Made by a program: the position numbers and the translations under genes
In this document: positions 1 to 64,000 of the stretch, one piece after another
Layout of the letters: each line of letters starts with the position of its first letter
Position numbering within the stretch: the first letter of the stretch is position 1
Assembly (NCBI GenBank): GCA_947628655.1
Contig: CANRAS010000001.1
Coordinates: 124,001-188,000 of the forward strand
Length of the DNA: 64,000 nt
Origin: an uncultured Clostridia bacterium
GTDB taxonomy: Bacteria; Bacillota; Clostridia; Oscillospirales; Ruminococcaceae
Direction: 5' to 3'
Notes under the pieces: generated by a model
The model's input: the letters and a program-made list of their open reading frames with translations, nothing else
Told to the model about the DNA's origin: nothing
The model's database searches: none

Positions 1-706
1 CGGGACGCTTGAACTTTAACTGCGCCGCCGCGACAATCGGGAGCCATTCGCGGATATAACCAACGTCCGCGCCTGTTTTCTGACAGTATATTTTCAGATA
101 CTTTTCAGCCCATTCCGTGTGGTGTTTCAGGCAAAAGCTGAGATACGTCTTAGCCGCGTCCGCGGCGGCGTTGCCGAGTTTCGCTTTCATCCAGTCCACA
201 ACGAACGTCCCGCGCCTGCCGATTATGATGTTGCCGGGCGAAAGGTCGCCGTGGCAGAGTTTTTGGTGCTGAGGCATCTTGTTAAGGTGCGTTAAAAGTT
301 CGTATTTCTTCACATCGTCAATCATATCCAGACGTTCTATTGAGCGCGTAAGATAATCTTTAAGACGGCTTACCTTTGCGGAGGAAAGTCCGTTTATCTC
401 GATTTGAATATCCGCGAGCAAGCCCAGATATTCGTCGCTTTTATTCGGTTCTTCGCGCATAAGCTGTTCGAGAGTTTTCCCCTCGCATAACTCGTAAACG
501 ACAGCGAGTTTATCGTCAACTCTTACTATTTCCAGAAACTGCGGAATTTTCTTGTAGCCCGTTTCCTCGACGCGCGCGTGAGTAATAGCCTCGTAAAGCA
601 CGACGCTTTTCGGCTCGTTCGGGTCTTTGAATAACTTTACGCACTTCCCGTCACATTCAAAAACCTGAACCTTTTCTCCGTCCGAGATTATTTTTTTAAG
701 TTCCAT
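1..706 (-). CDS. Aminoglycoside/choline kinase-like phosphotransferase, partial (C-terminus outside window)
   Basis: Reading leftward from the ATG at 706 (preceded by a GGAAAGGG ribosome site) the frame stays open to the window edge, giving about 235 residues. Residues 152-159 read HGDLSPGN, the catalytic loop of the aminoglycoside phosphotransferase (APH)/choline kinase fold, and VVDW at 169-172 supplies the metal-binding Asp171. A Lys near residue 24 and a Glu near 39 fit the ATP-anchoring pair. The family phosphorylates small hydroxylated molecules; the substrate cannot be read from sequence, and a self-resistance or sugar/choline kinase role is equally possible. It is transcribed divergently from the binding-protein gene at 889. 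The 3' end is missing, so family length cannot be compared. Confidence 0.75.
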   Translation of the reverse strand, partial: MELKKIISDGEKVQVFECDGKCVKLFKDPNEPKSVVLYEAITHARVEETGYKKIPQFLEIVRVDDKLAVVYELCEGKTLEQLMREEPNKSDEYLGLLADIQIEINGLSSAKVSRLKDYLTRSIERLDMIDDVKKYELLTHLNKMPQHQKLCHGDLSPGNIIIGRRGTFVVDWMKAKLGNAAADAAKTYLSFCLKHHTEWAEKYLKIYCQKTGADVGYIREWLPIVAAAQLKFKRP

Positions 707-746
707 ATTAATCCCTTTCCGTATTCAAGCTAAATCTCTTTACTCA

Positions 747-775
747 ATTATAACATTTAATTCCCTTGTTGTAAA
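747..775 (-). promoter_or_regulatory. Sigma-A promoter of the kinase-like gene
   Basis: On the minus strand TTTACA (775-770), 17 bp, TATAAT (752-747). It lies about 40 bp upstream of the ATG at 706. An 8-bp inverted repeat, CTCTTTAC (736-743) and GTAAAGAG (771-778), brackets the promoter. Confidence 0.7.
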
Positions 776-815
776 GAGTATTTGCAGATTTTTTCAACAA
801 ATTATCAGATAAAAG

Positions 816-844
816 TTGACAATTATATGAAAGTGTGGTAAAAT
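816..844 (+). promoter_or_regulatory. Sigma-A promoter of the substrate-binding protein gene
   Basis: TTGACA (816-821), 17 bp, TAAAAT (839-844), preceded by TGG, an extended -10. It is about 45 bp upstream of the ATG at 889, which has an AAAGGGG ribosome site. Confidence 0.75.
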
Positions 845-888
845 TAACATAGCCTAAAATATTTGACAAACTTGAAAGGGGAACTAAA

Positions 889-1689
889 ATGAAGAAATTT
901 TCTGCGATATTGTCATCGGCGGTATTAAGCGCGGTTATGCTTTCGGGCTGCGCGAGGACAAATAAAACGATAAATTCCGCTGAAGATTTGGCGGGCGCGA
1001 CAATAGCCGTGCAGATGGAAACAACGGGCGACGCCTACGCGTCCGCTCTCGAAGAACCTGAGGACGGCAAAGAACCCGCGAGGATAGAGCGTTTTGACGC
1101 GGGGGCGGACGCGGTGAACGCGCTCAAACAAGGCAAGGTTGACTGCGTAATCATAGACGACGGACCCGCGCAGGTTTACGTTCAGAATAACAGCGACCTT
1201 AAAATCCTCCCCGACGCGTTTGCCGACGAGGAATACGCGATTGCCGTAAAGAAAGGCAACACGGAACTTACCGAAAAACTGAACGCCGCGCTCGAAGAAC
1301 TCGAAAGCGACGGCACGCTCCAAAAAATCGTGGATAATTACACGGGCGATGAAACAAAGGGCAGTTTTGTTTACACCTCACCTGCGGACATAAAACGTGA
1401 AAACGGCACGCTTGTTATGGCGACGAACGCGCAGTTCCCGCCGTATGAAATGGTTGAAAACGGAAACATCGTCGGCATTGACGCCGATATGATGAGAGCC
1501 GTCTGCGACAAGCTGGGAATGGAACTTGAAATAGAAGATATGAAGTTCGATGAAATAATCACAGCCGTAAAACAAGGCAAAGTCGATGTCGGCGTTGCCG
1601 CAATGACCGTAGACGAAAGCCGTCTGAAGGAAGTGGATTTCACGAGGACATACGCAAAGGGCAAGCAAGTGATAATTGTAAAGAAATAA
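889..1689 (+). CDS. Circularly permuted amino-acid-type substrate-binding lipoprotein (SBP_bac_3-like)
   Basis: The 266-residue product starts with a lipoprotein signal (lipobox LSGC, Cys21). Family 3 solute-binding proteins normally run lobe 1 (motif like TNAQFPPYE, ending near VIIVKK) and then lobe 2 (EDLAG..IAVQ..TTGD to the C-terminal helix). Here the order is swapped: lobe-2 sequence and the usual C-terminal helix occupy about 30-152, a linker about 153-170, and the normal N-terminal lobe (TLVMATNA to VIIVKK) about 174-266, ending at the stop. Expected ligand-contact features remain: Arg245 of the DESR segment and Asp90 in the VIID segment. It is probably a membrane-anchored polar amino acid receptor, but no permease or ATPase gene is adjacent. 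It has its own promoter. Family assignment is firm; transport function is inferred. Confidence 0.85.
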   Translation: MKKFSAILSSAVLSAVMLSGCARTNKTINSAEDLAGATIAVQMETTGDAYASALEEPEDGKEPARIERFDAGADAVNALKQGKVDCVIIDDGPAQVYVQNNSDLKILPDAFADEEYAIAVKKGNTELTEKLNAALEELESDGTLQKIVDNYTGDETKGSFVYTSPADIKRENGTLVMATNAQFPPYEMVENGNIVGIDADMMRAVCDKLGMELEIEDMKFDEIITAVKQGKVDVGVAAMTVDESRLKEVDFTRTYAKGKQVIIVKK

Positions 1690-1721
1690 GCACAAGCCGG
1701 CGTTTTTATAAAGCGTCGGCG

Positions 1722-2447
1722 TTATCTTTCCCGCACGGACTTTCGCAGGGAGTACGCCGCGACAAGCGCCAGCACACCCGCGATTTCCAGCCAAACGAAC
1801 GCGGGGAACGCTTTAAGAAACGGGAATACCCCGTAAAGCCGTTCGGGGAGCGCGGACAGCATAATGTAATTGGTTTTGAATACGCGGTTGAATATTCCCA
1901 TAACAAGAACGTATAAATTTCCGAAAACAAACGCGTACACAGCCCCCGCGCGGGAGCGTTCGGGAGGGGTATACAAAACAAAAGCGCAGTACAGTCCTAT
2001 AAGGAGCATAACGTGGTGGCTTATCACAAACTGCCAGAACAAATACCCGCTCCCCGTGCGCGAAATATCGGGAAACAGCACGGCGGGCAGAGGACCTATT
2101 ACCGTGAAATAATACACGACCGAGAACAAATTGTGCTTGTTATTAGTGAACAGAATGTAAATCATAAAAAAGTTCGTGATAAAGCAGATGTGCAGGGGCA
2201 AGTCCTCGGAAAAATGCCACTCGCCGATAAGCGTCCGCCCCGTGTAGTGGATTATCATATTTGACAGAAGAACCCACGCGAACGTCAGGCGCATAGCGTC
2301 AAAATGCCCGAACTTCCGAAGTTTATCGCGAAAGAAAATAATAAGCGCGCCGAATATAAAAAGCAGAGCGCACAGCGTAAGGTGCAGACCGCCGAACATA
2401 GGAAGTCCGCTGTCAAAGTCAACGTTTCGTGCGAAGAAGTCACGCAT
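1722..2447 (-). CDS. YwaF/TIGR02206-type integral membrane protein
   Basis: About 241 residues from the ATG at 2447, chosen because GGGGTG lies 8 nt upstream; an ATG five codons earlier lacks such a site. The protein is hydrophobic with roughly six to seven membrane segments, for example around LHLTLCALLFIFGALIIFF, and ends in a short basic tail. The look and length match the TIGR02206/YwaF family of bacterial membrane proteins, whose biochemical role I do not know. A conserved-looking stretch LPLHICFITNFF carries a His and aromatic residues within a membrane segment. It converges on the binding-protein gene at 889-1689, with 32 bp between stops, and is divergent from the SCP2 gene. Confidence 0.65.
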   Translation of the reverse strand: MRDFFARNVDFDSGLPMFGGLHLTLCALLFIFGALIIFFRDKLRKFGHFDAMRLTFAWVLLSNMIIHYTGRTLIGEWHFSEDLPLHICFITNFFMIYILFTNNKHNLFSVVYYFTVIGPLPAVLFPDISRTGSGYLFWQFVISHHVMLLIGLYCAFVLYTPPERSRAGAVYAFVFGNLYVLVMGIFNRVFKTNYIMLSALPERLYGVFPFLKAFPAFVWLEIAGVLALVAAYSLRKSVRER

Positions 2448-2520
2448 TTTATCACCCCGCATTATTATTTCAAAAATTACCGCGGATAATGCAAATTTAA
2501 ATACACCGCAGTATTTTTTC

Positions 2521-2549
2521 TTGACAAATCGCGGGAAATATGCTATAAT
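2521..2549 (+). promoter_or_regulatory. Sigma-A promoter of the SCP2 gene
   Basis: TTGACA (2521-2526), 17 bp, TATAAT (2544-2549) with a TGC extended -10. Both hexamers match consensus. The downstream start is at 2619. Confidence 0.85.
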
Positions 2550-2618
2550 TATAAAAAGTCGGTATACACAGCCGATTTTATAAACGAACAAAAGCAAGAA
2601 GTGGAAAAGGAGAAAACT

Positions 2619-2936
2619 ATGACATTTGAAGAATTACTCGCAAAAGTCCGCGAAAAGGTAGCGCAGACGGACGTTTCATCACAGCCGTTTTTAGCCGTTC
2701 AGGTGAATATCACGGGCAAGGACGGCGGGGTGTTCTACATCGAGGTAAAGGACGGCAAAGCGTCGGTTGAACCGTACGAGTACAACGACCGTTCCTGCGC
2801 CGTTACTATGGAGCAGGCGAAGTTTATAAAGCTTATGGACGGCAAACTCGACCCCGTTCTGGCGTACACCACGGGCAAACTTAAAGTAGAAGGCGATTTG
2901 GGTAAGGCGCTGGAGTTCTCTAAGTTAATCAAGTAG
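2619..2936 (+). CDS. SCP2 sterol-binding domain protein
   Basis: A 105-residue single-domain protein starting at the ATG at 2619, with AAAGGAG 7 nt upstream; a GTG six codons earlier overlaps the ribosome site and is unlikely. The pattern FYIEVKDGKASV, then a run of charged residues, then LMDGKLDPVLAYTTGKLKVEGDL is typical of SCP-2-like lipid-carrier domains, which form a hydrophobic tunnel. In bacteria these small cytosolic proteins probably bind acyl or isoprenoid lipids; the ligand is unknown. It has a strong promoter of its own. Heptamer-like and GC-palindrome repeats begin within 30 bp of its stop codon. Confidence 0.85.
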   Translation: MTFEELLAKVREKVAQTDVSSQPFLAVQVNITGKDGGVFYIEVKDGKASVEPYEYNDRSCAVTMEQAKFIKLMDGKLDPVLAYTTGKLKVEGDLGKALEFSKLIK

Positions 2937-2964
2937 TGAGGCGCAAGAGGTAAGAGATAAGACG

Positions 2965-3027
2965 CCGTTCCCCGCCTACGGCGGGGAACGGCGACAAAAG
3001 TTACAGCGTTCCCCCGCCAACGGCGGG
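2965..3027. repeat. GC-rich palindromic intergenic repeats, first cluster
   Basis: A near-perfect palindrome, GTTCCCCGCC then TACGGCGGGGAAC, spans 2965-2991, and a degenerate copy lies at 3008-3027. They could act as bidirectional terminators for the SCP2 gene, but lack a T tract. The same motif recurs at 3287-3385. A GATTAGATTGTCTTTAA stretch follows and is shared with the repeat island near 30370 and 31790. Confidence 0.75.
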
Positions 3028-3122
3028 CGGATTAGATTGTCTTTAAGGCTTTGCGCGCCTGCTTGCGGATATGGTGTGTTGTAATAGCAGACGGCGAAAT
3101 TTGACCAAAAGGGGTGCGGAAT

Positions 3123-3269
3123 ATGGAACAAACCGATATTCAGTTCAAGGCGTTTATCCGCGTTTTACTTACTGCTCTTAAAGAGGTAAACGAGGAGAAA
3201 GACGAAACCAAAAAAGCCGAAAAGATGAGCAAAATACTTGACAATCTCCAAAAAACGCTTGAGGATTAA
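3123..3269 (+). CDS. Small acidic/basic helical protein, 48 residues, function unknown
   Basis: An ATG at 3123 preceded by AGGGGTG about 7 nt upstream opens a 48-codon frame ending in TAA at 3267-3269. The product is charge-rich and predicted largely helical: an N-terminal MEQTDIQFKAFIRVLL segment, a KEVNEEKDETKKAEK stretch, and a C-terminal KILDNLQKTLED. The regular spacing of hydrophobic residues suggests an amphipathic helix or coiled-coil hairpin. I do not recognise a characterised family, although short proteins of this style are common in clostridial genomes. Codon use resembles its neighbours and the start has a good ribosome site, which argues for a real gene although it sits between repeat clusters. 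Confidence 0.6.
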   Translation: MEQTDIQFKAFIRVLLTALKEVNEEKDETKKAEKMSKILDNLQKTLED

Positions 3270-3286
3270 GTTGAATATTCAAAGCT

Positions 3287-3385
3287 GTTCCCCGCCTATG
3301 GCGGGGAACGGCATACAAAAAACAACAGCCGTTCCCCGCCTACGGCGGGGAACGGCGCAAACAAGTTATCGTGTTCCCCCGCCAA
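3287..3385. repeat. GC-rich palindromic intergenic repeats, second cluster
   Basis: Two further copies of the GTTCCCCGCC...GGCGGGGAAC palindrome (3287-3309 and 3329-3355) and a degenerate copy starting at 3373 run directly into the 48-bp tandem repeat. With the cluster at 2965-3027 they bracket the small gene at 3123-3269. Confidence 0.75.
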
Positions 3386-3386
3386 C

Positions 3387-3530
3387 GGCGGGGGATTACT
3401 TTGCACTCAGCACTATGCCCTTTAAACTGTATAAGGCGGGGGATTACTTTGCACTCAGCACTATGCCCTTTAAACTGTATAAGGCGGGGGAATACTTTAC
3501 ACTCAGCACTTTGCCCTTTAAACTGTTAAA
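3387..3530. repeat. Tandem direct repeat, three units of 48 bp
   Basis: Units start at 3387, 3435 and 3483. The first two are identical and the third differs at several positions. Each begins GGCGGGGG and contains CTTTGCACTCAGCAC and CCCTTTAAACTG. The period is a multiple of three, so one frame stays open through it, but no ribosome site or start supports translation. The rest of 3270-3649 holds palindromes and the promoter of the next gene. Confidence 0.85.
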
Positions 3531-3590
3531 AGGCGGGGAACGTTTTATATAAAAGTAAAGATACCCCGCTTTTTCTGTTGTTTCAATATA

Positions 3591-3619
3591 TTGACATTTC
3601 AAAGCAGATGTGGTATAAT
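3591..3619 (+). promoter_or_regulatory. Sigma-A promoter of the radical SAM-ruv operon
   Basis: TTGACA (3591-3596), 17 bp, TATAAT (3614-3619) with TGG upstream of the -10. The predicted transcript starts near 3626, 24 nt before the ATG at 3650. Confidence 0.85.
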
Positions 3620-3649
3620 AAATATGTATATTATATAGGCGGTGAGCGA

Positions 3650-4291
3650 ATGACGATATTCTATAAATTCGGCGGGAAAATGTATATAAACATCACAAAC
3701 GGCTGTATGTGCGACTGCGTTTTCTGTATCCGAAAAAACGGCGACAGCATTGAGGACAACGAAAGCCTTTGGCTTGAACACGAGCCGGGTTACGAGGAAA
3801 TATGCGGGGCGTTCGATAAATTCATAAGCGAGAACAGCGAGATAACCGAGGCGGTGTTCTGCGGTTACGGAGAGCCGACTGTCCGCATTGATATGCTCCT
3901 AAAAACAGCAGAGTATATAAAAACTCACTCGCGCCTTAAAATTCGGCTGAACACAAACGGGCTTGTAAGGCTCGTTCATAAGGATTTCGACGTTATGAAA
4001 TTTAAAGGTCTTATCGACGCGGTGTCAATATCGCTTAACGCGCCGAACGCCAAACGCTATAACGAAGTAACGCGCCCTAAAAAAGAGGTCATAAGCGGTA
4101 ACGCCGAAGAGTATGCTTTTAATGAAATGCTGAAATTCGCCGAGGATATGAAAAAAATATGCGATACCTCGTTCACGGTCGTAGATGTGATAACTCCGCG
4201 GGAAATCGAGGAGTGCAGGAAACTTGCCGAAAGTATGGGCATACCGCTGCGCGTCCGCGCGTATGTCACGGACAACAAAAGCTACACATGA
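3650..4291 (+). CDS. Radical SAM protein, TatD-associated type (TIGR04038-like)
   Basis: 213 residues from the ATG at 3650 (AGGCGGTGAG upstream, just after the promoter). Near residues 17-24 the sequence CMCDCVFC supplies the CxxxCxxC triad that binds the [4Fe-4S] cluster and S-adenosylmethionine. GYGEPT lies in the SAM-binding region and RLNTNG in a following strand. The short length and the YINITNGC opening resemble the small radical SAM family often encoded beside TatD nucleases; no tatD lies in this window. The reaction is unknown. The stop codon overlaps the ruvC start (ATGA), implying co-translation with the Holliday junction genes, which could merely be operon economy. Confidence 0.75.
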   Translation: MTIFYKFGGKMYINITNGCMCDCVFCIRKNGDSIEDNESLWLEHEPGYEEICGAFDKFISENSEITEAVFCGYGEPTVRIDMLLKTAEYIKTHSRLKIRLNTNGLVRLVHKDFDVMKFKGLIDAVSISLNAPNAKRYNEVTRPKKEVISGNAEEYAFNEMLKFAEDMKKICDTSFTVVDVITPREIEECRKLAESMGIPLRVRAYVTDNKSYT

Positions 4292-4818
4292 TGAGAATTT
4301 TGGGGATAGACCCCGGCTACGCGACAATCGGGTGGGGCGTGCTGGAGTTCGACAATGTGCGTTTTAACGTCGTGAAATACGGCGCTGTAACGACCTCGCC
4401 CGATACAAAGTTCGATAAGCGCTTGTGCGAGATTTACGAGGATTTATCTGTAATTCTTGATAAATTCACGCCCGATTGTATGAGCATTGAAAAGCTGTTT
4501 TTCAATTCAAACATCACAACGGGAATTGACGTTGCACAGGCGCGCGGCGTAATAATGCTTGCCGCCGCGCAGAAGAACGTTCGGATATACGAGTATACGC
4601 CTTTGCAGGTAAAAGTAGCAGTGACGGGTTACGGAGCGGCGGAAAAACATCAGGTTCAGGAAATGACAAAGAATATCCTGCGTCTTAAAGCCTTGCCAAA
4701 GCCCGACGATACGGCGGACGCGCTCGCGCTCGCGATAACGCACGGGCATACGGGCGGTTCAAGGCTGAATGAAATAATGCGCGGAAATGAAGTAACACAG
4801 CTTAACAAAAAGCGATAG
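4288..4818 (+). CDS. ruvC: Holliday junction resolvase RuvC
   Basis: 176 residues starting at 4288 in the ATGATG that overlaps the preceding stop; the second ATG at 4291 is equally possible. The N-terminal ILGIDPGYATIGWG carries the first catalytic Asp of the RNase H-like fold. SIEKLFFNSN holds the second acidic residue (Glu) and the substrate-binding Phe loop, and the C-terminal KPDDTADALALAI supplies the final Asp pair. RuvC dimers cut four-way junctions symmetrically during recombinational repair, acting on RuvAB-bound junctions. ruvA follows after 26 bp and ruvB lies two genes downstream, so the resolvasome is encoded together. Confidence 0.95.
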   Translation: MMRILGIDPGYATIGWGVLEFDNVRFNVVKYGAVTTSPDTKFDKRLCEIYEDLSVILDKFTPDCMSIEKLFFNSNITTGIDVAQARGVIMLAAAQKNVRIYEYTPLQVKVAVTGYGAAEKHQVQEMTKNILRLKALPKPDDTADALALAITHGHTGGSRLNEIMRGNEVTQLNKKR

Positions 4819-4844
4819 TTTGATTTGAAACAAGGGAGAAATCT

Positions 4845-5432
4845 ATGATATACAGTCTGACGGGAGAACTTACATATTGGGAGGCTGGGCTTGCGGTCGT
4901 GGAGTGCGGAGGAGTAGGCTACGCCTGCCGAACAACGATGAATACCCTGGCGAAAATACGCGAACTTGATGAAGTGAAACTTTACACACATCTTCATGTA
5001 ACGGAAAATTCTTTCGACCTTTTCGGCTTTGCCGACAACGCGGAACTTTCCGCGTTCCGACAGCTTATCTCCGTGTCGGGCGTAGGTCCGAAAGCGGCGC
5101 TGTCTGTTTTAAGCGACATAACGCCGAGCAAACTTGCGCTCTGCGTAGCGTCCGATGATTATAAAACGCTTACACATTCTGCGGGAATAGGCGCGAAAAC
5201 CGCACAGCGCATTATATTGGAACTTAAAGACAAAGTGGCGAAAGAGCAGAAGATAAGCGCCGCAGACCTGCAAAGCGCGGCGTTCTCGGCGGGCGATAAT
5301 ATAACCGAGGCTATGACGGCATTGCAAACTTTAGGTTTCGCGTCCGCGCAGTGCGCCGCCGCGCTTTCGGGAGCAAATCCCGCGGACAGCGTAGAGGATT
5401 TGATAAAATTCGGCTTGAAAAATCTGGCATAG
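4845..5432 (+). CDS. ruvA: Holliday junction branch migration protein RuvA
   Basis: 195 residues, preceded by a GGGAG ribosome site. The N-terminal OB-fold begins MIYSLTGELTYWE. Two helix-hairpin-helix motifs occur in the middle (SVSGVGPKAALSVLS and HSAGIGAKTAQRIILELKDK), and a small C-terminal helical domain (TEAMTALQTLGF) contacts RuvB. The length is normal for the family. RuvA tetramers hold the four-way junction open and load RuvB rings. It follows ruvC by 26 bp and precedes a TPR membrane protein gene that separates it from ruvB. Confidence 0.95.
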   Translation: MIYSLTGELTYWEAGLAVVECGGVGYACRTTMNTLAKIRELDEVKLYTHLHVTENSFDLFGFADNAELSAFRQLISVSGVGPKAALSVLSDITPSKLALCVASDDYKTLTHSAGIGAKTAQRIILELKDKVAKEQKISAADLQSAAFSAGDNITEAMTALQTLGFASAQCAAALSGANPADSVEDLIKFGLKNLA

Positions 5433-5464
5433 TATTATCTGACAGTATTATTTGGAGGTTTTCC

Positions 5465-6373
5465 TTGAGTAAAAAAGATAAAAGTTTAGGAAAGATATTT
5501 CACAATATCTTTTGGACTGCGCTCGGCGCGGCAATCGGCGCGCTTATCACGTTCTGTTCAATAGACGACTGGACGGTAGCGGCGGTAGTGTTCATAGGAA
5601 GCGGAATTGTTATCTTAATAACATTATTGGCGGTTATCTGGACAGACGTAGTTGTTCCGCACCGCGAAAAGAAAAAAGCCGCCGTCAAAGCCCTCGGCAA
5701 GGACGGCATAAGACTGCTCCATAAAGACGACGTTGCGAAAACTGCGTATAAGGGAATATACGCCCTGTTTAACGGCAAACTCCCCGAGGCGGAGGAAAAT
5801 CTACAGCAGGCGCTTGCGCGTTCCGATGTTCGGCAAAATCAGCTTTTCTGCATAGAGTGGCTTATCAGATTATACGAGGCGACGGACGACGAGGCAAAGC
5901 TGATGTGGTGCTACCGCAAGGCGGCGGAATACGCTCCCGATAATCCTGAGGCACAGTCGCGTTTGGGTCACGCGTATTTTACGCAGGGACAGCTTGATAA
6001 GGCGACGTATTGTTTTGAGCAGGCTTTGCGCTATGACCCAAACCACGGCTATTCGTATTTCAGTCTGGCGAAGATACAAATGGTGCGCGGCGAGGACGAC
6101 AAGGCTTATGAAACCTTGCAAAAGCTCGTTAAAATAAACGACAATCACCCATTGTGCCACGCGGAACTTGCCGATTGGTACGCTATGCAGGGCGACGCTC
6201 AGCACGCCGAAGAGGAGTGCCGAAAAGCACAGCTTTGCGGTATTCAGGACCCCGAAGATTTAAACAAGCGCATAAACGCAATGCTGAGTTTTCATAAGAC
6301 GGATTATGACGAAAAAAACCTGCCCGAACTTTTCTATCGCCGAATAGAGCCGAAAGCGGAGCAGAGCAAGTAA
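5465..6373 (+). CDS. Membrane-anchored tetratricopeptide repeat protein
   Basis: 302 residues from a TTG at 5465, chosen because GGAGG sits 6 nt upstream and the sequence then reads MSKKDKSLGK, a typical basic N-terminus; no in-frame ATG is better placed. Two membrane helices occupy about 12-32 and 38-62. The rest, about 90-280, is a soluble domain of TPR helices with recognisable units around ALFNGKLPEAEENLQQALAR, AQSRLGHAYFTQGQLDKATY and YSYFSLAKIQMVRGEDDKA. TPR arrays mediate protein contacts; the partner is unknown. It lies between ruvA and ruvB in the same direction with short gaps, so it is co-transcribed with repair genes, though a direct role in junction processing is only a guess. 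Confidence 0.75.
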   Translation: MSKKDKSLGKIFHNIFWTALGAAIGALITFCSIDDWTVAAVVFIGSGIVILITLLAVIWTDVVVPHREKKKAAVKALGKDGIRLLHKDDVAKTAYKGIYALFNGKLPEAEENLQQALARSDVRQNQLFCIEWLIRLYEATDDEAKLMWCYRKAAEYAPDNPEAQSRLGHAYFTQGQLDKATYCFEQALRYDPNHGYSYFSLAKIQMVRGEDDKAYETLQKLVKINDNHPLCHAELADWYAMQGDAQHAEEECRKAQLCGIQDPEDLNKRINAMLSFHKTDYDEKNLPELFYRRIEPKAEQSK

Positions 6374-6411
6374 AACGCGTTTTTTGAATACGCGTCTGAA
6401 AGGGAAAAATA

Positions 6412-7470
6412 ATGATAGAGATGTCAAACGACGACCTCGATTTTAACGTAAACGAACGTCTGGTCGAGCCGTCATTCAGTGAATCGGACAGCGAGGCGGA
6501 ACTTACTCTCCGTCCGCGCACACTTGACGAATATATCGGGCAGGACAAGGTAAAGGAAAATATGGCGGTCTACATTGAGGCGGCGAAAAAGCGCGGAGAA
6601 TGTCTTGACCACGTTCTGCTATACGGTCCTCCGGGACTTGGCAAGACAACGCTGTCCTGCATAATAGCGAACGAAATGGGCGTAAATATCCGCGTTACAA
6701 GCGGACCCGCGATTGAAAAGGCGGGCGACCTCGCCGCGCTCCTTACGAACCTGCAAAAGAACGACGTTTTGTTTATCGACGAGATACACAGGCTGTCAAG
6801 GCAGGTGGAAGAGGTGCTTTATCCCGCAATGGAGGATTACGCGCTGGATATAGTTATGGGAAACGGTCCTGCGGCGCGTTCTATAAGAATTGATTTGCCC
6901 CACTTTACGCTGATAGGAGCGACGACGCGTTCGGGACAGCTTTCCGCGCCCCTGCGCGACCGTTTCGGCGTTGTTCAGCGGTTGGAGCTTTACACTCCCG
7001 AACAGCTTTGCGATATAGTACAGCGTTCCGCGATTATACTCGGCATACCGTGTATGAAAGACGGCGCAATGGAGATAGCAAGGCGCTCCCGCGGAACACC
7101 CCGTATCGCGAACAGACTGTTAAAGCGGGTGCGCGATTTCGCGGAAGTTTTGGGCAACGGCAAAATAACGCGCGAAATCGCCGACAGCGCGCTGAAAAAG
7201 CTGGAAATAGATAACTTAGGACTTGACAATCTCGACAGGCGTATGCTCGAAATGATGATAAAAGGCTACAACGGCGGTCCTGTCGGACTGTCTACGCTTG
7301 CCTCCGCGCTGAACGAGGAGGCGGTCACTTTAGAGGACGTGTGCGAGCCGTATTTAATGCAACTCGGATTTGTCGCAAAAACACCGCGCGGGCGTATGGC
7401 GACGGCGCTTGCATACAAACATCTCGGCATTATACAGGACAATCAAACGTCGTTTCTCGACGAGGGTTAA
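6412..7470 (+). CDS. ruvB: Holliday junction branch migration ATPase RuvB
   Basis: 352 residues, start ATG 6412 with AAGGGA upstream. The AAA+ core is complete: Walker [11 protein letters not shown], Walker [11 protein letters not shown], sensor 1 in LIGATTRSG, and the arginine finger segment [12 protein letters not shown]-terminal winged helix contains RTPRGR-like KTPRGRMAT, which contacts DNA. The N-terminal [12 protein letters not shown] is the family signature. RuvB hexamers pump DNA through the RuvA-bound junction. The N-terminus is about 15 residues longer than many homologues. The downstream methyltransferase begins 27 bp later. Confidence 0.96.
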
Positions 7471-7496
7471 AAACTCCGCTGATTTTTGAGGGAAAT

Positions 7497-8360
7497 ATGA
7501 GAATATCCGACAAATGGAAAGATTATGAACTTATTGACACCGCGAACGGCGAAAGGTTAGAGCGCTGGGGAGATATTACGCTTATTCGCCCCGACCCGCA
7601 GATAATCTGGAAAAACAACGCAGCCGCAGAGTGGACAACCGCTCACGCGCGTTATATCCGTTCCGACAAGGGCGGAGGAGCATGGGATTTTCGCCGAAAA
7701 CTTCCCGAAAGCTGGAAGATAAGCTATGGCGATCTGCGCTTTATCGTAAAGCCCACGGGCTTTAAACACACGGGATTGTTCCCCGAACAGGCGGTGAATT
7801 GGGATTACTGCTCCTCGCTTATAAAATCGGCGGGCAGACCGATAAACGTGCTGAACCTTTTCGCATACACGGGCGGTGCAACGCTTGCGTGCGCCGAGGC
7901 AGGCGCGAGGGTGTGCCATTGCGACGCTGTAAAGGGAATGGTCGATTGGGCGCGTTCCAACGCGAAACTGTCGGGGCTTGACGGCAAGCCCATTCGCTGG
8001 ATAGTCGATGACGCGAATAAGTTCATCGCGCGGGAAATTCGGCGCGGTACGCGCTACGACGGCGTTATCCTCGACCCGCCAAGCTACGGGCGCGGCACAA
8101 ACGGCGAGATGTGGAAACTTGAGGACTGCATCTATGACCTTATGATGAACATAACCGCGCTGTTATCGGACAATCCGCTGTTCGTGCTTTTAAATTCCTA
8201 CACGACGGGATTATCGGCGAGCGTTATGAGTTATCTTCTTCAAATGACCGTCGGCACGCGCTTTAAGATTAGCGTAAGTTCCGAAGAAATCGGCTTGCCC
8301 GTAACAGGCACGGGTATGCCCCTGCCGTGCGGAAGTACGGCTATAGTGCGGTTTTCGTAG
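7497..8360 (+). CDS. SAM-dependent methyltransferase, RlmI/RlmK-like class without PUA domain
   Basis: 287 residues from the ATG at 7497 (GAGGGA upstream). The Rossmann core is in the middle: VLNLFAYTGGATLACAEAGA is the SAM-binding motif I, CDAVKGMVDWARSNAKL follows, and ILDPPSYGRG is motif IV, the D/N-PP-Y/F signature of nucleic acid or amino-substrate methylation. Homologues of this arrangement (Methyltrans_SAM family) include 23S rRNA cytosine-5 methyltransferases, but the PUA domain of E. coli RlmI is absent, so the target is uncertain. It is the last gene of the ruv cluster and is followed by a fresh promoter at 8412. Confidence 0.75.
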   Translation: MRISDKWKDYELIDTANGERLERWGDITLIRPDPQIIWKNNAAAEWTTAHARYIRSDKGGGAWDFRRKLPESWKISYGDLRFIVKPTGFKHTGLFPEQAVNWDYCSSLIKSAGRPINVLNLFAYTGGATLACAEAGARVCHCDAVKGMVDWARSNAKLSGLDGKPIRWIVDDANKFIAREIRRGTRYDGVILDPPSYGRGTNGEMWKLEDCIYDLMMNITALLSDNPLFVLLNSYTTGLSASVMSYLLQMTVGTRFKISVSSEEIGLPVTGTGMPLPCGSTAIVRFS

Positions 8361-8411
8361 GATAAGAGTTTAAAAATTGTGTGAAAACGGCGTATTTCCG
8401 AAGATTTCCTA

Positions 8412-8440
8412 TTGACGAAAAAAATAAAATGTGTTATAAT
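8412..8440 (+). promoter_or_regulatory. Sigma-A promoter of the GHL10 lipoprotein gene
   Basis: TTGACG (8412-8417), 17 bp, TATAAT (8435-8440) with TGT before the -10. The start codon is at 8508. Confidence 0.8.
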
Positions 8441-8507
8441 TAAGTCGGATTATAATTATGGCTTTAAATATAATAGAGAAATAAATGGAAATAAATGGGG
8501 AAAAGCT

Positions 8508-10040
8508 ATGAAAAGAATAACCATTGCAGGGCTGTCGCTTGCATTGGCGGTGTGTATGCTTGGGGGCTGCGGCGAAAAGACGGAAATCCCGTCAGAGATT
8601 ATCGTTGAAAGCACAGCGTCCGTTTCGTCCGTGTCGTCATCAGACACCGCGCAGACAACATCTTCAGCGCCGTCAAGCACAAAATCAACAACGAGTTCAT
8701 CAAGCAAGAGTACACAATCTTCAACAACAAGTTCAACTACACATTCGTATGAAATTGTAGAACCCGAACCCGAACCCCCGCTTTACGCATTGCAAAGCGA
8801 GGAAAGTTCCGCGCCCGAAAGCACCGAAACGACAATTGAAAGCACGGAAAGCACAGAAAGTACGGAAAGCACGGAAATATCCACGGAAACGACCGTAGAA
8901 AGCACGACGGAAGAACCAATTCCCGTACCGCCGAGCGGTTCGTTTGGCACAAATTCCTATCAGGCGCTGAACTACAGCGAGGTAAAGGGAATGTGGATTT
9001 CGTATATCGAACTTGCGGGACTTTCAAGCGGGAGCGAGTCCGCTTTCCGAAGTGCTGTTGGGAAAGTGTACGACAACTGCGTTTCTTTGGGCATAAACAC
9101 AGTGTTTGTTCATGTGCGGTCGCACGGCGACGCTTATTATTATTCGGGATTGTTCCCGCGCACAAAGTACATAGGCGGAGGATATGACCCATTGCCGATA
9201 ATGATTGAGGAGGCGCACGACAGAGGGCTGTCGTTCCAAGCGTGGATAAATCCGCTTAGGGGCTGTTCGGTAAGCGACATCGGCAGGGAAAACGGCTATC
9301 CGATGTACGATTGGGCAGGCGATGACACCCGCCTTGTGGAGGTAAACGGCTATTATTACCTCAACCCCGCCTATTCGGAGGTTATCGAACTTATTGCAGG
9401 CGGAGCGGAGGAAATCGTCGCGAAATATGACGTTGACGGACTGCACATAGACGATTATTTCTATCCGACGACGGAAAAGTGGTTCGATGAAAAGGCGTTT
9501 GAAGAAAGTTCCTACAGCGACTTGGACGACTTCCGTTTAGCGAACTGCGACAGGCTCGTAAGTTCGCTCTACAGCGCGGTAAAGTCGGCGAACAGCACGG
9601 CGATTTTCGGAGTAAGCCCGCAGGGGAATTATTACAACAACTACTATTATATGTACGCGGACGTTGAAAAATGGTGTACGCACAGCGGTTATCTCGATTA
9701 CATAATGCCTCAGATATACTTCGGCTTTAAAAACGAGGCACAGCCGTATGTTAAAGTTCTCGAACATTGGGACAACGTCGCGTCAAGCGGAGGCACAAAG
9801 TTAATTGTGGGACTTGCTCCGTCAAAGATAGGTCAAACCGACGGCTGGGGCGGCGACGAGGGCAGGCGCGAGTGGATAGATGATAAAGAAATTCTAAAGC
9901 GCCAGATTTTGGAGGCTTTCGAACAGAAATCCTACGGCGGTATCTGCCTTTATAGCTATAACAGCTTGTTCAATCCGAGTTCCGATGTCAGCGGTTTGGT
10001 CAAAGATGAACTTAACGCGCTGAAAACTGTATTGACATAA
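8508..10040 (+). CDS. Exported lipoprotein with family 10-like glycosyl hydrolase (GHL10/DUF187) domain
   Basis: 510 residues from the ATG at 8508 (GGGG ribosome site). A signal peptide ends in the lipobox LGGC. It is followed by a long Ser/Thr/Glu-rich tether (about 25-155) with runs of EST units, a typical wall-spanning linker. The catalytic-type domain begins near YSEVKGMWISYIEL and includes FVHVRSHGDAYY, FQAWINPLR, VDGLHIDDYFYP and YIMPQIYF, the pattern of GHL10 proteins with a TIM barrel. Characterised members of the wider family act on cell-wall glycans. It is anchored outside the membrane and lies 20 bp upstream of a second wall protein with an amidase domain, suggesting a shared role in peptidoglycan processing. 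The substrate is unproven. Confidence 0.82.
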   Translation: MKRITIAGLSLALAVCMLGGCGEKTEIPSEIIVESTASVSSVSSSDTAQTTSSAPSSTKSTTSSSSKSTQSSTTSSTTHSYEIVEPEPEPPLYALQSEESSAPESTETTIESTESTESTESTEISTETTVESTTEEPIPVPPSGSFGTNSYQALNYSEVKGMWISYIELAGLSSGSESAFRSAVGKVYDNCVSLGINTVFVHVRSHGDAYYYSGLFPRTKYIGGGYDPLPIMIEEAHDRGLSFQAWINPLRGCSVSDIGRENGYPMYDWAGDDTRLVEVNGYYYLNPAYSEVIELIAGGAEEIVAKYDVDGLHIDDYFYPTTEKWFDEKAFEESSYSDLDDFRLANCDRLVSSLYSAVKSANSTAIFGVSPQGNYYNNYYYMYADVEKWCTHSGYLDYIMPQIYFGFKNEAQPYVKVLEHWDNVASSGGTKLIVGLAPSKIGQTDGWGGDEGRREWIDDKEILKRQILEAFEQKSYGGICLYSYNSLFNPSSDVSGLVKDELNALKTVLT

Positions 10041-10060
10041 AGAGTAGTGGGGAATTAAAA

Positions 10061-13006
10061 ATGAAAAAAGTAATCAGGGGAATTTTGGCGGCGGTGCTGT
10101 CGCTGAGTATGATATTAACGACCGCGCTCGCAGGGTCGGCTGAAAGCGGAGAGGGCGCGGGGGGCGCGGGCGAAAGCACGGAAACGACCGCTCCCGACAG
10201 TCCGACTGTCGAAATGCCAGAACCGTCGGAAAGCCATATCACGCTCCCCGTGGGTATGCGCGCGGTTTTCGTGTCGCCCGAAACGGATTTCACGCTTGAC
10301 GAGGAGGGTATAACAGCGCTTTGCGGGAATATTGCCGATTTGGGAATGAATACGCTTGTAATACGTTCCACGGTCGATGAAACCGATTATTACAGTCTTG
10401 ACCTTGAAAAGGAGGATATTCTGCAGACCGCTGTCAGCACCGCGCATAACAACGGGCTTGCCGTGTATATCACGCTGGACGTTAATTCTCTGTTAAGTCA
10501 AGTAATAAATCAGGGCGGCGGTCTGAAATCGGGATTTTCGGCGGCGGCGCACAAGTTCGCGATGAAATACGACTGCGAGGGCATTATCCTCACGAATTAC
10601 TACACTCCCGATAATGAAGATATGTACGCGGAGTATCTCCGCTGCGGTTCGGGTATCGGATACGATAACTGGCTTTACGAAACAAACCGTTTTGTAATGC
10701 GGTCGCTTAGTGAAGTAATTCACAAGACGTCAAATTCGACCGCCGTCGGCTTTTTGATTGACGACGTATGGGCGAACGACACCGACGACCCCGACGGTTC
10801 CGAAACGCAGGACAGCGTTCAGGCGCTGTATGACGGTCACTGCGACTTGAAAAAATATTTAGAAGAGCATTACGCGGATATGATAATAGTAAGGGCTTAC
10901 GGCTCTACAAGCGACAGCGACTTGAACTTTGAAAACGTTGTTTCGTGGTGGAACGATTTGTCTAACTCCAACAACGTCAGAACCTACGTCTGCCATATGA
11001 ACGAACGTATCGGAGAATACAGCGGCTGGAACGAAGATCAGCTTTTACAACAACTGACTATAATGAAGAAAATGGGCGGAAGTATCGGGGGCAGTTGCTT
11101 TAATTCACTTGAGGCGCTGAACAGCAACGTACTTTCAAGCACAGACACGCTTAAAAAGTTCTTCGCGGACGAGATAAACACAGAAACGGTGTTTGACGAA
11201 CTTATTATGACGTCGCCCTCCGCGCTGAGTTACACAACATATGACCCGACGGTCAAGTTTATGGGAACGTTCGACGAAAACTTCGACGTATACTTTGACG
11301 GCGAGAAAATACAGTTGAACGAGGCAGGCAACTTCCTTATCCGCCAGGATTTGAATGTCGGTATGAACTACTTCACAATCGAGCATAAGGGCAAGAAATA
11401 CAGTTATTCGATAGAACGCACGGTAAACGTTATGACTTCCGCCGACAGTATCGGCGAAATAACCGTAGAGGGCGGAACACAGCTTTCGTTCTCCGCGGTA
11501 GCATACAGCGGTTCGACCGTATATGCGTCAATCGGCGGTCAGACTATTCAGCTTACCGAAAAGAGTTCTTCGGAACAGGTAGACGCAAACGGCAACTATT
11601 CCGAATACGTCGGCTATTACACAGTAGGCGGGGGAATAGTAGGGCAAGAGCAGTATTTGGGCGAAGTGTATTATTACGCGTCCTATATGGGCTATGAAAA
11701 GTCGGCATACGGAGGCAGTGTAACAATCGCCGCGAAACCCGAACTTCCGAAAAAGCCGATAGAAGTAGAGATAATCCCCGACGCGGAGCAGTCCGAACTC
11801 GGCACGGGCGAAGTTGTAGGTACAATGGACCCGTATTATAACGACGATGAATATGTAACGTTCGTGAAAGTACTGAACGATTTCACAGACGTATTAGACC
11901 CGATGACAACGGGACATATTCCGTCACCGCAGTTTTCGCAAATGCCCGCGGGTACGCTCGATTATGTGAAATCAATATCCGATGAATATGTGATAACGAC
12001 GTCGGGAAAGCGTTACCGTTCGGAATACGTCACGACGTTCGATGATACGGGACTTGGCTACAACGCCCTCTGCGTAGACGCGATAGGCGACAGCGGCGGT
12101 TCAAGCTACATTGAACTAAGCCTTGATTATAAGACGAGTTTCAACGTCAAGACCTCGCAGAGTTATTACAACGCATACGAGGGTCCGTACGGCGTGCGCG
12201 ACTTCAACGCGCAGTATATCTATATTACGTTCGATAACGTAACGAGCATTACAAAACTTCCCGATTTCAGTTCCTGCACGCTGTTCAGCGCGGGAGAGTG
12301 GTCAACTGTCGAAGAGGACGGAATACCGAAGTTTATGCTTACGCTCACGCTCCGTCAAGCGGGAATTTACAGCGGTGTTGACGCATATTACGACGATTCG
12401 GGCGAACTTATTCTGTCGTTTAATATCCCGACGGCTACACTAAGCGGAAAGACGATAGTAATCAGCCCCGGACACGGAGTAAACGAAAACGGCTTTGACC
12501 CCGGCGCGATAGGTCAGGTAACGGAGCAGTCCATTAATCTCAAAGTCGCAAAAGCGCTCGCCGACGAGTTGGAGGCAATGGGCGCGAATGTAGTCCGCTT
12601 TAAGACGGAAACCGAATTTATCTACGACCGCGACCGCCCGAAGGTTGCGCGGCAATACGGCGCGGATATGTTCCTGGAAATCCATTGCAACAGCAACACG
12701 AGTACAAGCGCGCACGGGTGCGAGGTGTATTACTTCACCCCGTTCTCACAGCCGCTTGCAAGCGCGATAAATAATAATCTCGCGGCGTTCCTGGACAGCG
12801 CATACGGCGACGGCACAAGCAGTTCGCGCGGCGATATGTACAGTTATTACTGGTATACACTAGAGCAAGGTTTCCCGTCCGTGCTTGTCGAAATGGGTTT
12901 TGTATCCAACGATAAAGAATGTATGCTGATGAACAACAACCCCGAAGGACTTGCAGAGGCGATAGCCGAGGGCGTATGGGAGTACTTTGCGAGAAGTTCG
13001 CTATAA
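10061..13006 (+). CDS. Secreted GHL10-like and N-acetylmuramoyl-L-alanine amidase (Amidase_3) fusion protein
   Basis: 981 residues. A signal peptide (MKKVIRGILAAVLSLSMIL, cleavage after ALAGSA-like) lacks a lipobox, so the protein is secreted or wall-bound. Residues about 60-370 form a second GHL10-like barrel beginning PVGMRAVFVSPETDF. A long beta-rich middle (about 380-790) contains no motif I can name. The C-terminal 190 residues are Amidase_3: ISPGHG (zinc His), a Glu in VTEQSINLKVA, LEIHCNS (second zinc His) and VLVEMGFVSN (catalytic Glu). Such amidases cleave the amide between MurNAc and L-Ala of the stem peptide. It is co-transcribed with the GHL10 lipoprotein, giving glycan-side and peptide-side activities in one operon. 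Sporulation or cell separation is a plausible setting. Confidence 0.87.
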   Translation: MKKVIRGILAAVLSLSMILTTALAGSAESGEGAGGAGESTETTAPDSPTVEMPEPSESHITLPVGMRAVFVSPETDFTLDEEGITALCGNIADLGMNTLVIRSTVDETDYYSLDLEKEDILQTAVSTAHNNGLAVYITLDVNSLLSQVINQGGGLKSGFSAAAHKFAMKYDCEGIILTNYYTPDNEDMYAEYLRCGSGIGYDNWLYETNRFVMRSLSEVIHKTSNSTAVGFLIDDVWANDTDDPDGSETQDSVQALYDGHCDLKKYLEEHYADMIIVRAYGSTSDSDLNFENVVSWWNDLSNSNNVRTYVCHMNERIGEYSGWNEDQLLQQLTIMKKMGGSIGGSCFNSLEALNSNVLSSTDTLKKFFADEINTETVFDELIMTSPSALSYTTYDPTVKFMGTFDENFDVYFDGEKIQLNEAGNFLIRQDLNVGMNYFTIEHKGKKYSYSIERTVNVMTSADSIGEITVEGGTQLSFSAVAYSGSTVYASIGGQTIQLTEKSSSEQVDANGNYSEYVGYYTVGGGIVGQEQYLGEVYYYASYMGYEKSAYGGSVTIAAKPELPKKPIEVEIIPDAEQSELGTGEVVGTMDPYYNDDEYVTFVKVLNDFTDVLDPMTTGHIPSPQFSQMPAGTLDYVKSISDEYVITTSGKRYRSEYVTTFDDTGLGYNALCVDAIGDSGGSSYIELSLDYKTSFNVKTSQSYYNAYEGPYGVRDFNAQYIYITFDNVTSITKLPDFSSCTLFSAGEWSTVEEDGIPKFMLTLTLRQAGIYSGVDAYYDDSGELILSFNIPTATLSGKTIVISPGHGVNENGFDPGAIGQVTEQSINLKVAKALADELEAMGANVVRFKTETEFIYDRDRPKVARQYGADMFLEIHCNSNTSTSAHGCEVYYFTPFSQPLASAINNNLAAFLDSAYGDGTSSSRGDMYSYYWYTLEQGFPSVLVEMGFVSNDKECMLMNNNPEGLAEAIAEGVWEYFARSSL

Positions 13007-13011
13007 AGAAA

Positions 13012-13047
13012 AAAGGCTGTGTGGATTTCCCGCACAGCCTTTATTAA
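13012..13047 (+). terminator. Terminator of the wall-hydrolase operon
   Basis: AAAGGCTGTG pairs with CACAGCCTTT (13012-13042) around an 11-nt loop, followed by a short T-rich stretch. It precedes the toxI promoter by about 14 bp. Confidence 0.7.
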
Positions 13048-13055
13048 AAAAAGAG

Positions 13056-13084
13056 TTGACAAAACCTAAAAAATATGCTATAAT
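13056..13084 (+). promoter_or_regulatory. Promoter of the toxI-toxN locus
   Basis: TTGACA (13056-13061), 17 bp, TATAAT (13079-13084), TGC extended -10. Both hexamers are perfect, fitting the need for abundant antitoxin RNA. The predicted start is near 13091. Confidence 0.88.
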
Positions 13085-13143
13085 AAAGTTGAGCAAACGC
13101 TCACTTGAGCCAAATTGCTCGCTATGGGATTGTTTTCCCGTAA

Positions 13144-13251
13144 AAAGAGGAGAACCCTGCCGTATAAGTGGGAACTAATAAAGAGGAGAACCCTGCCGTA
13201 CAAGTGGGAACTAATAAAGAGGAGAACCCTACCGTATAAGTGGGAACTGTT
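13144..13251 (+). repeat. Three tandem 36-bp ToxI repeats
   Basis: Units start at 13144, 13180 and 13216 without spacers, so this is not a CRISPR array. See the toxI entry for interpretation. Confidence 0.95.
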
Positions 13252-13253
13252 TT

Positions 13254-13284
13254 ATTAGCCGTGCATACGCACGGCTAATATTTT
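13254..13284 (+). terminator. Attenuating terminator between toxI repeats and toxN
   Basis: ATTAGCCGTGC (13254-13264), loop ATAC, GCACGGCTAAT (13269-13279), then ATTTT. In type III loci a leaky terminator at this spot keeps antitoxin RNA in excess over toxin mRNA. Confidence 0.85.
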
Positions 13285-13298
13285 ATGGAGTTTTCATA

Positions 13299-13865
13299 GT
13301 GAGAAGTAAATTAAAATTATATTTGGTTAATATCAAATACGTCCGCGACTTGTCCAAAAAGGATACTAATGTTATGTCTGTTTCACCGCAAAACGGCAAA
13401 GATGACAGACCTTTTTTAGGAATTGTTTTTCCTGTTGATAATGATAATAAGAAAAAATATTGTATTCCGCTTTCCTCCGTTGAGGGTAAAGAAAAACATA
13501 AAAACGCAAAATCAACAGAAGATAAAATATATGTGCGGGATTTATCCCGAAAAGATGAAAATGGTGCAAATCCCGCAATAGGTGTATTAAACGTTAATAA
13601 TATGATACCTGTAGATGATTGTGTGATTATGCCGATAGATATTAAAGTATACGCTAATGACAGCAAATCTGTTAAAAATAACAAAATATGGCGGACAAAA
13701 GAATTGGACTGGTGTCAAAAAAATGCGGGGATTATTGAAAAGAAAGCAAAGAAAATCTACAAATTGGTCGTGGAAAACCCTAAAGAAAATATAAGACTTG
13801 TAAAAAGATGTTGTAAATTTGATGTTCTTGAAATCGTTCTCGAACAATGGAAACAAAAGGATTAA
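13299..13865 (+). CDS. toxN: Type III toxin-antitoxin toxin, ToxN/AbiQ-family endoribonuclease
   Basis: 188 residues from a GTG at 13299 with GGAG 8 nt upstream. The sequence LKLYLVNIKYVRDL, then RPFLGIVF, KKYCIPLSS, KEKHKNAK and IGVLNVNNMIPV follows the conserved order of ToxN/AbiQ proteins, which are RNases that cut mRNA and their own repeat RNA and can abort phage infection. Length fits the family (about 170-200). A nine-residue motif YVRDLS(K/R)KD occurs twice, at 14-22 and 78-86. The gene is clearly more AT-rich than its neighbours and is bracketed by two copies of the same hairpin, both hints of lateral acquisition. Toxin identity rests on the protein motifs together with the repeat array; activity is inferred. 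Confidence 0.88.
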   Translation: MRSKLKLYLVNIKYVRDLSKKDTNVMSVSPQNGKDDRPFLGIVFPVDNDNKKKYCIPLSSVEGKEKHKNAKSTEDKIYVRDLSRKDENGANPAIGVLNVNNMIPVDDCVIMPIDIKVYANDSKSVKNNKIWRTKELDWCQKNAGIIEKKAKKIYKLVVENPKENIRLVKRCCKFDVLEIVLEQWKQKD

Positions 13866-13871
13866 AATAAT

Positions 13872-13902
13872 ATTAGCCGTGCGTAGCACGGCTAATTTTT
13901 TT
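13872..13902 (+). terminator. Terminator of toxN, duplicate of the toxI hairpin
   Basis: ATTAGCCGTGC (13872-13882), GTA, GCACGGCTAAT (13886-13896), followed by a T run. The 11-bp arms are identical to those at 13254-13279. A lone right arm occurs again at 13929-13939 before ATTTTTATAA. Confidence 0.9.
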
Positions 13903-13961
13903 AACAGCGCTCTGCCCACAGTGCGCCCGCACGGCTAATTTTTATAACTCAATCGCAGAAC

Positions 13962-13995
13962 AAAAAAACTGCGCCAACGGGCGCAGTCTTTTTTT
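13962..13995. terminator. Bidirectional terminator between toxN and mscL
   Basis: GACTGCGCC pairs with GGCGCAGTC around a short loop, with A7 on one side and T7 on the other. It terminates mscL on the minus strand and any readthrough from toxN. Confidence 0.9.
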
Positions 13996-14012
13996 AATTA
14001 AATATGTAGTAC

Positions 14013-14495
14013 TTACTCCGTAACCTCCGCGCTCTCGTCTTTTTCATCGAGCATTTCCTTTACCTTTTCAGCGCCGCCGTCTGTTTTAAGCAGGTCGCGG
14101 ATTTCGGTAAGAAGAACGAGCTGCGGGTCGGGTTCGGGTTCCGGTTCGGGTTCATCTTTCTTTTTCTTGTGACCCAAATCCATAAGTGTGTTCATTCCCT
14201 TGACGAGCAGGAACAGCACAAACGCCATGATAACAAAGTTGATGACCGCCGAGAGAAACGCGCCGTAGTTAAAATCCACGCCGTTAATCGTAAACGAACC
14301 GCCGATTATCATAGGGTTGCCGTTCTCGTCCTTTTTAACGCCGCCTGTAATAAGCGCGATAAGCGGGTTGATGAAGTTTGTCGTAAGCGATGTTACGATA
14401 GACTGAAACGCGCCGCCTATGATAACACCGACCGCCATACTCATAGCGTTGCCCTTTATGGCAAACGCCTTAAACTCCTCCAAAAACTTTTTCAT
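14013..14495 (-). CDS. mscL: Large-conductance mechanosensitive channel MscL
   Basis: 160 residues. The N-terminal amphipathic helix and TM1 (EFKAFAIKGNAMSMAVGVIIGGAF) contain the glycine/alanine-packed gate, TM2 follows near FVIMAFVLFLLVKGMN, and a cytoplasmic helix ends the protein after an EPEPEPEPDP spacer. The pentamer opens under membrane tension to release solutes during osmotic downshock. The periplasmic-side loop is somewhat extended (GGVKKDENGNPMIIGGSF). It is transcribed from its own promoter downstream of uvrA and ends at a bidirectional terminator. Confidence 0.96.
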   Translation of the reverse strand: MKKFLEEFKAFAIKGNAMSMAVGVIIGGAFQSIVTSLTTNFINPLIALITGGVKKDENGNPMIIGGSFTINGVDFNYGAFLSAVINFVIMAFVLFLLVKGMNTLMDLGHKKKKDEPEPEPEPDPQLVLLTEIRDLLKTDGGAEKVKEMLDEKDESAEVTE

Positions 14496-14569
14496 TAATA
14501 AACCACCTTTCCTTAAAACGCCCGTCGGCGTTTAAGCAAATTAAATTAAGCATTAAAGCCCACAATGAA

Positions 14570-14598
14570 ATTTTACCACAATTCGCGTAATTTGTCAA
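14570..14598 (-). promoter_or_regulatory. Sigma-A promoter of mscL
   Basis: Minus strand TTGACA (14598-14593), 17 bp, TAAAAT (14575-14570) with TGG before the -10. A small hairpin, AAACGCC/GGCGTTT, lies in the leader near 14515-14533. Confidence 0.8.
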
Positions 14599-14606
14599 GT
14601 GGAAAG

Positions 14607-17438
14607 TTATTTCGCCTTTAAAATTCTTTTAAGATACTGCCCCGTATAGGATTTCGGGTCGTCCGCTACTTGTTCGGGAGTACCTTTCGCTATCACTTCT
14701 CCGCCGTTGTCGCCGCCCTCGTAACCCATATCAATGATATAGTCCGCGGTTTTGATAACGTCAAGATTGTGTTCGATAACAAGCACTGTGTTTCCCGCGT
14801 CGGTCAGCCTTTGCAGAATGTCTATAAGTTTCTTCACATCAGCGGAATGAAGTCCTGTCGTCGGCTCGTCGAGAATATAAATCGTCTTTCCCGTTGAGCG
14901 TTTTGAAAGTTCCGCCGCGAGTTTAATGCGCTGAGCCTCGCCGCCCGAAAGGGTAGTGGAGCTTTGCCCTATCTTGATGTACCCTAATCCCACTTCTTCA
15001 AGAGTTTTCAGCTTGTTGTAAATGCGCGGGATATTCTCGAAAAACTCTACGCCCTCTGATACCGTCATATCAAGCACGTCATAGATGTTCTTTCCCTTGT
15101 ATTTCACTTCGAGAGTTTCGCGGTTGTAGCGGTGACCCTTGCACACCTCGCACGGCACGAAAATATCGGGCAGGAAGTGCATTTCTATTTTAATTATGCC
15201 GTCGCCCTCGCATGCCTCACAGCGCCCGCCCTTGACGTTGAACGAAAACCGCCCCGCCTTGTAGCCCCGCGTTTTCGCGTCGGTCGTCTGCGCGAACAGT
15301 TCCCGTATTTCGGTAAATACCCCCGTATAAGTCGCGGGATTTGAACGCGGAGTTCTCCCTATCGGCGATTGGTCAATCATAATCACCTTGTCGAGATGTT
15401 CAAGTCCTTTCATATCCTTAAACTTCCCCGCGCGGACGCGCCCCTTGTTCAGCTTGCCGAACAGGTGCTTGTAGATTATCTCGTTCACAAGCGAACTTTT
15501 CCCGCTCCCCGAAACTCCCGTAACGCAGGTGAACAGTCCGATAGGAATTTCAGCGTTTATGTTTTTTAAATTATTCTCCTGCGCACCAATAACTTTCAGC
15601 CACTTTTTACCAGCCTTTCGGCGCTTTTCGGGAACGGGTATCTTCAGCTTTCCGCTGAGATACTGCCCCGTTACCGACTTTTTGCATTTTAAAATACCGC
15701 CGACTTCTCCGCTGTAAATGACCTCTCCGCCGTGAACGCCCGCCGCAGGACCTATATCCACTATCCAGTCCGCCGCCCTCATCGTGTCCTCGTCGTGTTC
15801 AACTACGATCAGCGTATTTCCAAGGTCGCGGAGTTTTTTTAGCGTAGCGATAAGTTTATCGTTATCGCGCTGGTGCAGTCCTATAGACGGCTCGTCCAGA
15901 ATGTACAAAACGCCCGTCAGCGCACTTCCTATTTGAGTTGCAAGCCGTATGCGCTGACTTTCCCCGCCCGACAGCGTACCCGAACTTCTTGACAGCGTAA
16001 GATATTCAAGTCCGACGCTTTTAAGAAAGCCGAGCCTAGATTTTATTTCTTTCAGTATCTGCCCCGCAATCATCTTCTCGCGTTCGGAAAGCTCCAGCCC
16101 GTCGATAAATTCAAGCGCCTTTACAACGGACATTTCGGTAAATTCTATGATGTTAAGCCCCCCGACCGTAACCGCCAGAGCCGCGTCGTTCAGGCGTTTG
16201 CCGTGACACTTAGGACACGGAGAATCACTCATAAAATCTTCCAATGCGTCGTGGGAATACATAGCCGCGTTCCCCTCGTCGTAACGTCTTTGCATATTGT
16301 TTACAACGCCCTCAAACGGCGCGTAGAATTTCCCGCCGCCCTGATTTCGCGGACGTTTTATAAGCATTGCGTCGCCGTTTGTTCCGTAAAGAATTTCATT
16401 CACTGCCTTTTCGGGAAGTTCCTCGATCGGCTGTTCGACGGAAAATCCGTTCCGTTCGGCTAGTGCGTCAAAGTACATCGCCGCGATACTGCCCTCGTTA
16501 TAAGTCCACCCGTAGCCCTTTACAGCGCCGTCTTTTATCGAAAGTCCCGTGTTCGGAATGATAAGGTCGGGGTCAATTCGCCGATAACTTCCTATGCCCG
16601 TACATTCGGGACACGCGCCGAACGGGTTGTTGAACGAGAACATACGCGGTACAAGTTCCTCAACGGAAACGCCGTGTTCGGGGCAGGCGTAACTCTGCGA
16701 AAAGTGAAGTTCCTCGCCGTCGATAATATCAATGTAGATAAGCCCGCCCGTAAGCGTTCCCGCTGTTTCAATGCTTTCCGAAAGCCGGGATTTTATGCCG
16801 TCTTTAATTACAAGGCGGTCAACGATTATTTCCACGGAATGTTTGATGTTTTTTTCAAGCGATATTTTCTCTGATAAATCGTACGTTATCCCGTCAACTC
16901 TTACACGGGCAAATCCCGATTTCCGCGCGGACTCAAATTCCTTTTTGTATTCTCCTTTTTTGCCCCTTGCAATAGGCGCTAACACCTGAAACTTTGTCTT
17001 TTCGGGAAGTTCCAGAACGCGGTCTACAATCTCGTCAACCGTCTGCTGTTTAATTTCCCGCCCGCAGACAGGGCAGTGGGGAATACCTATCCGCGCATAC
17101 ATAAGGCGCAGATAGTCGTAAATCTCCGTTACCGTCCCGACGGTAGAGCGCGGGTTTTTGGACGTTGTTTTCTGGTCTATCGAAATAGCGGGGGAAAGCC
17201 CGTCTATGCTGTCCACATCGGGCTTTTCCATTTGCCCCAAGAACATTCGGGCGTATGAAGAAAGGCTTTCCATATAACGCCTCTGACCGTCGGCGAAAAT
17301 CGTATCAAACGCCAGCGACGATTTTCCCGAACCCGAAACACCCGTCAAAACCACGAGTTTATCGCGCGGGATAGTGACGCTTATATTCTTTAGATTATGT
17401 TCCCTTGCTCCCTTTATGATTATCTTATCATTTGCCAT
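14607..17438 (-). CDS. uvrA: Excinuclease ABC subunit UvrA
   Basis: 943 residues from the ATG at 17438 (AGGTG 6 nt upstream; a GTG three codons earlier is part of that site). Two ABC ATPase modules are present: Walker [16 protein letters not shown] near the N-terminus and [15 protein letters not shown] near residue 640. Signature motifs are [12 protein letters not shown] and [12 protein letters not shown]. Zinc-binding CPVC and CEACEGDG-type modules are also visible. UvrA dimers scan DNA for bulky lesions and load UvrB. It lies directly downstream of uvrB on the minus strand but also has a consensus promoter in the intergenic gap. Confidence 0.97.
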
Positions 17439-17480
17439 TGTCTGCACCTGCTTTAAAATTTTTTTAAAGTTACCAAATTC

Positions 17481-17509
17481 ATTATATCACATCAAAGTGA
17501 ATTTGTCAA
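17481..17509 (-). promoter_or_regulatory. Sigma-A promoter of uvrA
   Basis: Minus strand TTGACA (17509-17504), 17 bp, TATAAT (17486-17481), both perfect. No convincing LexA/DinR box (CGAACRNRYGTTYC-like) is seen next to it. Confidence 0.85.
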
Positions 17510-17513
17510 CAGC

Positions 17514-19487
17514 TTATTCCTGTAACTCCTTTATCCTGTCACGCAGATACGCCGCGTGTTCAAAGTCAAGCAGTTTCGCGGCTTTCTTCATCTCGACGGT
17601 ATAACGCGCGATAAGCTGTTCGCGTTCACGGCGCGGCATTTTTCTGATTTCGGACTTAGAGTGTTTCTTTGTTTCTTTCTTCGTAATTTCCAGAACGTCC
17701 CGCACCTCTTTGATGATAGTTTTCGGGGTAATGCCGTGTTCCGCGTTGTATTTCTGCTGAATTTCCCGCCGTCTTTGCGTTTCAACTATCGCATACTCCA
17801 TAGAGCCTGTCACCTCGTCGGCGTACATAATAACCGTGCCTTCCGCGTTGCGGGCGGCGCGTCCTATCGTCTGCACAAGCGACGTTTCCGAGCGCAGAAA
17901 GCCCTCCTTGTCCGCGTCGAGTATAGCAACCAGCGACACTTCGGGAATATCCAGCCCCTCGCGCAGTAAGTTTATTCCGACAAGTACGTCAAATTCTCCC
18001 TCGCGCAGGTCGCGGATTATTTCCATACGTTCGATAGTGTCAATATCGTGGTGCATATACCGCACCTTTATCCCCGCTTTGTCAAGAAATTCCGTTAAAT
18101 CCTCCGCCATTTTCTTCGTGAGCGTAGTCACAAGAACGCGCTGTTTTTTCTCCACGCGGGCGTTAATCTCGGAGATAAGATCCTCGATTTGCCCGTCTGT
18201 CGGTTTTACGATAATTTCGGGGTCAAGAAGTCCCGTCGGGCGAATAATCTGCTCCACGATCTGCGTAGAGCGTTCTTTCTCAAAATCCCCCGGCGTTGCC
18301 GAAACAAACACCGCCTGCGGTATCTTCTTATAAAATTCCTCAAAACTCAGCGGTCTGTTGTCATAAGCGCACGGCAGACGAAAACCGTAATCGACAAGGT
18401 TTTTCTTCCGCGCAACGTCCCCGCCGTACATTCCGCGCACCTGCGGTAAAGTAACGTGGCTTTCGTCCACCATAAGCAGAAAATCATCGGGGAAGTGGTC
18501 GATAAGCGTAATCGGCGTACTTCCGGGAGGTCGCCGCGCAAGTACGCGCGAATAGTTTTCAATGCCCTTGCACGTGCCTATCTCGCGGAGCATTTCCATA
18601 TCGTAGCGCGTGCGCTGTTCAATGCGCTGTGCCTCAACGAGTTTGTTGCTGTCCTTAAAGAATTTTATGCGTTCTTCAAGTTCTTCTTCGAGTTCGGCTA
18701 ATGCATCCTCCATTTTATCGCGCCCTATGATGTAGTGCGACGCGGGGAAAATCATCGCGTGAAGAAGAGTTGCGCGGGTATTTCCCGTCACAACCTCAAA
18801 TTCGCTTATGCGGTCTATTTCATCGCCGAAAAACTCAACGCGCACCGCCGCGTCGTTCGTACTGCCCGCGGGGTAAATCTCAAGCGTATCGCCCTTAACG
18901 CGGAACTTATTGCGGATAAAATTCAGTTCGTTGCGTTCGTATTGCATTTCAACAAGCCGTTTTATCACTTCCTCGCGGGAAATCTCCTGCCCTTGCCTTA
19001 AAGAAAGCGTATTACATCTGTAATCGTCGGGCGAACCTAACGAGTAAATGCACGAAACGGACGATACAATGATAACATCTCGCCTTTCCGCAAGCGACGC
19101 CGTAGCGGAGTGGCGCAGTCTGTCTATCTCGTCGTTTATAGCGCTGTCCTTTTCGATATACGCGTCTGTCGAGGGAATATACGCCTCGGGCTGATAATAG
19201 TCGTAGTAGCTTACGAAAAACTCGACGGCGTTGTTCGGGAAGAACTCCCGAAACTCACTGCAAAGCTGCGCCGCAAGCGTCTTGTTGTGAGCCAGAACAA
19301 GCGTCGGCTTGTTGACGTTCGCTATTATGTTCGCCATTGTGAACGTCTTTCCCGAACCCGTAACTCCGAGCAGAGTTTGCTCCTTATCGCCCCTTAACAC
19401 CCCGTCGGACAGCGCCTTTATAGCCTCGGGCTGGTCGCCCGTCGGCTTGTATTCGGAATGAAGTTCAAATTTATTAGGATAATCCAT
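17514..19487 (-). CDS. uvrB: Excinuclease ABC subunit UvrB
   Basis: 657 residues from the ATG at 19487, preceded by AAGGGCGGG; in-frame codons further upstream fall in a hairpin region and are not conserved-looking. The helicase-like motifs are all visible: [13 protein letters not shown] (Walker A), the beta-hairpin around [18 protein letters not shown] (DEAD-like), and motif [13 protein letters not shown]-terminal UVR domain ([17 protein letters not shown]) binds UvrC. UvrB verifies damage, holds the pre-incision complex and recruits UvrC. uvrA follows after 75 bp. No uvrC is in the window. Confidence 0.97.
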
Positions 19488-19540
19488 AAATCCCGCCCTT
19501 TCAGCAGTATATTTCCCGATTTCTGTACGGATAAACTTTC

Positions 19541-19562
19541 CGCCTGCTTGTCCGTCGGCAGG
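19541..19562 (-). other. Small hairpin upstream of uvrB
   Basis: GCCTGC and GCAGGC pair around a 10-nt loop, within the uvrB leader. It has no T tract and could be leader structure or a remnant repeat. Confidence 0.4.
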
Positions 19563-19568
19563 CAAACA

Positions 19569-19625
19569 TAAAAAGTGCGATACCCGCAGGGAAACCTAAA
19601 TTTCCGACGAGTATCACATCTTTTT
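19569..19625 (-). terminator. Terminator of pduL
   Basis: On the minus strand GTGATACTCGTCGG pairs imperfectly with the later CTGCGGGTATCGCAC, and TTTTTA follows. It separates pduL from uvrB. Confidence 0.75.
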
Positions 19626-19647
19626 ATTTTCCTGCGAAAATTTCACA

Positions 19648-20226
19648 TTAAAGCGATTTAAGGATTTCGCCCATCATACCGGGCGTCGCGCTTATTGCGT
19701 TGGATTCGTCCGTGTCAATGTGCATAGCGTCGGCGAAATTCTCGCTTACTCTTACGACAACATCGCCCAAAACCGCCGTTCTGCCGTTTGTATTGCACTT
19801 AACCCAAACGATGTCCTTGTTTTTAAGACCAAGGCTGTCCGCTGTCGCGGGGGTAAGGTGAATGTGGCGTTTCGCAACGATAACGCCCTCTTTAATAGTT
19901 ACCTCGCCCGCAGGACCTTTGAGCGTACATCCGGGAGTTCCCGCAACGTCGCCGCTTTCGCGGATAACAATGTCAAGCCCGATAGAACGCGCGTCAGTAG
20001 CGGACAGTTCCACCTGATTGAGGTTTCTGCACGGACCTAAGATAGATACGTTCGCAAGTTCCTTTTTAGGACCTACAACGGTAACTCTCTGTTCGCTTGC
20101 GAACTGACCCGGCTGTGACAGGTCTTTCTTCTTCGTAAGTTCCGCGCCCTTGCCGAAAAGTATCTCAAGGGTTTCCTGCGTAACGTGAATGTGCCTTGCC
20201 GATGTTTCAATAAGTACTTCTGCCAT
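19648..20226 (-). CDS. pduL: Phosphate propanoyltransferase/phosphotransacetylase PduL
   Basis: 192 residues with GGAGGAG upstream of the ATG. The two-domain beta-barrel family is marked by ARHIHVTQE near residue 9 and KRHIHLTPA near 119, each supplying zinc-binding His residues, and by GPCRNLNQVELS with the conserved Arg used for phosphate. PduL converts acyl-CoA and phosphate to acyl phosphate and CoA and is unrelated to Pta. No microcompartment shell genes or encapsulation-type N-terminal extension are present, so it most likely serves as the cytosolic acetate-forming phosphotransacetylase. It is divergent from the Fur/Zur operon. Confidence 0.93.
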   Translation of the reverse strand: MAEVLIETSARHIHVTQETLEILFGKGAELTKKKDLSQPGQFASEQRVTVVGPKKELANVSILGPCRNLNQVELSATDARSIGLDIVIRESGDVAGTPGCTLKGPAGEVTIKEGVIVAKRHIHLTPATADSLGLKNKDIVWVKCNTNGRTAVLGDVVVRVSENFADAMHIDTDESNAISATPGMMGEILKSL

Positions 20227-20272
20227 ATTAATCTCCTCCGAATTTCAGGGCATACCCTGTATTTACTATTTA

Positions 20273-20301
20273 ATTATACTACACTTTGAAAAAAAAATCA
20301 A
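20273..20301 (-). promoter_or_regulatory. Sigma-A promoter of pduL
   Basis: Minus strand TTGATT (20301-20296), 17 bp, TATAAT (20278-20273). Its -35 is the mirror image of the -35 of the divergent regulator promoter. Confidence 0.75.
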
Positions 20302-20310
20302 TAAAAACTA

Positions 20311-20339
20311 TTGATTTTTTCAAAAAAATATGTTATAAT
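20311..20339 (+). promoter_or_regulatory. Sigma-A promoter of the Fur/Zur-znuABC operon
   Basis: TTGATT (20311-20316), 17 bp, TATAAT (20334-20339) with TGT before the -10. It is overlapped downstream by a Fur-box-like operator. Confidence 0.8.
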
Positions 20340-20341
20340 TT

Positions 20342-20360
20342 GAAAATGATAGTCAATATC
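20342..20360 (+). promoter_or_regulatory. Fur/Zur-box-like operator
   Basis: The 19 bases GAAAATGATAGTCAATATC match the classical Fur-box consensus at 16 positions. They begin three bases after the -10, covering the predicted transcription start, so binding would block the operon. This points to metal-dependent autorepression. Confidence 0.65.
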
Positions 20361-20392
20361 AAATCTGCTCGGCTTTCAAACGGGAGGAACAA

Positions 20393-20794
20393 ATGGGCGA
20401 TAACGGTTATAAAACGAAACAGCGCGATGAAATCATCGAGTTTTTCAATTCTCACCGCGGTAAATGCTACACCGCCAAGGATATTATAAGGAGCGGTGAA
20501 GTAAGTTCGGGCGAGGCTACTGTCTACAGAACATTGTCAAAGCTGGCGGTTCAAGGCATATTAAAGCGGTTTACGGACGGCGACGCGTCGTGCTATCAGC
20601 TTAATGAAAGCGAGGAGTGTTCAAGGCACTTTCACTTAAAATGCGAAAACTGCGGAAAACTTATTCATATGGACTGCACGTTTATGGCGGATTTAAGCCG
20701 TCATATAGAGCAGAGCCACAGTTTCTATGTGGACATCGGCAAAACCGTCATTTACGGTATTTGCGGCGAATGCAGGGAGCGTGACAATGCGTAA
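20393..20794 (+). CDS. Fur-family metal-responsive repressor (Zur-like by context)
   Basis: 133 residues. The N-terminal winged helix includes SGEATVYRTLSKLAVQGILKR, the recognition region of Fur proteins. The C-terminal domain has HFHLKCENCGKLIHMDC and YGICGECRE, giving two CxxC pairs for the structural zinc and the His/Cys regulatory site. Fur-family dimers bind operator palindromes when loaded with metal. Because the next three genes are a zinc-type ABC importer, a zinc-sensing Zur role is more likely than iron sensing, but this is inference. It starts at the ATG at 20393 with GGGAGG upstream, and its 3' end overlaps the binding-protein gene by 8 nt. Confidence 0.85.
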   Translation: MGDNGYKTKQRDEIIEFFNSHRGKCYTAKDIIRSGEVSSGEATVYRTLSKLAVQGILKRFTDGDASCYQLNESEECSRHFHLKCENCGKLIHMDCTFMADLSRHIEQSHSFYVDIGKTVIYGICGECRERDNA

Positions 20795-21737
20795 GAAGTT
20801 TTTCGCGCTGATTTTGGGAGTAATTGAGCTGGCGGTAATTTTCCTTTGCGGTTGCTCAAGCGGGGAACATTCGGACGGCAGACTGAAAATCGTGACGACG
20901 ATATTTCCCGCATATGATTTCGCACGGCAGGTGTTCGGCGATAAAGCGGACGTTGTTATGCTGTTAAAGCCGGGGCAGGAAAGCCACAGTTACGACCCCA
21001 CAGCGCGCGATATAGTGAAGATAGACAGTTGTGATTTATTTATCTATAACGGCGGGGAATCCGATGTGTGGGTCGATAACGTGCTGAAATCCGCCGACGA
21101 GGTGAACGCGCTTAAAATGATGAACTTAGCACAGCCCGTCGAGGAAGAGCCTGTCGGCGATGAACACGAAGAACACGGCGAACACAACGAACATTCCGAA
21201 AGCACGGAATACGACGAGCATATCTGGACTTCCCCGAAAAACGCCGCGCTGATAGTCGACGGCATAAAGCGCGAGGCGATAAGGCTTGACAGCGCAAATT
21301 CAGCGTATTACGAGGAAAACGCCGATCGGTATATTGAAAAAATCCTTGATCTGGACAGCCGTTTTGAGGAACTCCTCCGAGCGGAACGGCGCAGTTTCGT
21401 GTTCGGCGACCGCTTTCCGCTGTTGTATTTCTTTAGGGAATATAATCTAAGCTATTACGCCGCGTTCCCCGGCTGCGGCGCGGAAACAGAACCGTCCGCG
21501 CACACTATTGCGTTTCTCACGGAAAAACTCGCGCAGGACGATACGGTAAACGCGGTGTTCTGCATAGAACTTTCGGGACGCAAACTCGCCGAAACGCTGG
21601 CAAATGAAAACGCCCTGCCCGTTTTGGAGTTTCACGCCTGCCACAATATATCGGCAGAAGATTTCGCGGCAGGGGAAAGCTATGTATCTCTTATGGAGCG
21701 CAATTACAGTATGCTTGAAACCGCGCTTAATAACTAA
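20787..21737 (+). CDS. Zinc ABC transporter substrate-binding lipoprotein (ZnuA/AdcA-like)
   Basis: 316 residues from the ATG at 20787 (AGGGAG upstream, overlapping the regulator gene). The signal ends in lipobox CGCS. The cluster A-I fold is recognised by VTTIFPAYDFARQVFGD, then LLKPGQESHSYDPT (first His ligand). A His/Glu-rich loop at about 123-150 (repeated HEEHGEHNEH units) is typical of zinc rather than manganese receptors. DEHIWTSPKNAALIVDGI contributes a further His. It captures Zn outside the membrane for the permease encoded two genes downstream. The histidine-rich loop and the Fur-type regulator make zinc the probable ligand. Confidence 0.88.
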   Translation: MRKKFFALILGVIELAVIFLCGCSSGEHSDGRLKIVTTIFPAYDFARQVFGDKADVVMLLKPGQESHSYDPTARDIVKIDSCDLFIYNGGESDVWVDNVLKSADEVNALKMMNLAQPVEEEPVGDEHEEHGEHNEHSESTEYDEHIWTSPKNAALIVDGIKREAIRLDSANSAYYEENADRYIEKILDLDSRFEELLRAERRSFVFGDRFPLLYFFREYNLSYYAAFPGCGAETEPSAHTIAFLTEKLAQDDTVNAVFCIELSGRKLAETLANENALPVLEFHACHNISAEDFAAGESYVSLMERNYSMLETALNN

Positions 21738-21752
21738 TAAGGAAAAAATAAT

Positions 21753-22478
21753 ATGGCACTTATAAAAACCGAAAACCTAACGCTGTCATATGAAAATATG
21801 ACGGTAATAGAAAACCTCAGCTTTGAAATTAAAAGCGGGGATTACGTCTGCATTGTAGGAGAAAACGGTTCGGGCAAGAGTACGCTTGTAAAAGCCCTGT
21901 TAGGCTTGAAAAAGCCCGAAAGCGGTACAATAGAACTGTCCGACGGATTAAAGCAAAACGAGATAGGCTATCTGCCCCAGCAAACCGACGCACAGCGCGA
22001 TTTTCCCGCGAGCGTCTTTGAGGTGGTTATTTCGGGCTGTCTTAATTCGCGCGGAGTGCGCCCGTTTTATTCGGCAAGGGAAAAGAAAACCGCGCTCGAT
22101 AATATAGAAATGCTCGGCATATCGGAGCTGAAAAACCGCAGTTACCGCGAACTTTCGGGCGGACAGCAGCAGCGCGTGCTTTTGGCGAGAGCGCTCTGCG
22201 CTACGAAAAAACTGCTCCTGCTTGACGAACCCGTAACGGGTCTTGACCCAATGGTGACTTCGGAACTTTACGAGATAATCGAAAGGATAAACAAAAGCGG
22301 CGTTACTGTCGTAATGGTAACGCACGATATGCAGTCGGCGCTGAAATACGCGTCGCATACGCTGTGCCTTACCGAAAGAGAGAGTTTTTTCGGCACGACC
22401 GAGGAGTTTTTACAGAGCGATATGTCAAACTTCCTCAAAAACGGCGAAAACGGCGAAAGGAGCGGGGAAGATGATTGA
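21753..22478 (+). CDS. Zinc/manganese ABC transporter ATP-binding protein (ZnuC-like)
   Basis: 241 residues, 15 bp after the receptor gene. It has Walker A GENGSGKSTLVKALLG, Q-loop near YLPQQTDAQ, signature LSGGQQQRVLLARAL, Walker B LLLDEPVTGLD and switch His in VTHD. It energises metal import with the membrane subunit encoded next, whose start lies within its last codons (8-nt overlap), so the two are translationally coupled. Confidence 0.93.
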   Translation: MALIKTENLTLSYENMTVIENLSFEIKSGDYVCIVGENGSGKSTLVKALLGLKKPESGTIELSDGLKQNEIGYLPQQTDAQRDFPASVFEVVISGCLNSRGVRPFYSAREKKTALDNIEMLGISELKNRSYRELSGGQQQRVLLARALCATKKLLLLDEPVTGLDPMVTSELYEIIERINKSGVTVVMVTHDMQSALKYASHTLCLTERESFFGTTEEFLQSDMSNFLKNGENGERSGEDD

Positions 22479-23286
22479 GATAATACGCGAGATGTTTTCC
22501 GCGCCTATTTTGGTTCGCGCGCTGATTGTCGGAATACTCGTATCCCTCTGCGCCGCGCTTTTGGGCGTAAGCCTTGTACTAAAACGCTATGCGATGATAG
22601 GCGACGGCTTGTCGCACGTCGGTTTCGGAGCGCTCGCGGTCGCGACTGTTGCTAATCTAGCGCCCATTGCCGTGGCAATACCCGTCGTGATACTCGCGGC
22701 GTTCCTGCTTTTGCGGTTATCGTCAAACAGCAGAATAAAGGGCGATTCCGCTATAGCCTTGATTTCAACGGGCGCACTCGCCGTCGGAGTAATGGCGGTT
22801 TCGATGTCAAAGGGCGCGAACGTTGATTTAAACAGTTATCTGTTCGGCAGTATAATCTCCGTCAGCCGCGGCGATGTCGCGGTAAGCGTAATACTCGCGC
22901 TTGCGGTTATATTTATGTTTGTGTTTTTCTATACGAAAATATTCGCGATAACGTTTGACGAGAGTTTCGCGAAAGCGACGGGCACGAACGTTTCTCTTTA
23001 CAATATGCTGATAGCCCTGCTGACCGCCGTCACAATCGTTATCGGTATGCGCCTTATGGGAAGTCTGCTTATATCGAGCCTTATTATCTTCCCCGCGCTG
23101 TCCTCAATGCGCATTTTCAAGAGTTTCAAAAGCGTAACGATATGTTCCGCCGTGATTTCCGTTGCGACGTTCATAATCGGAATGATAATATCCTACGCGT
23201 TGGACACTCCGTGCGGAGCAAGCATAGTCTGCGTAAATATCGCGGCGTTCTCGGTGTTCAGCGCTTTAAGGGCAATAAAGAAATAA
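22471..23286 (+). CDS. Zinc/manganese ABC transporter permease (ZnuB-like)
   Basis: 271 residues with about eight membrane helices. The family signature DGLSHVGFGALAVA lies in the second third of the N-terminal half, and GMRLMGSLLISSLIIFPALSSM marks the coupling-helix region of the ABC-3 family. It forms the membrane channel for the receptor and ATPase encoded upstream. It is the last gene of the operon and is followed within 5 bp by a strong hairpin. Confidence 0.93.
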   Translation: MIEIIREMFSAPILVRALIVGILVSLCAALLGVSLVLKRYAMIGDGLSHVGFGALAVATVANLAPIAVAIPVVILAAFLLLRLSSNSRIKGDSAIALISTGALAVGVMAVSMSKGANVDLNSYLFGSIISVSRGDVAVSVILALAVIFMFVFFYTKIFAITFDESFAKATGTNVSLYNMLIALLTAVTIVIGMRLMGSLLISSLIIFPALSSMRIFKSFKSVTICSAVISVATFIIGMIISYALDTPCGASIVCVNIAAFSVFSALRAIKK

Positions 23287-23290
23287 AAAC

Positions 23291-23318
23291 AGCGCGTTAT
23301 CACGGATAACGCGCTAAA
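23291..23318. terminator. Bidirectional terminator between znuB and cls
   Basis: AGCGCGTTATC, ACG, GATAACGCGCT (23291-23315) with A-rich and T-rich flanks on either side. Confidence 0.9.
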
Positions 23319-23321
23319 ATT

Positions 23322-24896
23322 TTACATAAGCGGTGCGAACAGCCTTAAAATTGACCGCCCCAATCTCCGCAGAGGGTGGACTTTCAAACAGTCCTCATAC
23401 GTCACTTCCTCGCAGACCTCCAGCGTTTTCAGAAAGTCTTTCTTCACATCAAGCAGACAGTCGGTCTTGTACATATAAGTTCCGCACTCAAAGTGAAGAT
23501 ACAAACTTCTGTAGTCAAGGTTTATCGTTCCGACAACGCCGACCTTATCATCGGAAACAAAATTCTTCGCGTGAATAAACCCCGGCGTATATTCATAAAT
23601 CTTCACTCCGCATTTTGTCAGCTGTTTATAATACGACCGCGAAACCGCGAGGACATACCATTTGTCGGGTATATGCGGTGTGATTATCCTCACGTCCACA
23701 CCGCTTTTCGCGGCAATCGTCAGCGCCGCGCTCATTTCATCGGTAATAACCAGATACGGCGTTGTGATGTAAACATAATCGAGCGCGTTGTTTATTATGC
23801 TGAGATAAGTGTTCTCGCCGACGGATTCCTTGTCAAGCGGGCTGTCGGTATACGGGATAACAAACCCGTGCGCCCCCTGATACGGCTCTATATCCTCACG
23901 GCGCGGCATAAACTTGTCGCAGTCGTGCGGTTTGTTGATGTTCAGATAATTCCACATTGTAAGGAACATCATCGTAAAACTCCAAACCGCCTCGCCCTTT
24001 ACCATAACAGCCGTGTCTTTCCAGTGACCGTACTTTTCGATTTCGTTGATATATTCATCGGCGAGGTTGATACCGCCGTTAAACGCCGTGTGTCCGTCGA
24101 TAACAAGTATCTTGCGGTGGTCGCGGTTGTTCATTCGCGCCGCCCAGAACGGGTGGAACTTGTTGAATATCATACATTTCAGCCCCAGCGACTGCAAGTA
24201 CTCGTTGTACTTATAAGGCAACGTCCTAAGACAGCCGATGTCGTCATAAACTATCCGCACATCAACGCCGTCCTTCGCCTTGCGTACGAGTATATCAAGC
24301 ACGGTATTCCACATCTTGCCTTCTTCTATTATGAAGTATTCAAGGAAGATAAACCGCTCCGCTTTTTCAAGTTCTCTGCACAAAGTTTCAAACTTCGCCT
24401 CTCCGCTCGGAAAGTAAGTTACTTCGGAGTTCGCGTAAATCGGATAACCGCCGAAATTATACAGATACTGCGACAGTTTCATTACATTGCGTTCTTCCAC
24501 ATCGTCGTTTATTTCTTTGAGTTTTTCAAGCGCTTTCGCGTCCTGCGTGAGCAGGAGTTTTTCTTCCTCGTTAAACTTATTCATCTTCCTGCGCAGTCTG
24601 TTGCCCGAATTTCCGCTGCCAAAGCAAAGATAAAGCATAATCCCGAAAATCGGCACAATCAGTATAAGCAGCATCCACGAAGTCCGATAAGTCGGGTGCT
24701 TGTCCGAATTCAGCAATGCGAACACAATAAGTATAGACGCGATATTAAATATTATCGACGAGTAAGAAAAAGAAGTTCCGAGCGTCCAGAAAAAGTAAAT
24801 CAGGTACGCGAGCTGAATAAGTATGCCGATTATACAAATCGACATTCTGTTAAACAAGCGTCTGTTCGCCCTGTAAATTTTCGGATATATCTTCAT
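23322..24896 (-). CDS. cls: Cardiolipin synthase (phospholipase D type)
   Basis: 524 residues. Two N-terminal membrane helices (about 15-60) precede a cytoplasmic-face catalytic region with two HKD motifs: HRKILVIDGHTAFNGG near residue 258, in which the usual Lys spacing HxK is kept, and HAKNFVSDD near residue 441. PLD-type cardiolipin synthases join two phosphatidylglycerol molecules. The segment SWMLLILIVPIFGIMLYLCFG is the characteristic second membrane hairpin. It appears monocistronic, converging on znuB with a shared terminator. A long open frame on the opposite strand is a compositional shadow. Confidence 0.93.
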   Translation of the reverse strand: MKIYPKIYRANRRLFNRMSICIIGILIQLAYLIYFFWTLGTSFSYSSIIFNIASILIVFALLNSDKHPTYRTSWMLLILIVPIFGIMLYLCFGSGNSGNRLRRKMNKFNEEEKLLLTQDAKALEKLKEINDDVEERNVMKLSQYLYNFGGYPIYANSEVTYFPSGEAKFETLCRELEKAERFIFLEYFIIEEGKMWNTVLDILVRKAKDGVDVRIVYDDIGCLRTLPYKYNEYLQSLGLKCMIFNKFHPFWAARMNNRDHRKILVIDGHTAFNGGINLADEYINEIEKYGHWKDTAVMVKGEAVWSFTMMFLTMWNYLNINKPHDCDKFMPRREDIEPYQGAHGFVIPYTDSPLDKESVGENTYLSIINNALDYVYITTPYLVITDEMSAALTIAAKSGVDVRIITPHIPDKWYVLAVSRSYYKQLTKCGVKIYEYTPGFIHAKNFVSDDKVGVVGTINLDYRSLYLHFECGTYMYKTDCLLDVKKDFLKTLEVCEEVTYEDCLKVHPLRRLGRSILRLFAPLM

Positions 24897-24924
24897 AAAA
24901 AACGTCCTTTATTTTCACAAAATG

Positions 24925-24957
24925 AAAAGGGGAGAAGTGCGCACACCCTGCCCCTTA
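24925..24957 (-). terminator. Terminator of the yabP-yabQ-divIC unit
   Basis: Minus strand AAGGGG and CCCCTT pair around a GC-rich centre, followed by TTCATTTT. It lies 45 bp beyond the divIC stop. Confidence 0.7.
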
Positions 24958-25001
24958 TTTTCGTTTTTGCACTCTGACCCGCCGACCCCGCCGACTAAGC
25001 G

Positions 25002-25331
25002 TTAATTGCCTGCGGGAATTACATAGTATATTCTCTCGTCGCTGTTCGCAAAATCCAGCTTGTCGCGGGCGATCTGCTCGATATACTTTTCAAGATTTTC
25101 GCTGTTTTCGAGATACCCTCTGATTTGCTCGTTTTTGGCTTTCATAGCCTCCGTCTGCTCGACAAGTTCGTCAAGCTGACGTTTGTTGTTTCGTATCTCG
25201 ATATTTTTCGTTATTATAGTATATCCAACGAAAATCACGGACACAACAATAGCCACAAACGCGAGCATATGTATTATGCCGTGCTTTTTCTTGTTTTCAG
25301 CTGCTTTTTCTGATCTGTACTTTGATAACAT
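25002..25331 (-). CDS. divIC: Septum formation initiator DivIC/FtsB-like
   Basis: 109 residues from the ATG at 25331 (AAGGGA upstream). A short basic cytoplasmic tail (KAAENKKKHG), one membrane helix (about 20-42) and an extracytoplasmic coiled coil (IEIRNNKRQLDELVEQTEA) followed by LEKYIEQIARDKLDFANSDE define the family. DivIC pairs with FtsL and DivIB in the divisome to control septal wall synthesis. It lies immediately after yabQ, with its start inside the yabQ coding region, the same order as in Bacillus subtilis. Confidence 0.88.
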   Translation of the reverse strand: MLSKYRSEKAAENKKKHGIIHMLAFVAIVVSVIFVGYTIITKNIEIRNNKRQLDELVEQTEAMKAKNEQIRGYLENSENLEKYIEQIARDKLDFANSDERIYYVIPAGN

Positions 25332-25836
25332 TATTTTCCCTTTCCCCAATGTTATTATTCCCCTTTATATTATACATCTTTTTCTTGCCGGAATGCAAGG
25401 GCTTTAGGTGCGTTTCAGCGAATTTTCCGTAATATTCGTGGATTTTGCCAAACCCCGCTCGGCTTTTTTGTGCAAATTCGCCCAAAAATTTCTTGGATAC
25501 CCCGCCAATTTTCTTGGCGATTTTTCCCGCGGTTTTGCGAATGAACCTTGCAATCGCATTTTCGGGTCTGTTAAACAGCCTGCCGAACGTCGCGATATAT
25601 GCGAAAACGCCCGCCGCAAAGCCGATTACTGTATACAAGCGGATATAGTTTCCCAAAAATTCCGACAGCTTGCACACGGCAAACGCCGACGCGATGAAAA
25701 ACGCGACGTCGCACAGGAACACGACAATCCGCGCGGGCAGTACAATTCTTACAATGCGCAGCCCCTCATACACCAAACCGAAAATCAGCCCCGCCAAAAA
25801 CGCGAACATAAAACAATCGGGTATAGAAACGTACAT
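25297..25836 (-). CDS. yabQ: Spore cortex biosynthesis protein YabQ
   Basis: 179 residues. The N-terminal half has three to four membrane helices, beginning with FMFAFLAGLIFGLVYEGLRI, a YabQ hallmark. The C-terminal half is a very basic, Lys/Gly/Phe-rich tail (about 95-179) facing the cytoplasm. In B. subtilis yabQ is needed for spore cortex formation and is made in the mother cell. It overlaps divIC by 35 bp and follows yabP by 15 bp. The long basic tail is more extensive than I expect from the family and may have drifted freely. Confidence 0.85.
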   Translation of the reverse strand: MYVSIPDCFMFAFLAGLIFGLVYEGLRIVRIVLPARIVVFLCDVAFFIASAFAVCKLSEFLGNYIRLYTVIGFAAGVFAYIATFGRLFNRPENAIARFIRKTAGKIAKKIGGVSKKFLGEFAQKSRAGFGKIHEYYGKFAETHLKPLHSGKKKMYNIKGNNNIGERENNVIKVQIRKSS

Positions 25837-25851
25837 GCCACTTTCCTTTCA

Positions 25852-26124
25852 CTATCTGAACAGTTTTTTCACAGGACCGTCCATAACGCTGTGTCTGGTG
25901 TACAACAGGGAATTAATGCACCCCGTCATTGTAAGGTCGCCGCTTGTCCCCTCAAGTTCTCCGATATGCAGGTCGTCGCCTTTTATTATAAGTTCTCCCA
26001 TTACCGTACTAAGCACTATTCGGTTTTCCGAAAAGCTGTCGATGTCCTTTACTCCCGAAATCCGCAGCGTTTTGCGGTTTTCCATTATCACATTATGCGG
26101 AACGTTAGTTGTTGAGTTTTGCAT
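25852..26124 (-). CDS. yabP: Sporulation protein YabP
   Basis: 90 residues from the ATG at 26124, with AGGAGG 7 nt upstream; the TTG two codons earlier is too close to that site. The small beta-rich YabP fold shows as HNVIMENRKTLRISGVKDIDSF, then VLSTVMGELIIKGDDLHI and LEGTSGDLTMTGCINSLLY. Family members are sporulation-specific and are found beside yabQ. A possible sigma-E promoter lies at 26159-26188. Confidence 0.9.
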   Translation of the reverse strand: MQNSTTNVPHNVIMENRKTLRISGVKDIDSFSENRIVLSTVMGELIIKGDDLHIGELEGTSGDLTMTGCINSLLYTRHSVMDGPVKKLFR

Positions 26125-26158
26125 ATTCAAACCTCCTCGTGATAGGCGTTTATGTTCT

Positions 26159-26188
26159 ATACATATGTTCGGATAACCTCAAATATAC
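26159..26188 (-). promoter_or_regulatory. Possible sigma-E promoter of yabPQ
   Basis: Minus strand GTATATT, 14 bp, CATATGTA resembles the sigma-E pattern (KMATATT-N14-CATACANT). It fits the mother-cell expression of yabPQ in Bacillus. Match quality is partial. Confidence 0.4.
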
Positions 26189-26228
26189 GCCAATCTGTTC
26201 GGATATAACCGCTTTTCCCGCACAAAAA

Positions 26229-26248
26229 AGCGGTGAGCCTACCCACCG
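26229..26248 (-). other. Hairpin between rqcP and yabP
   Basis: GCGGTG and CACCGC pair with a short loop and an A-rich flank on the left, T-rich when read on the minus strand. It may be a weak terminator separating the housekeeping hup-rqcP genes from sporulation yabPQ. Confidence 0.5.
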
Positions 26249-26288
26249 CAGATTATCAAACAATCGCATTGCCACGGTAATAACGCCA

Positions 26289-26531
26289 TTATCCCGCGAC
26301 CACCTCATACAGCGCCGCCGCGTCCTCTTTTTTAGTAAACTCGCGCACTTCCGTCACGCGGACTTTCAGAGGCTTGCCGATAAGGATTTCTATAATATCT
26401 CCCGTTTTGACTTCGTATGACGCGCGGGCGGCTTTTCCGTTTACTATCACCTTTTCGGCGTCGCACGCCTCGTTTGCTACCGTTCTGCGCTTTATAAGGC
26501 GCGATACTTTAAGAAATTTATCCAATCTCAT
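26289..26531 (-). CDS. rqcP: S4-domain RNA-binding protein RqcP/YabO (Hsp15-like)
   Basis: 80 residues from the ATG at 26531 (GGGTGA upstream). MRLDKFLKVSRLIKRRTVANEAC is the S4 RNA-binding helix pair and VIVNGKAARASYEVKTGDII the following beta part. In Firmicutes, YabO (RqcP) binds the 50S-peptidyl-tRNA complex and helps RqcH add alanine tails to stalled chains. Its location between hup and yabP matches the conserved clostridial and Bacillus order. Confidence 0.9.
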   Translation of the reverse strand: MRLDKFLKVSRLIKRRTVANEACDAEKVIVNGKAARASYEVKTGDIIEILIGKPLKVRVTEVREFTKKEDAAALYEVVAG

Positions 26532-26594
26532 ACTGTCACCCAAACTGCACACCGCTAAAATCGCCTGTTTTACGCGGATATTATTTATTGCTAT

Positions 26595-26630
26595 AAAAAG
26601 ACGGCAGGGTACTGCTCCCGCCGTCTTTTT
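26595..26630 (-). terminator. Terminator downstream of hup
   Basis: AAAAAGACGGC and GCCGTCTTTTT form a strong stem around AGGGTACTGCTCCC, itself partly paired. It lies between hup and rqcP on the minus strand. Confidence 0.85.
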
Positions 26631-26661
26631 GTCCGGACATAAAAACAAAAGCAAATTTGAA

Positions 26662-26949
26662 TTACTTCTTGCTTACAGCGTCCTTGAGCGCTCTGCCCGC
26701 TTTGAAAGCAGGAACTTTCGTAGCCGCAATCTTAATCGGCTTCTTTGTACGCGGGTTGATACCCTTTCTTGCAGCTCTCTCGCGAACCTCGAAAGTACCG
26801 AAACCTACCAGCTGAATAGACTCGCCCTTTGCAAGTGTCTCGGTGATAGTTTCGATAACAGCCTTAACAGCCGCTTCGGTCTGCTTTTTGTTAAGATTGC
26901 TTGCCTCTGTTTTCTTTGCTACTGCATCTACCAATTCTGCCTTTGTCAT
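26662..26949 (-). CDS. hup: HU-family DNA-binding protein
   Basis: 95 residues with GGAGG upstream. [21 protein letters not shown] is the dimerisation helix region, [21 protein letters not shown] the beta arm with the DNA-intercalating proline of INPRT, and a basic C-terminus closes the fold. HU coats and bends the nucleoid. The 5' leader (26950-27030) can form a large hairpin between AACGGTG and CACCGTT, which may influence expression. Confidence 0.97.
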
Positions 26950-26978
26950 GTTATAAAACCTCCAAAAAAAATCTATCT

Positions 26979-27022
26979 AACGGTGAGCCGCGGGGAACAT
27001 TCCCTCTGTCACCCACCGTTAT
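26979..27022 (-). other. Leader inverted repeat upstream of hup
   Basis: Minus strand AACGGTG and CACCGTT close a stem whose interior (GAGGG, CCCCGC) can pair further. It is in the presumed hup 5' leader. No T tract follows directly, so it may regulate stability or translation rather than terminate. Confidence 0.5.
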
Positions 27023-27102
27023 TGACTAAAATGAAACATTGCGTCCCAACTGTACATTATTGAAACACAAAAAATAATACTGCGCGCAGATTTATATTAT
27101 AA

Positions 27103-27936
27103 TTATAACGCGCCGAACGCACGGTCTATTTCCTCAGACGACAGCTTGTCCAGCGAACCACCCTGTTTGATGATGTCGTTTTCGACAGCCCTAAATGCCA
27201 TTATAAACCGATTTGTCCAATATGTCAAGGCTTTTTCGCCGTCAATTTTCAAAATTCTGTTTAAATTACAAAAAACAAACAGTATTTCCCCCAATATCTG
27301 TTGATTTTGTGCAAATAGTTCGGACGTTTCCCCCGCGTCCTCACCGTTTTCAGCTTGCAAAGATATACGGCGACTAAGCTCCGAAAGCAGTTTTTGTATC
27401 TTATCTATAGAGCTTTCGGCGTTATTTATCGGAAGTCCTGCACGAGCGGCGCGCTTGCAAACCTTTTCGCCCCTAAGCAGGGCGGGGAAGGTCTTGGGTA
27501 CGCTTTCGAGCGTTTCCGTATATGTATCCTGTTGCTTTGACGCTTTTTTCAGAGCGTCCCAATTTTTCAGCACTTCGTCCTCGGTATCGGCTTTAATTTT
27601 TTTATCGCCTTCGCCGAAAACGTGCGGATGTCTGTAAATCAACTTTTGGCAAATGTCATTGCAGACGTCCTCAAAATCGAAATTATGCTGTTCTGTTTCG
27701 ATTTCCGCGTGGAACACGACCTGCATAAGCAAATCGCCGAGTTCCTCTTTAAGTATTTCGGGGTCGTTTTTGTCGATCCCCTCGCAGACCTCGTAACATT
27801 CCTCGATAAGATCGGTGCGTATGCTTTCATGCGTTTGAACCTTATCCCAAGGACAGCCGTTTTCCGACCGCAGAATTTTCATTATTTTCAGCAGGTCGTC
27901 GATATTGTATCGGCTTTTGAACTCAAATTCCAACAC
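27103..27936 (-). CDS. mazG: Nucleoside triphosphate pyrophosphohydrolase MazG
   Basis: 277 residues from a GTG at 27936 with GGGAGG 7 nt upstream. The N-terminal MazG domain opens with SENGCPWDKVQTHESIRTDLIEE-type sequence; LIEECYEVCEG and EELGDLLMQVVFH give the EExxE...ExxD metal-binding set. A second, degenerate MazG-like helical half occupies about 150-277. It hydrolyses aberrant or excess NTPs to NMPs. A consensus promoter lies just upstream. In Bacillus the equivalent yabN sits in the same cluster with a fused methylase domain, which is absent here. Confidence 0.92.
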   Translation of the reverse strand: MLEFEFKSRYNIDDLLKIMKILRSENGCPWDKVQTHESIRTDLIEECYEVCEGIDKNDPEILKEELGDLLMQVVFHAEIETEQHNFDFEDVCNDICQKLIYRHPHVFGEGDKKIKADTEDEVLKNWDALKKASKQQDTYTETLESVPKTFPALLRGEKVCKRAARAGLPINNAESSIDKIQKLLSELSRRISLQAENGEDAGETSELFAQNQQILGEILFVFCNLNRILKIDGEKALTYWTNRFIMAFRAVENDIIKQGGSLDKLSSEEIDRAFGAL

Positions 27937-27970
27937 TATCCGACCTCCCTATATATGTTTCTGCAATTTT

Positions 27971-27999
27971 ATTTTACCGCATTTTGTCCGATTTTTCAA
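27971..27999 (-). promoter_or_regulatory. Sigma-A promoter of mazG
   Basis: Minus strand TTGAAA (27999-27994), 17 bp, TAAAAT (27976-27971) preceded by CGG. Confidence 0.75.
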
Positions 28000-28125
28000 G
28001 GGGTTTTGCAAAAAAAATAGAGTTTTTTCGCTTTATTATGCGGTTTGTATGAAAATCGTATGTTAAAATTAGTAATATTATATAAATAATTTTGGCAGTA
28101 TTAGTAAATATTTTCCATTTTTTCT

Positions 28126-29796
28126 CTAACACTCCGCTTTTCGCTTGCTAATTCGCGTAATTATCAGCATTACAAAATACACAAACGCTCCGAACCCCGC
28201 CGAAAAAATCACGGTAAGAAGTGCGTTTACCCGCGTTTCAAGTATTCTGCGGGCGATATACGCGAAAACTCCGCACACCGCCCCGCTTATCACGGCGGGG
28301 GATATAGCGCTCAGAATGTTAATTCGGCGCGGGAAATGCCTGCGGAGCATTATAGTTCCGCCCACAGCCATAAACAGATACCCCGTAACGTTTGCAATAG
28401 CCGCGCCCGCGATGTTTATTTGAGGAATTGAAATAAGCAGGGGATTAAGCACGAGTTTTATCAAAACGGAACCCAGCATTAACAACAGCGGGATATGCGC
28501 CTTGCCTATTGACTGAAATATGCTGAACATTGACGAAGAGAGAACCATTATTACCCCGCCAAGACAAAGGATAATAAACGGCGTTTTGCAAACGGAAACT
28601 TCCGCGGCTCTTGAACGGTAAAGAACATTCAAAATAGGCTCTGCAAGCGCCGCCGCGCCAAAGCAGGCAGGCGCGGCGATAAGCGTACCCGCGCGAAGTC
28701 CGAGCATTGTCTTATGACAGAGCGTATCCGCGTCACGGCGTTCCCACGCGGCGGCAATATCGGGCGCGGCTGTTTTTTCGGTCATACCCGCAAACGACGG
28801 TATCATCATAAACAGCGACACGGCAATACCCGTATAACTTCCGTAAATAAAGTTCGGCAGTCCCTCTATTCCGCCGCATTTGTCGAAAATATTCCCGAAC
28901 GTAACCATATAGTATTCGGGATTTTGCGAGGCAGACAGCGAAATCGTCCGCGTTACAGTCAGCAGGTCGATAAACGAAACGCAGTTTACCGCGAGAGCGG
29001 ACGCCGCTATCGGCACAATATCGCGGATTAAATCCTTGCAAATTCGCCTTCGGCAGTATGTACATCGCTCAGGCAGAGCCTCGCGGTTTTTGCTCTTTCG
29101 CTCGTTGAATATAAGCGTCAGCAGACCGAAAAGTTCGCTTATGCTTACCGCCAAAATCGCTCCCGCGGCGGCATAAGGCAAAGCCGCGCTGTACGCTTGA
29201 CTTACAGACGAACAGTCGTTCCCGAAAACCGTGCGCCCGTTTAAAAACTCGTTTTTCGCATAGAATATCACGGCATACGAAAGCCCCAAGCCGAATACCG
29301 CTCTTGATACCGCCTCCGCGACCGACGCGGCGGCGGACGGCATAACGTCGGAAAGTCCCTCGCGGTAGCCCCTCAGCACCGACGCCGTACAGCAGAAGAA
29401 AACGGCGGGCGAGATACATATAATAGCCAAAGTGCTGTTCGGCGAATACGCGATATGCTCCGCAAACGGCTTTGCGAAAAGGGCAACGGCGGCGCTTCCC
29501 AAAGCGCCGACCGCCGCGAACATAATCAGCGCGTATTTTCGCACGGCAACGGCGTGTATACGGTTGTTTACGGCGGCGCACCGCGCGGTAGTCCGCATTA
29601 TCACGGTAGGAATACCCGCGGCAGTCAGGGCGAATATCGGGGAATACAATCCGTAAGCCGTGGAAAAATACCCCATACCCGTACCGCCCAGAAGATTAGC
29701 GAGCGGAATTTTGAACAGCGCCCCGACAACCTTTGTTATCGCCATTGACAAAAACAAAATCGCGGTGTTTTTGAAATATCTTTTTTCAATCATCAT
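28126..29796 (-). CDS. Polysaccharide/lipid flippase, stage V sporulation protein B-like (YabM/SpoVB)
   Basis: 556 residues with about 14 membrane helices, the MATE/MOP-superfamily architecture of SpoVB, YabM and MurJ-like flippases. The opening MIEKRYFKNTAILFLSMAITKVVGALFKIPLANLLG-like region (residues 2-37) and GTGMGYFSTAYGLYSPIF are typical of SpoVB. These proteins move lipid-linked glycan precursors across membranes; SpoVB is linked to spore cortex. Its position upstream of mazG, rqcP and yabPQ matches yabM in Bacillus. Whether it serves the cortex or vegetative polysaccharide cannot be decided from sequence. Confidence 0.85.
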   Translation of the reverse strand: MMIEKRYFKNTAILFLSMAITKVVGALFKIPLANLLGGTGMGYFSTAYGLYSPIFALTAAGIPTVIMRTTARCAAVNNRIHAVAVRKYALIMFAAVGALGSAAVALFAKPFAEHIAYSPNSTLAIICISPAVFFCCTASVLRGYREGLSDVMPSAAASVAEAVSRAVFGLGLSYAVIFYAKNEFLNGRTVFGNDCSSVSQAYSAALPYAAAGAILAVSISELFGLLTLIFNERKSKNREALPERCTYCRRRICKDLIRDIVPIAASALAVNCVSFIDLLTVTRTISLSASQNPEYYMVTFGNIFDKCGGIEGLPNFIYGSYTGIAVSLFMMIPSFAGMTEKTAAPDIAAAWERRDADTLCHKTMLGLRAGTLIAAPACFGAAALAEPILNVLYRSRAAEVSVCKTPFIILCLGGVIMVLSSSMFSIFQSIGKAHIPLLLMLGSVLIKLVLNPLLISIPQINIAGAAIANVTGYLFMAVGGTIMLRRHFPRRINILSAISPAVISGAVCGVFAYIARRILETRVNALLTVIFSAGFGAFVYFVMLIITRISKRKAEC

Positions 29797-29940
29797 TATC
29801 GTCCTTTCGGGTAATATACTAAAATATATGTCCGAAAAGCGGATTAATAACTTTTTATGGAAAACTTGTACTAAAAATTCTGCCCAACTAGTAGCTGGTT
29901 TAATAGATGCTGGTAGCTAGAATGTGCCGTCTAAACCAAA
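29797..29940. other. Intergenic stretch upstream of the spoVB-like gene
   Basis: AT-rich, probably the promoter region of the spoVB-like gene on the minus strand. I find no clear sigma-A promoter; an irregular CTAG-containing repeat lies around 29890-29920. No gene is seen. Confidence 0.4.
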
Positions 29941-30262
29941 CGCCCCGCCGACAGGCGGGGTGTTTTTTGCGGGTTAAGAGGGCGCTTGGACAGACTTTAG
30001 GGTTGTGGACAAACTTATGGACAGACTTGTGGACAGACTTTAACCCGCATTGTTAAGCCATTTGGACAGACTTGACAGACTTTTTGCCAAAATCCTAATA
30101 CTTTTTTTCATTGAGTTTTACATGATGTTTTTTGTGTGTTATAAAAAAGTTCTTAGAATATATAAAAAATAGCAAAAGTCTGTCCAAACGGCGGTGTTAA
30201 GCCAAAAAAGTCTGTCCAAAGTCTGTCCAAAGTCTGTCCAAAGTCTGTCCGAAGTCTGTCCG
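29941..30262. repeat. Iteron-like inverted element A (AGTCTGTCC word)
   Basis: A GC hairpin (CCCCGCC, GACA, GGCGGGG at 29943-29960) opens the element. The left arm holds about six copies of GGACAGACTT or close variants (29988-30084). The right arm holds six copies of the complement AGTCTGTCC (30177, then 30209, 30220, 30231, 30242 and 30253, five exactly 11 bp apart). Between them is an AT-rich core at 30139-30171 containing GTTCTTAGAA. Framework motifs GCGGGTTAAGAGG, AACCCGCATTGTTAAGCC and ACGGCGGTGTTAAGCC recur in element B. No ribosome site or plausible protein is present. One helical turn spacing suggests protein binding, but an RNA foldback is also possible. Confidence 0.85.
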
Positions 30263-30307
30263 CTTTTGCGGCGCAACTTTCGAGGCTAGAATACGCCCCG
30301 CCGCCAT

Positions 30308-30908
30308 CAGTTTACAGTTAACAGTGCACAGTGCACAGTATTTGGTGTCCGCCTGCGGCGGACAGAAAGATTGTCTTTGAATTAATACGCCCCGCCGTCG
30401 GCGGGGCATTTTTGCGGGTTAAGAGAGCGTATACGTTTTTTAAGACGTTTTTTCTGTACGGAGAAAAGCGCATTGCAATGCGGGTTAAGAGGGCAGACGT
30501 ATTTTTAGACGTATTTTTTAGACGTTTTTTGTTGCCACAAACGGCGGTGTTAAGCCAAATAGACGTTTTTTGGCGAATTTTCTCAATTCCTTAGCACTTT
30601 TTTCTGTTGTCTTGTTTTGTTGTTGATTTATAAAAATGTTCTTAGAAAATATAAAAAATAATTATAAAAACGTCTAACCCGCATTGTAAAGCCAAATATT
30701 GACTGAAAAAACGTCTAAAATACGTCTAAAAAACGTCTTAAAAAACGTCTAAGCCCACAAAACCGCACTGTTAAGCCAAATGTTTAAGACGTTTTTTCGT
30801 AACCTAAAACACCCCGCCGTTGGCGGGGCGTATTAATTCAAGGACAATCTAATCGTCCGCGAGAGCGGACACCATTGCTGTGCACTGTGCACTCTTAACT
30901 GTAAACTG
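30308..30908. mobile_element. MITE-like element with terminal inverted repeats, containing element B
   Basis: The ends CAGTTTACAGT (30308-30318) and ACTGTAAACTG (30898-30908) are perfect 11-bp inverted repeats. Inside them the mirror symmetry continues imperfectly: TTAACAGTGCACAGTGCAC opposite GTGCACTGTGCAC, palindromes GTCCGCCTGCGGCGGAC and GTCCGCGAGAGCGGAC, and GATTGTCTTTGAATTAATACG opposite its complement. No transposase is encoded, so it is classed as a non-autonomous element by structure only. A 142-bp relative with the same ends is at 31713-31854. I could not identify a target-site duplication with confidence. Confidence 0.6.
30388..30830. repeat. Iteron-like inverted element B (ACGTCT word)
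   Basis: It is capped by GC hairpins at 30388-30407 and 30811-30830. The left arm has AGACGT copies (including 30495, 30507, 30520, each followed by T-rich sequence); the right arm has ACGTCT at 30670, 30711, 30722, 30733 and 30745, spaced 11, 11 and 12 bp in the cluster. The AT-rich core at 30628-30660 matches the core of element A at 31 of 33 positions. Framework motifs GCGGGTTAAGAG, AACCCGCATTGTAAAGCC, CGCACTGTTAAGCCAAA and the identical 19-mer at 30541-30559 are shared with A but placed on the opposite side of the core. No coding signal is seen. Confidence 0.85.
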
Positions 30909-30924
30909 CAAGAGCGGTGCTTTC

Positions 30925-30968
30925 TTACCTCTTACATCTTACCTCTAACCTCTAACCGCTTACCTCTA
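30925..30968. repeat. Heptamer tandem repeat abutting the Fic gene
   Basis: About six to seven units of TTACCTC or one-base variants (30925-30966). On the minus strand this reads as repeated GAGGTAA and lies directly after the Fic gene, whose TAG stop at 30968-30966 falls inside the repeat. A similar GAGGTAAGAG stretch follows the SCP2 gene near 2948. Confidence 0.8.
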
Positions 30969-31631
30969 CCCGCCAACCTCAATCCCGTGTATCGCGTTTT
31001 CGTATAAAAACGCTTTCAGCGCTCCGCCGTCGCCGCTGTTGTAGAAATCGCAAAGCAGTTCATTAAACCTTTCCATATGGTTATCTGTAATCGTCAAAAT
31101 CCCCGCGCCCGATGAAATCAGCATTTTATTCGCAATAGTCATTCCCGTGCGCTTGTTTCCGTCCCAAAAGAGTTGTCCGCGCGTTACGAATGTAAACATC
31201 TCCAAAGCCTTTTCGGTCGCCGTGCTGTCGGATTGTATTATACTTTCGAGTTCCCCGCGCGTGTTTTCCTCGTTCGGTATCGGCGGCGCGTAGTCCGTGC
31301 CCGATATGCAGACTTTCCCTGTGCGGAGTTTCCCCCACTCCAACGCCTCGTTTCTCGCGATATATCCGTTTATCTCGCACAGATACTCTAATGTTATCGG
31401 CGCGTCTGCCGTATTTATCAAAAAACGCCACGCGTCGCGCATATTAAGAATAGCCTGTATGTCGTCAAGGCTGACGTTCGGCACGTTTACGCCGTCCAGA
31501 ATGGTTTTAGTCTGCGGGAATGTCACCGCACGGCTTTCCATTTTCATACCGCAGTAAACATTTTCGTCCCATTTCTTTTTTGCAAGGAACAGGCTTTGCT
31601 CCCGCGTCAGATGAAATTTATCCGAAAACAT
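30966..31631 (-). CDS. Fic-domain protein lacking the catalytic histidine
   Basis: 221 residues from the ATG at 31631 (AGAGGTGA upstream, downstream of the promoter at 31674). The Fic core is clear: the target-binding flap (KLRTGKVCISGTDYAPPIP, about 101-119) and the anion-binding loop FWDGNKRTG (155-163). The usual HxF start of that motif, whose His deprotonates the target hydroxyl, reads QLF here, with Gln153 in the His position. The N-terminal inhibitory helix pattern is also degraded. Fic enzymes normally transfer AMP to proteins; this one may be inactive, act as a binding protein, or use other chemistry. The gene is surrounded by repeats and ends inside one. No antitoxin partner is adjacent. 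Confidence 0.82.
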   Translation of the reverse strand: MFSDKFHLTREQSLFLAKKKWDENVYCGMKMESRAVTFPQTKTILDGVNVPNVSLDDIQAILNMRDAWRFLINTADAPITLEYLCEINGYIARNEALEWGKLRTGKVCISGTDYAPPIPNEENTRGELESIIQSDSTATEKALEMFTFVTRGQLFWDGNKRTGMTIANKMLISSGAGILTITDNHMERFNELLCDFYNSGDGGALKAFLYENAIHGIEVGG

Positions 31632-31673
31632 ATTGTCACCTCTAATTATAAGTTTAACGGTTTCTTTATGCAA

Positions 31674-31702
31674 ATTATACCGCATAATCCCCGAAAAGTC
31701 AA
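31674..31702 (-). promoter_or_regulatory. Sigma-A promoter of the Fic gene
   Basis: Minus strand TTGACT (31702-31697), 17 bp, TATAAT (31679-31674). A MITE-like repeat ends 11 bp upstream of it. Confidence 0.78.
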
Positions 31703-31712
31703 CCCCTGGTAT

Positions 31713-31854
31713 CAGTTTACAGTTAAGAGTGCATAGTGTAAAGTAATTAAGCGTTGCCCGCCGTCGGCAGGGGCGTATTAATTAAAAGACAATCTAATCC
31801 GCGCACGAAGTGCGCACATTATACTATTCACTGTGCACTGTGCACTGTAAACTG
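31713..31854. mobile_element. Short MITE-like element, 142 bp
   Basis: Perfect 11-bp terminal inverted repeats CAGTTTACAGT and ACTGTAAACTG, identical to those of the 601-bp element at 30308. The interior keeps GGCGTATTAATTAAAAGACAATCTAATC and a GTGCGC-type palindrome. It looks like a compact or internally deleted member of the same family. The 31632-31943 gap otherwise holds the Fic promoter and the cotJ leader. Confidence 0.65.
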
Positions 31855-31943
31855 CGCGCTCCGCGCGCACAAAAAACTCCCCACAAGCATAAACTTAAAC
31901 AGCGGCAATACGCCGTGAAAATCTAATTTGAAAGGAAGATAGT

Positions 31944-32108
31944 ATGGAAATTTCCGGAGCATCGTGGCATGTGGGCTATGCCTATGTGCCGAAACAGAGA
32001 ATGGATAAGATCTATTCTCCGAGTAAAGCATTAAGAGCGGGGACAATATTCCCTGAGCTTGATATTACTATAGATGAATACGAGAGGGGGCTTTTCAATG
32101 GGAAATAA
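31944..32108 (+). CDS. cotJA: Spore coat associated protein CotJA
   Basis: 54 residues from the ATG at 31944 with AAAGGAAG upstream; too short for most gene calls but clear by sequence. VGYAYVPKQRMDKIYSPSKA followed by LRAGTIFPELDI is the CotJA signature (a YVP..Q....Y.P..AL..GTIFP.L pattern). CotJA is needed with CotJC for assembly in the inner spore coat. The last residues extend beyond the usual end because the frame overlaps the cotJB start by 11 nt, giving translational coupling. Mother-cell sigma-E control is expected; an AGCATAAA box at about 31887 is only a weak candidate. Confidence 0.9.
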   Translation: MEISGASWHVGYAYVPKQRMDKIYSPSKALRAGTIFPELDITIDEYERGLFNGK

Positions 32109-32475
32109 TAATATGTACTATAATGGACGCCGGTACTCTCACAACAGGGGAAACGCGGACTGCGCAAACAGCGAAACCTGCACTGAATGTGCGGCGCAGA
32201 GGAACAGCGCCCCCGAAACCAACGAGAATGACGCCTCCTGCAAGGAACTTATGCGCGCGATAATGGAGGCGGACTTTGTGGCGCAGGACCTTAAACTCTA
32301 CTTAGATACTCACCCCGACGATACGCATGCCGTGGAAATGTACCGCGAGGCGGTACGCCAGTACAAGGCGTGCAAGGCGACGTTCGAGGATACGTTCTAT
32401 CCGCTGAACGCCACAGCGGCGGGCAGAAACAACACATGGGACTGGCTCGACGGCACATTCCCGCCGTTATCGTAA
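32098..32475 (+). CDS. cotJB: Spore coat protein CotJB
   Basis: 125 residues from the ATG at 32098 (AGGGGG 7 nt upstream). The conserved domain occupies the C-terminal 80 residues: LMRAIMEADFVAQDLKLYLD, THPDDTHAVEMYREAV and a Tyr-Pro-Leu near the end. The N-terminal 45 residues (MGNNNMYYNGRRYSHNRG and a Cys-bearing stretch) are an Asn/Arg/Tyr-rich extension not found in short CotJB proteins, reminiscent of cross-linkable coat tails. It is placed between cotJA and cotJC in the standard order. Confidence 0.9.
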   Translation: MGNNNMYYNGRRYSHNRGNADCANSETCTECAAQRNSAPETNENDASCKELMRAIMEADFVAQDLKLYLDTHPDDTHAVEMYREAVRQYKACKATFEDTFYPLNATAAGRNNTWDWLDGTFPPLS

Positions 32476-32489
32476 GGAGGTGAAACAGT

Positions 32490-33059
32490 ATGTTTGTATT
32501 TGAGAAAAGAACACAAATACCCGTTTGCATTAAGAACAAAAACCCGCGTCTTGCGGGAATAATCCTGTCGCAGTACGGCGGTCCCGACGGGGAACTGACA
32601 GCGTCCCTGCGCTATCTGTCGCAGCGCTTTACAATGCCGTGCAACAAGGGCAAGGCTCTGCTTACCGACATCGGCACGGAGGAACTTGCTCACCTTGAAA
32701 TAATCGGCAGTATCGTAGGTCAGCTTACCGACGGCGAGGGCGCGAAGAGTTTCGACAAATACGGCTCGGCGGATTACTACGTTGACCACGGCAACGCCGT
32801 TTTCCCCGTGAACGCGTCGGGCGTTCCGTTTACGGCGGCATATATGCAGGCAAAAGCCGACCCTATAGCCGACCTTATGGAAGATTTGGCGGCGGAGCAG
32901 AAGGCAAGAGCAACATATGACAACATTCTTCGCCTGTCCGACGACCCCGATGTAAATGAAGTCATAAAGTTTTTAAGAGAGCGCGAGGTAGTTCACTTCC
33001 AGCGTTTCGGTGAACTTCTTGACCATTATCAGGCGCAGATTAAGGACTGCAAAAACTGA
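32490..33059 (+). CDS. cotJC: Spore coat manganese-catalase-like protein CotJC
   Basis: 189 residues with AAGGAGGTGA upstream. Ferritin-like four-helix ligands are visible: Glu35 in GPDGELTAS, Glu65 and His68 in TEELAHLEI, a Glu in LAAEQKARATYD and a His in EVVHFQRFGE. CotJC belongs to the manganese catalase family and is built into the spore coat, where it may protect against peroxide. The ligand set looks complete, so catalase activity is plausible. It ends the cotJABC operon at a strong terminator. Confidence 0.93.
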   Translation: MFVFEKRTQIPVCIKNKNPRLAGIILSQYGGPDGELTASLRYLSQRFTMPCNKGKALLTDIGTEELAHLEIIGSIVGQLTDGEGAKSFDKYGSADYYVDHGNAVFPVNASGVPFTAAYMQAKADPIADLMEDLAAEQKARATYDNILRLSDDPDVNEVIKFLREREVVHFQRFGELLDHYQAQIKDCKN

Positions 33060-33083
33060 TTAACTTCCAAATTCCCTAAAAAC

Positions 33084-33117
33084 AACCGCCGTTTTCGCTG
33101 ATGAAAGCGGCGGTTTT
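33084..33117. terminator. Terminator between cotJC and alr
   Basis: AACCGCCG and CGGCGGTT form the stem, enclosing TTTTCGCTGATGAAAG, which extends the pairing; TTTTGG follows. It probably serves both convergent genes. Confidence 0.85.
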
Positions 33118-33119
33118 GG

Positions 33120-34256
33120 TTATATATACCTGTGCATTTCATAAGGCTTTCCGTCTTTTATATAAATTCGCGGAACGCGCGTTCCGATAGCGCAGAGCAG
33201 TTCATAGTTTATTGTGCCGACGCGTTTCGCCGCCTCCGTCACGGAACTTCCGCCCTCCGTTTCGTTTGAATAGACAGTCACGGTATCGCCGATTTTCACA
33301 TCGGGAATGTCCGTCACGTCTGCAAGCGTCTGATCCATACAGATACGTCCGCATACGGGCGCGGGTCTGCCGTTTATTATAACATTCCAGTTGTTTGACA
33401 GCCGTCTGTTAAAGCCGTCCGCATATCCGCACGGGATAAGCGCGAGCCGTGTTTCGCGCACGGCGGTGAACGTCCTGCCGTAGCTTACCGTATCTCCCGC
33501 GCGAATGGTTTTAAGCTGACTTACCACCGATTTAAGCTGAAATATCGGCTTTATGCCGTCAGGTATCGGAAAACGCTCGTCGGGCTTTTGACCGTACATT
33601 ATAATACCCGCGCGCACCATACTCCCGTCAAAACCGCCGTGGTAGATTATTCCTCCGCTGTTCTGGGAGTGCGTTGGAAGTCCGCGCTTTTTGCACATTC
33701 CGATAAGACGCGCCTGCTGTTTTTCGGTAAAGTCCACGTCCGCATTGTCAAGGCTGTCCGACACCGCAAAATGCGTATACCCCGCCCGAACGTCCAGACC
33801 GCCGAGCGCGAGTATAAAGTCAAGCTGTTCTTCTGTGGTTATCCCAACGCGGGACATTCCTGTGTCTATCTTAATATGAACGGGGATTTTAACTTTATTA
33901 GCTAAAGCACATTCGGACAATTCCTTAGCATAGTCGGTATCTCCGACAGTAAATATGTAATTCTTTCCCAGATTTTCCAAAATAAGAGGAATATCGCAGT
34001 ATCCGAATATCAGAATATCCCCGTCAATGCCGTTTTCGGACAGTTGTTGAGCCTCCCATAGGTTCGACACGGCAAAATGCCGTACTCCGCAGGCGATAAG
34101 CGACCCCGCGCATTGAACGTCCCCGTGTCCGTAAGCGTTAGCCTTGACTATCGCGATTATTTCCTTTTGCGGGCAAATCCCGCGTATCACCGCGATATTC
34201 TGCTTTAAAACGTCAAGATTTACCTCGCTCCATGCTCTTTTATAAAAATTATTCAT
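33120..34256 (-). CDS. alr: Alanine racemase
   Basis: 378 residues. The PLP-binding lysine lies in IVKANAYGHGD near residue 38, the partner catalytic Tyr is in the C-terminal domain around VSYGRTFTA, and GRICMDQTLADV marks the substrate-contact loop. It makes D-alanine for peptidoglycan; in spore formers a second homologue often acts in the spore. RHFAVSNLWEAQQL and YTHFAVSDS are family motifs of the barrel. It lies convergent with cotJC and divergent from the RNA-like element at 34309. Confidence 0.95.
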   Translation of the reverse strand: MNNFYKRAWSEVNLDVLKQNIAVIRGICPQKEIIAIVKANAYGHGDVQCAGSLIACGVRHFAVSNLWEAQQLSENGIDGDILIFGYCDIPLILENLGKNYIFTVGDTDYAKELSECALANKVKIPVHIKIDTGMSRVGITTEEQLDFILALGGLDVRAGYTHFAVSDSLDNADVDFTEKQQARLIGMCKKRGLPTHSQNSGGIIYHGGFDGSMVRAGIIMYGQKPDERFPIPDGIKPIFQLKSVVSQLKTIRAGDTVSYGRTFTAVRETRLALIPCGYADGFNRRLSNNWNVIINGRPAPVCGRICMDQTLADVTDIPDVKIGDTVTVYSNETEGGSSVTEAAKRVGTINYELLCAIGTRVPRIYIKDGKPYEMHRYI

Positions 34257-34273
34257 GACTTTTCCTCTTGTAC

Positions 34274-34302
34274 TTGAAATTTTCGGACTTATATGCTATA
34301 AT
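34274..34302 (+). promoter_or_regulatory. Promoter of the first 80-nt RNA-like element
   Basis: TTGAAA (34274-34279), 17 bp, TATAAT (34297-34302) with TGC before the -10. The predicted start, 7 bp downstream at 34309, coincides with the first conserved base of the element. Confidence 0.85.
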
Positions 34303-34308
34303 ATAAAT

Positions 34309-34388
34309 AGCGTATTATCTTTAACAGGATAAACTGCACACTCCAAAGGGGCGTTACATTGGTATGGGGCAAAGCCTCTTTGTGGTAT
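34309..34388 (+). ncRNA. Putative structured RNA, copy 1
   Basis: About 80 nt shared with 42362-42441. Common blocks are AGCGTA, ATCTTTAACAGGATAAAC, AAGGGGCGTTA, ATTGG, ATGGGG and CAAAGCCTCTTTGTGGTA; the stretch after AAAC is variable. The same -10-to-start distance at both copies argues that the conserved part is the 5' end of a transcript. ATC...GAT can form a small hairpin, and GGGGC-AAA-GCCTC competes with CAAAG-CCT-CTTTG, a possible switch. The family is not one I can name. The next coding start is at 34615, so it may be a leader or a free small RNA. Confidence 0.6.
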
Positions 34389-34432
34389 AATTATAATATT
34401 ATGATAAAATTAAAAAGGCAAAGCAATTACAG

Positions 34433-34521
34433 ATTTTTACAAAACAGTTGAGCGCAGACGTTTAAATCCCGCCTGTAATAGTCCGACCGCACTATTACAT
34501 TATATTACTGTTTTGCGAAAA
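34433..34521 (+). other. Nested hairpin upstream of the LCP-like gene
   Basis: CAAAACAGT (34440-34448) pairs with ACTGTTTTG (34507-34515), enclosing a perfect inner stem GTAATAGT (34475-34482) and ACTATTAC (34491-34498). Pairing extends outward with one mismatch. It could be a terminator of the RNA at 34309 or a leader of the next gene. The rest of the 34257-34614 gap shows nothing else. Confidence 0.55.
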
Positions 34522-34614
34522 AATCAATATGTTTTTAAATAAAACGCGGGATTTTGTTAAAAATAAACAGAAGTCAAAGAAGTTTAGGGGAAAATTGAAA
34601 GGGAGCATTTGTTT

Positions 34615-35505
34615 ATGTATATTCGCAGACGGAGCAATTGGTATATATATTTCATCGCGTTCGGAATTACGCTGGCTATCGTGGTTATGGCAATTTTTAT
34701 GTTTAGCTGGTATCTTTTCCCGACCGATACGGAGGACGCGGGCGCTGACCGTTTGACGGGCGGTATACAAGGCGAATTTGTCCCGACGGACGAATACAAT
34801 TTCAGACTTATGACGATGATTTCGGACGGCTATGACGACGACCCGACGTTTTTCTGCATTGTCGAATACAACGCGCCCGAAAACAAGGTAGTGTTCGTTC
34901 CCGTACCTGCGGGTATCAGTATGGCGACCGAGGGCAGGTCGCTTACGAATATCCACGCGGCGCAGGGAAGTATCGAGATATTGAACGTCGTAAACAGAAT
35001 AATGGGCGTAGGCTGTTCATACTTCGTAAAAATGGACAGATCGAGCTTTGAGGAACTTTTGTCCGCTGTCGGCAATGTAGAGTATTCCGTTCCTCGAAAC
35101 GTCAAGGTGAACGACGGGGGCGAACTTACGACCTACAATTCGGGCTATCAGTCGCTGTCCTATACCGATGTCTACAGGCTGATTTCCGTCGCGGAATACG
35201 ACGAGGGCGAGTCGTTCCGCCTGAAAGTCGCGGGAGATATTTTTTCCGAACTTATCAACCAGAATTACAACAATATGGACGGAAACCTGCTCGATATTTA
35301 CTTCGGCATAATTTCCCGCAGTTCGGAAACGAATATAACGGAAGATGAATACAAAAAATTAAGACCCGCTCTTCTTAATACGGTAGAGGACGGCGTTCAG
35401 CCTGCGGAATTTTATATTCCGTACGGCGAATACACCGCGGACGGCGGTTTTGACATTGCCGATAATTCCATTATCACAATAAAGCAGAAAGCGGGGCTTT
35501 TGTAA
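34615..35505 (+). CDS. LytR-CpsA-Psr (LCP)-like membrane protein, divergent
   Basis: 296 residues from the ATG at 34615 (GGGAG 9 nt upstream; a TTG two codons earlier is too close). One N-terminal membrane helix (about 8-32) leads to an external domain. SYFVKMDRSSFEELLSAVGN followed by VEYSVPRNVKV resembles the LCP strand-helix that follows the lipid-binding site, and the C-terminal half fits the domain length. However, the RxDT-type motif with the phosphate-binding arginines is not evident; the equivalent region reads DPTFFCIVEYNA. LCP enzymes attach secondary polymers to peptidoglycan. This protein may have lost that activity, so the assignment is tentative. Confidence 0.55.
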   Translation: MYIRRRSNWYIYFIAFGITLAIVVMAIFMFSWYLFPTDTEDAGADRLTGGIQGEFVPTDEYNFRLMTMISDGYDDDPTFFCIVEYNAPENKVVFVPVPAGISMATEGRSLTNIHAAQGSIEILNVVNRIMGVGCSYFVKMDRSSFEELLSAVGNVEYSVPRNVKVNDGGELTTYNSGYQSLSYTDVYRLISVAEYDEGESFRLKVAGDIFSELINQNYNNMDGNLLDIYFGIISRSSETNITEDEYKKLRPALLNTVEDGVQPAEFYIPYGEYTADGGFDIADNSIITIKQKAGLL

Positions 35506-35531
35506 CAGAGGATAAACAACGGAGGTGCAGT

Positions 35532-36152
35532 ATGGACGAAAAAATCAAACGAACAATGGACGCGCTCGCTGAAAACAGGATGAAACCGTATTTTGCCGAA
35601 AATTCGGCAAAGGCGTGCGAAATCGTGCGGGAACTTATCGCGGACGACAAACTGATAACATCGGGCGGTTCGGTAACGCTCACGGAATGCGGCGTTGCCG
35701 ATATGCTGAAAAACGACTTTTCGTGCGTATATCTCGACCGCTCCGCAGGCGGTGACGACAGGAGCGCCGTCGAGGAAATAATGCGCAAGGCTTTCGTTTC
35801 CGATACGTTTATCGCAAGCACGAACGCGCTCACCGAAAACGGAGAACTCTACAACGTTGACGGCAACGGCAACCGCGTATCTGCGATGATTTTCGGTCCA
35901 AAGCAGGTTATCATCATAGCGGGCGTTAATAAGATAGTAAAGGATTTGGACGAGGCTCGCGTGCGCGTTGAATGTACAGCCGCGCCGAAAAACACGGTGC
36001 GCCTTGAGAGAAACACCCCGTGCGCAAAGACGGGAAAGTGCGGACATTGCCACAGCGACGACAGAATTTGCTGTTCGTATGTGACGCTTGCCCAACAGCG
36101 AACGCCCGACAGAATAAAGGTTATAATCGTAAACGAAAATCTCGGATATTGA
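35532..36152 (+). CDS. LUD-domain protein (lactate utilisation protein family)
   Basis: 206 residues with GGAGGTG upstream. The LUD (DUF162) fold shows as LITSGGSVTLTECGVADML, TFIASTNALTENGELYNVDG and ARVRVECTAAPKN, with the GNGNRVSAMIFGPKQVIIIAG core. A Cys-bearing segment (CAKTGKCGHCHSDDRICC) near 160-177 resembles an iron-sulfur or metal site found in the clostridial single-domain subgroup. The family includes LutC of the lactate oxidation complex, but lutA and lutB are not present, so substrate and partner are unknown. It lies between the LCP-like gene and the ROK kinase. Confidence 0.85.
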   Translation: MDEKIKRTMDALAENRMKPYFAENSAKACEIVRELIADDKLITSGGSVTLTECGVADMLKNDFSCVYLDRSAGGDDRSAVEEIMRKAFVSDTFIASTNALTENGELYNVDGNGNRVSAMIFGPKQVIIIAGVNKIVKDLDEARVRVECTAAPKNTVRLERNTPCAKTGKCGHCHSDDRICCSYVTLAQQRTPDRIKVIIVNENLGY

Positions 36153-36168
36153 TTTCGGGAGGTGCATT

Positions 36169-37131
36169 ATGGCTTACTACATAGGCGTTGACGTTGGGGG
36201 TACGAACATCGCGTGCGGAGTGGTCGGCGAGGATTGCCTGATTACCGCCCGCGCCAAAGTAAAGACAAATCCGCGCGGGGTCGGTATTCCGACGTATGAA
36301 GAGGTCATAGGTCAAATAAAATCCGCTGTGGAATTATGCTGTGAAACCGCGGGAATATTACCGCAGGACGCGAGTTCCATAGGCATAGGCTGTCCGGGAA
36401 TATGCAACAGCCGCACGGGACTTGTCGAGTTCGCAAGCAATCTCGGCTTTGTGAACGCTCCGCTCAAACCCGACATAGAAAAGGCGTTCGGCGTACCCGT
36501 TTACCTTGAAAACGATGCAAACGCGGCGGCGTTCGGCGAGTTTATCGCGGGCGCGGCAAAGGGCGCTTGCGACGCGGTTATTATAACGCTCGGCACGGGG
36601 GTTGGCGCGGGAATAATCATCGGCGGGAAAATCTACCGCGGCGCGAACTTCGCGGGCGGTGAAATCGGTCACACGGTAATCGAAATAGACGGAGAACCGT
36701 GTTCCTGCGGAAGAAGAGGCTGTTTTGAGGCGTATTCCTCCGCGACGGGGCTTGCGCGAATGACGAAACGCGCCGCCGAAGAACACCCCAAATCCATTCT
36801 TAAAGACGTGATTGCGGAAGAGGGCAAGGTAAGCGCGCGCACCGCCTATACCGCGATGAAACGCGGCGACGCGGTAGGAAAATCCATCACCGAACGGTAT
36901 GTAAAATACCTCGCGTGCGGGATAGCGAACGTTATAAACACGTTCCAGCCCGATATACTCTGCATAGGCGGAGGGGTGTGCAACGAAGGCGATACGCTGA
37001 TGATACCGTTAAGGAAAGCGGTAATGGAGCAGATATATTCCCGCAATTCCGCTAAAACGACCGAAATATCCGTATGTTCCCTCGGAAACGACGCGGGCAT
37101 TATCGGCGCGGCAATGCTTTTTAAAGGCTGA
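36169..37131 (+). CDS. glcK: ROK-family glucokinase
   Basis: 320 residues with GGGAGGTG upstream. VDVGGTNIACGVV is the phosphate-binding loop, ENDANAAAFGE holds the catalytic Asp, and CSCGRRGCFEAYSS is the ROK zinc-binding CxCGxxGCxE motif. VIITLGTGVGAGIIIGG is the second phosphate loop. Clostridial ROK kinases of this length phosphorylate glucose to glucose 6-phosphate for glycolysis. Gene order (LUD, ROK, ilvD) carries no obvious pathway link. Specificity for glucose over N-acetyl sugars is inferred from family length and motif. Confidence 0.88.
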   Translation: MAYYIGVDVGGTNIACGVVGEDCLITARAKVKTNPRGVGIPTYEEVIGQIKSAVELCCETAGILPQDASSIGIGCPGICNSRTGLVEFASNLGFVNAPLKPDIEKAFGVPVYLENDANAAAFGEFIAGAAKGACDAVIITLGTGVGAGIIIGGKIYRGANFAGGEIGHTVIEIDGEPCSCGRRGCFEAYSSATGLARMTKRAAEEHPKSILKDVIAEEGKVSARTAYTAMKRGDAVGKSITERYVKYLACGIANVINTFQPDILCIGGGVCNEGDTLMIPLRKAVMEQIYSRNSAKTTEISVCSLGNDAGIIGAAMLFKG

Positions 37132-37186
37132 CTTTGCACGTTGATTTTCGTGCATAAAAATATTTATGAAACAGAGGTAATTTAAA

Positions 37187-38842
37187 ATGAGGTCTGACCT
37201 TATTAAAACAGGTGTGGAGAAAACTCCGCACAGAGCGGTTTTAAAATCGCTCGGCGTTATCGACAGCGAAATGAACAAGCCGTTTATCGCGGTAGTGTGC
37301 GCGGCGTCGGACTATGTTCCGGGACACCAGCATCTTCACGAGATTTCCCGCTATGTAAAGGACGGAATAAGAAACGCGGGCGGCGTGCCGTTCGAGTTCT
37401 TCACGATAGGCGTATGCGACGGTCTTGCGATGAACCATAAGGGTATGCGCTATTCTTTGGCGTCAAGAGAACTTATAGCAGACAGCATTGAAGTAATGCT
37501 CACGGCGCACCCGCTTGACGGAGTTGTGTTTATCCCGAACTGCGACAAAATCGTTCCCGGTATGGTAATGGCGGCGGCGAGAATGAACCTCCCGTCCATT
37601 TTCATAAGCGGAGGTCCTATGAACCCCGGCTGCGTACAGGGCAAGAGAGTGGGATATTCGGAAATATACGAGGCAATAGGTCAATACACAAACGGCGAAA
37701 TAGGCGACGACGTTATCCGCGATTACGAGGACAACGCCTGCCCGACGTGCGGTTCGTGCTCGGGAATGTACACGGCAAATTCGATGAACTGCCTTACAGA
37801 GGCGGTGGGACTTGCTCTTCCGACTGCGGGTACAGAACCCGCCGTCAATTCCGCGCGCAGACGTCTTGCGAAAGAAAGCGGAGAACGCGTTGTAGAACTT
37901 GTAAAGCAGAATATTCGTCCGCTTGATATACTTACGAAAAAGAATATGGAAAACGCGCTTGCTACCGATATGGCTATCGGCGCGTCGTCCAATACCGTAC
38001 TGCACCTGCTTGCCATCGCGCACGAGGCAAAGGTTGATATTACGCTTGACGATATTGACGCTATGAGCCGAAAAACTCCTCAGCTTGCCAAACTCAATCC
38101 CGCAAGCAGTATCTTCATCACCGACCTTAACGCGGCAGGCGGTATCCAGACTGTTATAAGAGAACTTTCCAAAGGCGGTCATATAAACGAGGACGTTCTG
38201 ACGGTAAGCGGTACGCAAAAAGAACGCATAGCGTCGGCAAAAGACGCCGACGGTACTATAGTTCACACCTGCGCCGAGCCTATCCGCAAGGACGGCGGTA
38301 TCGCTATACTTTCGGGCAATCTCGCAGAAAACGGCTCTGTTGTAAAGCAAGGCGCGGTAAAGCCCGAAATGATGGACTTCACAGGCACGGCAAGAGTATT
38401 CGACGGCGAACAGGACGCGTGCGACGCTATTTTGGGCGGAAAGATAAACGCGGGCGATGTAGTCGTTATCCGCTATGAAGGACCTAAAGGCGGTCCGGGT
38501 ATGCCCGAAATGCTCGCCCCGACTGCGGCTATCGTCGGCAAAGGACTTGACGGCAGTGTTGCGCTGATAACGGACGGACGTTTCAGCGGTGCGTCGCGCG
38601 GCGCGGCGATAGGTCACGTTTCGCCCGAGGCGGCAGAGGGCGGTCTAATCGCGTTCGTAGAGGACGGCGACAAGATACACATTGATATTCCGAACCGCAA
38701 GGTCGAACTGCTTGTTGACAATTCCGTCATTGAAGAACGCAGAAAGAAAGGCATAAAAGCCCCGCGCGAGTTTGACGGCTACCTCAAGCGCTACGCGAAA
38801 ATGGTCACTTCCTCAAATACGGGAGCGGTTTTCGCCGATTGA
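37187..38842 (+). CDS. ilvD: Dihydroxy-acid dehydratase
   Basis: 551 residues. Cluster-ligand Cys residues occur in [11 protein letters not shown] and [30 protein letters not shown]-like [16 protein letters not shown] contains the C-terminal IlvD/Edd signature. The enzyme dehydrates dihydroxy acids to the keto acid precursors of valine, isoleucine and leucine. Other branched-chain genes in the window (leuC, leuD, leuB) are over 20 kb away, so the pathway is dispersed. A strong terminator follows the stop. Confidence 0.96.
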
Positions 38843-38850
38843 TAAATATT

Positions 38851-38884
38851 ACACCCCGCCGATAACCCCGGCGGGGGTTCTTTT
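38851..38884 (+). terminator. Terminator of ilvD
   Basis: ACCCCGCCG and CGGCGGGG form the stem, with GTTCTTTTTC downstream. Confidence 0.85.
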
Positions 38885-38911
38885 TCGGACAACCGCGCCA
38901 TAGAATACAGT

Positions 38912-39487
38912 ATGCTGGAATTTAAACTGAAACGAATTGCAGTCTGCCTTGATTTCTCGTTCTTCGCAGTCGTGGCGCTGTATCTTCTGCTTGATGAAAG
39001 CGGTTTCGGGATAACCGCTCTTTTGGCGTGCGCAATGCACGAAACAGCGCATTTCGTCGCTATGGCGGTTTTCGGCGTAAGGGTAAACCGCCTTACATTC
39101 TACGGCGCGGGAATACGGATAACAGCCGATAAACTCGACAGAGCGCCTGTATTCGCGCGGGCGGTGATATTATCGGCGGGGTGCGCCGTGAACTTTCTTA
39201 TGGCGGTGATTTTCCGCGCCCTCGGCGAATACGCGCAAAGCGCCGTTAATCTTTTTATCGGAATATTCAACCTCCTGCCTATGGGCGAACTCGACGGCGC
39301 GGGTCTGCTGAAACTTTTGGTTATGCGCGTTTGCAAAGCGGAGAATATCGACAAGGCAATGCGCGCGGCGGGCATTTTTTCCGCGCTCCTCTGCGCCGTG
39401 ACGGCAACGGCAATAAGCGGAAAGGTTTCGTTTACGCTGATAACGACTGCGCTTTATTTTATTTTTATCGCGTGCGGAAAAATATAG
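38912..39487 (+). CDS. Site-2 protease-family intramembrane metalloprotease (SpoIVFB-like)
   Basis: 191 residues with four to five membrane helices. The zinc site is complete: HETAH (43-47) in the second helix and NLLPMGELDG (120-129), supplying the third ligand Asp128. Its small size without a PDZ domain, and the placement of HExxH close to the N-terminus, match the SpoIVFB group that cleaves pro-sigma-K, and the organism is a spore former. No spoIVFA is adjacent, so the substrate is not established. The ATG at 38912 has no strong Shine-Dalgarno sequence. Confidence 0.8.
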   Translation: MLEFKLKRIAVCLDFSFFAVVALYLLLDESGFGITALLACAMHETAHFVAMAVFGVRVNRLTFYGAGIRITADKLDRAPVFARAVILSAGCAVNFLMAVIFRALGEYAQSAVNLFIGIFNLLPMGELDGAGLLKLLVMRVCKAENIDKAMRAAGIFSALLCAVTATAISGKVSFTLITTALYFIFIACGKI

Positions 39488-39488
39488 C

Positions 39489-39517
39489 TTGACATTTTTC
39501 GCGGTTTATTGTATAAT
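39489..39517 (+). promoter_or_regulatory. Sigma-A promoter of the AIM24-family gene
   Basis: TTGACA (39489-39494), 17 bp, TATAAT (39512-39517). It overlaps the last codons region just after the stop of the protease gene. Confidence 0.85.
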
Positions 39518-39560
39518 AAAAATGGCAGTAATTTTTTATTTTAAAAAGGAGTGGTTGGCA

Positions 39561-40232
39561 GTGAGGTATGAAATCAAAGGCGAGCCTATGCCCGTCGTTC
39601 TTGTTTATCTTGACCCGAACGAGGCTATTATGTGTCAAAAAGGCGCAATGGCGTGGATGACCCCGAATATGAAGATGTCCACAGGCACAGGCGGATTTGG
39701 AAAGGCAATAGGAAAGATGTTTTCGGGAGAATCTATGTTCCAGAATACATATGTATCCGAGGGCGGTCCGGGAATGATAGCGTTCGCGTCAAATGTTCCG
39801 GGTTCGATAATCCCGCTTGACATAAGCAAGGGCGATATGATTGTCCAGAAAGGCGGCTATCTCGCGTCACAGCCGTCGGTTGAATTGTCCGTGGCGTTTC
39901 AGCGGAAGATAAGCGCGGGTTTCTTCGGCGGCGAGGGCTTTATTATGCAAAGACTTCACGGCAACGGCATTGCGTTCCTTGAAATAGACGGCTATGTAGT
40001 GGAATACGACCTGCAGGCGGGTCAGCAGATGATCATTGATACAGGTTATCTCGCGGCAATGACAGGGGGCTGTACAATGGAAATCCAGACCGTCAAGGGA
40101 ATAGGCAACAAACTTTTCGGCGGCGAGGGATTTTTCAACACCGTGGTTACGGGTCCCGGCAAGATATATATTCAGACTATGCCTTTAAATCAGCTTGCAA
40201 GCGCGGTCGGCGGACTTATTCCGCGCGCGTAG
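39561..40232 (+). CDS. AIM24/TIGR00266-family protein
   Basis: 223 residues from a GTG at 39561, with AAGGAG 9 nt upstream; a TTG two codons earlier lies only 3 nt from that site, and the promoter at 39489 excludes longer forms. The AIM24 beta-rich fold is seen in MSTGTGGFGKAIGKMFSGES, GPGMIAFASNVPGSIIPLD and LHGNGIAFLEIDGYVVEYDL. Bacterial members are of unknown function and form trimeric or higher beta assemblies; yeast AIM24 is mitochondrial. It is transcribed alone from a consensus promoter. Confidence 0.88.
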   Translation: MRYEIKGEPMPVVLVYLDPNEAIMCQKGAMAWMTPNMKMSTGTGGFGKAIGKMFSGESMFQNTYVSEGGPGMIAFASNVPGSIIPLDISKGDMIVQKGGYLASQPSVELSVAFQRKISAGFFGGEGFIMQRLHGNGIAFLEIDGYVVEYDLQAGQQMIIDTGYLAAMTGGCTMEIQTVKGIGNKLFGGEGFFNTVVTGPGKIYIQTMPLNQLASAVGGLIPRA

Positions 40233-40272
40233 CGTAATTTTGGGCGGAACAGCCTAAAATCGAAAATCCCCC

Positions 40273-40301
40273 TTGCATTTTGAGGAAAAGTGTGGTAAAA
40301 T
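40273..40301 (+). promoter_or_regulatory. Sigma-A promoter of glgA
   Basis: TTGCAT (40273-40278), 17 bp, TAAAAT (40296-40301) with TGG before the -10. Confidence 0.7.
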
Positions 40302-40354
40302 AATATAGAGCATTATTTTTGCTTTATAATCAAAGAATTCGGAGGAGAGGAATT

Positions 40355-41776
40355 ATGAAAATATTGTATGCGGCAAGCGAGGCTCTGCCCTTTGCGGCAA
40401 GCGGCGGTTTGGCGGACGTTGCGGGTTCTTTGCCCAAGGCGCTTGTTCAGGCGGGACATGACGCGAGAGTTGTTATGCCTTATTACGTCAACACGATAAA
40501 GCCCGAACAAAAGGAAAAAATGCGTTTTGTCACGAACTTCACAGTCCCTGTAGGCTGGAGAAGTCAGTACTGCGGCGTGTTCACGCAGGAAGTGAACGGC
40601 GTTACATATTATTTCCTTGATAACGAGTTCTATTTTAAGCGCGGAAACGGTCTTTACGGTTACTATGACGACGCGGAAAGATACGTTTTCTTCAGCCGTG
40701 CCGTTCTTGAAATGCTGCGCCACATTGACTTCCACCCGCAGATAATCAACTCCAACGACTGGCAGTGCGCGCTTATCCCCGTTTATCACCACCTGTTCTA
40801 TAAGAACGAGTGGGGTTTCGGCGATATAAAGAACGTGTTTACCATTCATAACATCGGCTATCAGGGACAGTACGGTCTTGACCTTGTAAAGGATATTGTA
40901 GGTATCCCGCCGCAGAATGTAAACATAATCGAGTATGACCGCGACATAAACTTTATGAAAGGCGCAATCGAAGTGGCGGATAAGGTAACGACCGTATCGC
41001 CGACCTACGCGCTGGAGATACTCGACCCGTGGTATTCGCACGGTCTGGACAGAATACTCCGCAACAAGCAGTATAAGACAACAGGCTTTTTGAACGGTAT
41101 AGACACCGACCTTTACGACCCCGAAAAAGACCCGACGATAGCGGCGAAGTTCTCCGCGAAGAACCACAAGGGCAAGGCTGTCTGCAAGCAGGCTATATTT
41201 GACGAGTTCGGTATGCCTCAGTACGATATACCGCTTATCGCGATGATTTCAAGATTTGCCGACCACAAGGGCTTTGACCTCGTGAAGTATGTGTTCGACG
41301 AGATTGTCGCGACAGATGTTCAGGTAGTTATCTTGGGTTCGGGCGAACGTCACTACGAGGACTTCTTCCAGGAAATGCACTGGAGATACCCAGACAAGGT
41401 TGGGTTCTACAAAGGATACAACCCTGCTCTCGCAAAGAAGATTTACGCGGGCGCGGATATGTTCCTTATGCCGTCTAAGAGTGAACCTTGCGGTCTTGCG
41501 CAGATGATAGCCGCGAGATACGGCACCGTGCCTATAGTTCGCGCGACGGGCGGTCTTAAAGACAGCATAATCGACGCGGGCGACAACGGAATAGGCTTTA
41601 CGTTCCAAAGCTACAACGCGCATGATATGCTTGACGCTATAAAACGCGCGAAGTCTTACTATGACAATAAAGCCGAATGGAGCAAGCTGATGACGCGTGC
41701 AATGAAAGCCGACTTCAGCTGGGGCGCTTCCGCAAAACTCTACATCGGGCTTTACAAAGAGCTTGTGGGCGAGTAA
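40355..41776 (+). CDS. glgA: Glycogen synthase (ADP-glucose type, GT5)
   Basis: 473 residues from the ATG at 40355 after GGAGGAGAGG. The N-terminal donor-binding stretch reads EALPFAASGGLADVAGSLP; the Lys usually found before the glycines (KxGGL) is not conserved here. FTIHNIGYQGQY, NFMKGAIEVADKVTTVSPTYA and the C-terminal SKSEPCGLAQMIAARYG (catalytic Glu in the E-x7-E loop) are GT5 hallmarks. It extends alpha-1,4-glucan from ADP-glucose. It stands alone without glgB, glgC or glgP in the window. Confidence 0.95.
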   Translation: MKILYAASEALPFAASGGLADVAGSLPKALVQAGHDARVVMPYYVNTIKPEQKEKMRFVTNFTVPVGWRSQYCGVFTQEVNGVTYYFLDNEFYFKRGNGLYGYYDDAERYVFFSRAVLEMLRHIDFHPQIINSNDWQCALIPVYHHLFYKNEWGFGDIKNVFTIHNIGYQGQYGLDLVKDIVGIPPQNVNIIEYDRDINFMKGAIEVADKVTTVSPTYALEILDPWYSHGLDRILRNKQYKTTGFLNGIDTDLYDPEKDPTIAAKFSAKNHKGKAVCKQAIFDEFGMPQYDIPLIAMISRFADHKGFDLVKYVFDEIVATDVQVVILGSGERHYEDFFQEMHWRYPDKVGFYKGYNPALAKKIYAGADMFLMPSKSEPCGLAQMIAARYGTVPIVRATGGLKDSIIDAGDNGIGFTFQSYNAHDMLDAIKRAKSYYDNKAEWSKLMTRAMKADFSWGASAKLYIGLYKELVGE

Positions 41777-41788
41777 TGAATTTTCTTT

Positions 41789-41817
41789 ACGGCGGGGGTT
41801 TCTCCGCCGTATTTTTG
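41789..41817 (+). terminator. Terminator of glgA
   Basis: ACGGCGG and CCGCCGT pair around GGGTTTCT, followed by ATTTTT. Confidence 0.85.
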
Positions 41818-41856
41818 GGACGGGGTTTGGATAATTTACGAAAAGAGGAGAAACTT

Positions 41857-42285
41857 ATGAAAAAAAGTCTGAACTACGCGCTTTGTTACGCGATTATCGG
41901 AATTTGCGCGGGCTTATTCTACCGTGAACTTACAAGAATGAACGACTTCGCGGGTACAACCGCTTTAGGCAAGGCGCATACGCATTTCTTCGTTCTCGGA
42001 ATGTTCGTTTATGTTATCATAGCATTGTTCGCGGGACGTTACGATGTTTATTCGGAAAAGCTGTTCAAGGTGTTCCGCGCGGTTTATAACGTCGGCGTTC
42101 CGCTGACGGGAATAATGCTCTGCGTTCGCGGAACGTTCGAAGTGCTCGGCACGGAGCTTTCAAAGGGCGCTGACAAGATGATTTCGGGAATAGCGGGCGC
42201 GGGTCATATGCTTACAGCCGCGGGGTTTATTCTGCTTATCATCGCGCTGAAAAAGGCTTGCGCTAAAGAAAAAGTCGCGCAGTAA
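41857..42285 (+). CDS. Four-helix membrane protein, DUF2871-like
   Basis: 142 residues from the ATG at 41857 with GAGGAG 6 nt upstream. Four membrane helices are predicted (about 6-24, 42-60, 78-98, 112-132). Conserved-looking polar residues lie inside or near them: ALGKAHTHFFVLGMF has a His-x-His and GAGHMLTAAGF another His. This pattern agrees with the DUF2871 family of unknown function, though I assign it from memory of the family's look and length. It stands between glgA and the RNA-like element that heads hom. Confidence 0.6.
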   Translation: MKKSLNYALCYAIIGICAGLFYRELTRMNDFAGTTALGKAHTHFFVLGMFVYVIIALFAGRYDVYSEKLFKVFRAVYNVGVPLTGIMLCVRGTFEVLGTELSKGADKMISGIAGAGHMLTAAGFILLIIALKKACAKEKVAQ

Positions 42286-42326
42286 AGCGTAATATTATAA
42301 TAAAGTAAGTTTTTTTGCATTAGCCC

Positions 42327-42355
42327 TTGAAAAATATTCCCCGGTATGGTATAAT
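42327..42355 (+). promoter_or_regulatory. Promoter of the second RNA-like element and the hom-polC operon
   Basis: TTGAAA (42327-42332), 17 bp, TATAAT (42350-42355) with TGG before the -10. The predicted start is 42362. Confidence 0.85.
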
Positions 42356-42361
42356 ATAGAC

Positions 42362-42441
42362 AGCGTAACATCTTTAACAGGATAAACGGTATATTTCTAA
42401 GGGGCGTTAGATTGGAATGGGGGCAAAGCCTCTTTGTGGTA
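42362..42441 (+). ncRNA. Putative structured leader RNA, copy 2 (upstream of hom)
   Basis: It shares the 80-nt pattern of 34309-34388, beginning AGCGTA exactly at the predicted start and ending GTGGTA. It differs mainly in the variable region after AAAC and in one extra G. It lies 45 bp upstream of the hom start, so it would be the 5' leader of a very long operon. It lacks the T-box AGGGTGG motif and does not match lysine, SAM or threonine-attenuator patterns known to me. The downstream gene suggests, but does not show, an amino-acid or nucleotide-related ligand. Confidence 0.62.
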
Positions 42442-42486
42442 GAATAATCATAAGAGTGTAAATACAAACGAAAGGATCGTGAAAAT

Positions 42487-43731
42487 ATGGCAAAAATAGC
42501 CGTTTTGGGCTATGGAGTGGTAGGCTCCGGCACGGTGGAGGTATTTTATAAAAACAAGGAAAACCTCGAAAAAAAGGCGGGAGAGCCGTTGGATATAAAG
42601 TATATCCTCGATGTGAGGGATTTCCCGAATTCTCCGTATGCTGATAAGTTTGTAAAGGATTTTGACGTTATCTTAAACGACCCCGAAGTGACCGTAATAG
42701 CGGAGGTAATCGGCGGGCTGAAGTTCTCTTACGGCTATGTAAAGTCCGCATTGGAGGCAGGCAAGAGCGTCGTAACGTCTAATAAAGAACTTGTCGCCGC
42801 AAAAGGCGCGGAGCTTTTGCAAATCGCAAAGGATAAAAACGTAAACTTTTTCTTCGAGGCAAGCGTCGGCGGGGGAATACCGATAATAAAGCCCATTCAC
42901 GCGTGCCTTGAGGCAAACGAGATAGACGAGATAGCGGGTATACTCAACGGCACGACAAACTTTATACTCACTAAAATGATACGCGAGGGAATGGACTTCG
43001 GCGAGGCGCTGAAAATCGCGCAGGAGTTAGGATACGCCGAACACGACCCGACAGCCGACGTCGAGGGCATAGACGCGTGCAGGAAGATATGTATTTTAGC
43101 GTCGCTTGCGTTCGGACGGCACGTTTATCCCGAAAACGTCCACACCGAGGGCATTACGAAAGTAACGCTGTCCGACGTGGAATACGTCGAAAGCTACGGC
43201 GCAAAGATAAAGCTGATAGGCTGCGCGCGCCGCGAGGATAACGATGAAATCTCAATCGGCGTTTTCCCTGCGGTAATAAAGGACGAAAGCCAGCTTGCGG
43301 GCGTAAACGACGTGTTCAACGCGATACTCGTTCGCGGCGACGCGACGGGCGACGTTGTGTTCTACGGAAAGGGCGCGGGAAAACTTCCTACAGCGTCGGC
43401 GGTCGTATCGGATATTGTTTCCGCCGTGAAACATTCCGACACAAGCCGTTCTCTTACATGGCAGGACAGCACACAGGACTTTATCCGCCCGTTCGACAGG
43501 TTTGACTGCGCACACTACATACGGATTTCGGCAAACGACGACAGCGCCGTAAAGGAAACCGTAAAGAACATTTTCGGCGATGTGCAGTTCCTGGTAACGA
43601 AAAATCAAAGCAAAGGGGAACTCGCTTTCGTGACTTCCGTTATGACCGAGCAGGAGGTTAAGACCAAGTGTGACGATGTTGCAAAACAGGGCGCGGAAGT
43701 TACCGCGAGAATACGCGTGCTTGATTATTAA
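42487..43731 (+). CDS. hom: Homoserine dehydrogenase
   Basis: 414 residues. The nucleotide-binding motif is VLGYGVVGSG at the N-terminus. Catalytic-domain features include EASVGGGIPIIKPI, GILNGTTNFILTKM and the family signature AQELGYAEHDPTADVEGIDA, with the catalytic Lys just before. A C-terminal ACT domain (about 345-414, HYIRISANDDSAVKETV) is the usual allosteric site for threonine. The enzyme reduces aspartate semialdehyde to homoserine for threonine and methionine. It starts 45 bp after a conserved RNA-like element and is followed by pyrH after 17 bp, an unusual linkage. Confidence 0.95.
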   Translation: MAKIAVLGYGVVGSGTVEVFYKNKENLEKKAGEPLDIKYILDVRDFPNSPYADKFVKDFDVILNDPEVTVIAEVIGGLKFSYGYVKSALEAGKSVVTSNKELVAAKGAELLQIAKDKNVNFFFEASVGGGIPIIKPIHACLEANEIDEIAGILNGTTNFILTKMIREGMDFGEALKIAQELGYAEHDPTADVEGIDACRKICILASLAFGRHVYPENVHTEGITKVTLSDVEYVESYGAKIKLIGCARREDNDEISIGVFPAVIKDESQLAGVNDVFNAILVRGDATGDVVFYGKGAGKLPTASAVVSDIVSAVKHSDTSRSLTWQDSTQDFIRPFDRFDCAHYIRISANDDSAVKETVKNIFGDVQFLVTKNQSKGELAFVTSVMTEQEVKTKCDDVAKQGAEVTARIRVLDY

Positions 43732-43748
43732 GCTATGGAGGTAAAGCG

Positions 43749-44489
43749 ATGGGTGATTTAGAAAAACCGAAGTATGGGCGTGTTCTTCTTAAACTCAGCG
43801 GAGAGGCTTTGGCGGGCGATAAAGATATGGGTCTTGATTTTCCGACAATCGAAAACATTTGCAGGAGTATCAAGAAAACCGCCGACGCGGGCGCACAGAT
43901 CGGAATAGTCGTAGGCGGCGGCAACTTCTGGCGCGGGCGCGATGAAAAAACCTCCGACCGCGCGCGCGGCGACCATATCGGTATGTTGGCGACAACGATG
44001 AACGCGCTTGCCGTTGCCGATGTTCTGGAGGGGCTGGGCGCTACTGTCAGGGTACAGACCGCGATTACGATGCAGCAGGTAGCAGAGCCGTTTATTTTGG
44101 GCAAGGCGCTGCGGCATATGGAAAAGGGCAGGATAGTGATTTTCGGGTGCGGCACGGGAAATCCGTTCTTCTCGACGGACAGCGCGGCGGCACTGCGCGC
44201 GGCGGAACTTAAAGCGGACGTTATTCTGAAAGCGACTATGGTTGACGGAATTTACGACAAAGACCCGAAGAAGTTTTCGGACGCTGTAAAATACGACGTT
44301 ATCACTCATCACGATGTGCTTGTAAAGCGGTTACAGGTAATGGACGGCGCAGCCGCGTCAATAAGCACGGACAACAATATACCTATTATAGTATTTGATT
44401 TGAGCCGTCCCGACAACATCTATGACGCTGTTATGGGCAAGCCTATCGGTACGCTTGTAACAAGGCATAAACCTAAAGACACCGATTGA
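43749..44489 (+). CDS. pyrH: Uridylate kinase
   Basis: 246 residues with GGAGG upstream. It is an amino acid kinase fold: VLLKLSGEALAG (phosphate loop), IVVGGGNFWRGR, the hexamer-specific ATTMNALAVADVLE and DGIYDKDPKKF. It phosphorylates UMP to UDP, is allosterically regulated by GTP and UTP in the family, and is essential. The frr and uppS genes follow, as in most bacteria. Confidence 0.96.
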   Translation: MGDLEKPKYGRVLLKLSGEALAGDKDMGLDFPTIENICRSIKKTADAGAQIGIVVGGGNFWRGRDEKTSDRARGDHIGMLATTMNALAVADVLEGLGATVRVQTAITMQQVAEPFILGKALRHMEKGRIVIFGCGTGNPFFSTDSAAALRAAELKADVILKATMVDGIYDKDPKKFSDAVKYDVITHHDVLVKRLQVMDGAAASISTDNNIPIIVFDLSRPDNIYDAVMGKPIGTLVTRHKPKDTD

Positions 44490-44511
44490 TTTTTTAGATA
44501 GGAGAATGGAT

Positions 44512-45066
44512 ATGAAAGAAGTTCTTGATAACACAAAGGAAAGAATGAACAAGTGCATTAACGCTCTTGAAAGCGAGCTCGCGTCTATCCGCGCGGGCAG
44601 AGCAAACCCCGCGGTGCTGGATAAGATAACCGTTGACTATTACGGCGCGCCTACTCCGATAAATCAAATGGCAAGCATTTCCGTGTCGGAGGCGAGAATA
44701 CTCGTGGTTCAGCCGTATGACGCGTCACAGCTTAAACCTATCGAGAAGGCTGTTCAGGCAAGCGATTTAGGGATTAACCCGGCGAACGACGGCAGAGTAC
44801 TCCGCATTACGTTCCCGCAGCTTACAGAGGACAGACGTAAGGAACTTTGCAAGCAGGTAAGCAAGATTTGCGAGGAAAGCAAAGTAGCCGTAAGAAACGT
44901 CCGCCGCGACGCTATGGATAAGATAAAGGCGAAGAAAAAAGCGAACGAGATAACCGAGGACGACGTTAAAGAGGGCGAAAAGGACGTTCAGAAAATCACA
45001 GACAAGTTTATTGAAAGAATAGACAAGATAGGCGAAGAAAAAGATAAGGAAATAATGGCGATTTAA
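44512..45066 (+). CDS. frr: Ribosome recycling factor
   Basis: 184 residues from the ATG at 44512, 7 nt after GGAG; an ATG two codons earlier is only 1 nt from that site. The three-helix domain I includes ERMNKCINALESELASIRAGRANP and the C-terminal RRDAMDKIKAKKKANEITED, while domain II contains YYGAPTPINQMASISV. RRF with EF-G splits post-termination ribosomes. Its stop overlaps the uppS start (TAATG), giving coupled translation. Confidence 0.96.
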   Translation: MKEVLDNTKERMNKCINALESELASIRAGRANPAVLDKITVDYYGAPTPINQMASISVSEARILVVQPYDASQLKPIEKAVQASDLGINPANDGRVLRITFPQLTEDRRKELCKQVSKICEESKVAVRNVRRDAMDKIKAKKKANEITEDDVKEGEKDVQKITDKFIERIDKIGEEKDKEIMAI

Positions 45067-45770
45067 TGGAAACATCGGCTTTACCGCGCCATATCGGCTT
45101 TATTATGGACGGCAACGGACGGTGGGCGAAAAAACGCGCGATGCCGCGAAACTTCGGTCACAAGCAGGGCGCCGACGTGTTTAAGAAAACAATAAATTGG
45201 TGCAGAGAACTCGGCGTTCAGGCGGCGACGTTCTATGCATTCTCCACGGAGAACTGGAAACGTCCGAAAGACGAGGTAAACGGCATAATCGGTTTACTTC
45301 GGCAGTATATCAAGGATATTCGCGCGATGTCGCGCGAGAACGTTCGGTTTGTCTTTATCGGCGACCTTTCGGCGTTCGACGAGGATATAAGAGCGGATTT
45401 GCTTGATATTATGGAAACCTCAAAGGAAAACGCGGGGTTCACAGCGGGCGTAGCGTTAAACTACGGCGGAAGAGCGGAAATCACAAATTGCGCCGCCGCG
45501 CTGTCGCGCAAGTGCCTGTCGGGCGAGATAACGCCCGATATGATTACTGAGGAGCTGTTCGAGCGGGAACTTTACACCCGCGACTTTCCCCCTCTTGATT
45601 TGGTAATACGCCCCAGCGGTGAACAGCGTCTGTCGAATTTCCTGATATGGCAGGCGGCGTATGCCGAATTTGTGTTTTTGGACGTATTGTGGCCCGATTT
45701 TAAGAAAAAAGATTTGGAATATGCGCTGAAAGAATTTGCGGGGCGCTCCCGCAGGTTCGGCGGTGTATAA
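45066..45770 (+). CDS. uppS: Isoprenyl transferase (undecaprenyl diphosphate synthase)
   Basis: 234 residues. HIGFIMDGNGRWAKKR carries the catalytic Asp and diphosphate-binding residues, GHKQGADVFK and ATFYAFSTENWKRPKDEV follow, and RPSGEQRLSNFLIWQAAYAE holds the second substrate-binding Arg/Ser set. It makes the C55 lipid carrier for cell wall synthesis. It lies between frr and cdsA in the standard membrane-lipid cluster. Confidence 0.96.
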   Translation: METSALPRHIGFIMDGNGRWAKKRAMPRNFGHKQGADVFKKTINWCRELGVQAATFYAFSTENWKRPKDEVNGIIGLLRQYIKDIRAMSRENVRFVFIGDLSAFDEDIRADLLDIMETSKENAGFTAGVALNYGGRAEITNCAAALSRKCLSGEITPDMITEELFERELYTRDFPPLDLVIRPSGEQRLSNFLIWQAAYAEFVFLDVLWPDFKKKDLEYALKEFAGRSRRFGGV

Positions 45771-45790
45771 CAGGTCGGAAAGAGAAGTTT

Positions 45791-46624
45791 ATGCTGAAAC
45801 GATTAATATCCGCACTTGTTGGGTGTGTTGTGGGTATAACGGCTTTGGTTTTGGATAATTTTTACGTTTATTTGGGATTACTGTCGGTTTTTTCAGCAAT
45901 CGGCGTGTGGGAGCTTATCCATGCCGTTCGGTGTGACAAGCATACGTTCATCACAGTTTTTTGCGTAATAATGGCATTGGGCGAGGTTTCGCTGTTCGTC
46001 ATCGACTTTCTGAAACCGTATAGGTTTCTGGCGTTCCTCACATTGGTAATGGTTCTTGTCTGCGCTATGCTGTTCGGCTACAAGAAAACGACGTTCGTTG
46101 AAATAGCCTGCTGCGGCGCGGCGACGTTTGCTATCCCGATGGCGATGAGCTGTATCATCTCCACGAGATATATGTACGCCGACTATCTTCCGGGCGTTTA
46201 TCTTCTCGTCTACCTGCTGTTCTGCGCGTGGCTCGGCGATTCGGGCGCGTACTTTGTCGGAACGTTTTTCGGCAGGCATAAGCTGTGCCCCGAAATAAGC
46301 CCGAAAAAGACCGTCGAGGGACTTATCGGCGGAATACTTACCGTCGGCATTGCAGTCACCGTTCAGGCGTTTGTCTACAACAATCTTCTGCCTACAGACC
46401 TCAAGATGAACTATGCCGTGATAATCCCCGTAGGAATGGCGGCGTCGGTCGTGGGCGTTTTGGGCGACCTCTCTGCGTCCGTTATAAAGCGCCAGTACGA
46501 TGTTAAGGATTTCGGCAACGTTATGCCGGGTCACGGAGGAATACTCGACAGATTTGACAGCGTATTGTTTGTCGCGCCGTTTATTTATGTGGTGTTCACT
46601 TATCTTTCTCCTGCGGTGATTTGA
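45791..46624 (+). CDS. cdsA: Phosphatidate cytidylyltransferase
   Basis: 277 residues with about seven membrane helices. Conserved motifs are CAWLGDSGAYFVGTFFGRHK, SPKKTVEGLIGG and the C-terminal signature KDFGNVMPGHGGILDRFDS. It forms CDP-diacylglycerol from phosphatidate and CTP, the entry to anionic phospholipids including those used by the cardiolipin synthase at 23322. A hairpin with a T tract separates it from dxr. Confidence 0.96.
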   Translation: MLKRLISALVGCVVGITALVLDNFYVYLGLLSVFSAIGVWELIHAVRCDKHTFITVFCVIMALGEVSLFVIDFLKPYRFLAFLTLVMVLVCAMLFGYKKTTFVEIACCGAATFAIPMAMSCIISTRYMYADYLPGVYLLVYLLFCAWLGDSGAYFVGTFFGRHKLCPEISPKKTVEGLIGGILTVGIAVTVQAFVYNNLLPTDLKMNYAVIIPVGMAASVVGVLGDLSASVIKRQYDVKDFGNVMPGHGGILDRFDSVLFVAPFIYVVFTYLSPAVI

Positions 46625-46677
46625 AACAGTCAGGCGGCAGGGGGGTAAGACCCAACGGCTCGCCTTAGAATGTCTTT

Positions 46678-46709
46678 CCCATTCGCCAGACCGAATGGGG
46701 CGATTTTTT
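46678..46709 (+). terminator. Hairpin with T tract between cdsA and dxr
   Basis: CCCATTCG and CGAATGGG (46678-46699) followed by GCGATTTTTTC. Because dxr continues the operon 28 bp later with no clear promoter, it may be a partial terminator. A second GC-rich foldback lies at about 46632-46664. Confidence 0.7.
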
Positions 46710-46736
46710 CAGAAGATACGGTATAACGAGGTGTTT

Positions 46737-47885
46737 ATGGACAAAATAGTATTATTAGGTTCAACGGGTTCGATAGGAAAACAGACATTAGACGTATGCC
46801 GTGCGCATAATATAGGCGTAAAGGCTTTGTCCGCGAACGAAAACGCAGAACTTCTTGAAAATCAGGCGCGGGAGTTTTCCGCGGAATACGCCGTTATAAC
46901 AAACGAGGACTTGTACGGCGATTTAAAACAGCGCCTGTTCGATACTAACACAAAAGTCCTCTGCGGTGAAAAAGGTCTTTGCGAAATATCCGCGCTGAGC
47001 GGGTGCCGAGTGGTGAACGCCGTTGTCGGAATGGCAGGACTAGTGCCGACGCTTTCCGCGATAAAGGCGGGCAACTCCGTAGCACTTGCAAACAAGGAAA
47101 CGCTGGTTTCGGGCGGTATGCTCGTAATGGACGCGGTAAAGCGAATGGGAACGAGCCTTATTCCGATAGACAGCGAACATTCGGCTATCTTTCAGTGCTT
47201 GCAGGGCGCTGGCGACAATCGCTTTTCAAAGCTGATTTTAACAGCGTCGGGAGGACCTTTTTTCGGCAAGACCCGCCTAGAACTTCTGGAAGTAACGAAA
47301 GAGCAGGCGCTCTCCCACCCGAATTGGGATATGGGCGATAAAGTGACGATAGACAGCGCGACGATGATGAACAAGGGACTGGAACTTATCGAGGCGGTGT
47401 GGCTGTTCGGCGCTAAGCCCGAAGAGATAGAGATAGTCGTGCAAAGGCAGAGCGTTATTCATTCGGCGGTGGAATTTGCCGACGGCGCTGTAATCGCGCA
47501 GATGGGAAGTGCGGATATGCGCCTGCCGATACAGTATGCGCTTACATACCCCGAACGTCTGGAATGTCCCGCGAAAGAACTCTCGCTGTCGGAACTCGGA
47601 GAACTTACATTTGCAAAACCCGACGAGGAAACGTTCGTGTGCCTTGCCGCGGCGAAACGCGCTGTTAAAAAAGGCGGGAACGCCCCGTGCGCCGTGAATT
47701 GCGCGAACGAGGCGGCGGTTCGGCTGTTTTTGGACGATAAAATACATTTTTACGAAATCGGCGACGCGGTGTGCGGCGCGCTCGAAAATGTAAAGTTTAT
47801 AAGCAAACCCACGCTTTATGATTTGCAAAGCACTCAAAAAGCGGCGGAAGAATATGTGTACGGGAAATTCGGCGTTTCCGTATAA
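46737..47885 (+). CDS. dxr: 1-deoxy-D-xylulose 5-phosphate reductoisomerase
   Basis: 382 residues from the ATG at 46737 (CGAGGTG upstream). NADPH-binding LLGSTGSIGKQTLDV opens the protein. LANKETLVSGG, IDSEHSAIFQCLQG and LTASGGPFFG contain the metal and substrate ligands, and WDMGDKVTIDSATMMNKGLE is the signature. It makes methylerythritol 4-phosphate, the committed isoprenoid precursor; ispG, a later step, lies two genes downstream, and uppS uses the product. Confidence 0.96.
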   Translation: MDKIVLLGSTGSIGKQTLDVCRAHNIGVKALSANENAELLENQAREFSAEYAVITNEDLYGDLKQRLFDTNTKVLCGEKGLCEISALSGCRVVNAVVGMAGLVPTLSAIKAGNSVALANKETLVSGGMLVMDAVKRMGTSLIPIDSEHSAIFQCLQGAGDNRFSKLILTASGGPFFGKTRLELLEVTKEQALSHPNWDMGDKVTIDSATMMNKGLELIEAVWLFGAKPEEIEIVVQRQSVIHSAVEFADGAVIAQMGSADMRLPIQYALTYPERLECPAKELSLSELGELTFAKPDEETFVCLAAAKRAVKKGGNAPCAVNCANEAAVRLFLDDKIHFYEIGDAVCGALENVKFISKPTLYDLQSTQKAAEEYVYGKFGVSV

Positions 47886-47896
47886 CAGGAGGAAAT

Positions 47897-48964
47897 ATGG
47901 CGGTTGTTATTGCGATACTTGTTTTTTGTGTAATTATAGTAATTCACGAACTCGGACACTTCATTGCCGCAAAACTATGCGGAATTTATGTGAACGAATT
48001 TGCTCTGGGAATGGGACCCGTTCTGCTCCGAAAAAAGGGCAAGGAAACCGAGTACACTCTCCGCGCTGTACCTATCGGCGGTTTTTGCTCGTTTGAGGGA
48101 GAAAACGGCGGCGCAGACGAGGAAGAAAAGCAGAAAAATCCCCGCGCGTTCAACGCCCGCCCCGTGTGGCAAAGAATGATAGTAATTCTCGCAGGACCGT
48201 TTATGAACTTGGTGTTAGGCTTTATCGTTTCGCTTGTAATGGTCTGCTGTATGGAATATATCCCGTCTGCGACAATACACTCGTTTGAAGAAAACAGCCT
48301 GTCAAGCAATTATTTACAAGCGGGCGATGAAATAATCAGCATCGACAAAATGACCGTGTTTACCGACAGGGATATAAGCTATAAACTCCTGAACAGCGAC
48401 CGTGTAAACGAAAACGGCAATCTTGTGTATGATTTCAAGGTAAAGAGAAACGGCGAAATCATCACTATCCCAAACGTCGAGTTTCAGACCGAACAAAAAG
48501 AGGACGGCAGTCACAGCATAAATTTTGATTTTATTATACTCGCAAAGGACAAGACGTTCGGCGGGGTAATTTCTCAAAGCTGGCGCGAAAGCTGTTCGAC
48601 GGCGCGGATTATCGTTATGACGCTTTTTGATATGATACGCGGGAAATACGGCTTAAACGATCTGTCGGGACCTATCGGCGTAGGAACGGTAATAACCGAG
48701 GCGGTAAAGCATTATTCGCTGACTGATATTCTGTATATCATCGCGCTTATCACGATAAATGTCGGCGTATTCAATCTTATTCCGATACCCGCCCTAGACG
48801 GCGCGAGGTTCATATTCCTGCTTGTCGAACTTATCCGCAGAAAGCCCGTAAAGCCCGAAGTGGAGGGAACTATCCACGCTGTCGGAATGGCGCTTATGCT
48901 TGTTTTAATGGTAGTTGTGACGTTTTCGGATATACGCAGGCTGTTTACGGGAGGATTTGCGTGA
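47897..48964 (+). CDS. rseP: Site-2 protease RseP/RasP
   Basis: 355 residues. HELGHF near residue 17 supplies the zinc site and catalytic Glu, NLIPIPALDGAR near the C-terminal membrane helix supplies the Asp ligand, and a PDZ domain lies between (about 125-205). It cleaves membrane-bound anti-sigma factors and signal-peptide remnants; the particular substrate here is unknown. Its last codon overlaps the ispG GTG start by 4 nt. Order dxr-rseP-ispG-polC is that of many Firmicutes. Confidence 0.95.
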   Translation: MAVVIAILVFCVIIVIHELGHFIAAKLCGIYVNEFALGMGPVLLRKKGKETEYTLRAVPIGGFCSFEGENGGADEEEKQKNPRAFNARPVWQRMIVILAGPFMNLVLGFIVSLVMVCCMEYIPSATIHSFEENSLSSNYLQAGDEIISIDKMTVFTDRDISYKLLNSDRVNENGNLVYDFKVKRNGEIITIPNVEFQTEQKEDGSHSINFDFIILAKDKTFGGVISQSWRESCSTARIIVMTLFDMIRGKYGLNDLSGPIGVGTVITEAVKHYSLTDILYIIALITINVGVFNLIPIPALDGARFIFLLVELIRRKPVKPEVEGTIHAVGMALMLVLMVVVTFSDIRRLFTGGFA

Positions 48965-49998
48965 GAAAGGTAAAGAGAGTAAAATGCGGAAATATCACGT
49001 TCGGCGACGGGCATATTTATGTGCAGTCAATGCTGAATGTTCCCGCACAGGACAGAGAACGCGCCGTAAATCAAGCAAAGGATCTTGAAAAAGCGGGGTG
49101 CGAAATCATACGCGCGGCAGTTCCGCGAATAGAGGACGCGGGACTTATCGCGGATTTGAAAAACGCGGTGAATGTTCCGATAGTAGCGGATATTCACTTC
49201 GACCATAAAATAGCTCTCACGTGCATTGAGCGCGGAGTTGACAAAGTGCGGATTAACCCCGGCAATATAGGCGGCGCGGAAAATGTAAAAGCCGTAGCGG
49301 ACGCGTGCAGAAAAAACGGTATCCCGATAAGGATAGGAGTAAACGGCGGTTCGCTCGAAAAAGAGATTTTGGCGAAATACGGCGCGCCAACCGCGAAAGC
49401 GCTTGCCGAGAGCGCACAAGGTCACATAAAACTGCTGTCACAATGTGATTTTGACGATATTGTTGTGAGTTTGAAATCCTCCGACGTCCGAGTTACGATA
49501 GAGGCGTATCGTTTGCTTGCCGAGCAAACGTCATATCCTCTCCATATCGGCGTTACAGAGGCGGGAACGGAGCGTATGGGGATTATAAAATCTTCGGTAG
49601 GAATAGGCTCTCTGCTCTGCGACGGAATAGGCGACACAATCCGCGTATCGCTCACCGCCGACCCGATAAAAGAAGTGTATGCCGCAAAGGATATTCTAAA
49701 AGCGTGCGGAATGGGCGGAGGCGCGGAAATCATCTCCTGTCCTACCTGCGGGCGCACTAAGATTGATTTAATCTCGCTTGCGAATAAAGTCGAGGAAATG
49801 CTCCGCGACGTGGATAAGCCGATAAAAGTCGCCGTTATGGGCTGCGCGGTGAACGGTCCGGGTGAGGCTCGCGAGGCGGATATAGGAATAGCGGGAGGAA
49901 ACGGCGAGGCGCTTTTATTTAAAAAAGGCGAGATTTTGCGGAAGATACCCGAAGAAAAAATACTAGAGGAACTGAAAAAAGAAATTCAGCTTTTATAA
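48961..49998 (+). CDS. ispG: 4-hydroxy-3-methylbut-2-enyl diphosphate synthase
   Basis: 345 residues from a GTG at 48961 (GGGAGG upstream). The N-terminal TIM barrel includes VQSMLNVPAQ-like start, IVADIHFDHKIAL and RINPGNIGG. The C-terminal iron-sulfur domain has CPTCGRTKIDL and VAVMGCAVNGPGEAREAD, the three cysteine ligands and conserved Glu. It performs the penultimate reductive step of the MEP pathway. Insertion-free short form typical of Firmicutes. Confidence 0.96.
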   Translation: MRKVKRVKCGNITFGDGHIYVQSMLNVPAQDRERAVNQAKDLEKAGCEIIRAAVPRIEDAGLIADLKNAVNVPIVADIHFDHKIALTCIERGVDKVRINPGNIGGAENVKAVADACRKNGIPIRIGVNGGSLEKEILAKYGAPTAKALAESAQGHIKLLSQCDFDDIVVSLKSSDVRVTIEAYRLLAEQTSYPLHIGVTEAGTERMGIIKSSVGIGSLLCDGIGDTIRVSLTADPIKEVYAAKDILKACGMGGGAEIISCPTCGRTKIDLISLANKVEEMLRDVDKPIKVAVMGCAVNGPGEAREADIGIAGGNGEALLFKKGEILRKIPEEKILEELKKEIQLL

Positions 49999-50017
49999 GC
50001 TGTCAGAAAGGATAATT

Positions 50018-53000
50018 ATGAGCGCAAAGCTGTCGGATTTGTTTGGCGAAAACGGGTTTCCCGAAGTTACGAAAAACGGGGAAGTCCTTAAAATAGTACG
50101 CGACGAGCCAAAAAACCTGCTGAATATAAATGTTCGTTTCGATGACCTTATCCCGATGGAAGAACTTTTTAAGGCAAACGAAACCATATCAGGTCTTGCG
50201 GGAGGAGTAAACGCCACAATCTACCCGAAATATTTCCCCGAACTTTTTACAGAGGATTACATATATGATATAATCGAACTGCTGAAAAAGAAAAATCCGC
50301 TGATACAGAATTATTTTGACGGCGCTGAAATCGCGAATGACGATAATGTTTTCGAGATAACTTTGCAGTCGGGCGGAAAGGGAATATTAGAGGGTTTAGG
50401 CACGGACAGGAAAATCGAAACTTACGTCAAAGGATTTTTCGATAAGAATATAACCGTCAAGTTCCTGTCCCCGAACGAGCAAGACCCCGAAGAACTTTTA
50501 AACAGAGAACAGCCCGTAGTCTATGTTGACGAAAAACAGCTTAAAGCTCAGCAGACCCCGACCGAAAACACGGGCTTTAAAAAGCGCGGCGGTTCGCAGA
50601 AATTCTCCGACGCTCCGACAGAGATAACTCTTGCTTTCACAAACGAGCATTTCGACAGCAAAGCCGTGCTGTTCTACGGCAAGGGCAATTTCAGCGCGCC
50701 CGAACCTATGTCCGAGGCGTGGAGCGACCAAGATATGGCGACGGTTTGGGGAACGGTTTTCAAAGTCGACGAAAAGACCTCGCGCGACGGTAATACTTTT
50801 ATTTATTCCGCGTACTTTTCGGACAAGACTTCCTCTCAAATACTAAAAATAATCACGAAAGCGGAAAACGCCGATAACGTCAGGAAAAACATTGCCAACG
50901 GCAAAACAATTCTCGTGCAGGGAAAGTTTGAGTATGACTCTTATTCAAAGGAACTGAATATCCACCCGAACTCAATGGCGCTCCTTACGACGCATTCGCG
51001 CAGGGATACCGCCGAAAAAAAGCGCGTGGAACTTCATATGCACACGAATATGTCCGATATGGACGCGATAACTCCCGCCTCTAAACTTATAAAGCAGGCG
51101 TATGAATGGGGTCATCCCGCAGTCGCAATAACCGACCACGGCAACCTGCAGGCGTACCCCGAGGCGATGAACACTATCGAAAGCATTAACCGCGACGGCG
51201 AGAAGATGAAAATGATATACGGTATAGAGGCGTACTTCGTAAACGACAGCGGTGCGCTTGTTTCGGGCTGTGCGGATTGCCCCGTTGACGGGGAGATAAT
51301 AGTATTCGACCTTGAAACAACGGGTCTTGACCGCGAGAACGACAGAATAACCGAAATCGGCGCGGTGAAAATCAAGAACCGCGGGATAATCGACCGCTTT
51401 CAGACGTTTGTAAACCCCGAAATCCCGATACCCGCGAAAATCACGGAACTTACGGGAATAACCGATGAAATGGTAGAAAACGCGCCGAATGAAAAAGACG
51501 CGGTTGAGGAATTTATCAAATTCGCGGGCGGCGGCGTTCTTGCCGCGCACAATGCGGGCTTTGACACGTCGTTTATCAGAGCGGTCTGCGAACGTCAGGG
51601 AATAGACTACAGTTTCAGCTTTTTCGATACTCTCGAACTCTGCCGCGCGGCAATGCCGAACCTTTCAAACCACAAGCTGGATACCGTTGCGAAAGAATAC
51701 AAACTCGGAAACTTCAATCACCACCGCGCGGTAGACGACGCGAACGTGTTGGCGGAAATATGGCTGAAACTGCTTGACAACACGTCCAAACTCGGTACGC
51801 TTAAAAAACTCGGCGATTTCAACTCGCTTTTGGGCGGCAAGGACGTGAAAAGTCTGCCGGCTTATCATATGATAATTCTCGTTCAGAATAAAGTGGGACT
51901 TAAAAACCTCTATAAACTCGTATCCCTCTCCAACCTCGAATATTTCTATAAAAAACCGCGTATTCCGCTGTCTGAACTTACAAAATACCGCGAGGGGCTT
52001 ATAATCGGCTCGGCGTGCGAGGCGGGCGAACTTTTCCGCGCGATACTCGACAAAAAGCCCGAAGACGAGATTGAAAAGATAGCCTCCGTCTATGATTATT
52101 TTGAGATACAGCCGACAGGCAACAACAGATTTCTGCTTAGAAACGGCAAAGTCAGCGATGAAAACGGCTTGCGCAAGATAAACAAGCGCATAGTCGAACT
52201 TGCCGACAAAATGGGGAAACCCTGCGCGGCAACCTGCGACGTTCACTTTATGGACGCGGAGGACGCGATATTCCGCACCATTTTGCAGGCGGGGCAAGGC
52301 TATACCGACGCGGACGACCAAGCGCCGCTTTATCTTCGCACGACAGATGAAATGCTCGAAGAATTTTCATACTTAGGCGAGGAAAAGGCGTTTGAGGTCG
52401 TAGTTACAAACACTAATAAAATAGCCGATATGATAGACGGCACGGTGCGCCCCATTCCGAAAGGCACATATACCCCCTCGCTCCCCGGAGCGGAGCAGGA
52501 ACTTCAAGACCTCTGCTGGGGCAGAGCGATGGACTGGTACGGCTATGAGGGCAAAATCCCCGAAACGGTGTCGGGACGCCTTAACCGAGAACTTGACGCG
52601 ATAATAAAATACGGCTTTTCCGTGCTTTATATGATAGCGCAGAAACTCGTAAAGTTTTCCGAGGACAACGGTTATCTTGTAGGCTCGCGGGGTTCTGTCG
52701 GCTCGTCGTTTGTCGCGGTTATGTCGGGCATATCGGAGGTGAACCCTCTGCCGCCGCATTATCGCTGTCCCAAATGCCGATGGAGCGAATTTACCGATGA
52801 AATAGACGGCGTAAAATACGGTTCGGGGTTCGACCTCCCGCCGAAAAACTGCCCCAAATGCGGCGCGGAGATGATACGCGACGGACACGATATTCCGTTT
52901 GAAACGTTTTTGGGATTTAAAGGCGACAAAGCGCCCGATATTGACCTTAACTTTTCGGGAGAAGTGCAGGCGAAAGTCCATAGATACACTGAGGAACTTT

Positions 53001-54367
53001 TCGGCAAAGACCACGTTTTCAAGGCGGGAACGATTTCCGCAGTCAAGGACAAGACCGCATACGGCTTTGTCAAGAAATATGCCGAGGAGCGCGGGATAGT
53101 ATACAACAACGCCGAAATAGAGCGACTTGCCATAGGCTGTACGGGCGTAAAGCGCACGACTTCTCAGCACCCCGGCGGAATGGTCGTCGTGCCGAACGAT
53201 TATGAAGTTTACGATTTCACCGCCGTTCAGCACCCCGCCGACAAAACAGAGGGCGATATGATAACCACCCACTTCGACTTCCACGCTCTTCATGACACGA
53301 TACTGAAACTCGATGAATTGGGACACGATGTTCCTACATTATATAAGCATCTGGAGAATATGACGGGTATGAAGATAGCGGACGTTCCCACGTCCGACCC
53401 GCAGGTGTACAAGCTGTTCACATCGACCGAACCGCTGGGGCTTACGAAAGAGGACATAGGCGTTTCGTGCGGAACGTGGGGAATACCAGAATTCGGCACT
53501 CCGTTCGCTATGGGAATGCTGACGGACGCACAGCCTAAGTGCTTTTCGGATCTTTTGCAGATTTCGGGACTGTCGCACGGCACGGACGTCTGGACGGGCA
53601 ACGCGCAGGACCTTATCAAGAACGGCACCTGCACGATTTCCGATGTTATCGGAACGCGCGACAGCATTATGGTATATTTAATGCACAAGGGCTTAGAGCC
53701 GTCTATGGCGTTTAAAATTATGGAGTTTACGCGCAAGGGAAAGGCAAAGAAAGAATTTAACGAGGAAATATACAAGGCATTTGCGGACAACAACGTCCCG
53801 CAGTGGTATATCGACAGCTGTCTTAAAATAAAGTATATGTTCCCGAAAGCGCACGCGGCGGCGTATGTTACGGCGGCGGTAAAACTCGCTTGGTTCAAGA
53901 TATACAAGCCCGCGGAGTTTTACGCGGCTACACTTATAAAACACACGGAGAATATCGAACTCGACGTCGTTTTAAAGGGAAAAGACGCGGTGAAACGGCG
54001 CATTGCCGATATAAAGACAATTCAGCGCCCGTCCGCTAAAGAGGAGGCGAAACTTGAGGCTCTTCAGCTTATCTTAGAGCTTATGTGCCGAGGTATAGAA
54101 ATCCTCCCCGTGGATGCGCGCAAATCCAAGGCTACGGCTTATGTTGTGGAGGACGGCAAAATACGCCTGCCTTTGAATGTCGTTCCCGGCTGCGGCGAAA
54201 ACGCGGCGGTGAAACTCAAAGACGCGATAGCGTCCGATGAAGAACTTTCCATTGATGAAATTCAGCAGATAAGCGGTGTAAACGGCTCTGTAATCGAAAA
54301 GCTGAAAGAACTCGGCGTTTTCGCGGGATTTCACCAGTCCGCGCAGTATTCTTTGTTTGATTTATAA
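50018..54367 (+). CDS. polC: DNA polymerase III PolC (alpha subunit with 3'-5' exonuclease)
   Basis: 1449 residues. Domains in order: N-terminal region to about 230, OB fold about 235-330, split PHP domain from RVELHMHTNMSDMDA near 338, DEDD exonuclease inserted at about 427-590 (FDLETTGLDRENDRITEIGA), PHP remainder about 600-800, then the palm with SRGSVGSSFVA near 890 and PDIDLNFSGE near 973. A zinc-finger-like segment with two CPKC pairs spans 916-948, and helix-hairpin-helix motifs lie near the C-terminus. This is the replicative polymerase of low-GC Gram-positives and fixes the phylogenetic placement. It follows ispG by 19 bp in the same operon. Confidence 0.97.
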   Translation: MSAKLSDLFGENGFPEVTKNGEVLKIVRDEPKNLLNINVRFDDLIPMEELFKANETISGLAGGVNATIYPKYFPELFTEDYIYDIIELLKKKNPLIQNYFDGAEIANDDNVFEITLQSGGKGILEGLGTDRKIETYVKGFFDKNITVKFLSPNEQDPEELLNREQPVVYVDEKQLKAQQTPTENTGFKKRGGSQKFSDAPTEITLAFTNEHFDSKAVLFYGKGNFSAPEPMSEAWSDQDMATVWGTVFKVDEKTSRDGNTFIYSAYFSDKTSSQILKIITKAENADNVRKNIANGKTILVQGKFEYDSYSKELNIHPNSMALLTTHSRRDTAEKKRVELHMHTNMSDMDAITPASKLIKQAYEWGHPAVAITDHGNLQAYPEAMNTIESINRDGEKMKMIYGIEAYFVNDSGALVSGCADCPVDGEIIVFDLETTGLDRENDRITEIGAVKIKNRGIIDRFQTFVNPEIPIPAKITELTGITDEMVENAPNEKDAVEEFIKFAGGGVLAAHNAGFDTSFIRAVCERQGIDYSFSFFDTLELCRAAMPNLSNHKLDTVAKEYKLGNFNHHRAVDDANVLAEIWLKLLDNTSKLGTLKKLGDFNSLLGGKDVKSLPAYHMIILVQNKVGLKNLYKLVSLSNLEYFYKKPRIPLSELTKYREGLIIGSACEAGELFRAILDKKPEDEIEKIASVYDYFEIQPTGNNRFLLRNGKVSDENGLRKINKRIVELADKMGKPCAATCDVHFMDAEDAIFRTILQAGQGYTDADDQAPLYLRTTDEMLEEFSYLGEEKAFEVVVTNTNKIADMIDGTVRPIPKGTYTPSLPGAEQELQDLCWGRAMDWYGYEGKIPETVSGRLNRELDAIIKYGFSVLYMIAQKLVKFSEDNGYLVGSRGSVGSSFVAVMSGISEVNPLPPHYRCPKCRWSEFTDEIDGVKYGSGFDLPPKNCPKCGAEMIRDGHDIPFETFLGFKGDKAPDIDLNFSGEVQAKVHRYTEELFGKDHVFKAGTISAVKDKTAYGFVKKYAEERGIVYNNAEIERLAIGCTGVKRTTSQHPGGMVVVPNDYEVYDFTAVQHPADKTEGDMITTHFDFHALHDTILKLDELGHDVPTLYKHLENMTGMKIADVPTSDPQVYKLFTSTEPLGLTKEDIGVSCGTWGIPEFGTPFAMGMLTDAQPKCFSDLLQISGLSHGTDVWTGNAQDLIKNGTCTISDVIGTRDSIMVYLMHKGLEPSMAFKIMEFTRKGKAKKEFNEEIYKAFADNNVPQWYIDSCLKIKYMFPKAHAAAYVTAAVKLAWFKIYKPAEFYAATLIKHTENIELDVVLKGKDAVKRRIADIKTIQRPSAKEEAKLEALQLILELMCRGIEILPVDARKSKATAYVVEDGKIRLPLNVVPGCGENAAVKLKDAIASDEELSIDEIQQISGVNGSVIEKLKELGVFAGFHQSAQYSLFDL

Positions 54368-54376
54368 GAGTATCTC

Positions 54377-54405
54377 TTGACAAAAGCGCCGCAATGTGTT
54401 ACTAT
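54377..54405 (+). promoter_or_regulatory. Sigma-A promoter of the his operon
   Basis: TTGACA (54377-54382), 17 bp, TACTAT (54400-54405) with TGT before it. No T-box or his leader peptide is visible in the short 60-nt leader. Confidence 0.7.
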
Positions 54406-54464
54406 ATTAAGGGCGCTGAAAATCGGCGCGGTGTATTGAGTTAATATCGAAAGGAATAAATGTT

Positions 54465-55667
54465 TTGAAAAATAACGACCTGCTTACTCCCGAAGGCACA
54501 AGGGACTTGCTTTTTGAGGAATGTGCCGCAAAGCGCGAGATTTCCGAACGCTTGACGGGATTGTTTGAAAAATCGGGATATTCCGAAGTGATAACGCCGG
54601 GGCTGGAGTTCTTTGACGTGTTCAACGGCTATGTAAGAGATTTTCCGCAGGAAATGATGTACAAGCTCGTTGACGGAAAGAACAGGCTTATGGTTCTCCG
54701 TCCCGACAGCACAATGCCGATTGCAAGACTTGCGGCGACAAGGCTGAAAGACGAAAAACTTCCGCTTAAACTGTTCTATAATCAGAATATTTATATGGTA
54801 AACCCCAAGGACAGCGGGCGCGATGATGAAATATCACAATGCGGAATAGAGATATTGGGCGGCGACGGCGGAGCGGCGGACTTCGAGGCGCTCGTTCTGG
54901 CGGCGAAATCCCTTGCCGCGTGCGACGAGGATTACCGTATTGAAATCGGCGATATGGGCATTTTTACGGAACTTCTCGCAGAATACGAATGCAGCGTCGA
55001 ACTTGCCGTGAATACGCGCGGCTGGATAGAAACGAAAAACCTCCCGAAACTTGACGAGGTTTACGCCGTGGAAAATATCCCCGAAACGGACAGGATTTAC
55101 GCCGAGGCTTTCAAGGCTCTGCCTCGTCTGTTCGGCGGTATTGAGGTGCTGGAAAAGGCAAAGAAATATCTGCACGGAGAATTTTATGATATGAAACTCG
55201 CGCGGCTCGAAAAATTGTGCCGTGATTTGAGCGAGGTTATCCCAAAGGAGAAGATACGCGTTGATTTGGGACTTTTAAGCAGGAAGAATTACTACACGGG
55301 AATAATCTTCCGCGGTTACGTCGAGGGCTACGGTCAGCCCGCGCTTTCGGGCGGGCGCTATGACAGACTGCTCGGCGATTTCGGCAGAGATGCGGGCGCT
55401 GTAGGCTTTGCGGTGAACGTAGAGGCGGTGGCAAGAGTGCTTTTGCAAAAAGACGGAGAGGTTTTCAAAAAATCGCCCGATGTAATAGTCTGGAGCGACG
55501 TTCCCGTTTTGGCGTTGAAACGGTGCGCCGAACTTATCGCGTCGGGATACTGCACGGTAAATTCCGTCCTCGCAAGCGCCGAAGAAACAAGAGAATACGC
55601 GAAAGCGCACAAAATACCGCATATTGAAATAATAAACGGCGGAAAAATAACAAGCGAGGATATTTAG
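54465..55667 (+). CDS. hisZ: ATP phosphoribosyltransferase regulatory subunit HisZ
   Basis: 400 residues from a TTG at 54465 with AAAGGA 10 nt upstream; the nearby ATG at 54460 reads into a stop. The fold is that of histidyl-tRNA synthetase: LLTPEGTRDLLFEE, then LVDGKNRLMVLRPDSTMPIARL (motif 2-like) and ALSGGRYDRLLGDFG, but it lacks a complete tRNA-binding anticodon domain. HisZ activates short HisG and confers histidine inhibition. A 211-residue hisG follows at once, supporting this over hisS. Confidence 0.92.
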   Translation: MKNNDLLTPEGTRDLLFEECAAKREISERLTGLFEKSGYSEVITPGLEFFDVFNGYVRDFPQEMMYKLVDGKNRLMVLRPDSTMPIARLAATRLKDEKLPLKLFYNQNIYMVNPKDSGRDDEISQCGIEILGGDGGAADFEALVLAAKSLAACDEDYRIEIGDMGIFTELLAEYECSVELAVNTRGWIETKNLPKLDEVYAVENIPETDRIYAEAFKALPRLFGGIEVLEKAKKYLHGEFYDMKLARLEKLCRDLSEVIPKEKIRVDLGLLSRKNYYTGIIFRGYVEGYGQPALSGGRYDRLLGDFGRDAGAVGFAVNVEAVARVLLQKDGEVFKKSPDVIVWSDVPVLALKRCAELIASGYCTVNSVLASAEETREYAKAHKIPHIEIINGGKITSEDI

Positions 55668-55670
55668 CCT

Positions 55671-56306
55671 ATGGAAAACAGAAAACTGCGCATTGCTCTT
55701 ACAAAAGGTCGGATTGAAGAAAAAGCGGTGAGTTTGCTTGAAAAAATCGGATACGACGTTACAAATCTGCGGGAAAAGGGCAGACGGCTTATTCTTGCCG
55801 TTCCGAACGAGGATATAGAAGTTGTCTTAGCGAAAGCCGCCGACGTCATTACATATGTGGAACACGGCGTATGCGATTTAGGAATAGTCGGCAAGGATAC
55901 GATAATGGAACACGGCGGGAAGTTCTATGAAATCGCCGATTTGCATTTCGGAAAGTGCAGGTTCGCGCTTGCCGTAAAGAAAGGCGCGGACTTTTTCGCG
56001 GGATACGGCGTAAAGACCGTAGCCACCAAATATCCCGCCGTCACAAGAAATTACTTTGAGAAAAAGGGAATTGACGTTGATATAGTGAAAATCGAGGGTT
56101 CTGTAGAACTCGCTCCCTTGGTAGGGCTGGCGGACGGAATTGTCGATATTGTCGAAACGGGAACAACTCTCAAAGAAAACGGCTTAGAGGTATGCGAGGA
56201 CGTAGCGCCCGTTTCCGCGCGTCTTATTGTCAATACCGTAAGCATAAAGCTAAAACAGGAGCGCATACAGGAAATTGTAAAACTTATTGAGGAGAATTTA
56301 CAATGA
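55671..56306 (+). CDS. hisG: ATP phosphoribosyltransferase, short form
   Basis: 211 residues, three bases after hisZ. RIALTKGRIEEKAVSLLEK opens the protein and the PRPP-binding loop lies in LADGIVDIVETGTTLKENGL. It lacks the C-terminal regulatory domain of long HisG, as expected when hisZ is present. It commits ATP and PRPP to histidine synthesis. It overlaps hisD by 4 nt (ATGA). Confidence 0.96.
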   Translation: MENRKLRIALTKGRIEEKAVSLLEKIGYDVTNLREKGRRLILAVPNEDIEVVLAKAADVITYVEHGVCDLGIVGKDTIMEHGGKFYEIADLHFGKCRFALAVKKGADFFAGYGVKTVATKYPAVTRNYFEKKGIDVDIVKIEGSVELAPLVGLADGIVDIVETGTTLKENGLEVCEDVAPVSARLIVNTVSIKLKQERIQEIVKLIEENLQ

Positions 56307-57601
56307 TAAAGATAATAAAAGCAAACGGCGAGGAAAAACAGTTCTTAGCCGAGGTTGAAAAACGCGCGGGCGAAGTAAACGCGCAGGTCGAAGTGACCGT
56401 AAAGGAAATTTTAGCGAACGTAAAGCAAAACGGCGATAAGGCGGTCAAGGACTACACGGCGAAATTCGACTGCCCGAACCCGCAGTATTACCGCGTCCCC
56501 GACGAGGCAATTCAGGACGCGCTGACGGAGGCGAACGAAAATTCCCCCGAATTTGTGAACGCAATGCTGAACGCCGTTGAAAACATAACCGCGTTTCACA
56601 CGCGCCAAAAGCGCGAGGGGTTTTGCGTTACCGAAGAAAACGGCGTTATTATGGGACAGCGCGTTCGCGGACTCGATAAAGTCGGACTTTACGTTCCGGG
56701 AGGTACGGCGGCTTATCCGTCGTCCGTGATGATGAACGCCATTCCCGCCAAGATAGCGGGCGTTAAGGAGATTATTATGGTAACTCCTCCGCTTAAAGAC
56801 GGCACGGCGAATAAAGATATTCTCGTGGCGGCGGCTCTTTGCGGAGTGGATAAGATTTTCCTTGCGGGCGGTGCGCAGGCGATAGCCGCGCTCGCTTACG
56901 GCACGGAGGAAATCCCGCGCGTTTCAAAAATCGTAGGACCCGGCAATATCTTTGTTGCAACCGCGAAAAAGCTCGTTTACGGCACGGTAGATATAGATAT
57001 GGTCGCAGGACCGAGCGAAATACTCGTACTTGCCGACCGCACGGGCAACCCGAAATACCTCGCGGCAGATTTAATGTCGCAGGCTGAACACGACAAGTTA
57101 GCCTCCGCAATTATGATAACCACGAGTATGGACATAGCCGAACAGACGAAAGCCGAAATCGAGCGCCAGAGTGCAAATCTGTCACGAAAAGAATACATCG
57201 CCGAATCCCTTAAAAACTACGGCGGTATTATCGTGTGCGACGATATGGAACAAGCCGTTGATATTGCAAACAGGATAGCCCCCGAACACCTTGAAGTTTG
57301 TGCGGAAAATCCGCTCGAATACATCGGAAAACTCGATAACGTAGGCTCGCTGTTTTTGGGTCAGTATTCGCCCGAACCGCTCGGCGATTATTACGCGGGA
57401 CCGAACCACGTTCTGCCGACTTCTGGTACGGCGAGATTTTATTCTCCGCTCGGCGTAGACAGCTTTATCAAGCGTTCAAGCTACATTTACTACACCAAAG
57501 ACGCGCTTTTGGACGCGGCGGACGATATTATTCTTATCGCGGAACGCGAACGGCTTACGGCTCACGCTAATTCGATAAAAGTCCGCAAGGAGGAGCAGTA
57601 A
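56303..57601 (+). CDS. hisD: Histidinol dehydrogenase
   Basis: 432 residues. Key features are GLYVPGGTAAYPSSVMMNAIPA, the NAD-site KIVGPGNIFVATAKKLV, DMVAGPSEILVLAD, and SQAEHD with the zinc/catalytic residues, plus GPNHVLPTSGTARF. It oxidises histidinol to histidine in two steps. It ends TAATG, overlapping hisB by one base, so the his genes are tightly coupled. Confidence 0.96.
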   Translation: MIKIIKANGEEKQFLAEVEKRAGEVNAQVEVTVKEILANVKQNGDKAVKDYTAKFDCPNPQYYRVPDEAIQDALTEANENSPEFVNAMLNAVENITAFHTRQKREGFCVTEENGVIMGQRVRGLDKVGLYVPGGTAAYPSSVMMNAIPAKIAGVKEIIMVTPPLKDGTANKDILVAAALCGVDKIFLAGGAQAIAALAYGTEEIPRVSKIVGPGNIFVATAKKLVYGTVDIDMVAGPSEILVLADRTGNPKYLAADLMSQAEHDKLASAIMITTSMDIAEQTKAEIERQSANLSRKEYIAESLKNYGGIIVCDDMEQAVDIANRIAPEHLEVCAENPLEYIGKLDNVGSLFLGQYSPEPLGDYYAGPNHVLPTSGTARFYSPLGVDSFIKRSSYIYYTKDALLDAADDIILIAERERLTAHANSIKVRKEEQ

Positions 57602-58182
57602 TGAACAGAACGGCGAAAATCACGAGGAAAACCAAAGAAACCGACATCACCCTGTCGCTCTCTCTTGACGGCGGCGAAGTGAAAATCAGCACGGGAATAG
57701 GTTTTCTCGACCATATGCTGACAGCGCTCGGCGTACACGGCGGGTTCGGTATTCAGCTTGACGCAAAGGGCGATTTAAACGTTGACGGACACCACACCGC
57801 CGAAGACGTCGGGATAGTGCTCGGTATGGCGTTCGCTGAGGCGCTCGGCGATAAGTCGGGGATAGCGCGCTATGGCTCGGCGTATATCCCTATGGACGAA
57901 AGTTTGGGATTTTGCGCTCTGGATATAAGCGCAAGACCGTTTTTGGTGTTCAAAGCGGAGTTTGAAAACGAGCGCGTCGGCGAGTTTGACACCTGCCTTA
58001 CCGAAGAGTTTATGCGGGCGTTCGCGTTTAATGCCGGGATAACGCTCCACATCAGCGCCGAATACGGTGCGAACGACCACCACAAGATAGAGGCGATGTT
58101 TAAAGCGCTGGCGTATGCTCTAAAAACGGCAACGCGCCCGAACGAAAGCGGACAGGCGGTGTCCACAAAGGGAGTTTTGTAA
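57601..58182 (+). CDS. hisB: Imidazoleglycerol-phosphate dehydratase
   Basis: 193 residues, the single-domain form without phosphatase. DGHHTAEDVGIVLG and GANDHHKIEAMFKALA supply the manganese-binding His/Glu sets, and TGIGFLDHMLTALGVHG the third. Histidinol-phosphatase activity must come from another gene. Overlaps the Nudix gene by one base (TAATG). Confidence 0.96.
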   Translation: MNRTAKITRKTKETDITLSLSLDGGEVKISTGIGFLDHMLTALGVHGGFGIQLDAKGDLNVDGHHTAEDVGIVLGMAFAEALGDKSGIARYGSAYIPMDESLGFCALDISARPFLVFKAEFENERVGEFDTCLTEEFMRAFAFNAGITLHISAEYGANDHHKIEAMFKALAYALKTATRPNESGQAVSTKGVL

Positions 58183-58601
58183 TGCGCGGGTTTAACGTTA
58201 TCGCCGTGTTTTCGCGGGACAGAAAGCAGACGCTTATGTGCAGGCGCGTCAAAGACCCGTACAAGGGACTTCTGAATATGGTCGGCGGGAAAATCGAAAG
58301 CGGTGAGGACGGCTATACCGCCGCCTACCGTGAACTTTACGAGGAAACAGGAATAACGCGAGATGATATTCGCATAGTTCACCTTATGGATTTTACATAT
58401 TGCCTAGCCGATGAATATGTCGAAGTGTATGCGGGCGTTCTCAAAAATGACGTAACTCTCCGCGCCGAAAAAAATCCGCTCTTGTGGATAAGCGCGGATA
58501 TGGACTTCTTTGATATGCGCACGTTCGCGGGCGAGGGCAATATCGGTCATATTATGGAACACGTCAAACTTAACGAAAAAGCGATATTCGCAGACGTGTA
58601 A
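58182..58601 (+). CDS. Nudix hydrolase within the his operon
   Basis: 139 residues. The Nudix box is complete: GGKIESGEDGYTAAYRELYE continuing EETGI, matching GX5EX7REUXEEXGU. Nudix enzymes hydrolyse nucleoside diphosphates linked to another moiety; this one has MutT-like proportions, so 8-oxo-dGTP or a related nucleotide is a reasonable guess. Its start overlaps the hisB stop, so it is translated with the his genes. hisE and hisI, whose product removes diphosphate from phosphoribosyl-ATP, are absent from this cluster; a substitution is possible but speculative. Confidence 0.85.
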   Translation: MRGFNVIAVFSRDRKQTLMCRRVKDPYKGLLNMVGGKIESGEDGYTAAYRELYEETGITRDDIRIVHLMDFTYCLADEYVEVYAGVLKNDVTLRAEKNPLLWISADMDFFDMRTFAGEGNIGHIMEHVKLNEKAIFADV

Positions 58602-58624
58602 AAGATCTAGGAAAGGCAAAGAAA

Positions 58625-59221
58625 ATGGTCGCTGTCATTGATTACGGCGCGGGAAATCTTTTCAGCGTGAAAAACGCGCTGGACTTTCTCGGCTATGAAA
58701 ACAAGATAACAAATTCCGCCGACGAACTGAAAGCGGCGGACAAGCTGATACTTCCGGGAGTAGGCGCATTTCCCGACGCTATGCGAATGCTTGCCGAAAG
58801 CGGACTTGTCGGCGTTATAAAAGAACAGGCGCAAAAAAAGCCCTTGCTCGGCATTTGTTTAGGTATGCAGATGTTGTTTGAAAAAGGCTATGAATTTGGT
58901 GAAACGGACGGTTTGGGGCTGATAAAGGGCAGTGTAAAGCTGATGACGCCAAAGGATTTGCCCGTACCGCATATCGGCTGGAACGCTCTGGAGTTTAACG
59001 AGCCGTGCCCGTTGCTGAAGAACGCGAAAAACGGCGGCTACGTTTATTTTGTCCACTCCTACGCCGCACAGTGTCCGTCTGAAAACGTCGCGGCTTATTG
59101 CGACTACGGCGGGAAAGTCCCCGCGCTCGTGCAGAACGGCAATGTTTTCGGCGCGCAGTTCCACCCCGAAAAGAGCGGGGAAGTGGGGCTGAATATCTTG
59201 AGGAGTTTTTACGAACTGTAA
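58625..59221 (+). CDS. hisH: Imidazole glycerol phosphate synthase glutaminase subunit HisH
   Basis: 198 residues with AGGAAAGG upstream. Class I glutamine amidotransferase motifs are IDYGAGNLFSV, GICLGMQMLFE (nucleophile Cys), and AQFHPEKSGEVG (His-x-Glu). It passes ammonia to HisF, which is not encoded in this window; hisA, hisF and hisI/E are presumably elsewhere. It is the last gene of the his cluster. Confidence 0.96.
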   Translation: MVAVIDYGAGNLFSVKNALDFLGYENKITNSADELKAADKLILPGVGAFPDAMRMLAESGLVGVIKEQAQKKPLLGICLGMQMLFEKGYEFGETDGLGLIKGSVKLMTPKDLPVPHIGWNALEFNEPCPLLKNAKNGGYVYFVHSYAAQCPSENVAAYCDYGGKVPALVQNGNVFGAQFHPEKSGEVGLNILRSFYEL

Positions 59222-59327
59222 TAAACTTAGAATTTCGACGATTACAAAGCGTAATTGCGCAAAAGAAAACTTTGACGCAGTTGATTGCGTTTATTAATGT
59301 ATATTATTATGAATGGAGGATATAAAA

Positions 59328-60593
59328 ATGGGAATGACAATGACGCAGAAAATTCTTGCGAAACACGCGGGACTTGACAGCGTAAGCGAGGGACAGCTTA
59401 TAAGAGCAAAGCTGGATATGGTACTCGGAAACGATATAACAAGCCCCGTCGCGATAAACGAGTTCAATAAAAATCAGTTTACGGACGTGTTCGACAAGAG
59501 CAAGATTTCACTTGTAATGGATCATTTCACGCCGAACAAGGACATCAAAGCCGCTGTTCAGTGTCAGCAATGCAGGGAATTTGCACAGCGTTTCGGCATT
59601 GAGAACTTCTACGATGTAGGAACAGTCGGGATAGAGCACGCCTTGCTCCCCGAAAAAGGTTTGGTAATCCCCGGCGACTGCGTTATCGGCGCGGATTCGC
59701 ATACCTGCACTTACGGTGCATTGGGCGCGTTTTCAACGGGCGTAGGCTCTACCGATATGGCGGCGGGTATGGCGACAGGCGAAGCGTGGTTCAAAGTTCC
59801 GGGAGCAATTAAATTCAACCTCACGGGAAAACTGAATAAGTGGGTAAGCGGCAAGGACGTAATTCTTCACATAATCGGTATGATAGGCGTTGACGGCGCG
59901 TTGTATCAGTCTATGGAGTTCACGGGCGAGGGGCTTAAAAACCTTTCGATGGACGACAGACTGTGTATGGCGAATATGGCGATAGAGGCGGGCGCGAAAA
60001 ACGGCATTTTCGAGGTTGACGAGGTGACGGAGAATTATGTAAAAGGCAGAACAAACCGCGCGTTTGAGGTTTTCAAGGCTGACCCCGACGCCGTTTACAA
60101 CCGCGTTATCGACATAGATTTGTCGCAGGTGAAATCGACGGTTTCGTTCCCGCACCTGCCCGAAAACACAAAGACGATTGACGAGGCAAAGGCGCTGAAG
60201 ATAAAGATAGACCAAGTTGTAATAGGCTCTTGCACGAACGGACGCTACAGCGACCTTGAAACCGCCGCGAAAGTCGTAAAGGGCAAAAAAGTCGCAGACG
60301 GAGTTCGTGCAATAGTAATCCCCGCGACCCAGCAGATTTATCTTGACGCGCTGAAAAACGGGCTGCTGGAGATTTTCGTAGAGGCGGGAATGGTAGTTTC
60401 CGCGCCGACCTGCGGTCCGTGTCTGGGCGGACATATGGGAATACTCGCCCCGCACGAAAGAGCCGTTTCCACTACAAACAGAAACTTTGTCGGCAGAATG
60501 GGCGACACAACTTCCGAGGTTTATCTTGCAAGCCCCGCGATAGCGGCGGCAAGCGCGCTTACAGGTTATATTTCCGATGTTGAGGAGGGTTAA
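59328..60593 (+). CDS. leuC: 3-isopropylmalate dehydratase large subunit
   Basis: 421 residues from the ATG at 59328, 8 nt after GGAGG; an ATG five codons earlier overlaps that site. Aconitase-type cluster ligands occur in [24 protein letters not shown] and [13 protein letters not shown]. The length matches the shorter archaeal/clostridial LeuC subfamily, which can overlap homoaconitase-like functions. With leuD directly downstream it isomerises isopropylmalate. Confidence 0.95.
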
Positions 60594-60598
60594 ATAAT

Positions 60599-61081
60599 AT
60601 GAAAGCACACGGAACAGTACATAAATACGGCGATAACGTTGATACGGACGTAATAATCCCCGCGCGTTATCTTAACACCTCCGACCACAAGGAATTAGCG
60701 TCCCATTGTATGGAGGACATTGACAAGGATTTTGTAAAGAACGTAAAGCAGGGCGATATTATCGTCGCGAATATGAACTTCGGGTGCGGAAGTTCCAGAG
60801 AACACGCCCCTATAGCGATAAAAGCAAGCGGTGTAGGCTGCGTTATCGCGTCTACATTCGCCAGGATATTCTACCGCAACGCCATTAATATCGGACTTCC
60901 GATTTTGGAGTGCGACGCCGCCGCCAAGGACATCGAAAACGGCGACGAGGTTGAGATTGACTTCGATACGGGCGTAATAACAAATATCACAAGGAACAAG
61001 ACGTACAAGGCTCAGCCTTTCCCCGAATTTATCAAGGATATTATCAACAAAGGCGGTCTGCTTAACTCCCTGAAAAAATGA
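60599..61081 (+). CDS. leuD: 3-isopropylmalate dehydratase small subunit
   Basis: 160 residues. [20 protein letters not shown] and [17 protein letters not shown] are the swivel-domain signatures that complete the LeuC active site. The gene follows leuC by 5 bp and its stop overlaps the GNAT start (ATGA). Confidence 0.96.
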
Positions 61082-61539
61082 GAGTGGATATACGACCCGC
61101 CATTTATTCCGATATTCCCGCCTTAGCCGAGATAAAACAGCTTGCAAGGAATGACAGCACCGACCCGAACAGCGCGGCGTTCGGCGCGGAGGTGCGCTAT
61201 CTTACCGCGTTCCTCGACGAGCGCCAAAGCGTTTTTGTCCAGCTTACAGACCGCGTACCTATGGCGTTTTGCACGGTAAGGGAGCGCACTATAAAGCCGT
61301 TTATCGGCTACGCGTACATAAAGGATCTGTATGTTCACCCAAATTGGCAGAATAAAGGCTTTGGGAAAAAACTGCTTATGCACACCCTGCGGACAATGCG
61401 CACAAAAGGTTACTTGAACGCAATGCTTGAAACCGCCGAGGACAACACGGCGGCGCGCGGTTTTTACGAGAAGTTCGGATTTGTCCGCCGCGACATTGGC
61501 GGTTCTTCGGGGTATGTTACTTACACGATTGACTTTTGA
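61078..61539 (+). CDS. GNAT-family N-acetyltransferase
   Basis: 153 residues. The acetyl-CoA loop is seen in [21 protein letters not shown] (Q/RxxGxG/A as NKGFGKK), and [24 protein letters not shown] is motif B. The substrate is unknown. It overlaps leuD by 4 nt and lies between leu genes, so it is made with leucine enzymes, but nothing indicates a direct role in the pathway. Confidence 0.9.
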
Positions 61540-61549
61540 GGAGAACCAA

Positions 61550-62101
61550 ATGGCAGATTTAAAGAAAACGAGCGTTTTCATAAGCCTTATTCTGCGCCAC
61601 AAGCCCGAAACTGTCGGAATACGGCTTGACGAACACGGCTGGGCAAACGTAGATGAACTGATAAGCGGGATAAACCAAACCGACGGCTATGATTTGGATA
61701 TGGAAACGCTCGAAGAGATAGTCCGCACGGATAACAAACAGCGGTACAGTTTTAACGATAATCACACGCTGATACGCGCAAATCAAGGTCATTCGATTAA
61801 CGTCGATGTCGAATTAGAGGAAAAAGAACCGCCCGAAACCCTTTTCCACGGCACAGGGGAAAAGTTCGTGCCGTCAATATCAGAGCAGGGGCTTATTCCG
61901 AAAAGCCGACTGTACGTTCATCTTTCAAAGGATAAAGAAACCGCCGAAAAGGTAGGCGCAAGGCACGGAAAACCGCATATTTTTCTTGTAAAAGCGGGGG
62001 AAATGCACAGAGCGGGCTATAAGTTCTATCTTTCAAAGAACGGAGTGTGGCTTACAAAATCCGTGCCGAAAGAATTTTTGTCATTAATTTTAAACAGATA
62101 G
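61550..62101 (+). CDS. kptA: RNA 2'-phosphotransferase, Tpt1/KptA family
   Basis: 183 residues from the ATG at 61550 (GAGGAG upstream). The catalytic Arg-His-Arg set is seen in LILRHKPETVGIRLD (Arg16, His17) and GARHGKPHIFLVKA; LFHGTGEKF, RLYVHLSKDKETA and NGVWLTKSVP complete the conserved order. Tpt1 removes a splice-junction 2'-phosphate in eukaryotes using NAD+. Bacteria have no such tRNA splicing, so the natural substrate is unsettled (RNA repair or NAD-dependent ADP-ribosylation of ends have been proposed). All catalytic residues appear intact. It lies within a leucine operon. Confidence 0.93.
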   Translation: MADLKKTSVFISLILRHKPETVGIRLDEHGWANVDELISGINQTDGYDLDMETLEEIVRTDNKQRYSFNDNHTLIRANQGHSINVDVELEEKEPPETLFHGTGEKFVPSISEQGLIPKSRLYVHLSKDKETAEKVGARHGKPHIFLVKAGEMHRAGYKFYLSKNGVWLTKSVPKEFLSLILNR

Positions 62102-62118
62102 AAAGGGAGAAAACAACT

Positions 62119-63201
62119 ATGGAAAAGAACATCGCGGTGATAAAAGGCGACGGAATAGGTCCCGAAATCGTCACGGAGGCTATGAAAGTCCTTGACAAGG
62201 TCGGGGAGAAATTCGGTCACAAGTTTAATTACGAACAGCTGTTAATGGGCGGTTGTTCTATTGACGTGAACGGAGTTCCGCTGACCGAAGAAACGATTGA
62301 GAAGTGCAAGGCGTCCGACGCGGTACTTATGGGTTCGATAGGCGGAGATACAACCACGTCCCCGTGGTATAAACTCCCCGCCGACAAGCGCCCCGAGGCA
62401 GGCTTGCTCGGAATACGCAAGGCGTTGGGACTTTTCGCGAACCTGCGCCCGTGCGTACTGTTTAAGCAGTTAAGCGGGGCTTGCCCGCTGAAAGAGGAGA
62501 TAAGCCGCAAGGGCTTTGATATGCTGATTATGCGCGAACTTACAGGAGGACTGTATTTCGGCAAGCGTTACACCGAAGAGAAAAACGGCGTTATGACGGC
62601 TGTCGATACTCTCGAATACAACGAAAACGAAATTCGCCGTATTGCGAAAAAGGCGTTTGACGTAGCAATGCAAAGGCGCAAAAAGGTGACAAGCGTCGAC
62701 AAGGCGAACGTTCTTGACAGTTCCCGCCTTTGGAGAAAGGTCGTTGAGGAAGTCGCAAAGGACTACCCCGAAGTTGCTTTAGAGCATATGCTTGTCGATA
62801 ATTCGGCAATGCAGTTAGTAAAAGACCCCGCGCAGTTCGATGTTATGGTAACGGAGAATATGTTCGGCGATATTCTGTCCGACGAGGCGTCGATGATTAC
62901 GGGTTCAATAGGAATGTTGGCGTCCGCGTCGATGAACGAAACCAGCTTTGGACTTTACGAGCCGAGCGGCGGTTCAGCGCCCGACATTGCGGGTCAGAAC
63001 AAGGCAAACCCGATAGCGACAATACTTTCCGCCGCGATGATGCTGCGTTATTCTTTCAAAATGGAAAAAGAGGCTGACGCGGTAGAAAACGCGATAAATT
63101 CCGCTTTGGACGCGGGTTATCGCACAGGCGACATTATGAGCGACGGTATGACGCTTGTTTCCTGCTCGGAAATGGGCGACAAAATCGCTGAGTTTATCTG
63201 A
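62119..63201 (+). CDS. leuB: 3-isopropylmalate dehydrogenase
   Basis: 360 residues from the ATG at 62119 (AAGGGAG upstream). VIKGDGIGPEIVTEAMKVL, IMRELTGGLYFGKR, the catalytic Lys/Asp region VDNSAMQLVKDPAQFDVMVT and GDILSDEASMITGSIGMLAS, and the adenine-binding GSAPDIAGQNKANPIAT are all present. It oxidises 3-isopropylmalate with NAD+ after the LeuCD reaction. leuA and ilvC are not in the window. Confidence 0.96.
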   Translation: MEKNIAVIKGDGIGPEIVTEAMKVLDKVGEKFGHKFNYEQLLMGGCSIDVNGVPLTEETIEKCKASDAVLMGSIGGDTTTSPWYKLPADKRPEAGLLGIRKALGLFANLRPCVLFKQLSGACPLKEEISRKGFDMLIMRELTGGLYFGKRYTEEKNGVMTAVDTLEYNENEIRRIAKKAFDVAMQRRKKVTSVDKANVLDSSRLWRKVVEEVAKDYPEVALEHMLVDNSAMQLVKDPAQFDVMVTENMFGDILSDEASMITGSIGMLASASMNETSFGLYEPSGGSAPDIAGQNKANPIATILSAAMMLRYSFKMEKEADAVENAINSALDAGYRTGDIMSDGMTLVSCSEMGDKIAEFI

Positions 63202-63261
63202 TTAGTCAAAATAACCAAAAATATAAAGCCTCGGTGTGGTTTAAATGTGCTAAATCACCGC

Positions 63262-63290
63262 TTGAAAAACGGCATATTTTGTGGTATAAT
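63262..63290 (+). promoter_or_regulatory. Sigma-A promoter of glyA
   Basis: TTGAAA (63262-63267), 17 bp, TATAAT (63285-63290) with TGG before it. A small GTGGGA/TCCCGC hairpin lies in the leader near 63311-63325. Confidence 0.85.
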
Positions 63291-63339
63291 TAGTGTATCA
63301 AATGCTATATGTGGGATTTTCCCGCAGAAAGGAATTTTT

Positions 63340-64000
63340 ATGTACAATGATTTGGTGGATACCATAGGATTTCTCGGAAAGTATGACAAAGAAGTCGCGG
63401 ACGCTATGGGTCTGGAACTTGCCCGCCAGAAACGCAACCTCGAACTTATCGCAAGCGAGAATATCGTTTCTCCCGCGGTAATGGCGGCGATGGGCAGCGT
63501 TCTTACAAACAAGTACGCGGAGGGCTACCCCGGAAAGCGTTACTACGGCGGGTGCGAGGACGTTGATATTGTCGAGAATATCGCGATAGAACGCGCCAAA
63601 AAGCTGTTCGGCGCAAAATTCGCGAATGTTCAGGCACATTCGGGCGCGCAGGCTAATACGGCGGTTTATGTCGCGCTTTTACAGCCGGGCGACACCGTTA
63701 TGGGAATGAGCCTTGCGCACGGAGGACACCTCACGCACGGTTCTCCGGTGAATATTTCGGGAAAGATATACAACTTTGAGGCATACGGCACGAATGACGA
63801 GGGTTTCATCGACTATGAGGAACTCTACAAGCAGGCGAACAAGTGCAAGCCGAAACTTATCGTGGCGGGCGCGTCGGCGTATCCCCGCGCGATTGATTTC
63901 AAGAAACTGTCCGATATAGCGAGAGCGGTCGGCGCGTATCTTATGGTTGATATGGCGCATATCGCGGGTCTTGTCGCGGCGGGTCAGCACGAAAGTCCCG
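63340..64000 (+). CDS. glyA: Serine hydroxymethyltransferase, partial (C-terminus outside window)
   Basis: The ATG at 63340 (AAAGGA upstream) opens a frame that continues past the window edge, giving 220 residues. [44 protein letters not shown] and [14 protein letters not shown] are diagnostic, and the PLP-contact Asp/His of [13 protein letters not shown] lies near the end; the PLP lysine falls beyond the window. The enzyme interconverts serine and glycine with tetrahydrofolate. Confidence 0.96.

What the first reader, a model, noticed from the sequence alone, without database searches (positions are those of the whole stretch)
889..1689. Circularly permuted family-3 substrate-binding lipoprotein
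The lobe that normally follows (EDLAG...TTGD...EEYAIAVKKGN...IVDNY, residues about 30-152) comes first, and the normally N-terminal lobe (TLVMATNAQFPPYE...VIIVKK, about 174-266) comes last, joined by a short linker and fronted by a new lipoprotein signal. Both ligand-contact regions are retained, so the protein should fold and bind. The gene stands alone without transporter genes.
Basis: partly seen in the sequence, partly recalled or inferred. Interest (0 to 1): 0.8.

Follow-up and report, generated by a model that had tools for sequence, protein, structure and literature searches.

The report
Naturally reshuffled amino-acid-binding transport protein
This gene encodes a bacterial nutrient-catching protein whose chain begins in the middle and ends where it normally starts; it belongs to a large bacterial family in which the chain has been re-cut in this way more than once, which makes it a natural test of how proteins can be rewired and still work.

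Summary
Confirmed and extended. Window 889-1689 encodes a 266-aa predicted lipoprotein of the family-3 solute-binding proteins (SBP_bac_3). Its canonical segments a (lobe 1, N part), b (lobe 2) and c (hinge strand and C-terminal helices) run b-c-a: opened at hinge 1, old termini joined by a 20-residue linker. A model from an alignment is confident (pLDDT 92, pTM 0.83). It is not unique: co-linear permuted proteins occur in 19 of 43 genomes of the genus and 92 of 396 of the family. Of 97 single-unit b-c-a genes held, 81 precede a HisM-type permease gene, 12 are fused to one, 2 end at a contig edge, 2 have none. The window's gene is one of those two; synteny shows that permease and ATPase were lost in place, and the gene has since evolved faster than its sister. 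The other permutation, c-a-b, also exists (22 genes, 21 with permease), as do tandem arrays fused to the permease. One origin is rejected for b-c-a and for c-a-b, so the order changed repeatedly. Natural permutation of binding proteins is known (TpMglB-2; betaine-binding proteins); recurrence at both hinges within family-3 operons appears new. Ligand binding is untested.

The parts
816..844 (+). promoter-like site TTGACA-17-TAAAAT upstream of the gene
   Evidence: 11 of 12 consensus matches; a consensus match only
889..951 (+). predicted lipoprotein signal peptide with lipobox LSGC (Cys21)
   Evidence: translation; lipobox motif recalled, no predictor run
967..1200 (+). segment b: lobe 2 (residues 27-104), normally in the middle of the chain, here first
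1201..1344 (+). segment c: hinge-2 strand and C-terminal helices of lobe 1 (residues 105-152), normally the C-terminus
1345..1404 (+). linker (residues 153-172) joining the former C- and N-termini
   Evidence: 15-24 residues, median 19, in the single-unit b-c-a genes held; pLDDT of residues 151-170 is 91-96
1405..1686 (+). segment a: N-terminal part of lobe 1 (residues 173-266), normally first, here last; the chain ends at the end of the hinge-1 strand 256-265
889..1689 (+). whole permuted substrate-binding protein gene (order b-c-a), 266 aa
1690..1721 (.). the 32 bases between this gene and the next, where relatives L057, L058 and L067 carry permease and ATPase genes; both are missing here
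1696..1720 (+). terminator-like hairpin directly after the gene
   Evidence: 11 pairs, tail GTTATCTTTC; such sites are about as frequent in shuffled sequence (5 found, 3.8 expected)

Best explanation
The gene encodes a natural circular permutant of an amino-acid-type family-3 substrate-binding lipoprotein. The two lobes still assemble into one binding protein, but the chain crosses between them once (through strand 112-121) instead of twice, starts on lobe 2 next to the lipid anchor and ends at hinge 1. In most relatives held it is the binding subunit (separate or fused) of a one-permease ABC importer; in this genome the permease and ATPase genes were deleted in place and the binding protein remains as an orphan, most likely still able to bind an alpha-amino acid at the cell surface without a partner of its own. 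In the wider family the permuted orders probably arose by tandem duplication of the binding domain followed by trimming at the lobe boundaries. Shown: order, recurrence, operon context, loss of the transporter genes, confident model. Inferred: ligand, binding, single crossover, current use, and the duplication route.
For: Exchanged-order alignment to AncQR and two-stretch Pfam match. Model pLDDT 92.2, pTM 0.83, with long strands 112-121 and 256-265. Co-linear matches in 19 of 43 genomes of the genus, its own included, in 92 of 396 of the family, its own included (95 matches, recounted), and in named records L032-L036. Of 97 different single-unit b-c-a ORFs held, 81 have the permease downstream, 12 are fused to it, 2 are at a contig edge, 2 have none: the window and G018. 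Of the E. coli GlnH contacts that I recall, six are kept (F183, F220, T240, R245, T45, D90), and these columns are conserved in all three orders. Own genome: no match to the cognate permease at E up to 10, while the same query finds one at 63% identity or more in 17 of 43 genomes of the genus; the best-scoring ATPase is 39% identical. In L057, L058 and L067 the order is kinase-like gene, binding protein, permease, ATPase, YwaF-like gene; the window has the same kinase-like gene (75-80% identical) and YwaF-like gene (61-65%) with the two in between missing. Faster evolution than the sister L003: 23-28 against 8-12 unique changes with five of six outgroups. Tandem a-b-c and b-c-a arrays fused to the permease exist.
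Against: No binding or transport was measured. The alignment behind the model had only six full-length permuted rows, the rest being half-proteins of canonical relatives, and no coordinates were at hand to superpose a rotated copy on a canonical structure; Foldseek, which is sequential, gives TM 0.3-0.5 normalised by the query. The single-sequence model was poor (pLDDT 39.6). Five recalled GlnH contacts are replaced (D10, K115, G68, G119, H156). The window protein differs in three of 44 conserved columns (G40A, G44E, G238A); 21 of the 98 b-c-a rows compared have as many or more, so this is not extreme. With the distant outgroup L033 the rate difference vanishes (17 against 16). No gene caught halfway between tandem and permuted was found for the window's own lineage.
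Confidence: 0.85

Rival explanations
1. Assembly artefact or truncated remnant of a tandem duplicated locus, not a real protein.
For: Tandem a-b-c-a-b-c arrays do exist in relatives, and trimming such an array would give the same order.
Against: The same b-c-a order recurs in 19 of 43 genomes of the genus and 92 of 396 of the family (two of those 95 matches have an in-frame stop), beside a permease gene in 81 of 97 genes held and fused to it in 12; conserved columns are largely kept; pN 0.159 against a saturated pS of 0.77 with the sister.
Confidence: 0.02
2. A decaying orphan: the protein lost its transporter and is on the way to a pseudogene without function.
For: Permease and ATPase genes lost in place; faster change than the sister with five of six outgroups, and substitutions G44E and G238A near the ligand contacts. 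The second orphan, G018, also changes faster than its relative L007 (26:10, 30:12, 24:8).
Against: Intact frame, promoter-like site and hairpin; per site, silent changes far exceed amino-acid changes; six recalled ligand contacts remain. G018 deviates in none of the 44 conserved columns.
Confidence: 0.35
3. The orphan feeds another permease of the genome, or acts as a surface sensor or scavenger, and is selected for that.
For: Intact gene; a distant canonical family-3 binding protein also exists in the genome (C7), and five BPD_transp_1 permease matches.
Against: The cognate permease query matches none of them at E up to 10; the one neighbourhood read (L076) has its own binding protein and looks like a sulfonate- or nitrate-type system (named by recall). 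The other four were not read.
Confidence: 0.3
4. The b-c-a order arose once and spread; its scattered places in the tree are errors.
For: The close b-c-a group including L110 but without canonical L168 is not rejected as one clade (p 0.07); the linker is alike across the main group. Likewise one origin of c-a-b group i is not rejected (p 0.10). The binding-protein and permease trees disagree on the place of several permuted genes (L136, L138, L187, L203).
Against: One clade of all b-c-a rows is rejected (p 4.7e-5, 4.0e-5), as is one of all c-a-b rows (5.3e-4, 1.7e-8); L122, L151 and L152 are cut about ten residues further on, inside b, with 19-24 residues left after segment a; the permease tree independently puts L122 with canonical L172 and L175 (100/99).
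Confidence: 0.1

Closest known systems
TpMglB-2 (Tp0684) of Treponema pallidum, proposed 'Type Ic' ligand-binding proteins (PMC4990184; passages read)
   Same: A natural circular permutant of an ABC ligand-binding lipoprotein with relatives in treponemes and Gram-positive bacteria; crystal structure and glucose binding reported
   Different: Glucose-binding type I fold with another cut and a fourth crossover, and poor sequence match in the permuted part; here a type II amino-acid family whose segments match canonical relatives at up to 73% and in which the order changed repeatedly
Glycine-betaine-binding proteins, circular-permutation family of CPSARST (PMC2395249; passages read)
   Same: Binding proteins of this fold related by circular permutation; OpuAC (2b4l, 2b4m) is among the best Foldseek matches of the model, aligned over 267-270 columns
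   Different: Under 24% identity between the permuted partners; not SBP_bac_3; TM only 0.43-0.47, and a canonical glutamine-binding protein (4g4p) aligns over 256 columns at TM 0.42, so one search does not show that OpuAC shares the strand order
AncQR, GlnH and other family-3 SBPs (PDB 4zv1; E. coli GlnH)
   Same: Same sequence family in both blocks, six recalled ligand contacts kept
   Different: Canonical a-b-c order
GlnPQ with tandem binding domains (PDB 6h30)
   Same: First Foldseek match; binding domains in tandem on a permease, as in the a-b-c and b-c-a arrays here
   Different: Canonical order in GlnPQ (recalled); here permuted units are fused to the permease as well
Engineered circular permutation of ancestral SBPs for FRET sensors (Clifton et al. 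2017; seen only as a title in a reference list)
   Same: By its title, binding proteins were permuted in the laboratory
   Different: Engineered, not natural

Membership tests
SBP_bac_3 (PF00497), family-3 solute-binding proteins | Sequence match over both lobes | tested here: met
   E 4.8e-38 (Pfam, over its cut-off); two blocks cover AncQR 9-232. No NCBIfam model reaches its own cut-off
SBP_bac_3 (PF00497), family-3 solute-binding proteins | Canonical order of the segments (a-b-c) | tested here: not met
   order b-c-a
SBP_bac_3 (PF00497), family-3 solute-binding proteins | Alpha-amino-acid contacts (Arg, Asp, Thr, Phe) | tested here: met
   R245, D90, T240, T45, F183, F220; contact list recalled; GlnH D10, K115, G68, G119 and H156 are not kept
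SBP_bac_3 (PF00497), family-3 solute-binding proteins | Binds an amino acid | not testable with these tools
   needs protein
Binding subunit of a HisM/GlnQ-type ABC importer | Cognate permease and ATPase encoded with it | tested here: not met
   absent in this genome; the permease is met in 93 of 97 single-unit b-c-a genes held
Bacterial lipoprotein | Signal peptide with lipobox | tested here: met
   MKKFSAILSSAVLSAVMLSGC; by eye only, no predictor
Circular permutant of a canonical protein | Both blocks homologous to the same protein in exchanged order, whole chain covered once | tested here: met
   also against canonical relatives, 55-59% over 206-210 columns
Circular permutant of a canonical protein | Same three-dimensional fold | tested here: inconclusive
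   confident two-lobed model (pTM 0.83), but no rotated superposition could be run
Type Ic binding proteins (TpMglB-2) | Type I sugar-binding family | tested here: not met
   matches family-3 (type II) proteins

The most novel reading that the evidence does not exclude
In Clostridia the segment order of this importer's binding protein is an evolvable trait: all three rotations (a-b-c, b-c-a, c-a-b), each cut at a lobe boundary, are borne by apparently intact permease-ATPase operons, have arisen repeatedly through tandem arrays fused to the permease, and may have gone back to the canonical order at least once (L168 beside L110).
Probability: 0.6. Interest if true: 0.82.

Novelty: new variant of a known kind. 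Interest (0 to 1): 0.72.

Why it matters
Circular permutation is usually inferred between distant proteins. Here genes about 70% identical, beside related permease genes, differ in chain order, so folding, hinge motion and interplay with the permease can be compared directly. Both hinge cuts occur, and each should leave one chain crossing between the lobes, which tests whether the two-strand hinge is needed for closure. It also shows that profile annotation passes over permutation: Pfam reports the family in two stretches. The window copy adds a clean case of a binding protein outliving its transporter.

Tried and rejected
Single-sequence structure prediction gave a useless model, so the only other job used an alignment. 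The VIA-align comparison was not available, and Foldseek could not show the rotated superposition. I first took the hits covering query 102-265 for partial matches; three-segment profiles showed the 15 loci of that kind that I looked at (L136-L150) to be c-a-b. I considered counting 12-14 independent permutations from the trees, but linker similarity among L136-L138 and L196-L201 and AU tests that do not reject one origin of that group (p 0.10), nor one of the near b-c-a group without L168 (p 0.07), make these upper figures; I claim only that b-c-a and c-a-b each changed more than once. A fourth AU test (L122 with the near group) did not finish. A first synteny test of the upstream kinase-like gene used the wrong frame and was repeated in the right frame (one search was a failed try). 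Literature: ten searches of open-licence papers; in the rows listed I saw no title or abstract start reporting permuted SBP_bac_3 proteins in Clostridia. Two of the searches listed only part of their hits (25 of 33, 15 of 24), and subscription papers are not held.

Full report
What is there. The ORF at 889-1689 (+) encodes 266 residues. It begins with a signal peptide and lipobox, LSGC (read by eye). Pfam places it in the family-3 solute-binding proteins in two stretches; NCBIfam lists relatives of that family, none over its own cut-off. The PDB comparison is the clearest test: residues 172-266 align to AncQR 9-104 and residues 25-153 to AncQR 106-232. I call the canonical segments a (lobe 1, N-terminal part; window residues 173-265), b (lobe 2; 27-104) and c (hinge-2 strand and C-terminal helices of lobe 1; 105-152). 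The window order is b-c-a, with a linker of 20 residues between c and a.

Structure. Alone, the sequence gave a poor model (pLDDT 39.6). With an alignment of 30 rows (the window protein, five permuted relatives and 24 half-proteins from 12 of the 13 canonical loci prepared), the model has mean pLDDT 92.2 and pTM 0.83; residues 151-170, with most of the linker, have 91-96. I read the long strands 112-121 and 256-265 as the two hinge strands; the chain ends with the second. So the chain should cross between lobes once, not twice, and the lipid anchor should sit on lobe 2 (inference). Foldseek finds binding proteins and related folds but, being sequential, with TM of only 0.3-0.5 normalised by the query. 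OpuAC and OpuBC align over about 270 columns, yet a canonical glutamine-binding protein does so over 256, so this says little about strand order.

Ligand site. Aligned to E. coli GlnH (fetched), the glutamine contacts that I recall map to F183, F220, T240, R245, T45 and D90, all kept; D10, K115, G68, G119 and H156 are replaced by N180, Q42, A238, T46 and I89. The six kept columns are conserved in b-c-a, a-b-c and c-a-b proteins alike. An alpha-amino acid is the likely ligand; which one is open.

Not unique. In the genus, 19 of 43 genomes (the window's included) have a co-linear match over almost the whole protein at 54-100% identity; G006 and G038 have partial matches at 59 and 57%, and G019, G022 and G027 more distant ones at 26-33%. 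In the family, 92 of 396 genomes (the window's included) hold 95 co-linear matches of at least 207 bits, two of them with an in-frame stop (recounted; the first look scores only some candidates, so this is a lower bound). In samples of order and class, b-c-a matches appear in several other families. In the phylum sample, at E 1e-47, 4 of 398 genomes matched, three of them in the class and one, G1240, outside it; weaker relatives would be missed there. One member of the genus, G002, shares its locus with the record 'Ruminococcaceae bacterium UBA7135' (2651 shared 31-mers, L006 against L032). The other named permuted records, L033-L036, are labelled Lachnospiraceae or Blautia.

Operons. Among the loci held (203 loci, chosen by match to the query or by me as canonical examples, so these are not frequencies), 97 different single-unit b-c-a ORFs were found: 81 with a HisM-type permease ORF just downstream, 12 fused to it, 2 at a contig edge (L020, L023), 2 with none (L001, the window; L013, G018). 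Of the 81, 76 also show an ATPase ORF within 1.5 kb. For c-a-b, 21 of 22 have the permease (L200 does not). For a-b-c, E. coli GlnH included, 35 of 37 (one at an edge, one without). Fifteen further ORFs with other strings (incomplete hits or tandem) are left out of these counts, and listed with one interrupted gene. Tandem forms: a-b-c twice (L131, L134, L135) or three times (L153) on the permease, b-c-a twice (L019, L053, L155), three times (L053), and an ORF of 1550 aa with five a segments (L156).

The window has lost its transporter. In L057, L058 and L067 the order is kinase-like gene, binding protein, permease, ATPase, YwaF-like gene (both outer names recalled). The window has the kinase-like gene (75-80% identical to those three) and the YwaF-like gene at 1722-2597 (61-65%), with only 32 bases between the binding-protein gene and the latter. 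The cognate permease gives no match in the own genome at E up to 10, but matches of at least 63% in 17 of 43 genomes of the genus; the best-scoring ATPase is 39% identical. The genome is given as 95.6% complete. G018 is a second such orphan: kinase-like gene and binding protein kept, no permease within the 6 kb held downstream, in a genome given as 80% complete. Both orphans evolve faster than near relatives: the window against L003 has 28:10, 25:12, 25:8, 23:9 and 24:9 unique changes with five outgroups, but 17:16 with L033; G018 against L007 has 26:10, 30:12 and 24:8. Per site the window still changes mostly silently (pN 0.159, pS 0.77, the latter saturated). It deviates in three of 44 columns conserved at 85% or more; the median of 98 b-c-a rows is one, but 21 of the 98 reach three or more (rows of L023, L053 and L154-L156 were left out), and G018 deviates in none.

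More than one permutation. Profiles for a, b and c showed a second permuted class, c-a-b, cut at hinge 2 (L136-L150, L196-L201, L203). L122, L151 and L152 are b-c-a but cut about ten residues into b, with 19-24 residues left after segment a; L021, listed there too, is a gene cut off by its contig start, with an unrelated tail. Trees of the segments laid in canonical order need at least 14 changes of order (120 of 177 units after an 80% identity filter, quick method), 12 (69 rows, after dropping long branches and thinning b-c-a) and 9 (38 rows). One clade of all b-c-a rows is rejected (p 4.7e-5 and 4.0e-5), as is one of all c-a-b rows (5.3e-4 and 1.7e-8). The permease tree (67 rows, another gene, 14 changes) also joins L110 (b-c-a) with L168 (a-b-c) at 100/99 and L122 (b-c-a) with canonical L172 and L175 at 100/99; it differs from the binding-protein tree on L136, L138, L187 and L203. 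Against a high count: one origin of c-a-b group i is not rejected (p 0.10) and its linkers look alike; with L203 added it is rejected (p 0.0096); the near b-c-a group without L168 is not rejected (p 0.07). So each permuted order arose or changed more than once; the exact number is open, and gain cannot be told from reversal.

How it likely arose and works. Tandem arrays in both frames are what duplication followed by trimming at lobe boundaries would pass through; this route is inference. The permuted proteins that stand in operons or are fused to a permease should work as importer subunits; the window copy is most simply an orphan under weaker selection. A residual function as surface binder or as partner of another permease is possible.

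Known and new. Natural permutation of binding proteins is known for TpMglB-2 (PMC4990184, passages) and for betaine-binding proteins (PMC2395249, passages). In the listings of ten searches of open papers I saw no report of it for SBP_bac_3. Hence: new variant of a known kind.

Noticed in passing
L156:631-5280 (G390) and L053:7808-10882 (G022): Very long ORFs (1550 and 1025 aa) made of about five and three diverged b-c-a units fused to one permease, followed by an ATPase gene.
   Followed up: partly
L136-L150, L196-L201, L203: A second natural permutant of the same family, order c-a-b, cut at hinge 2; 21 of 22 have a permease gene downstream.
   Followed up: yes
L033:4005-4805 and L034:5917-6714: Permuted binding proteins with a signal peptide but no lipobox cysteine (by eye), beside permease and ATPase genes, although not fused to a membrane protein.
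   Followed up: no
L204 (G1240): The only match outside the class in the phylum sample (182 bits, query 1-265); possible transfer or an older origin.
   Followed up: no
L083 (G221:C3): A b-c-a-permease fusion split by one in-frame TAG; could be decay or an error; not mended.
   Followed up: no
window 1-706 (-): A kinase-like gene (name by recall) next to the binding protein, found near it in 7 of 17 loci of the genus examined, including the second orphan locus.
   Followed up: partly
window 2601-2936: Small sterol-carrier-like ORF (SCP2-type, by recall) with a 12-of-12 promoter-like site at 2521-2549.
   Followed up: no
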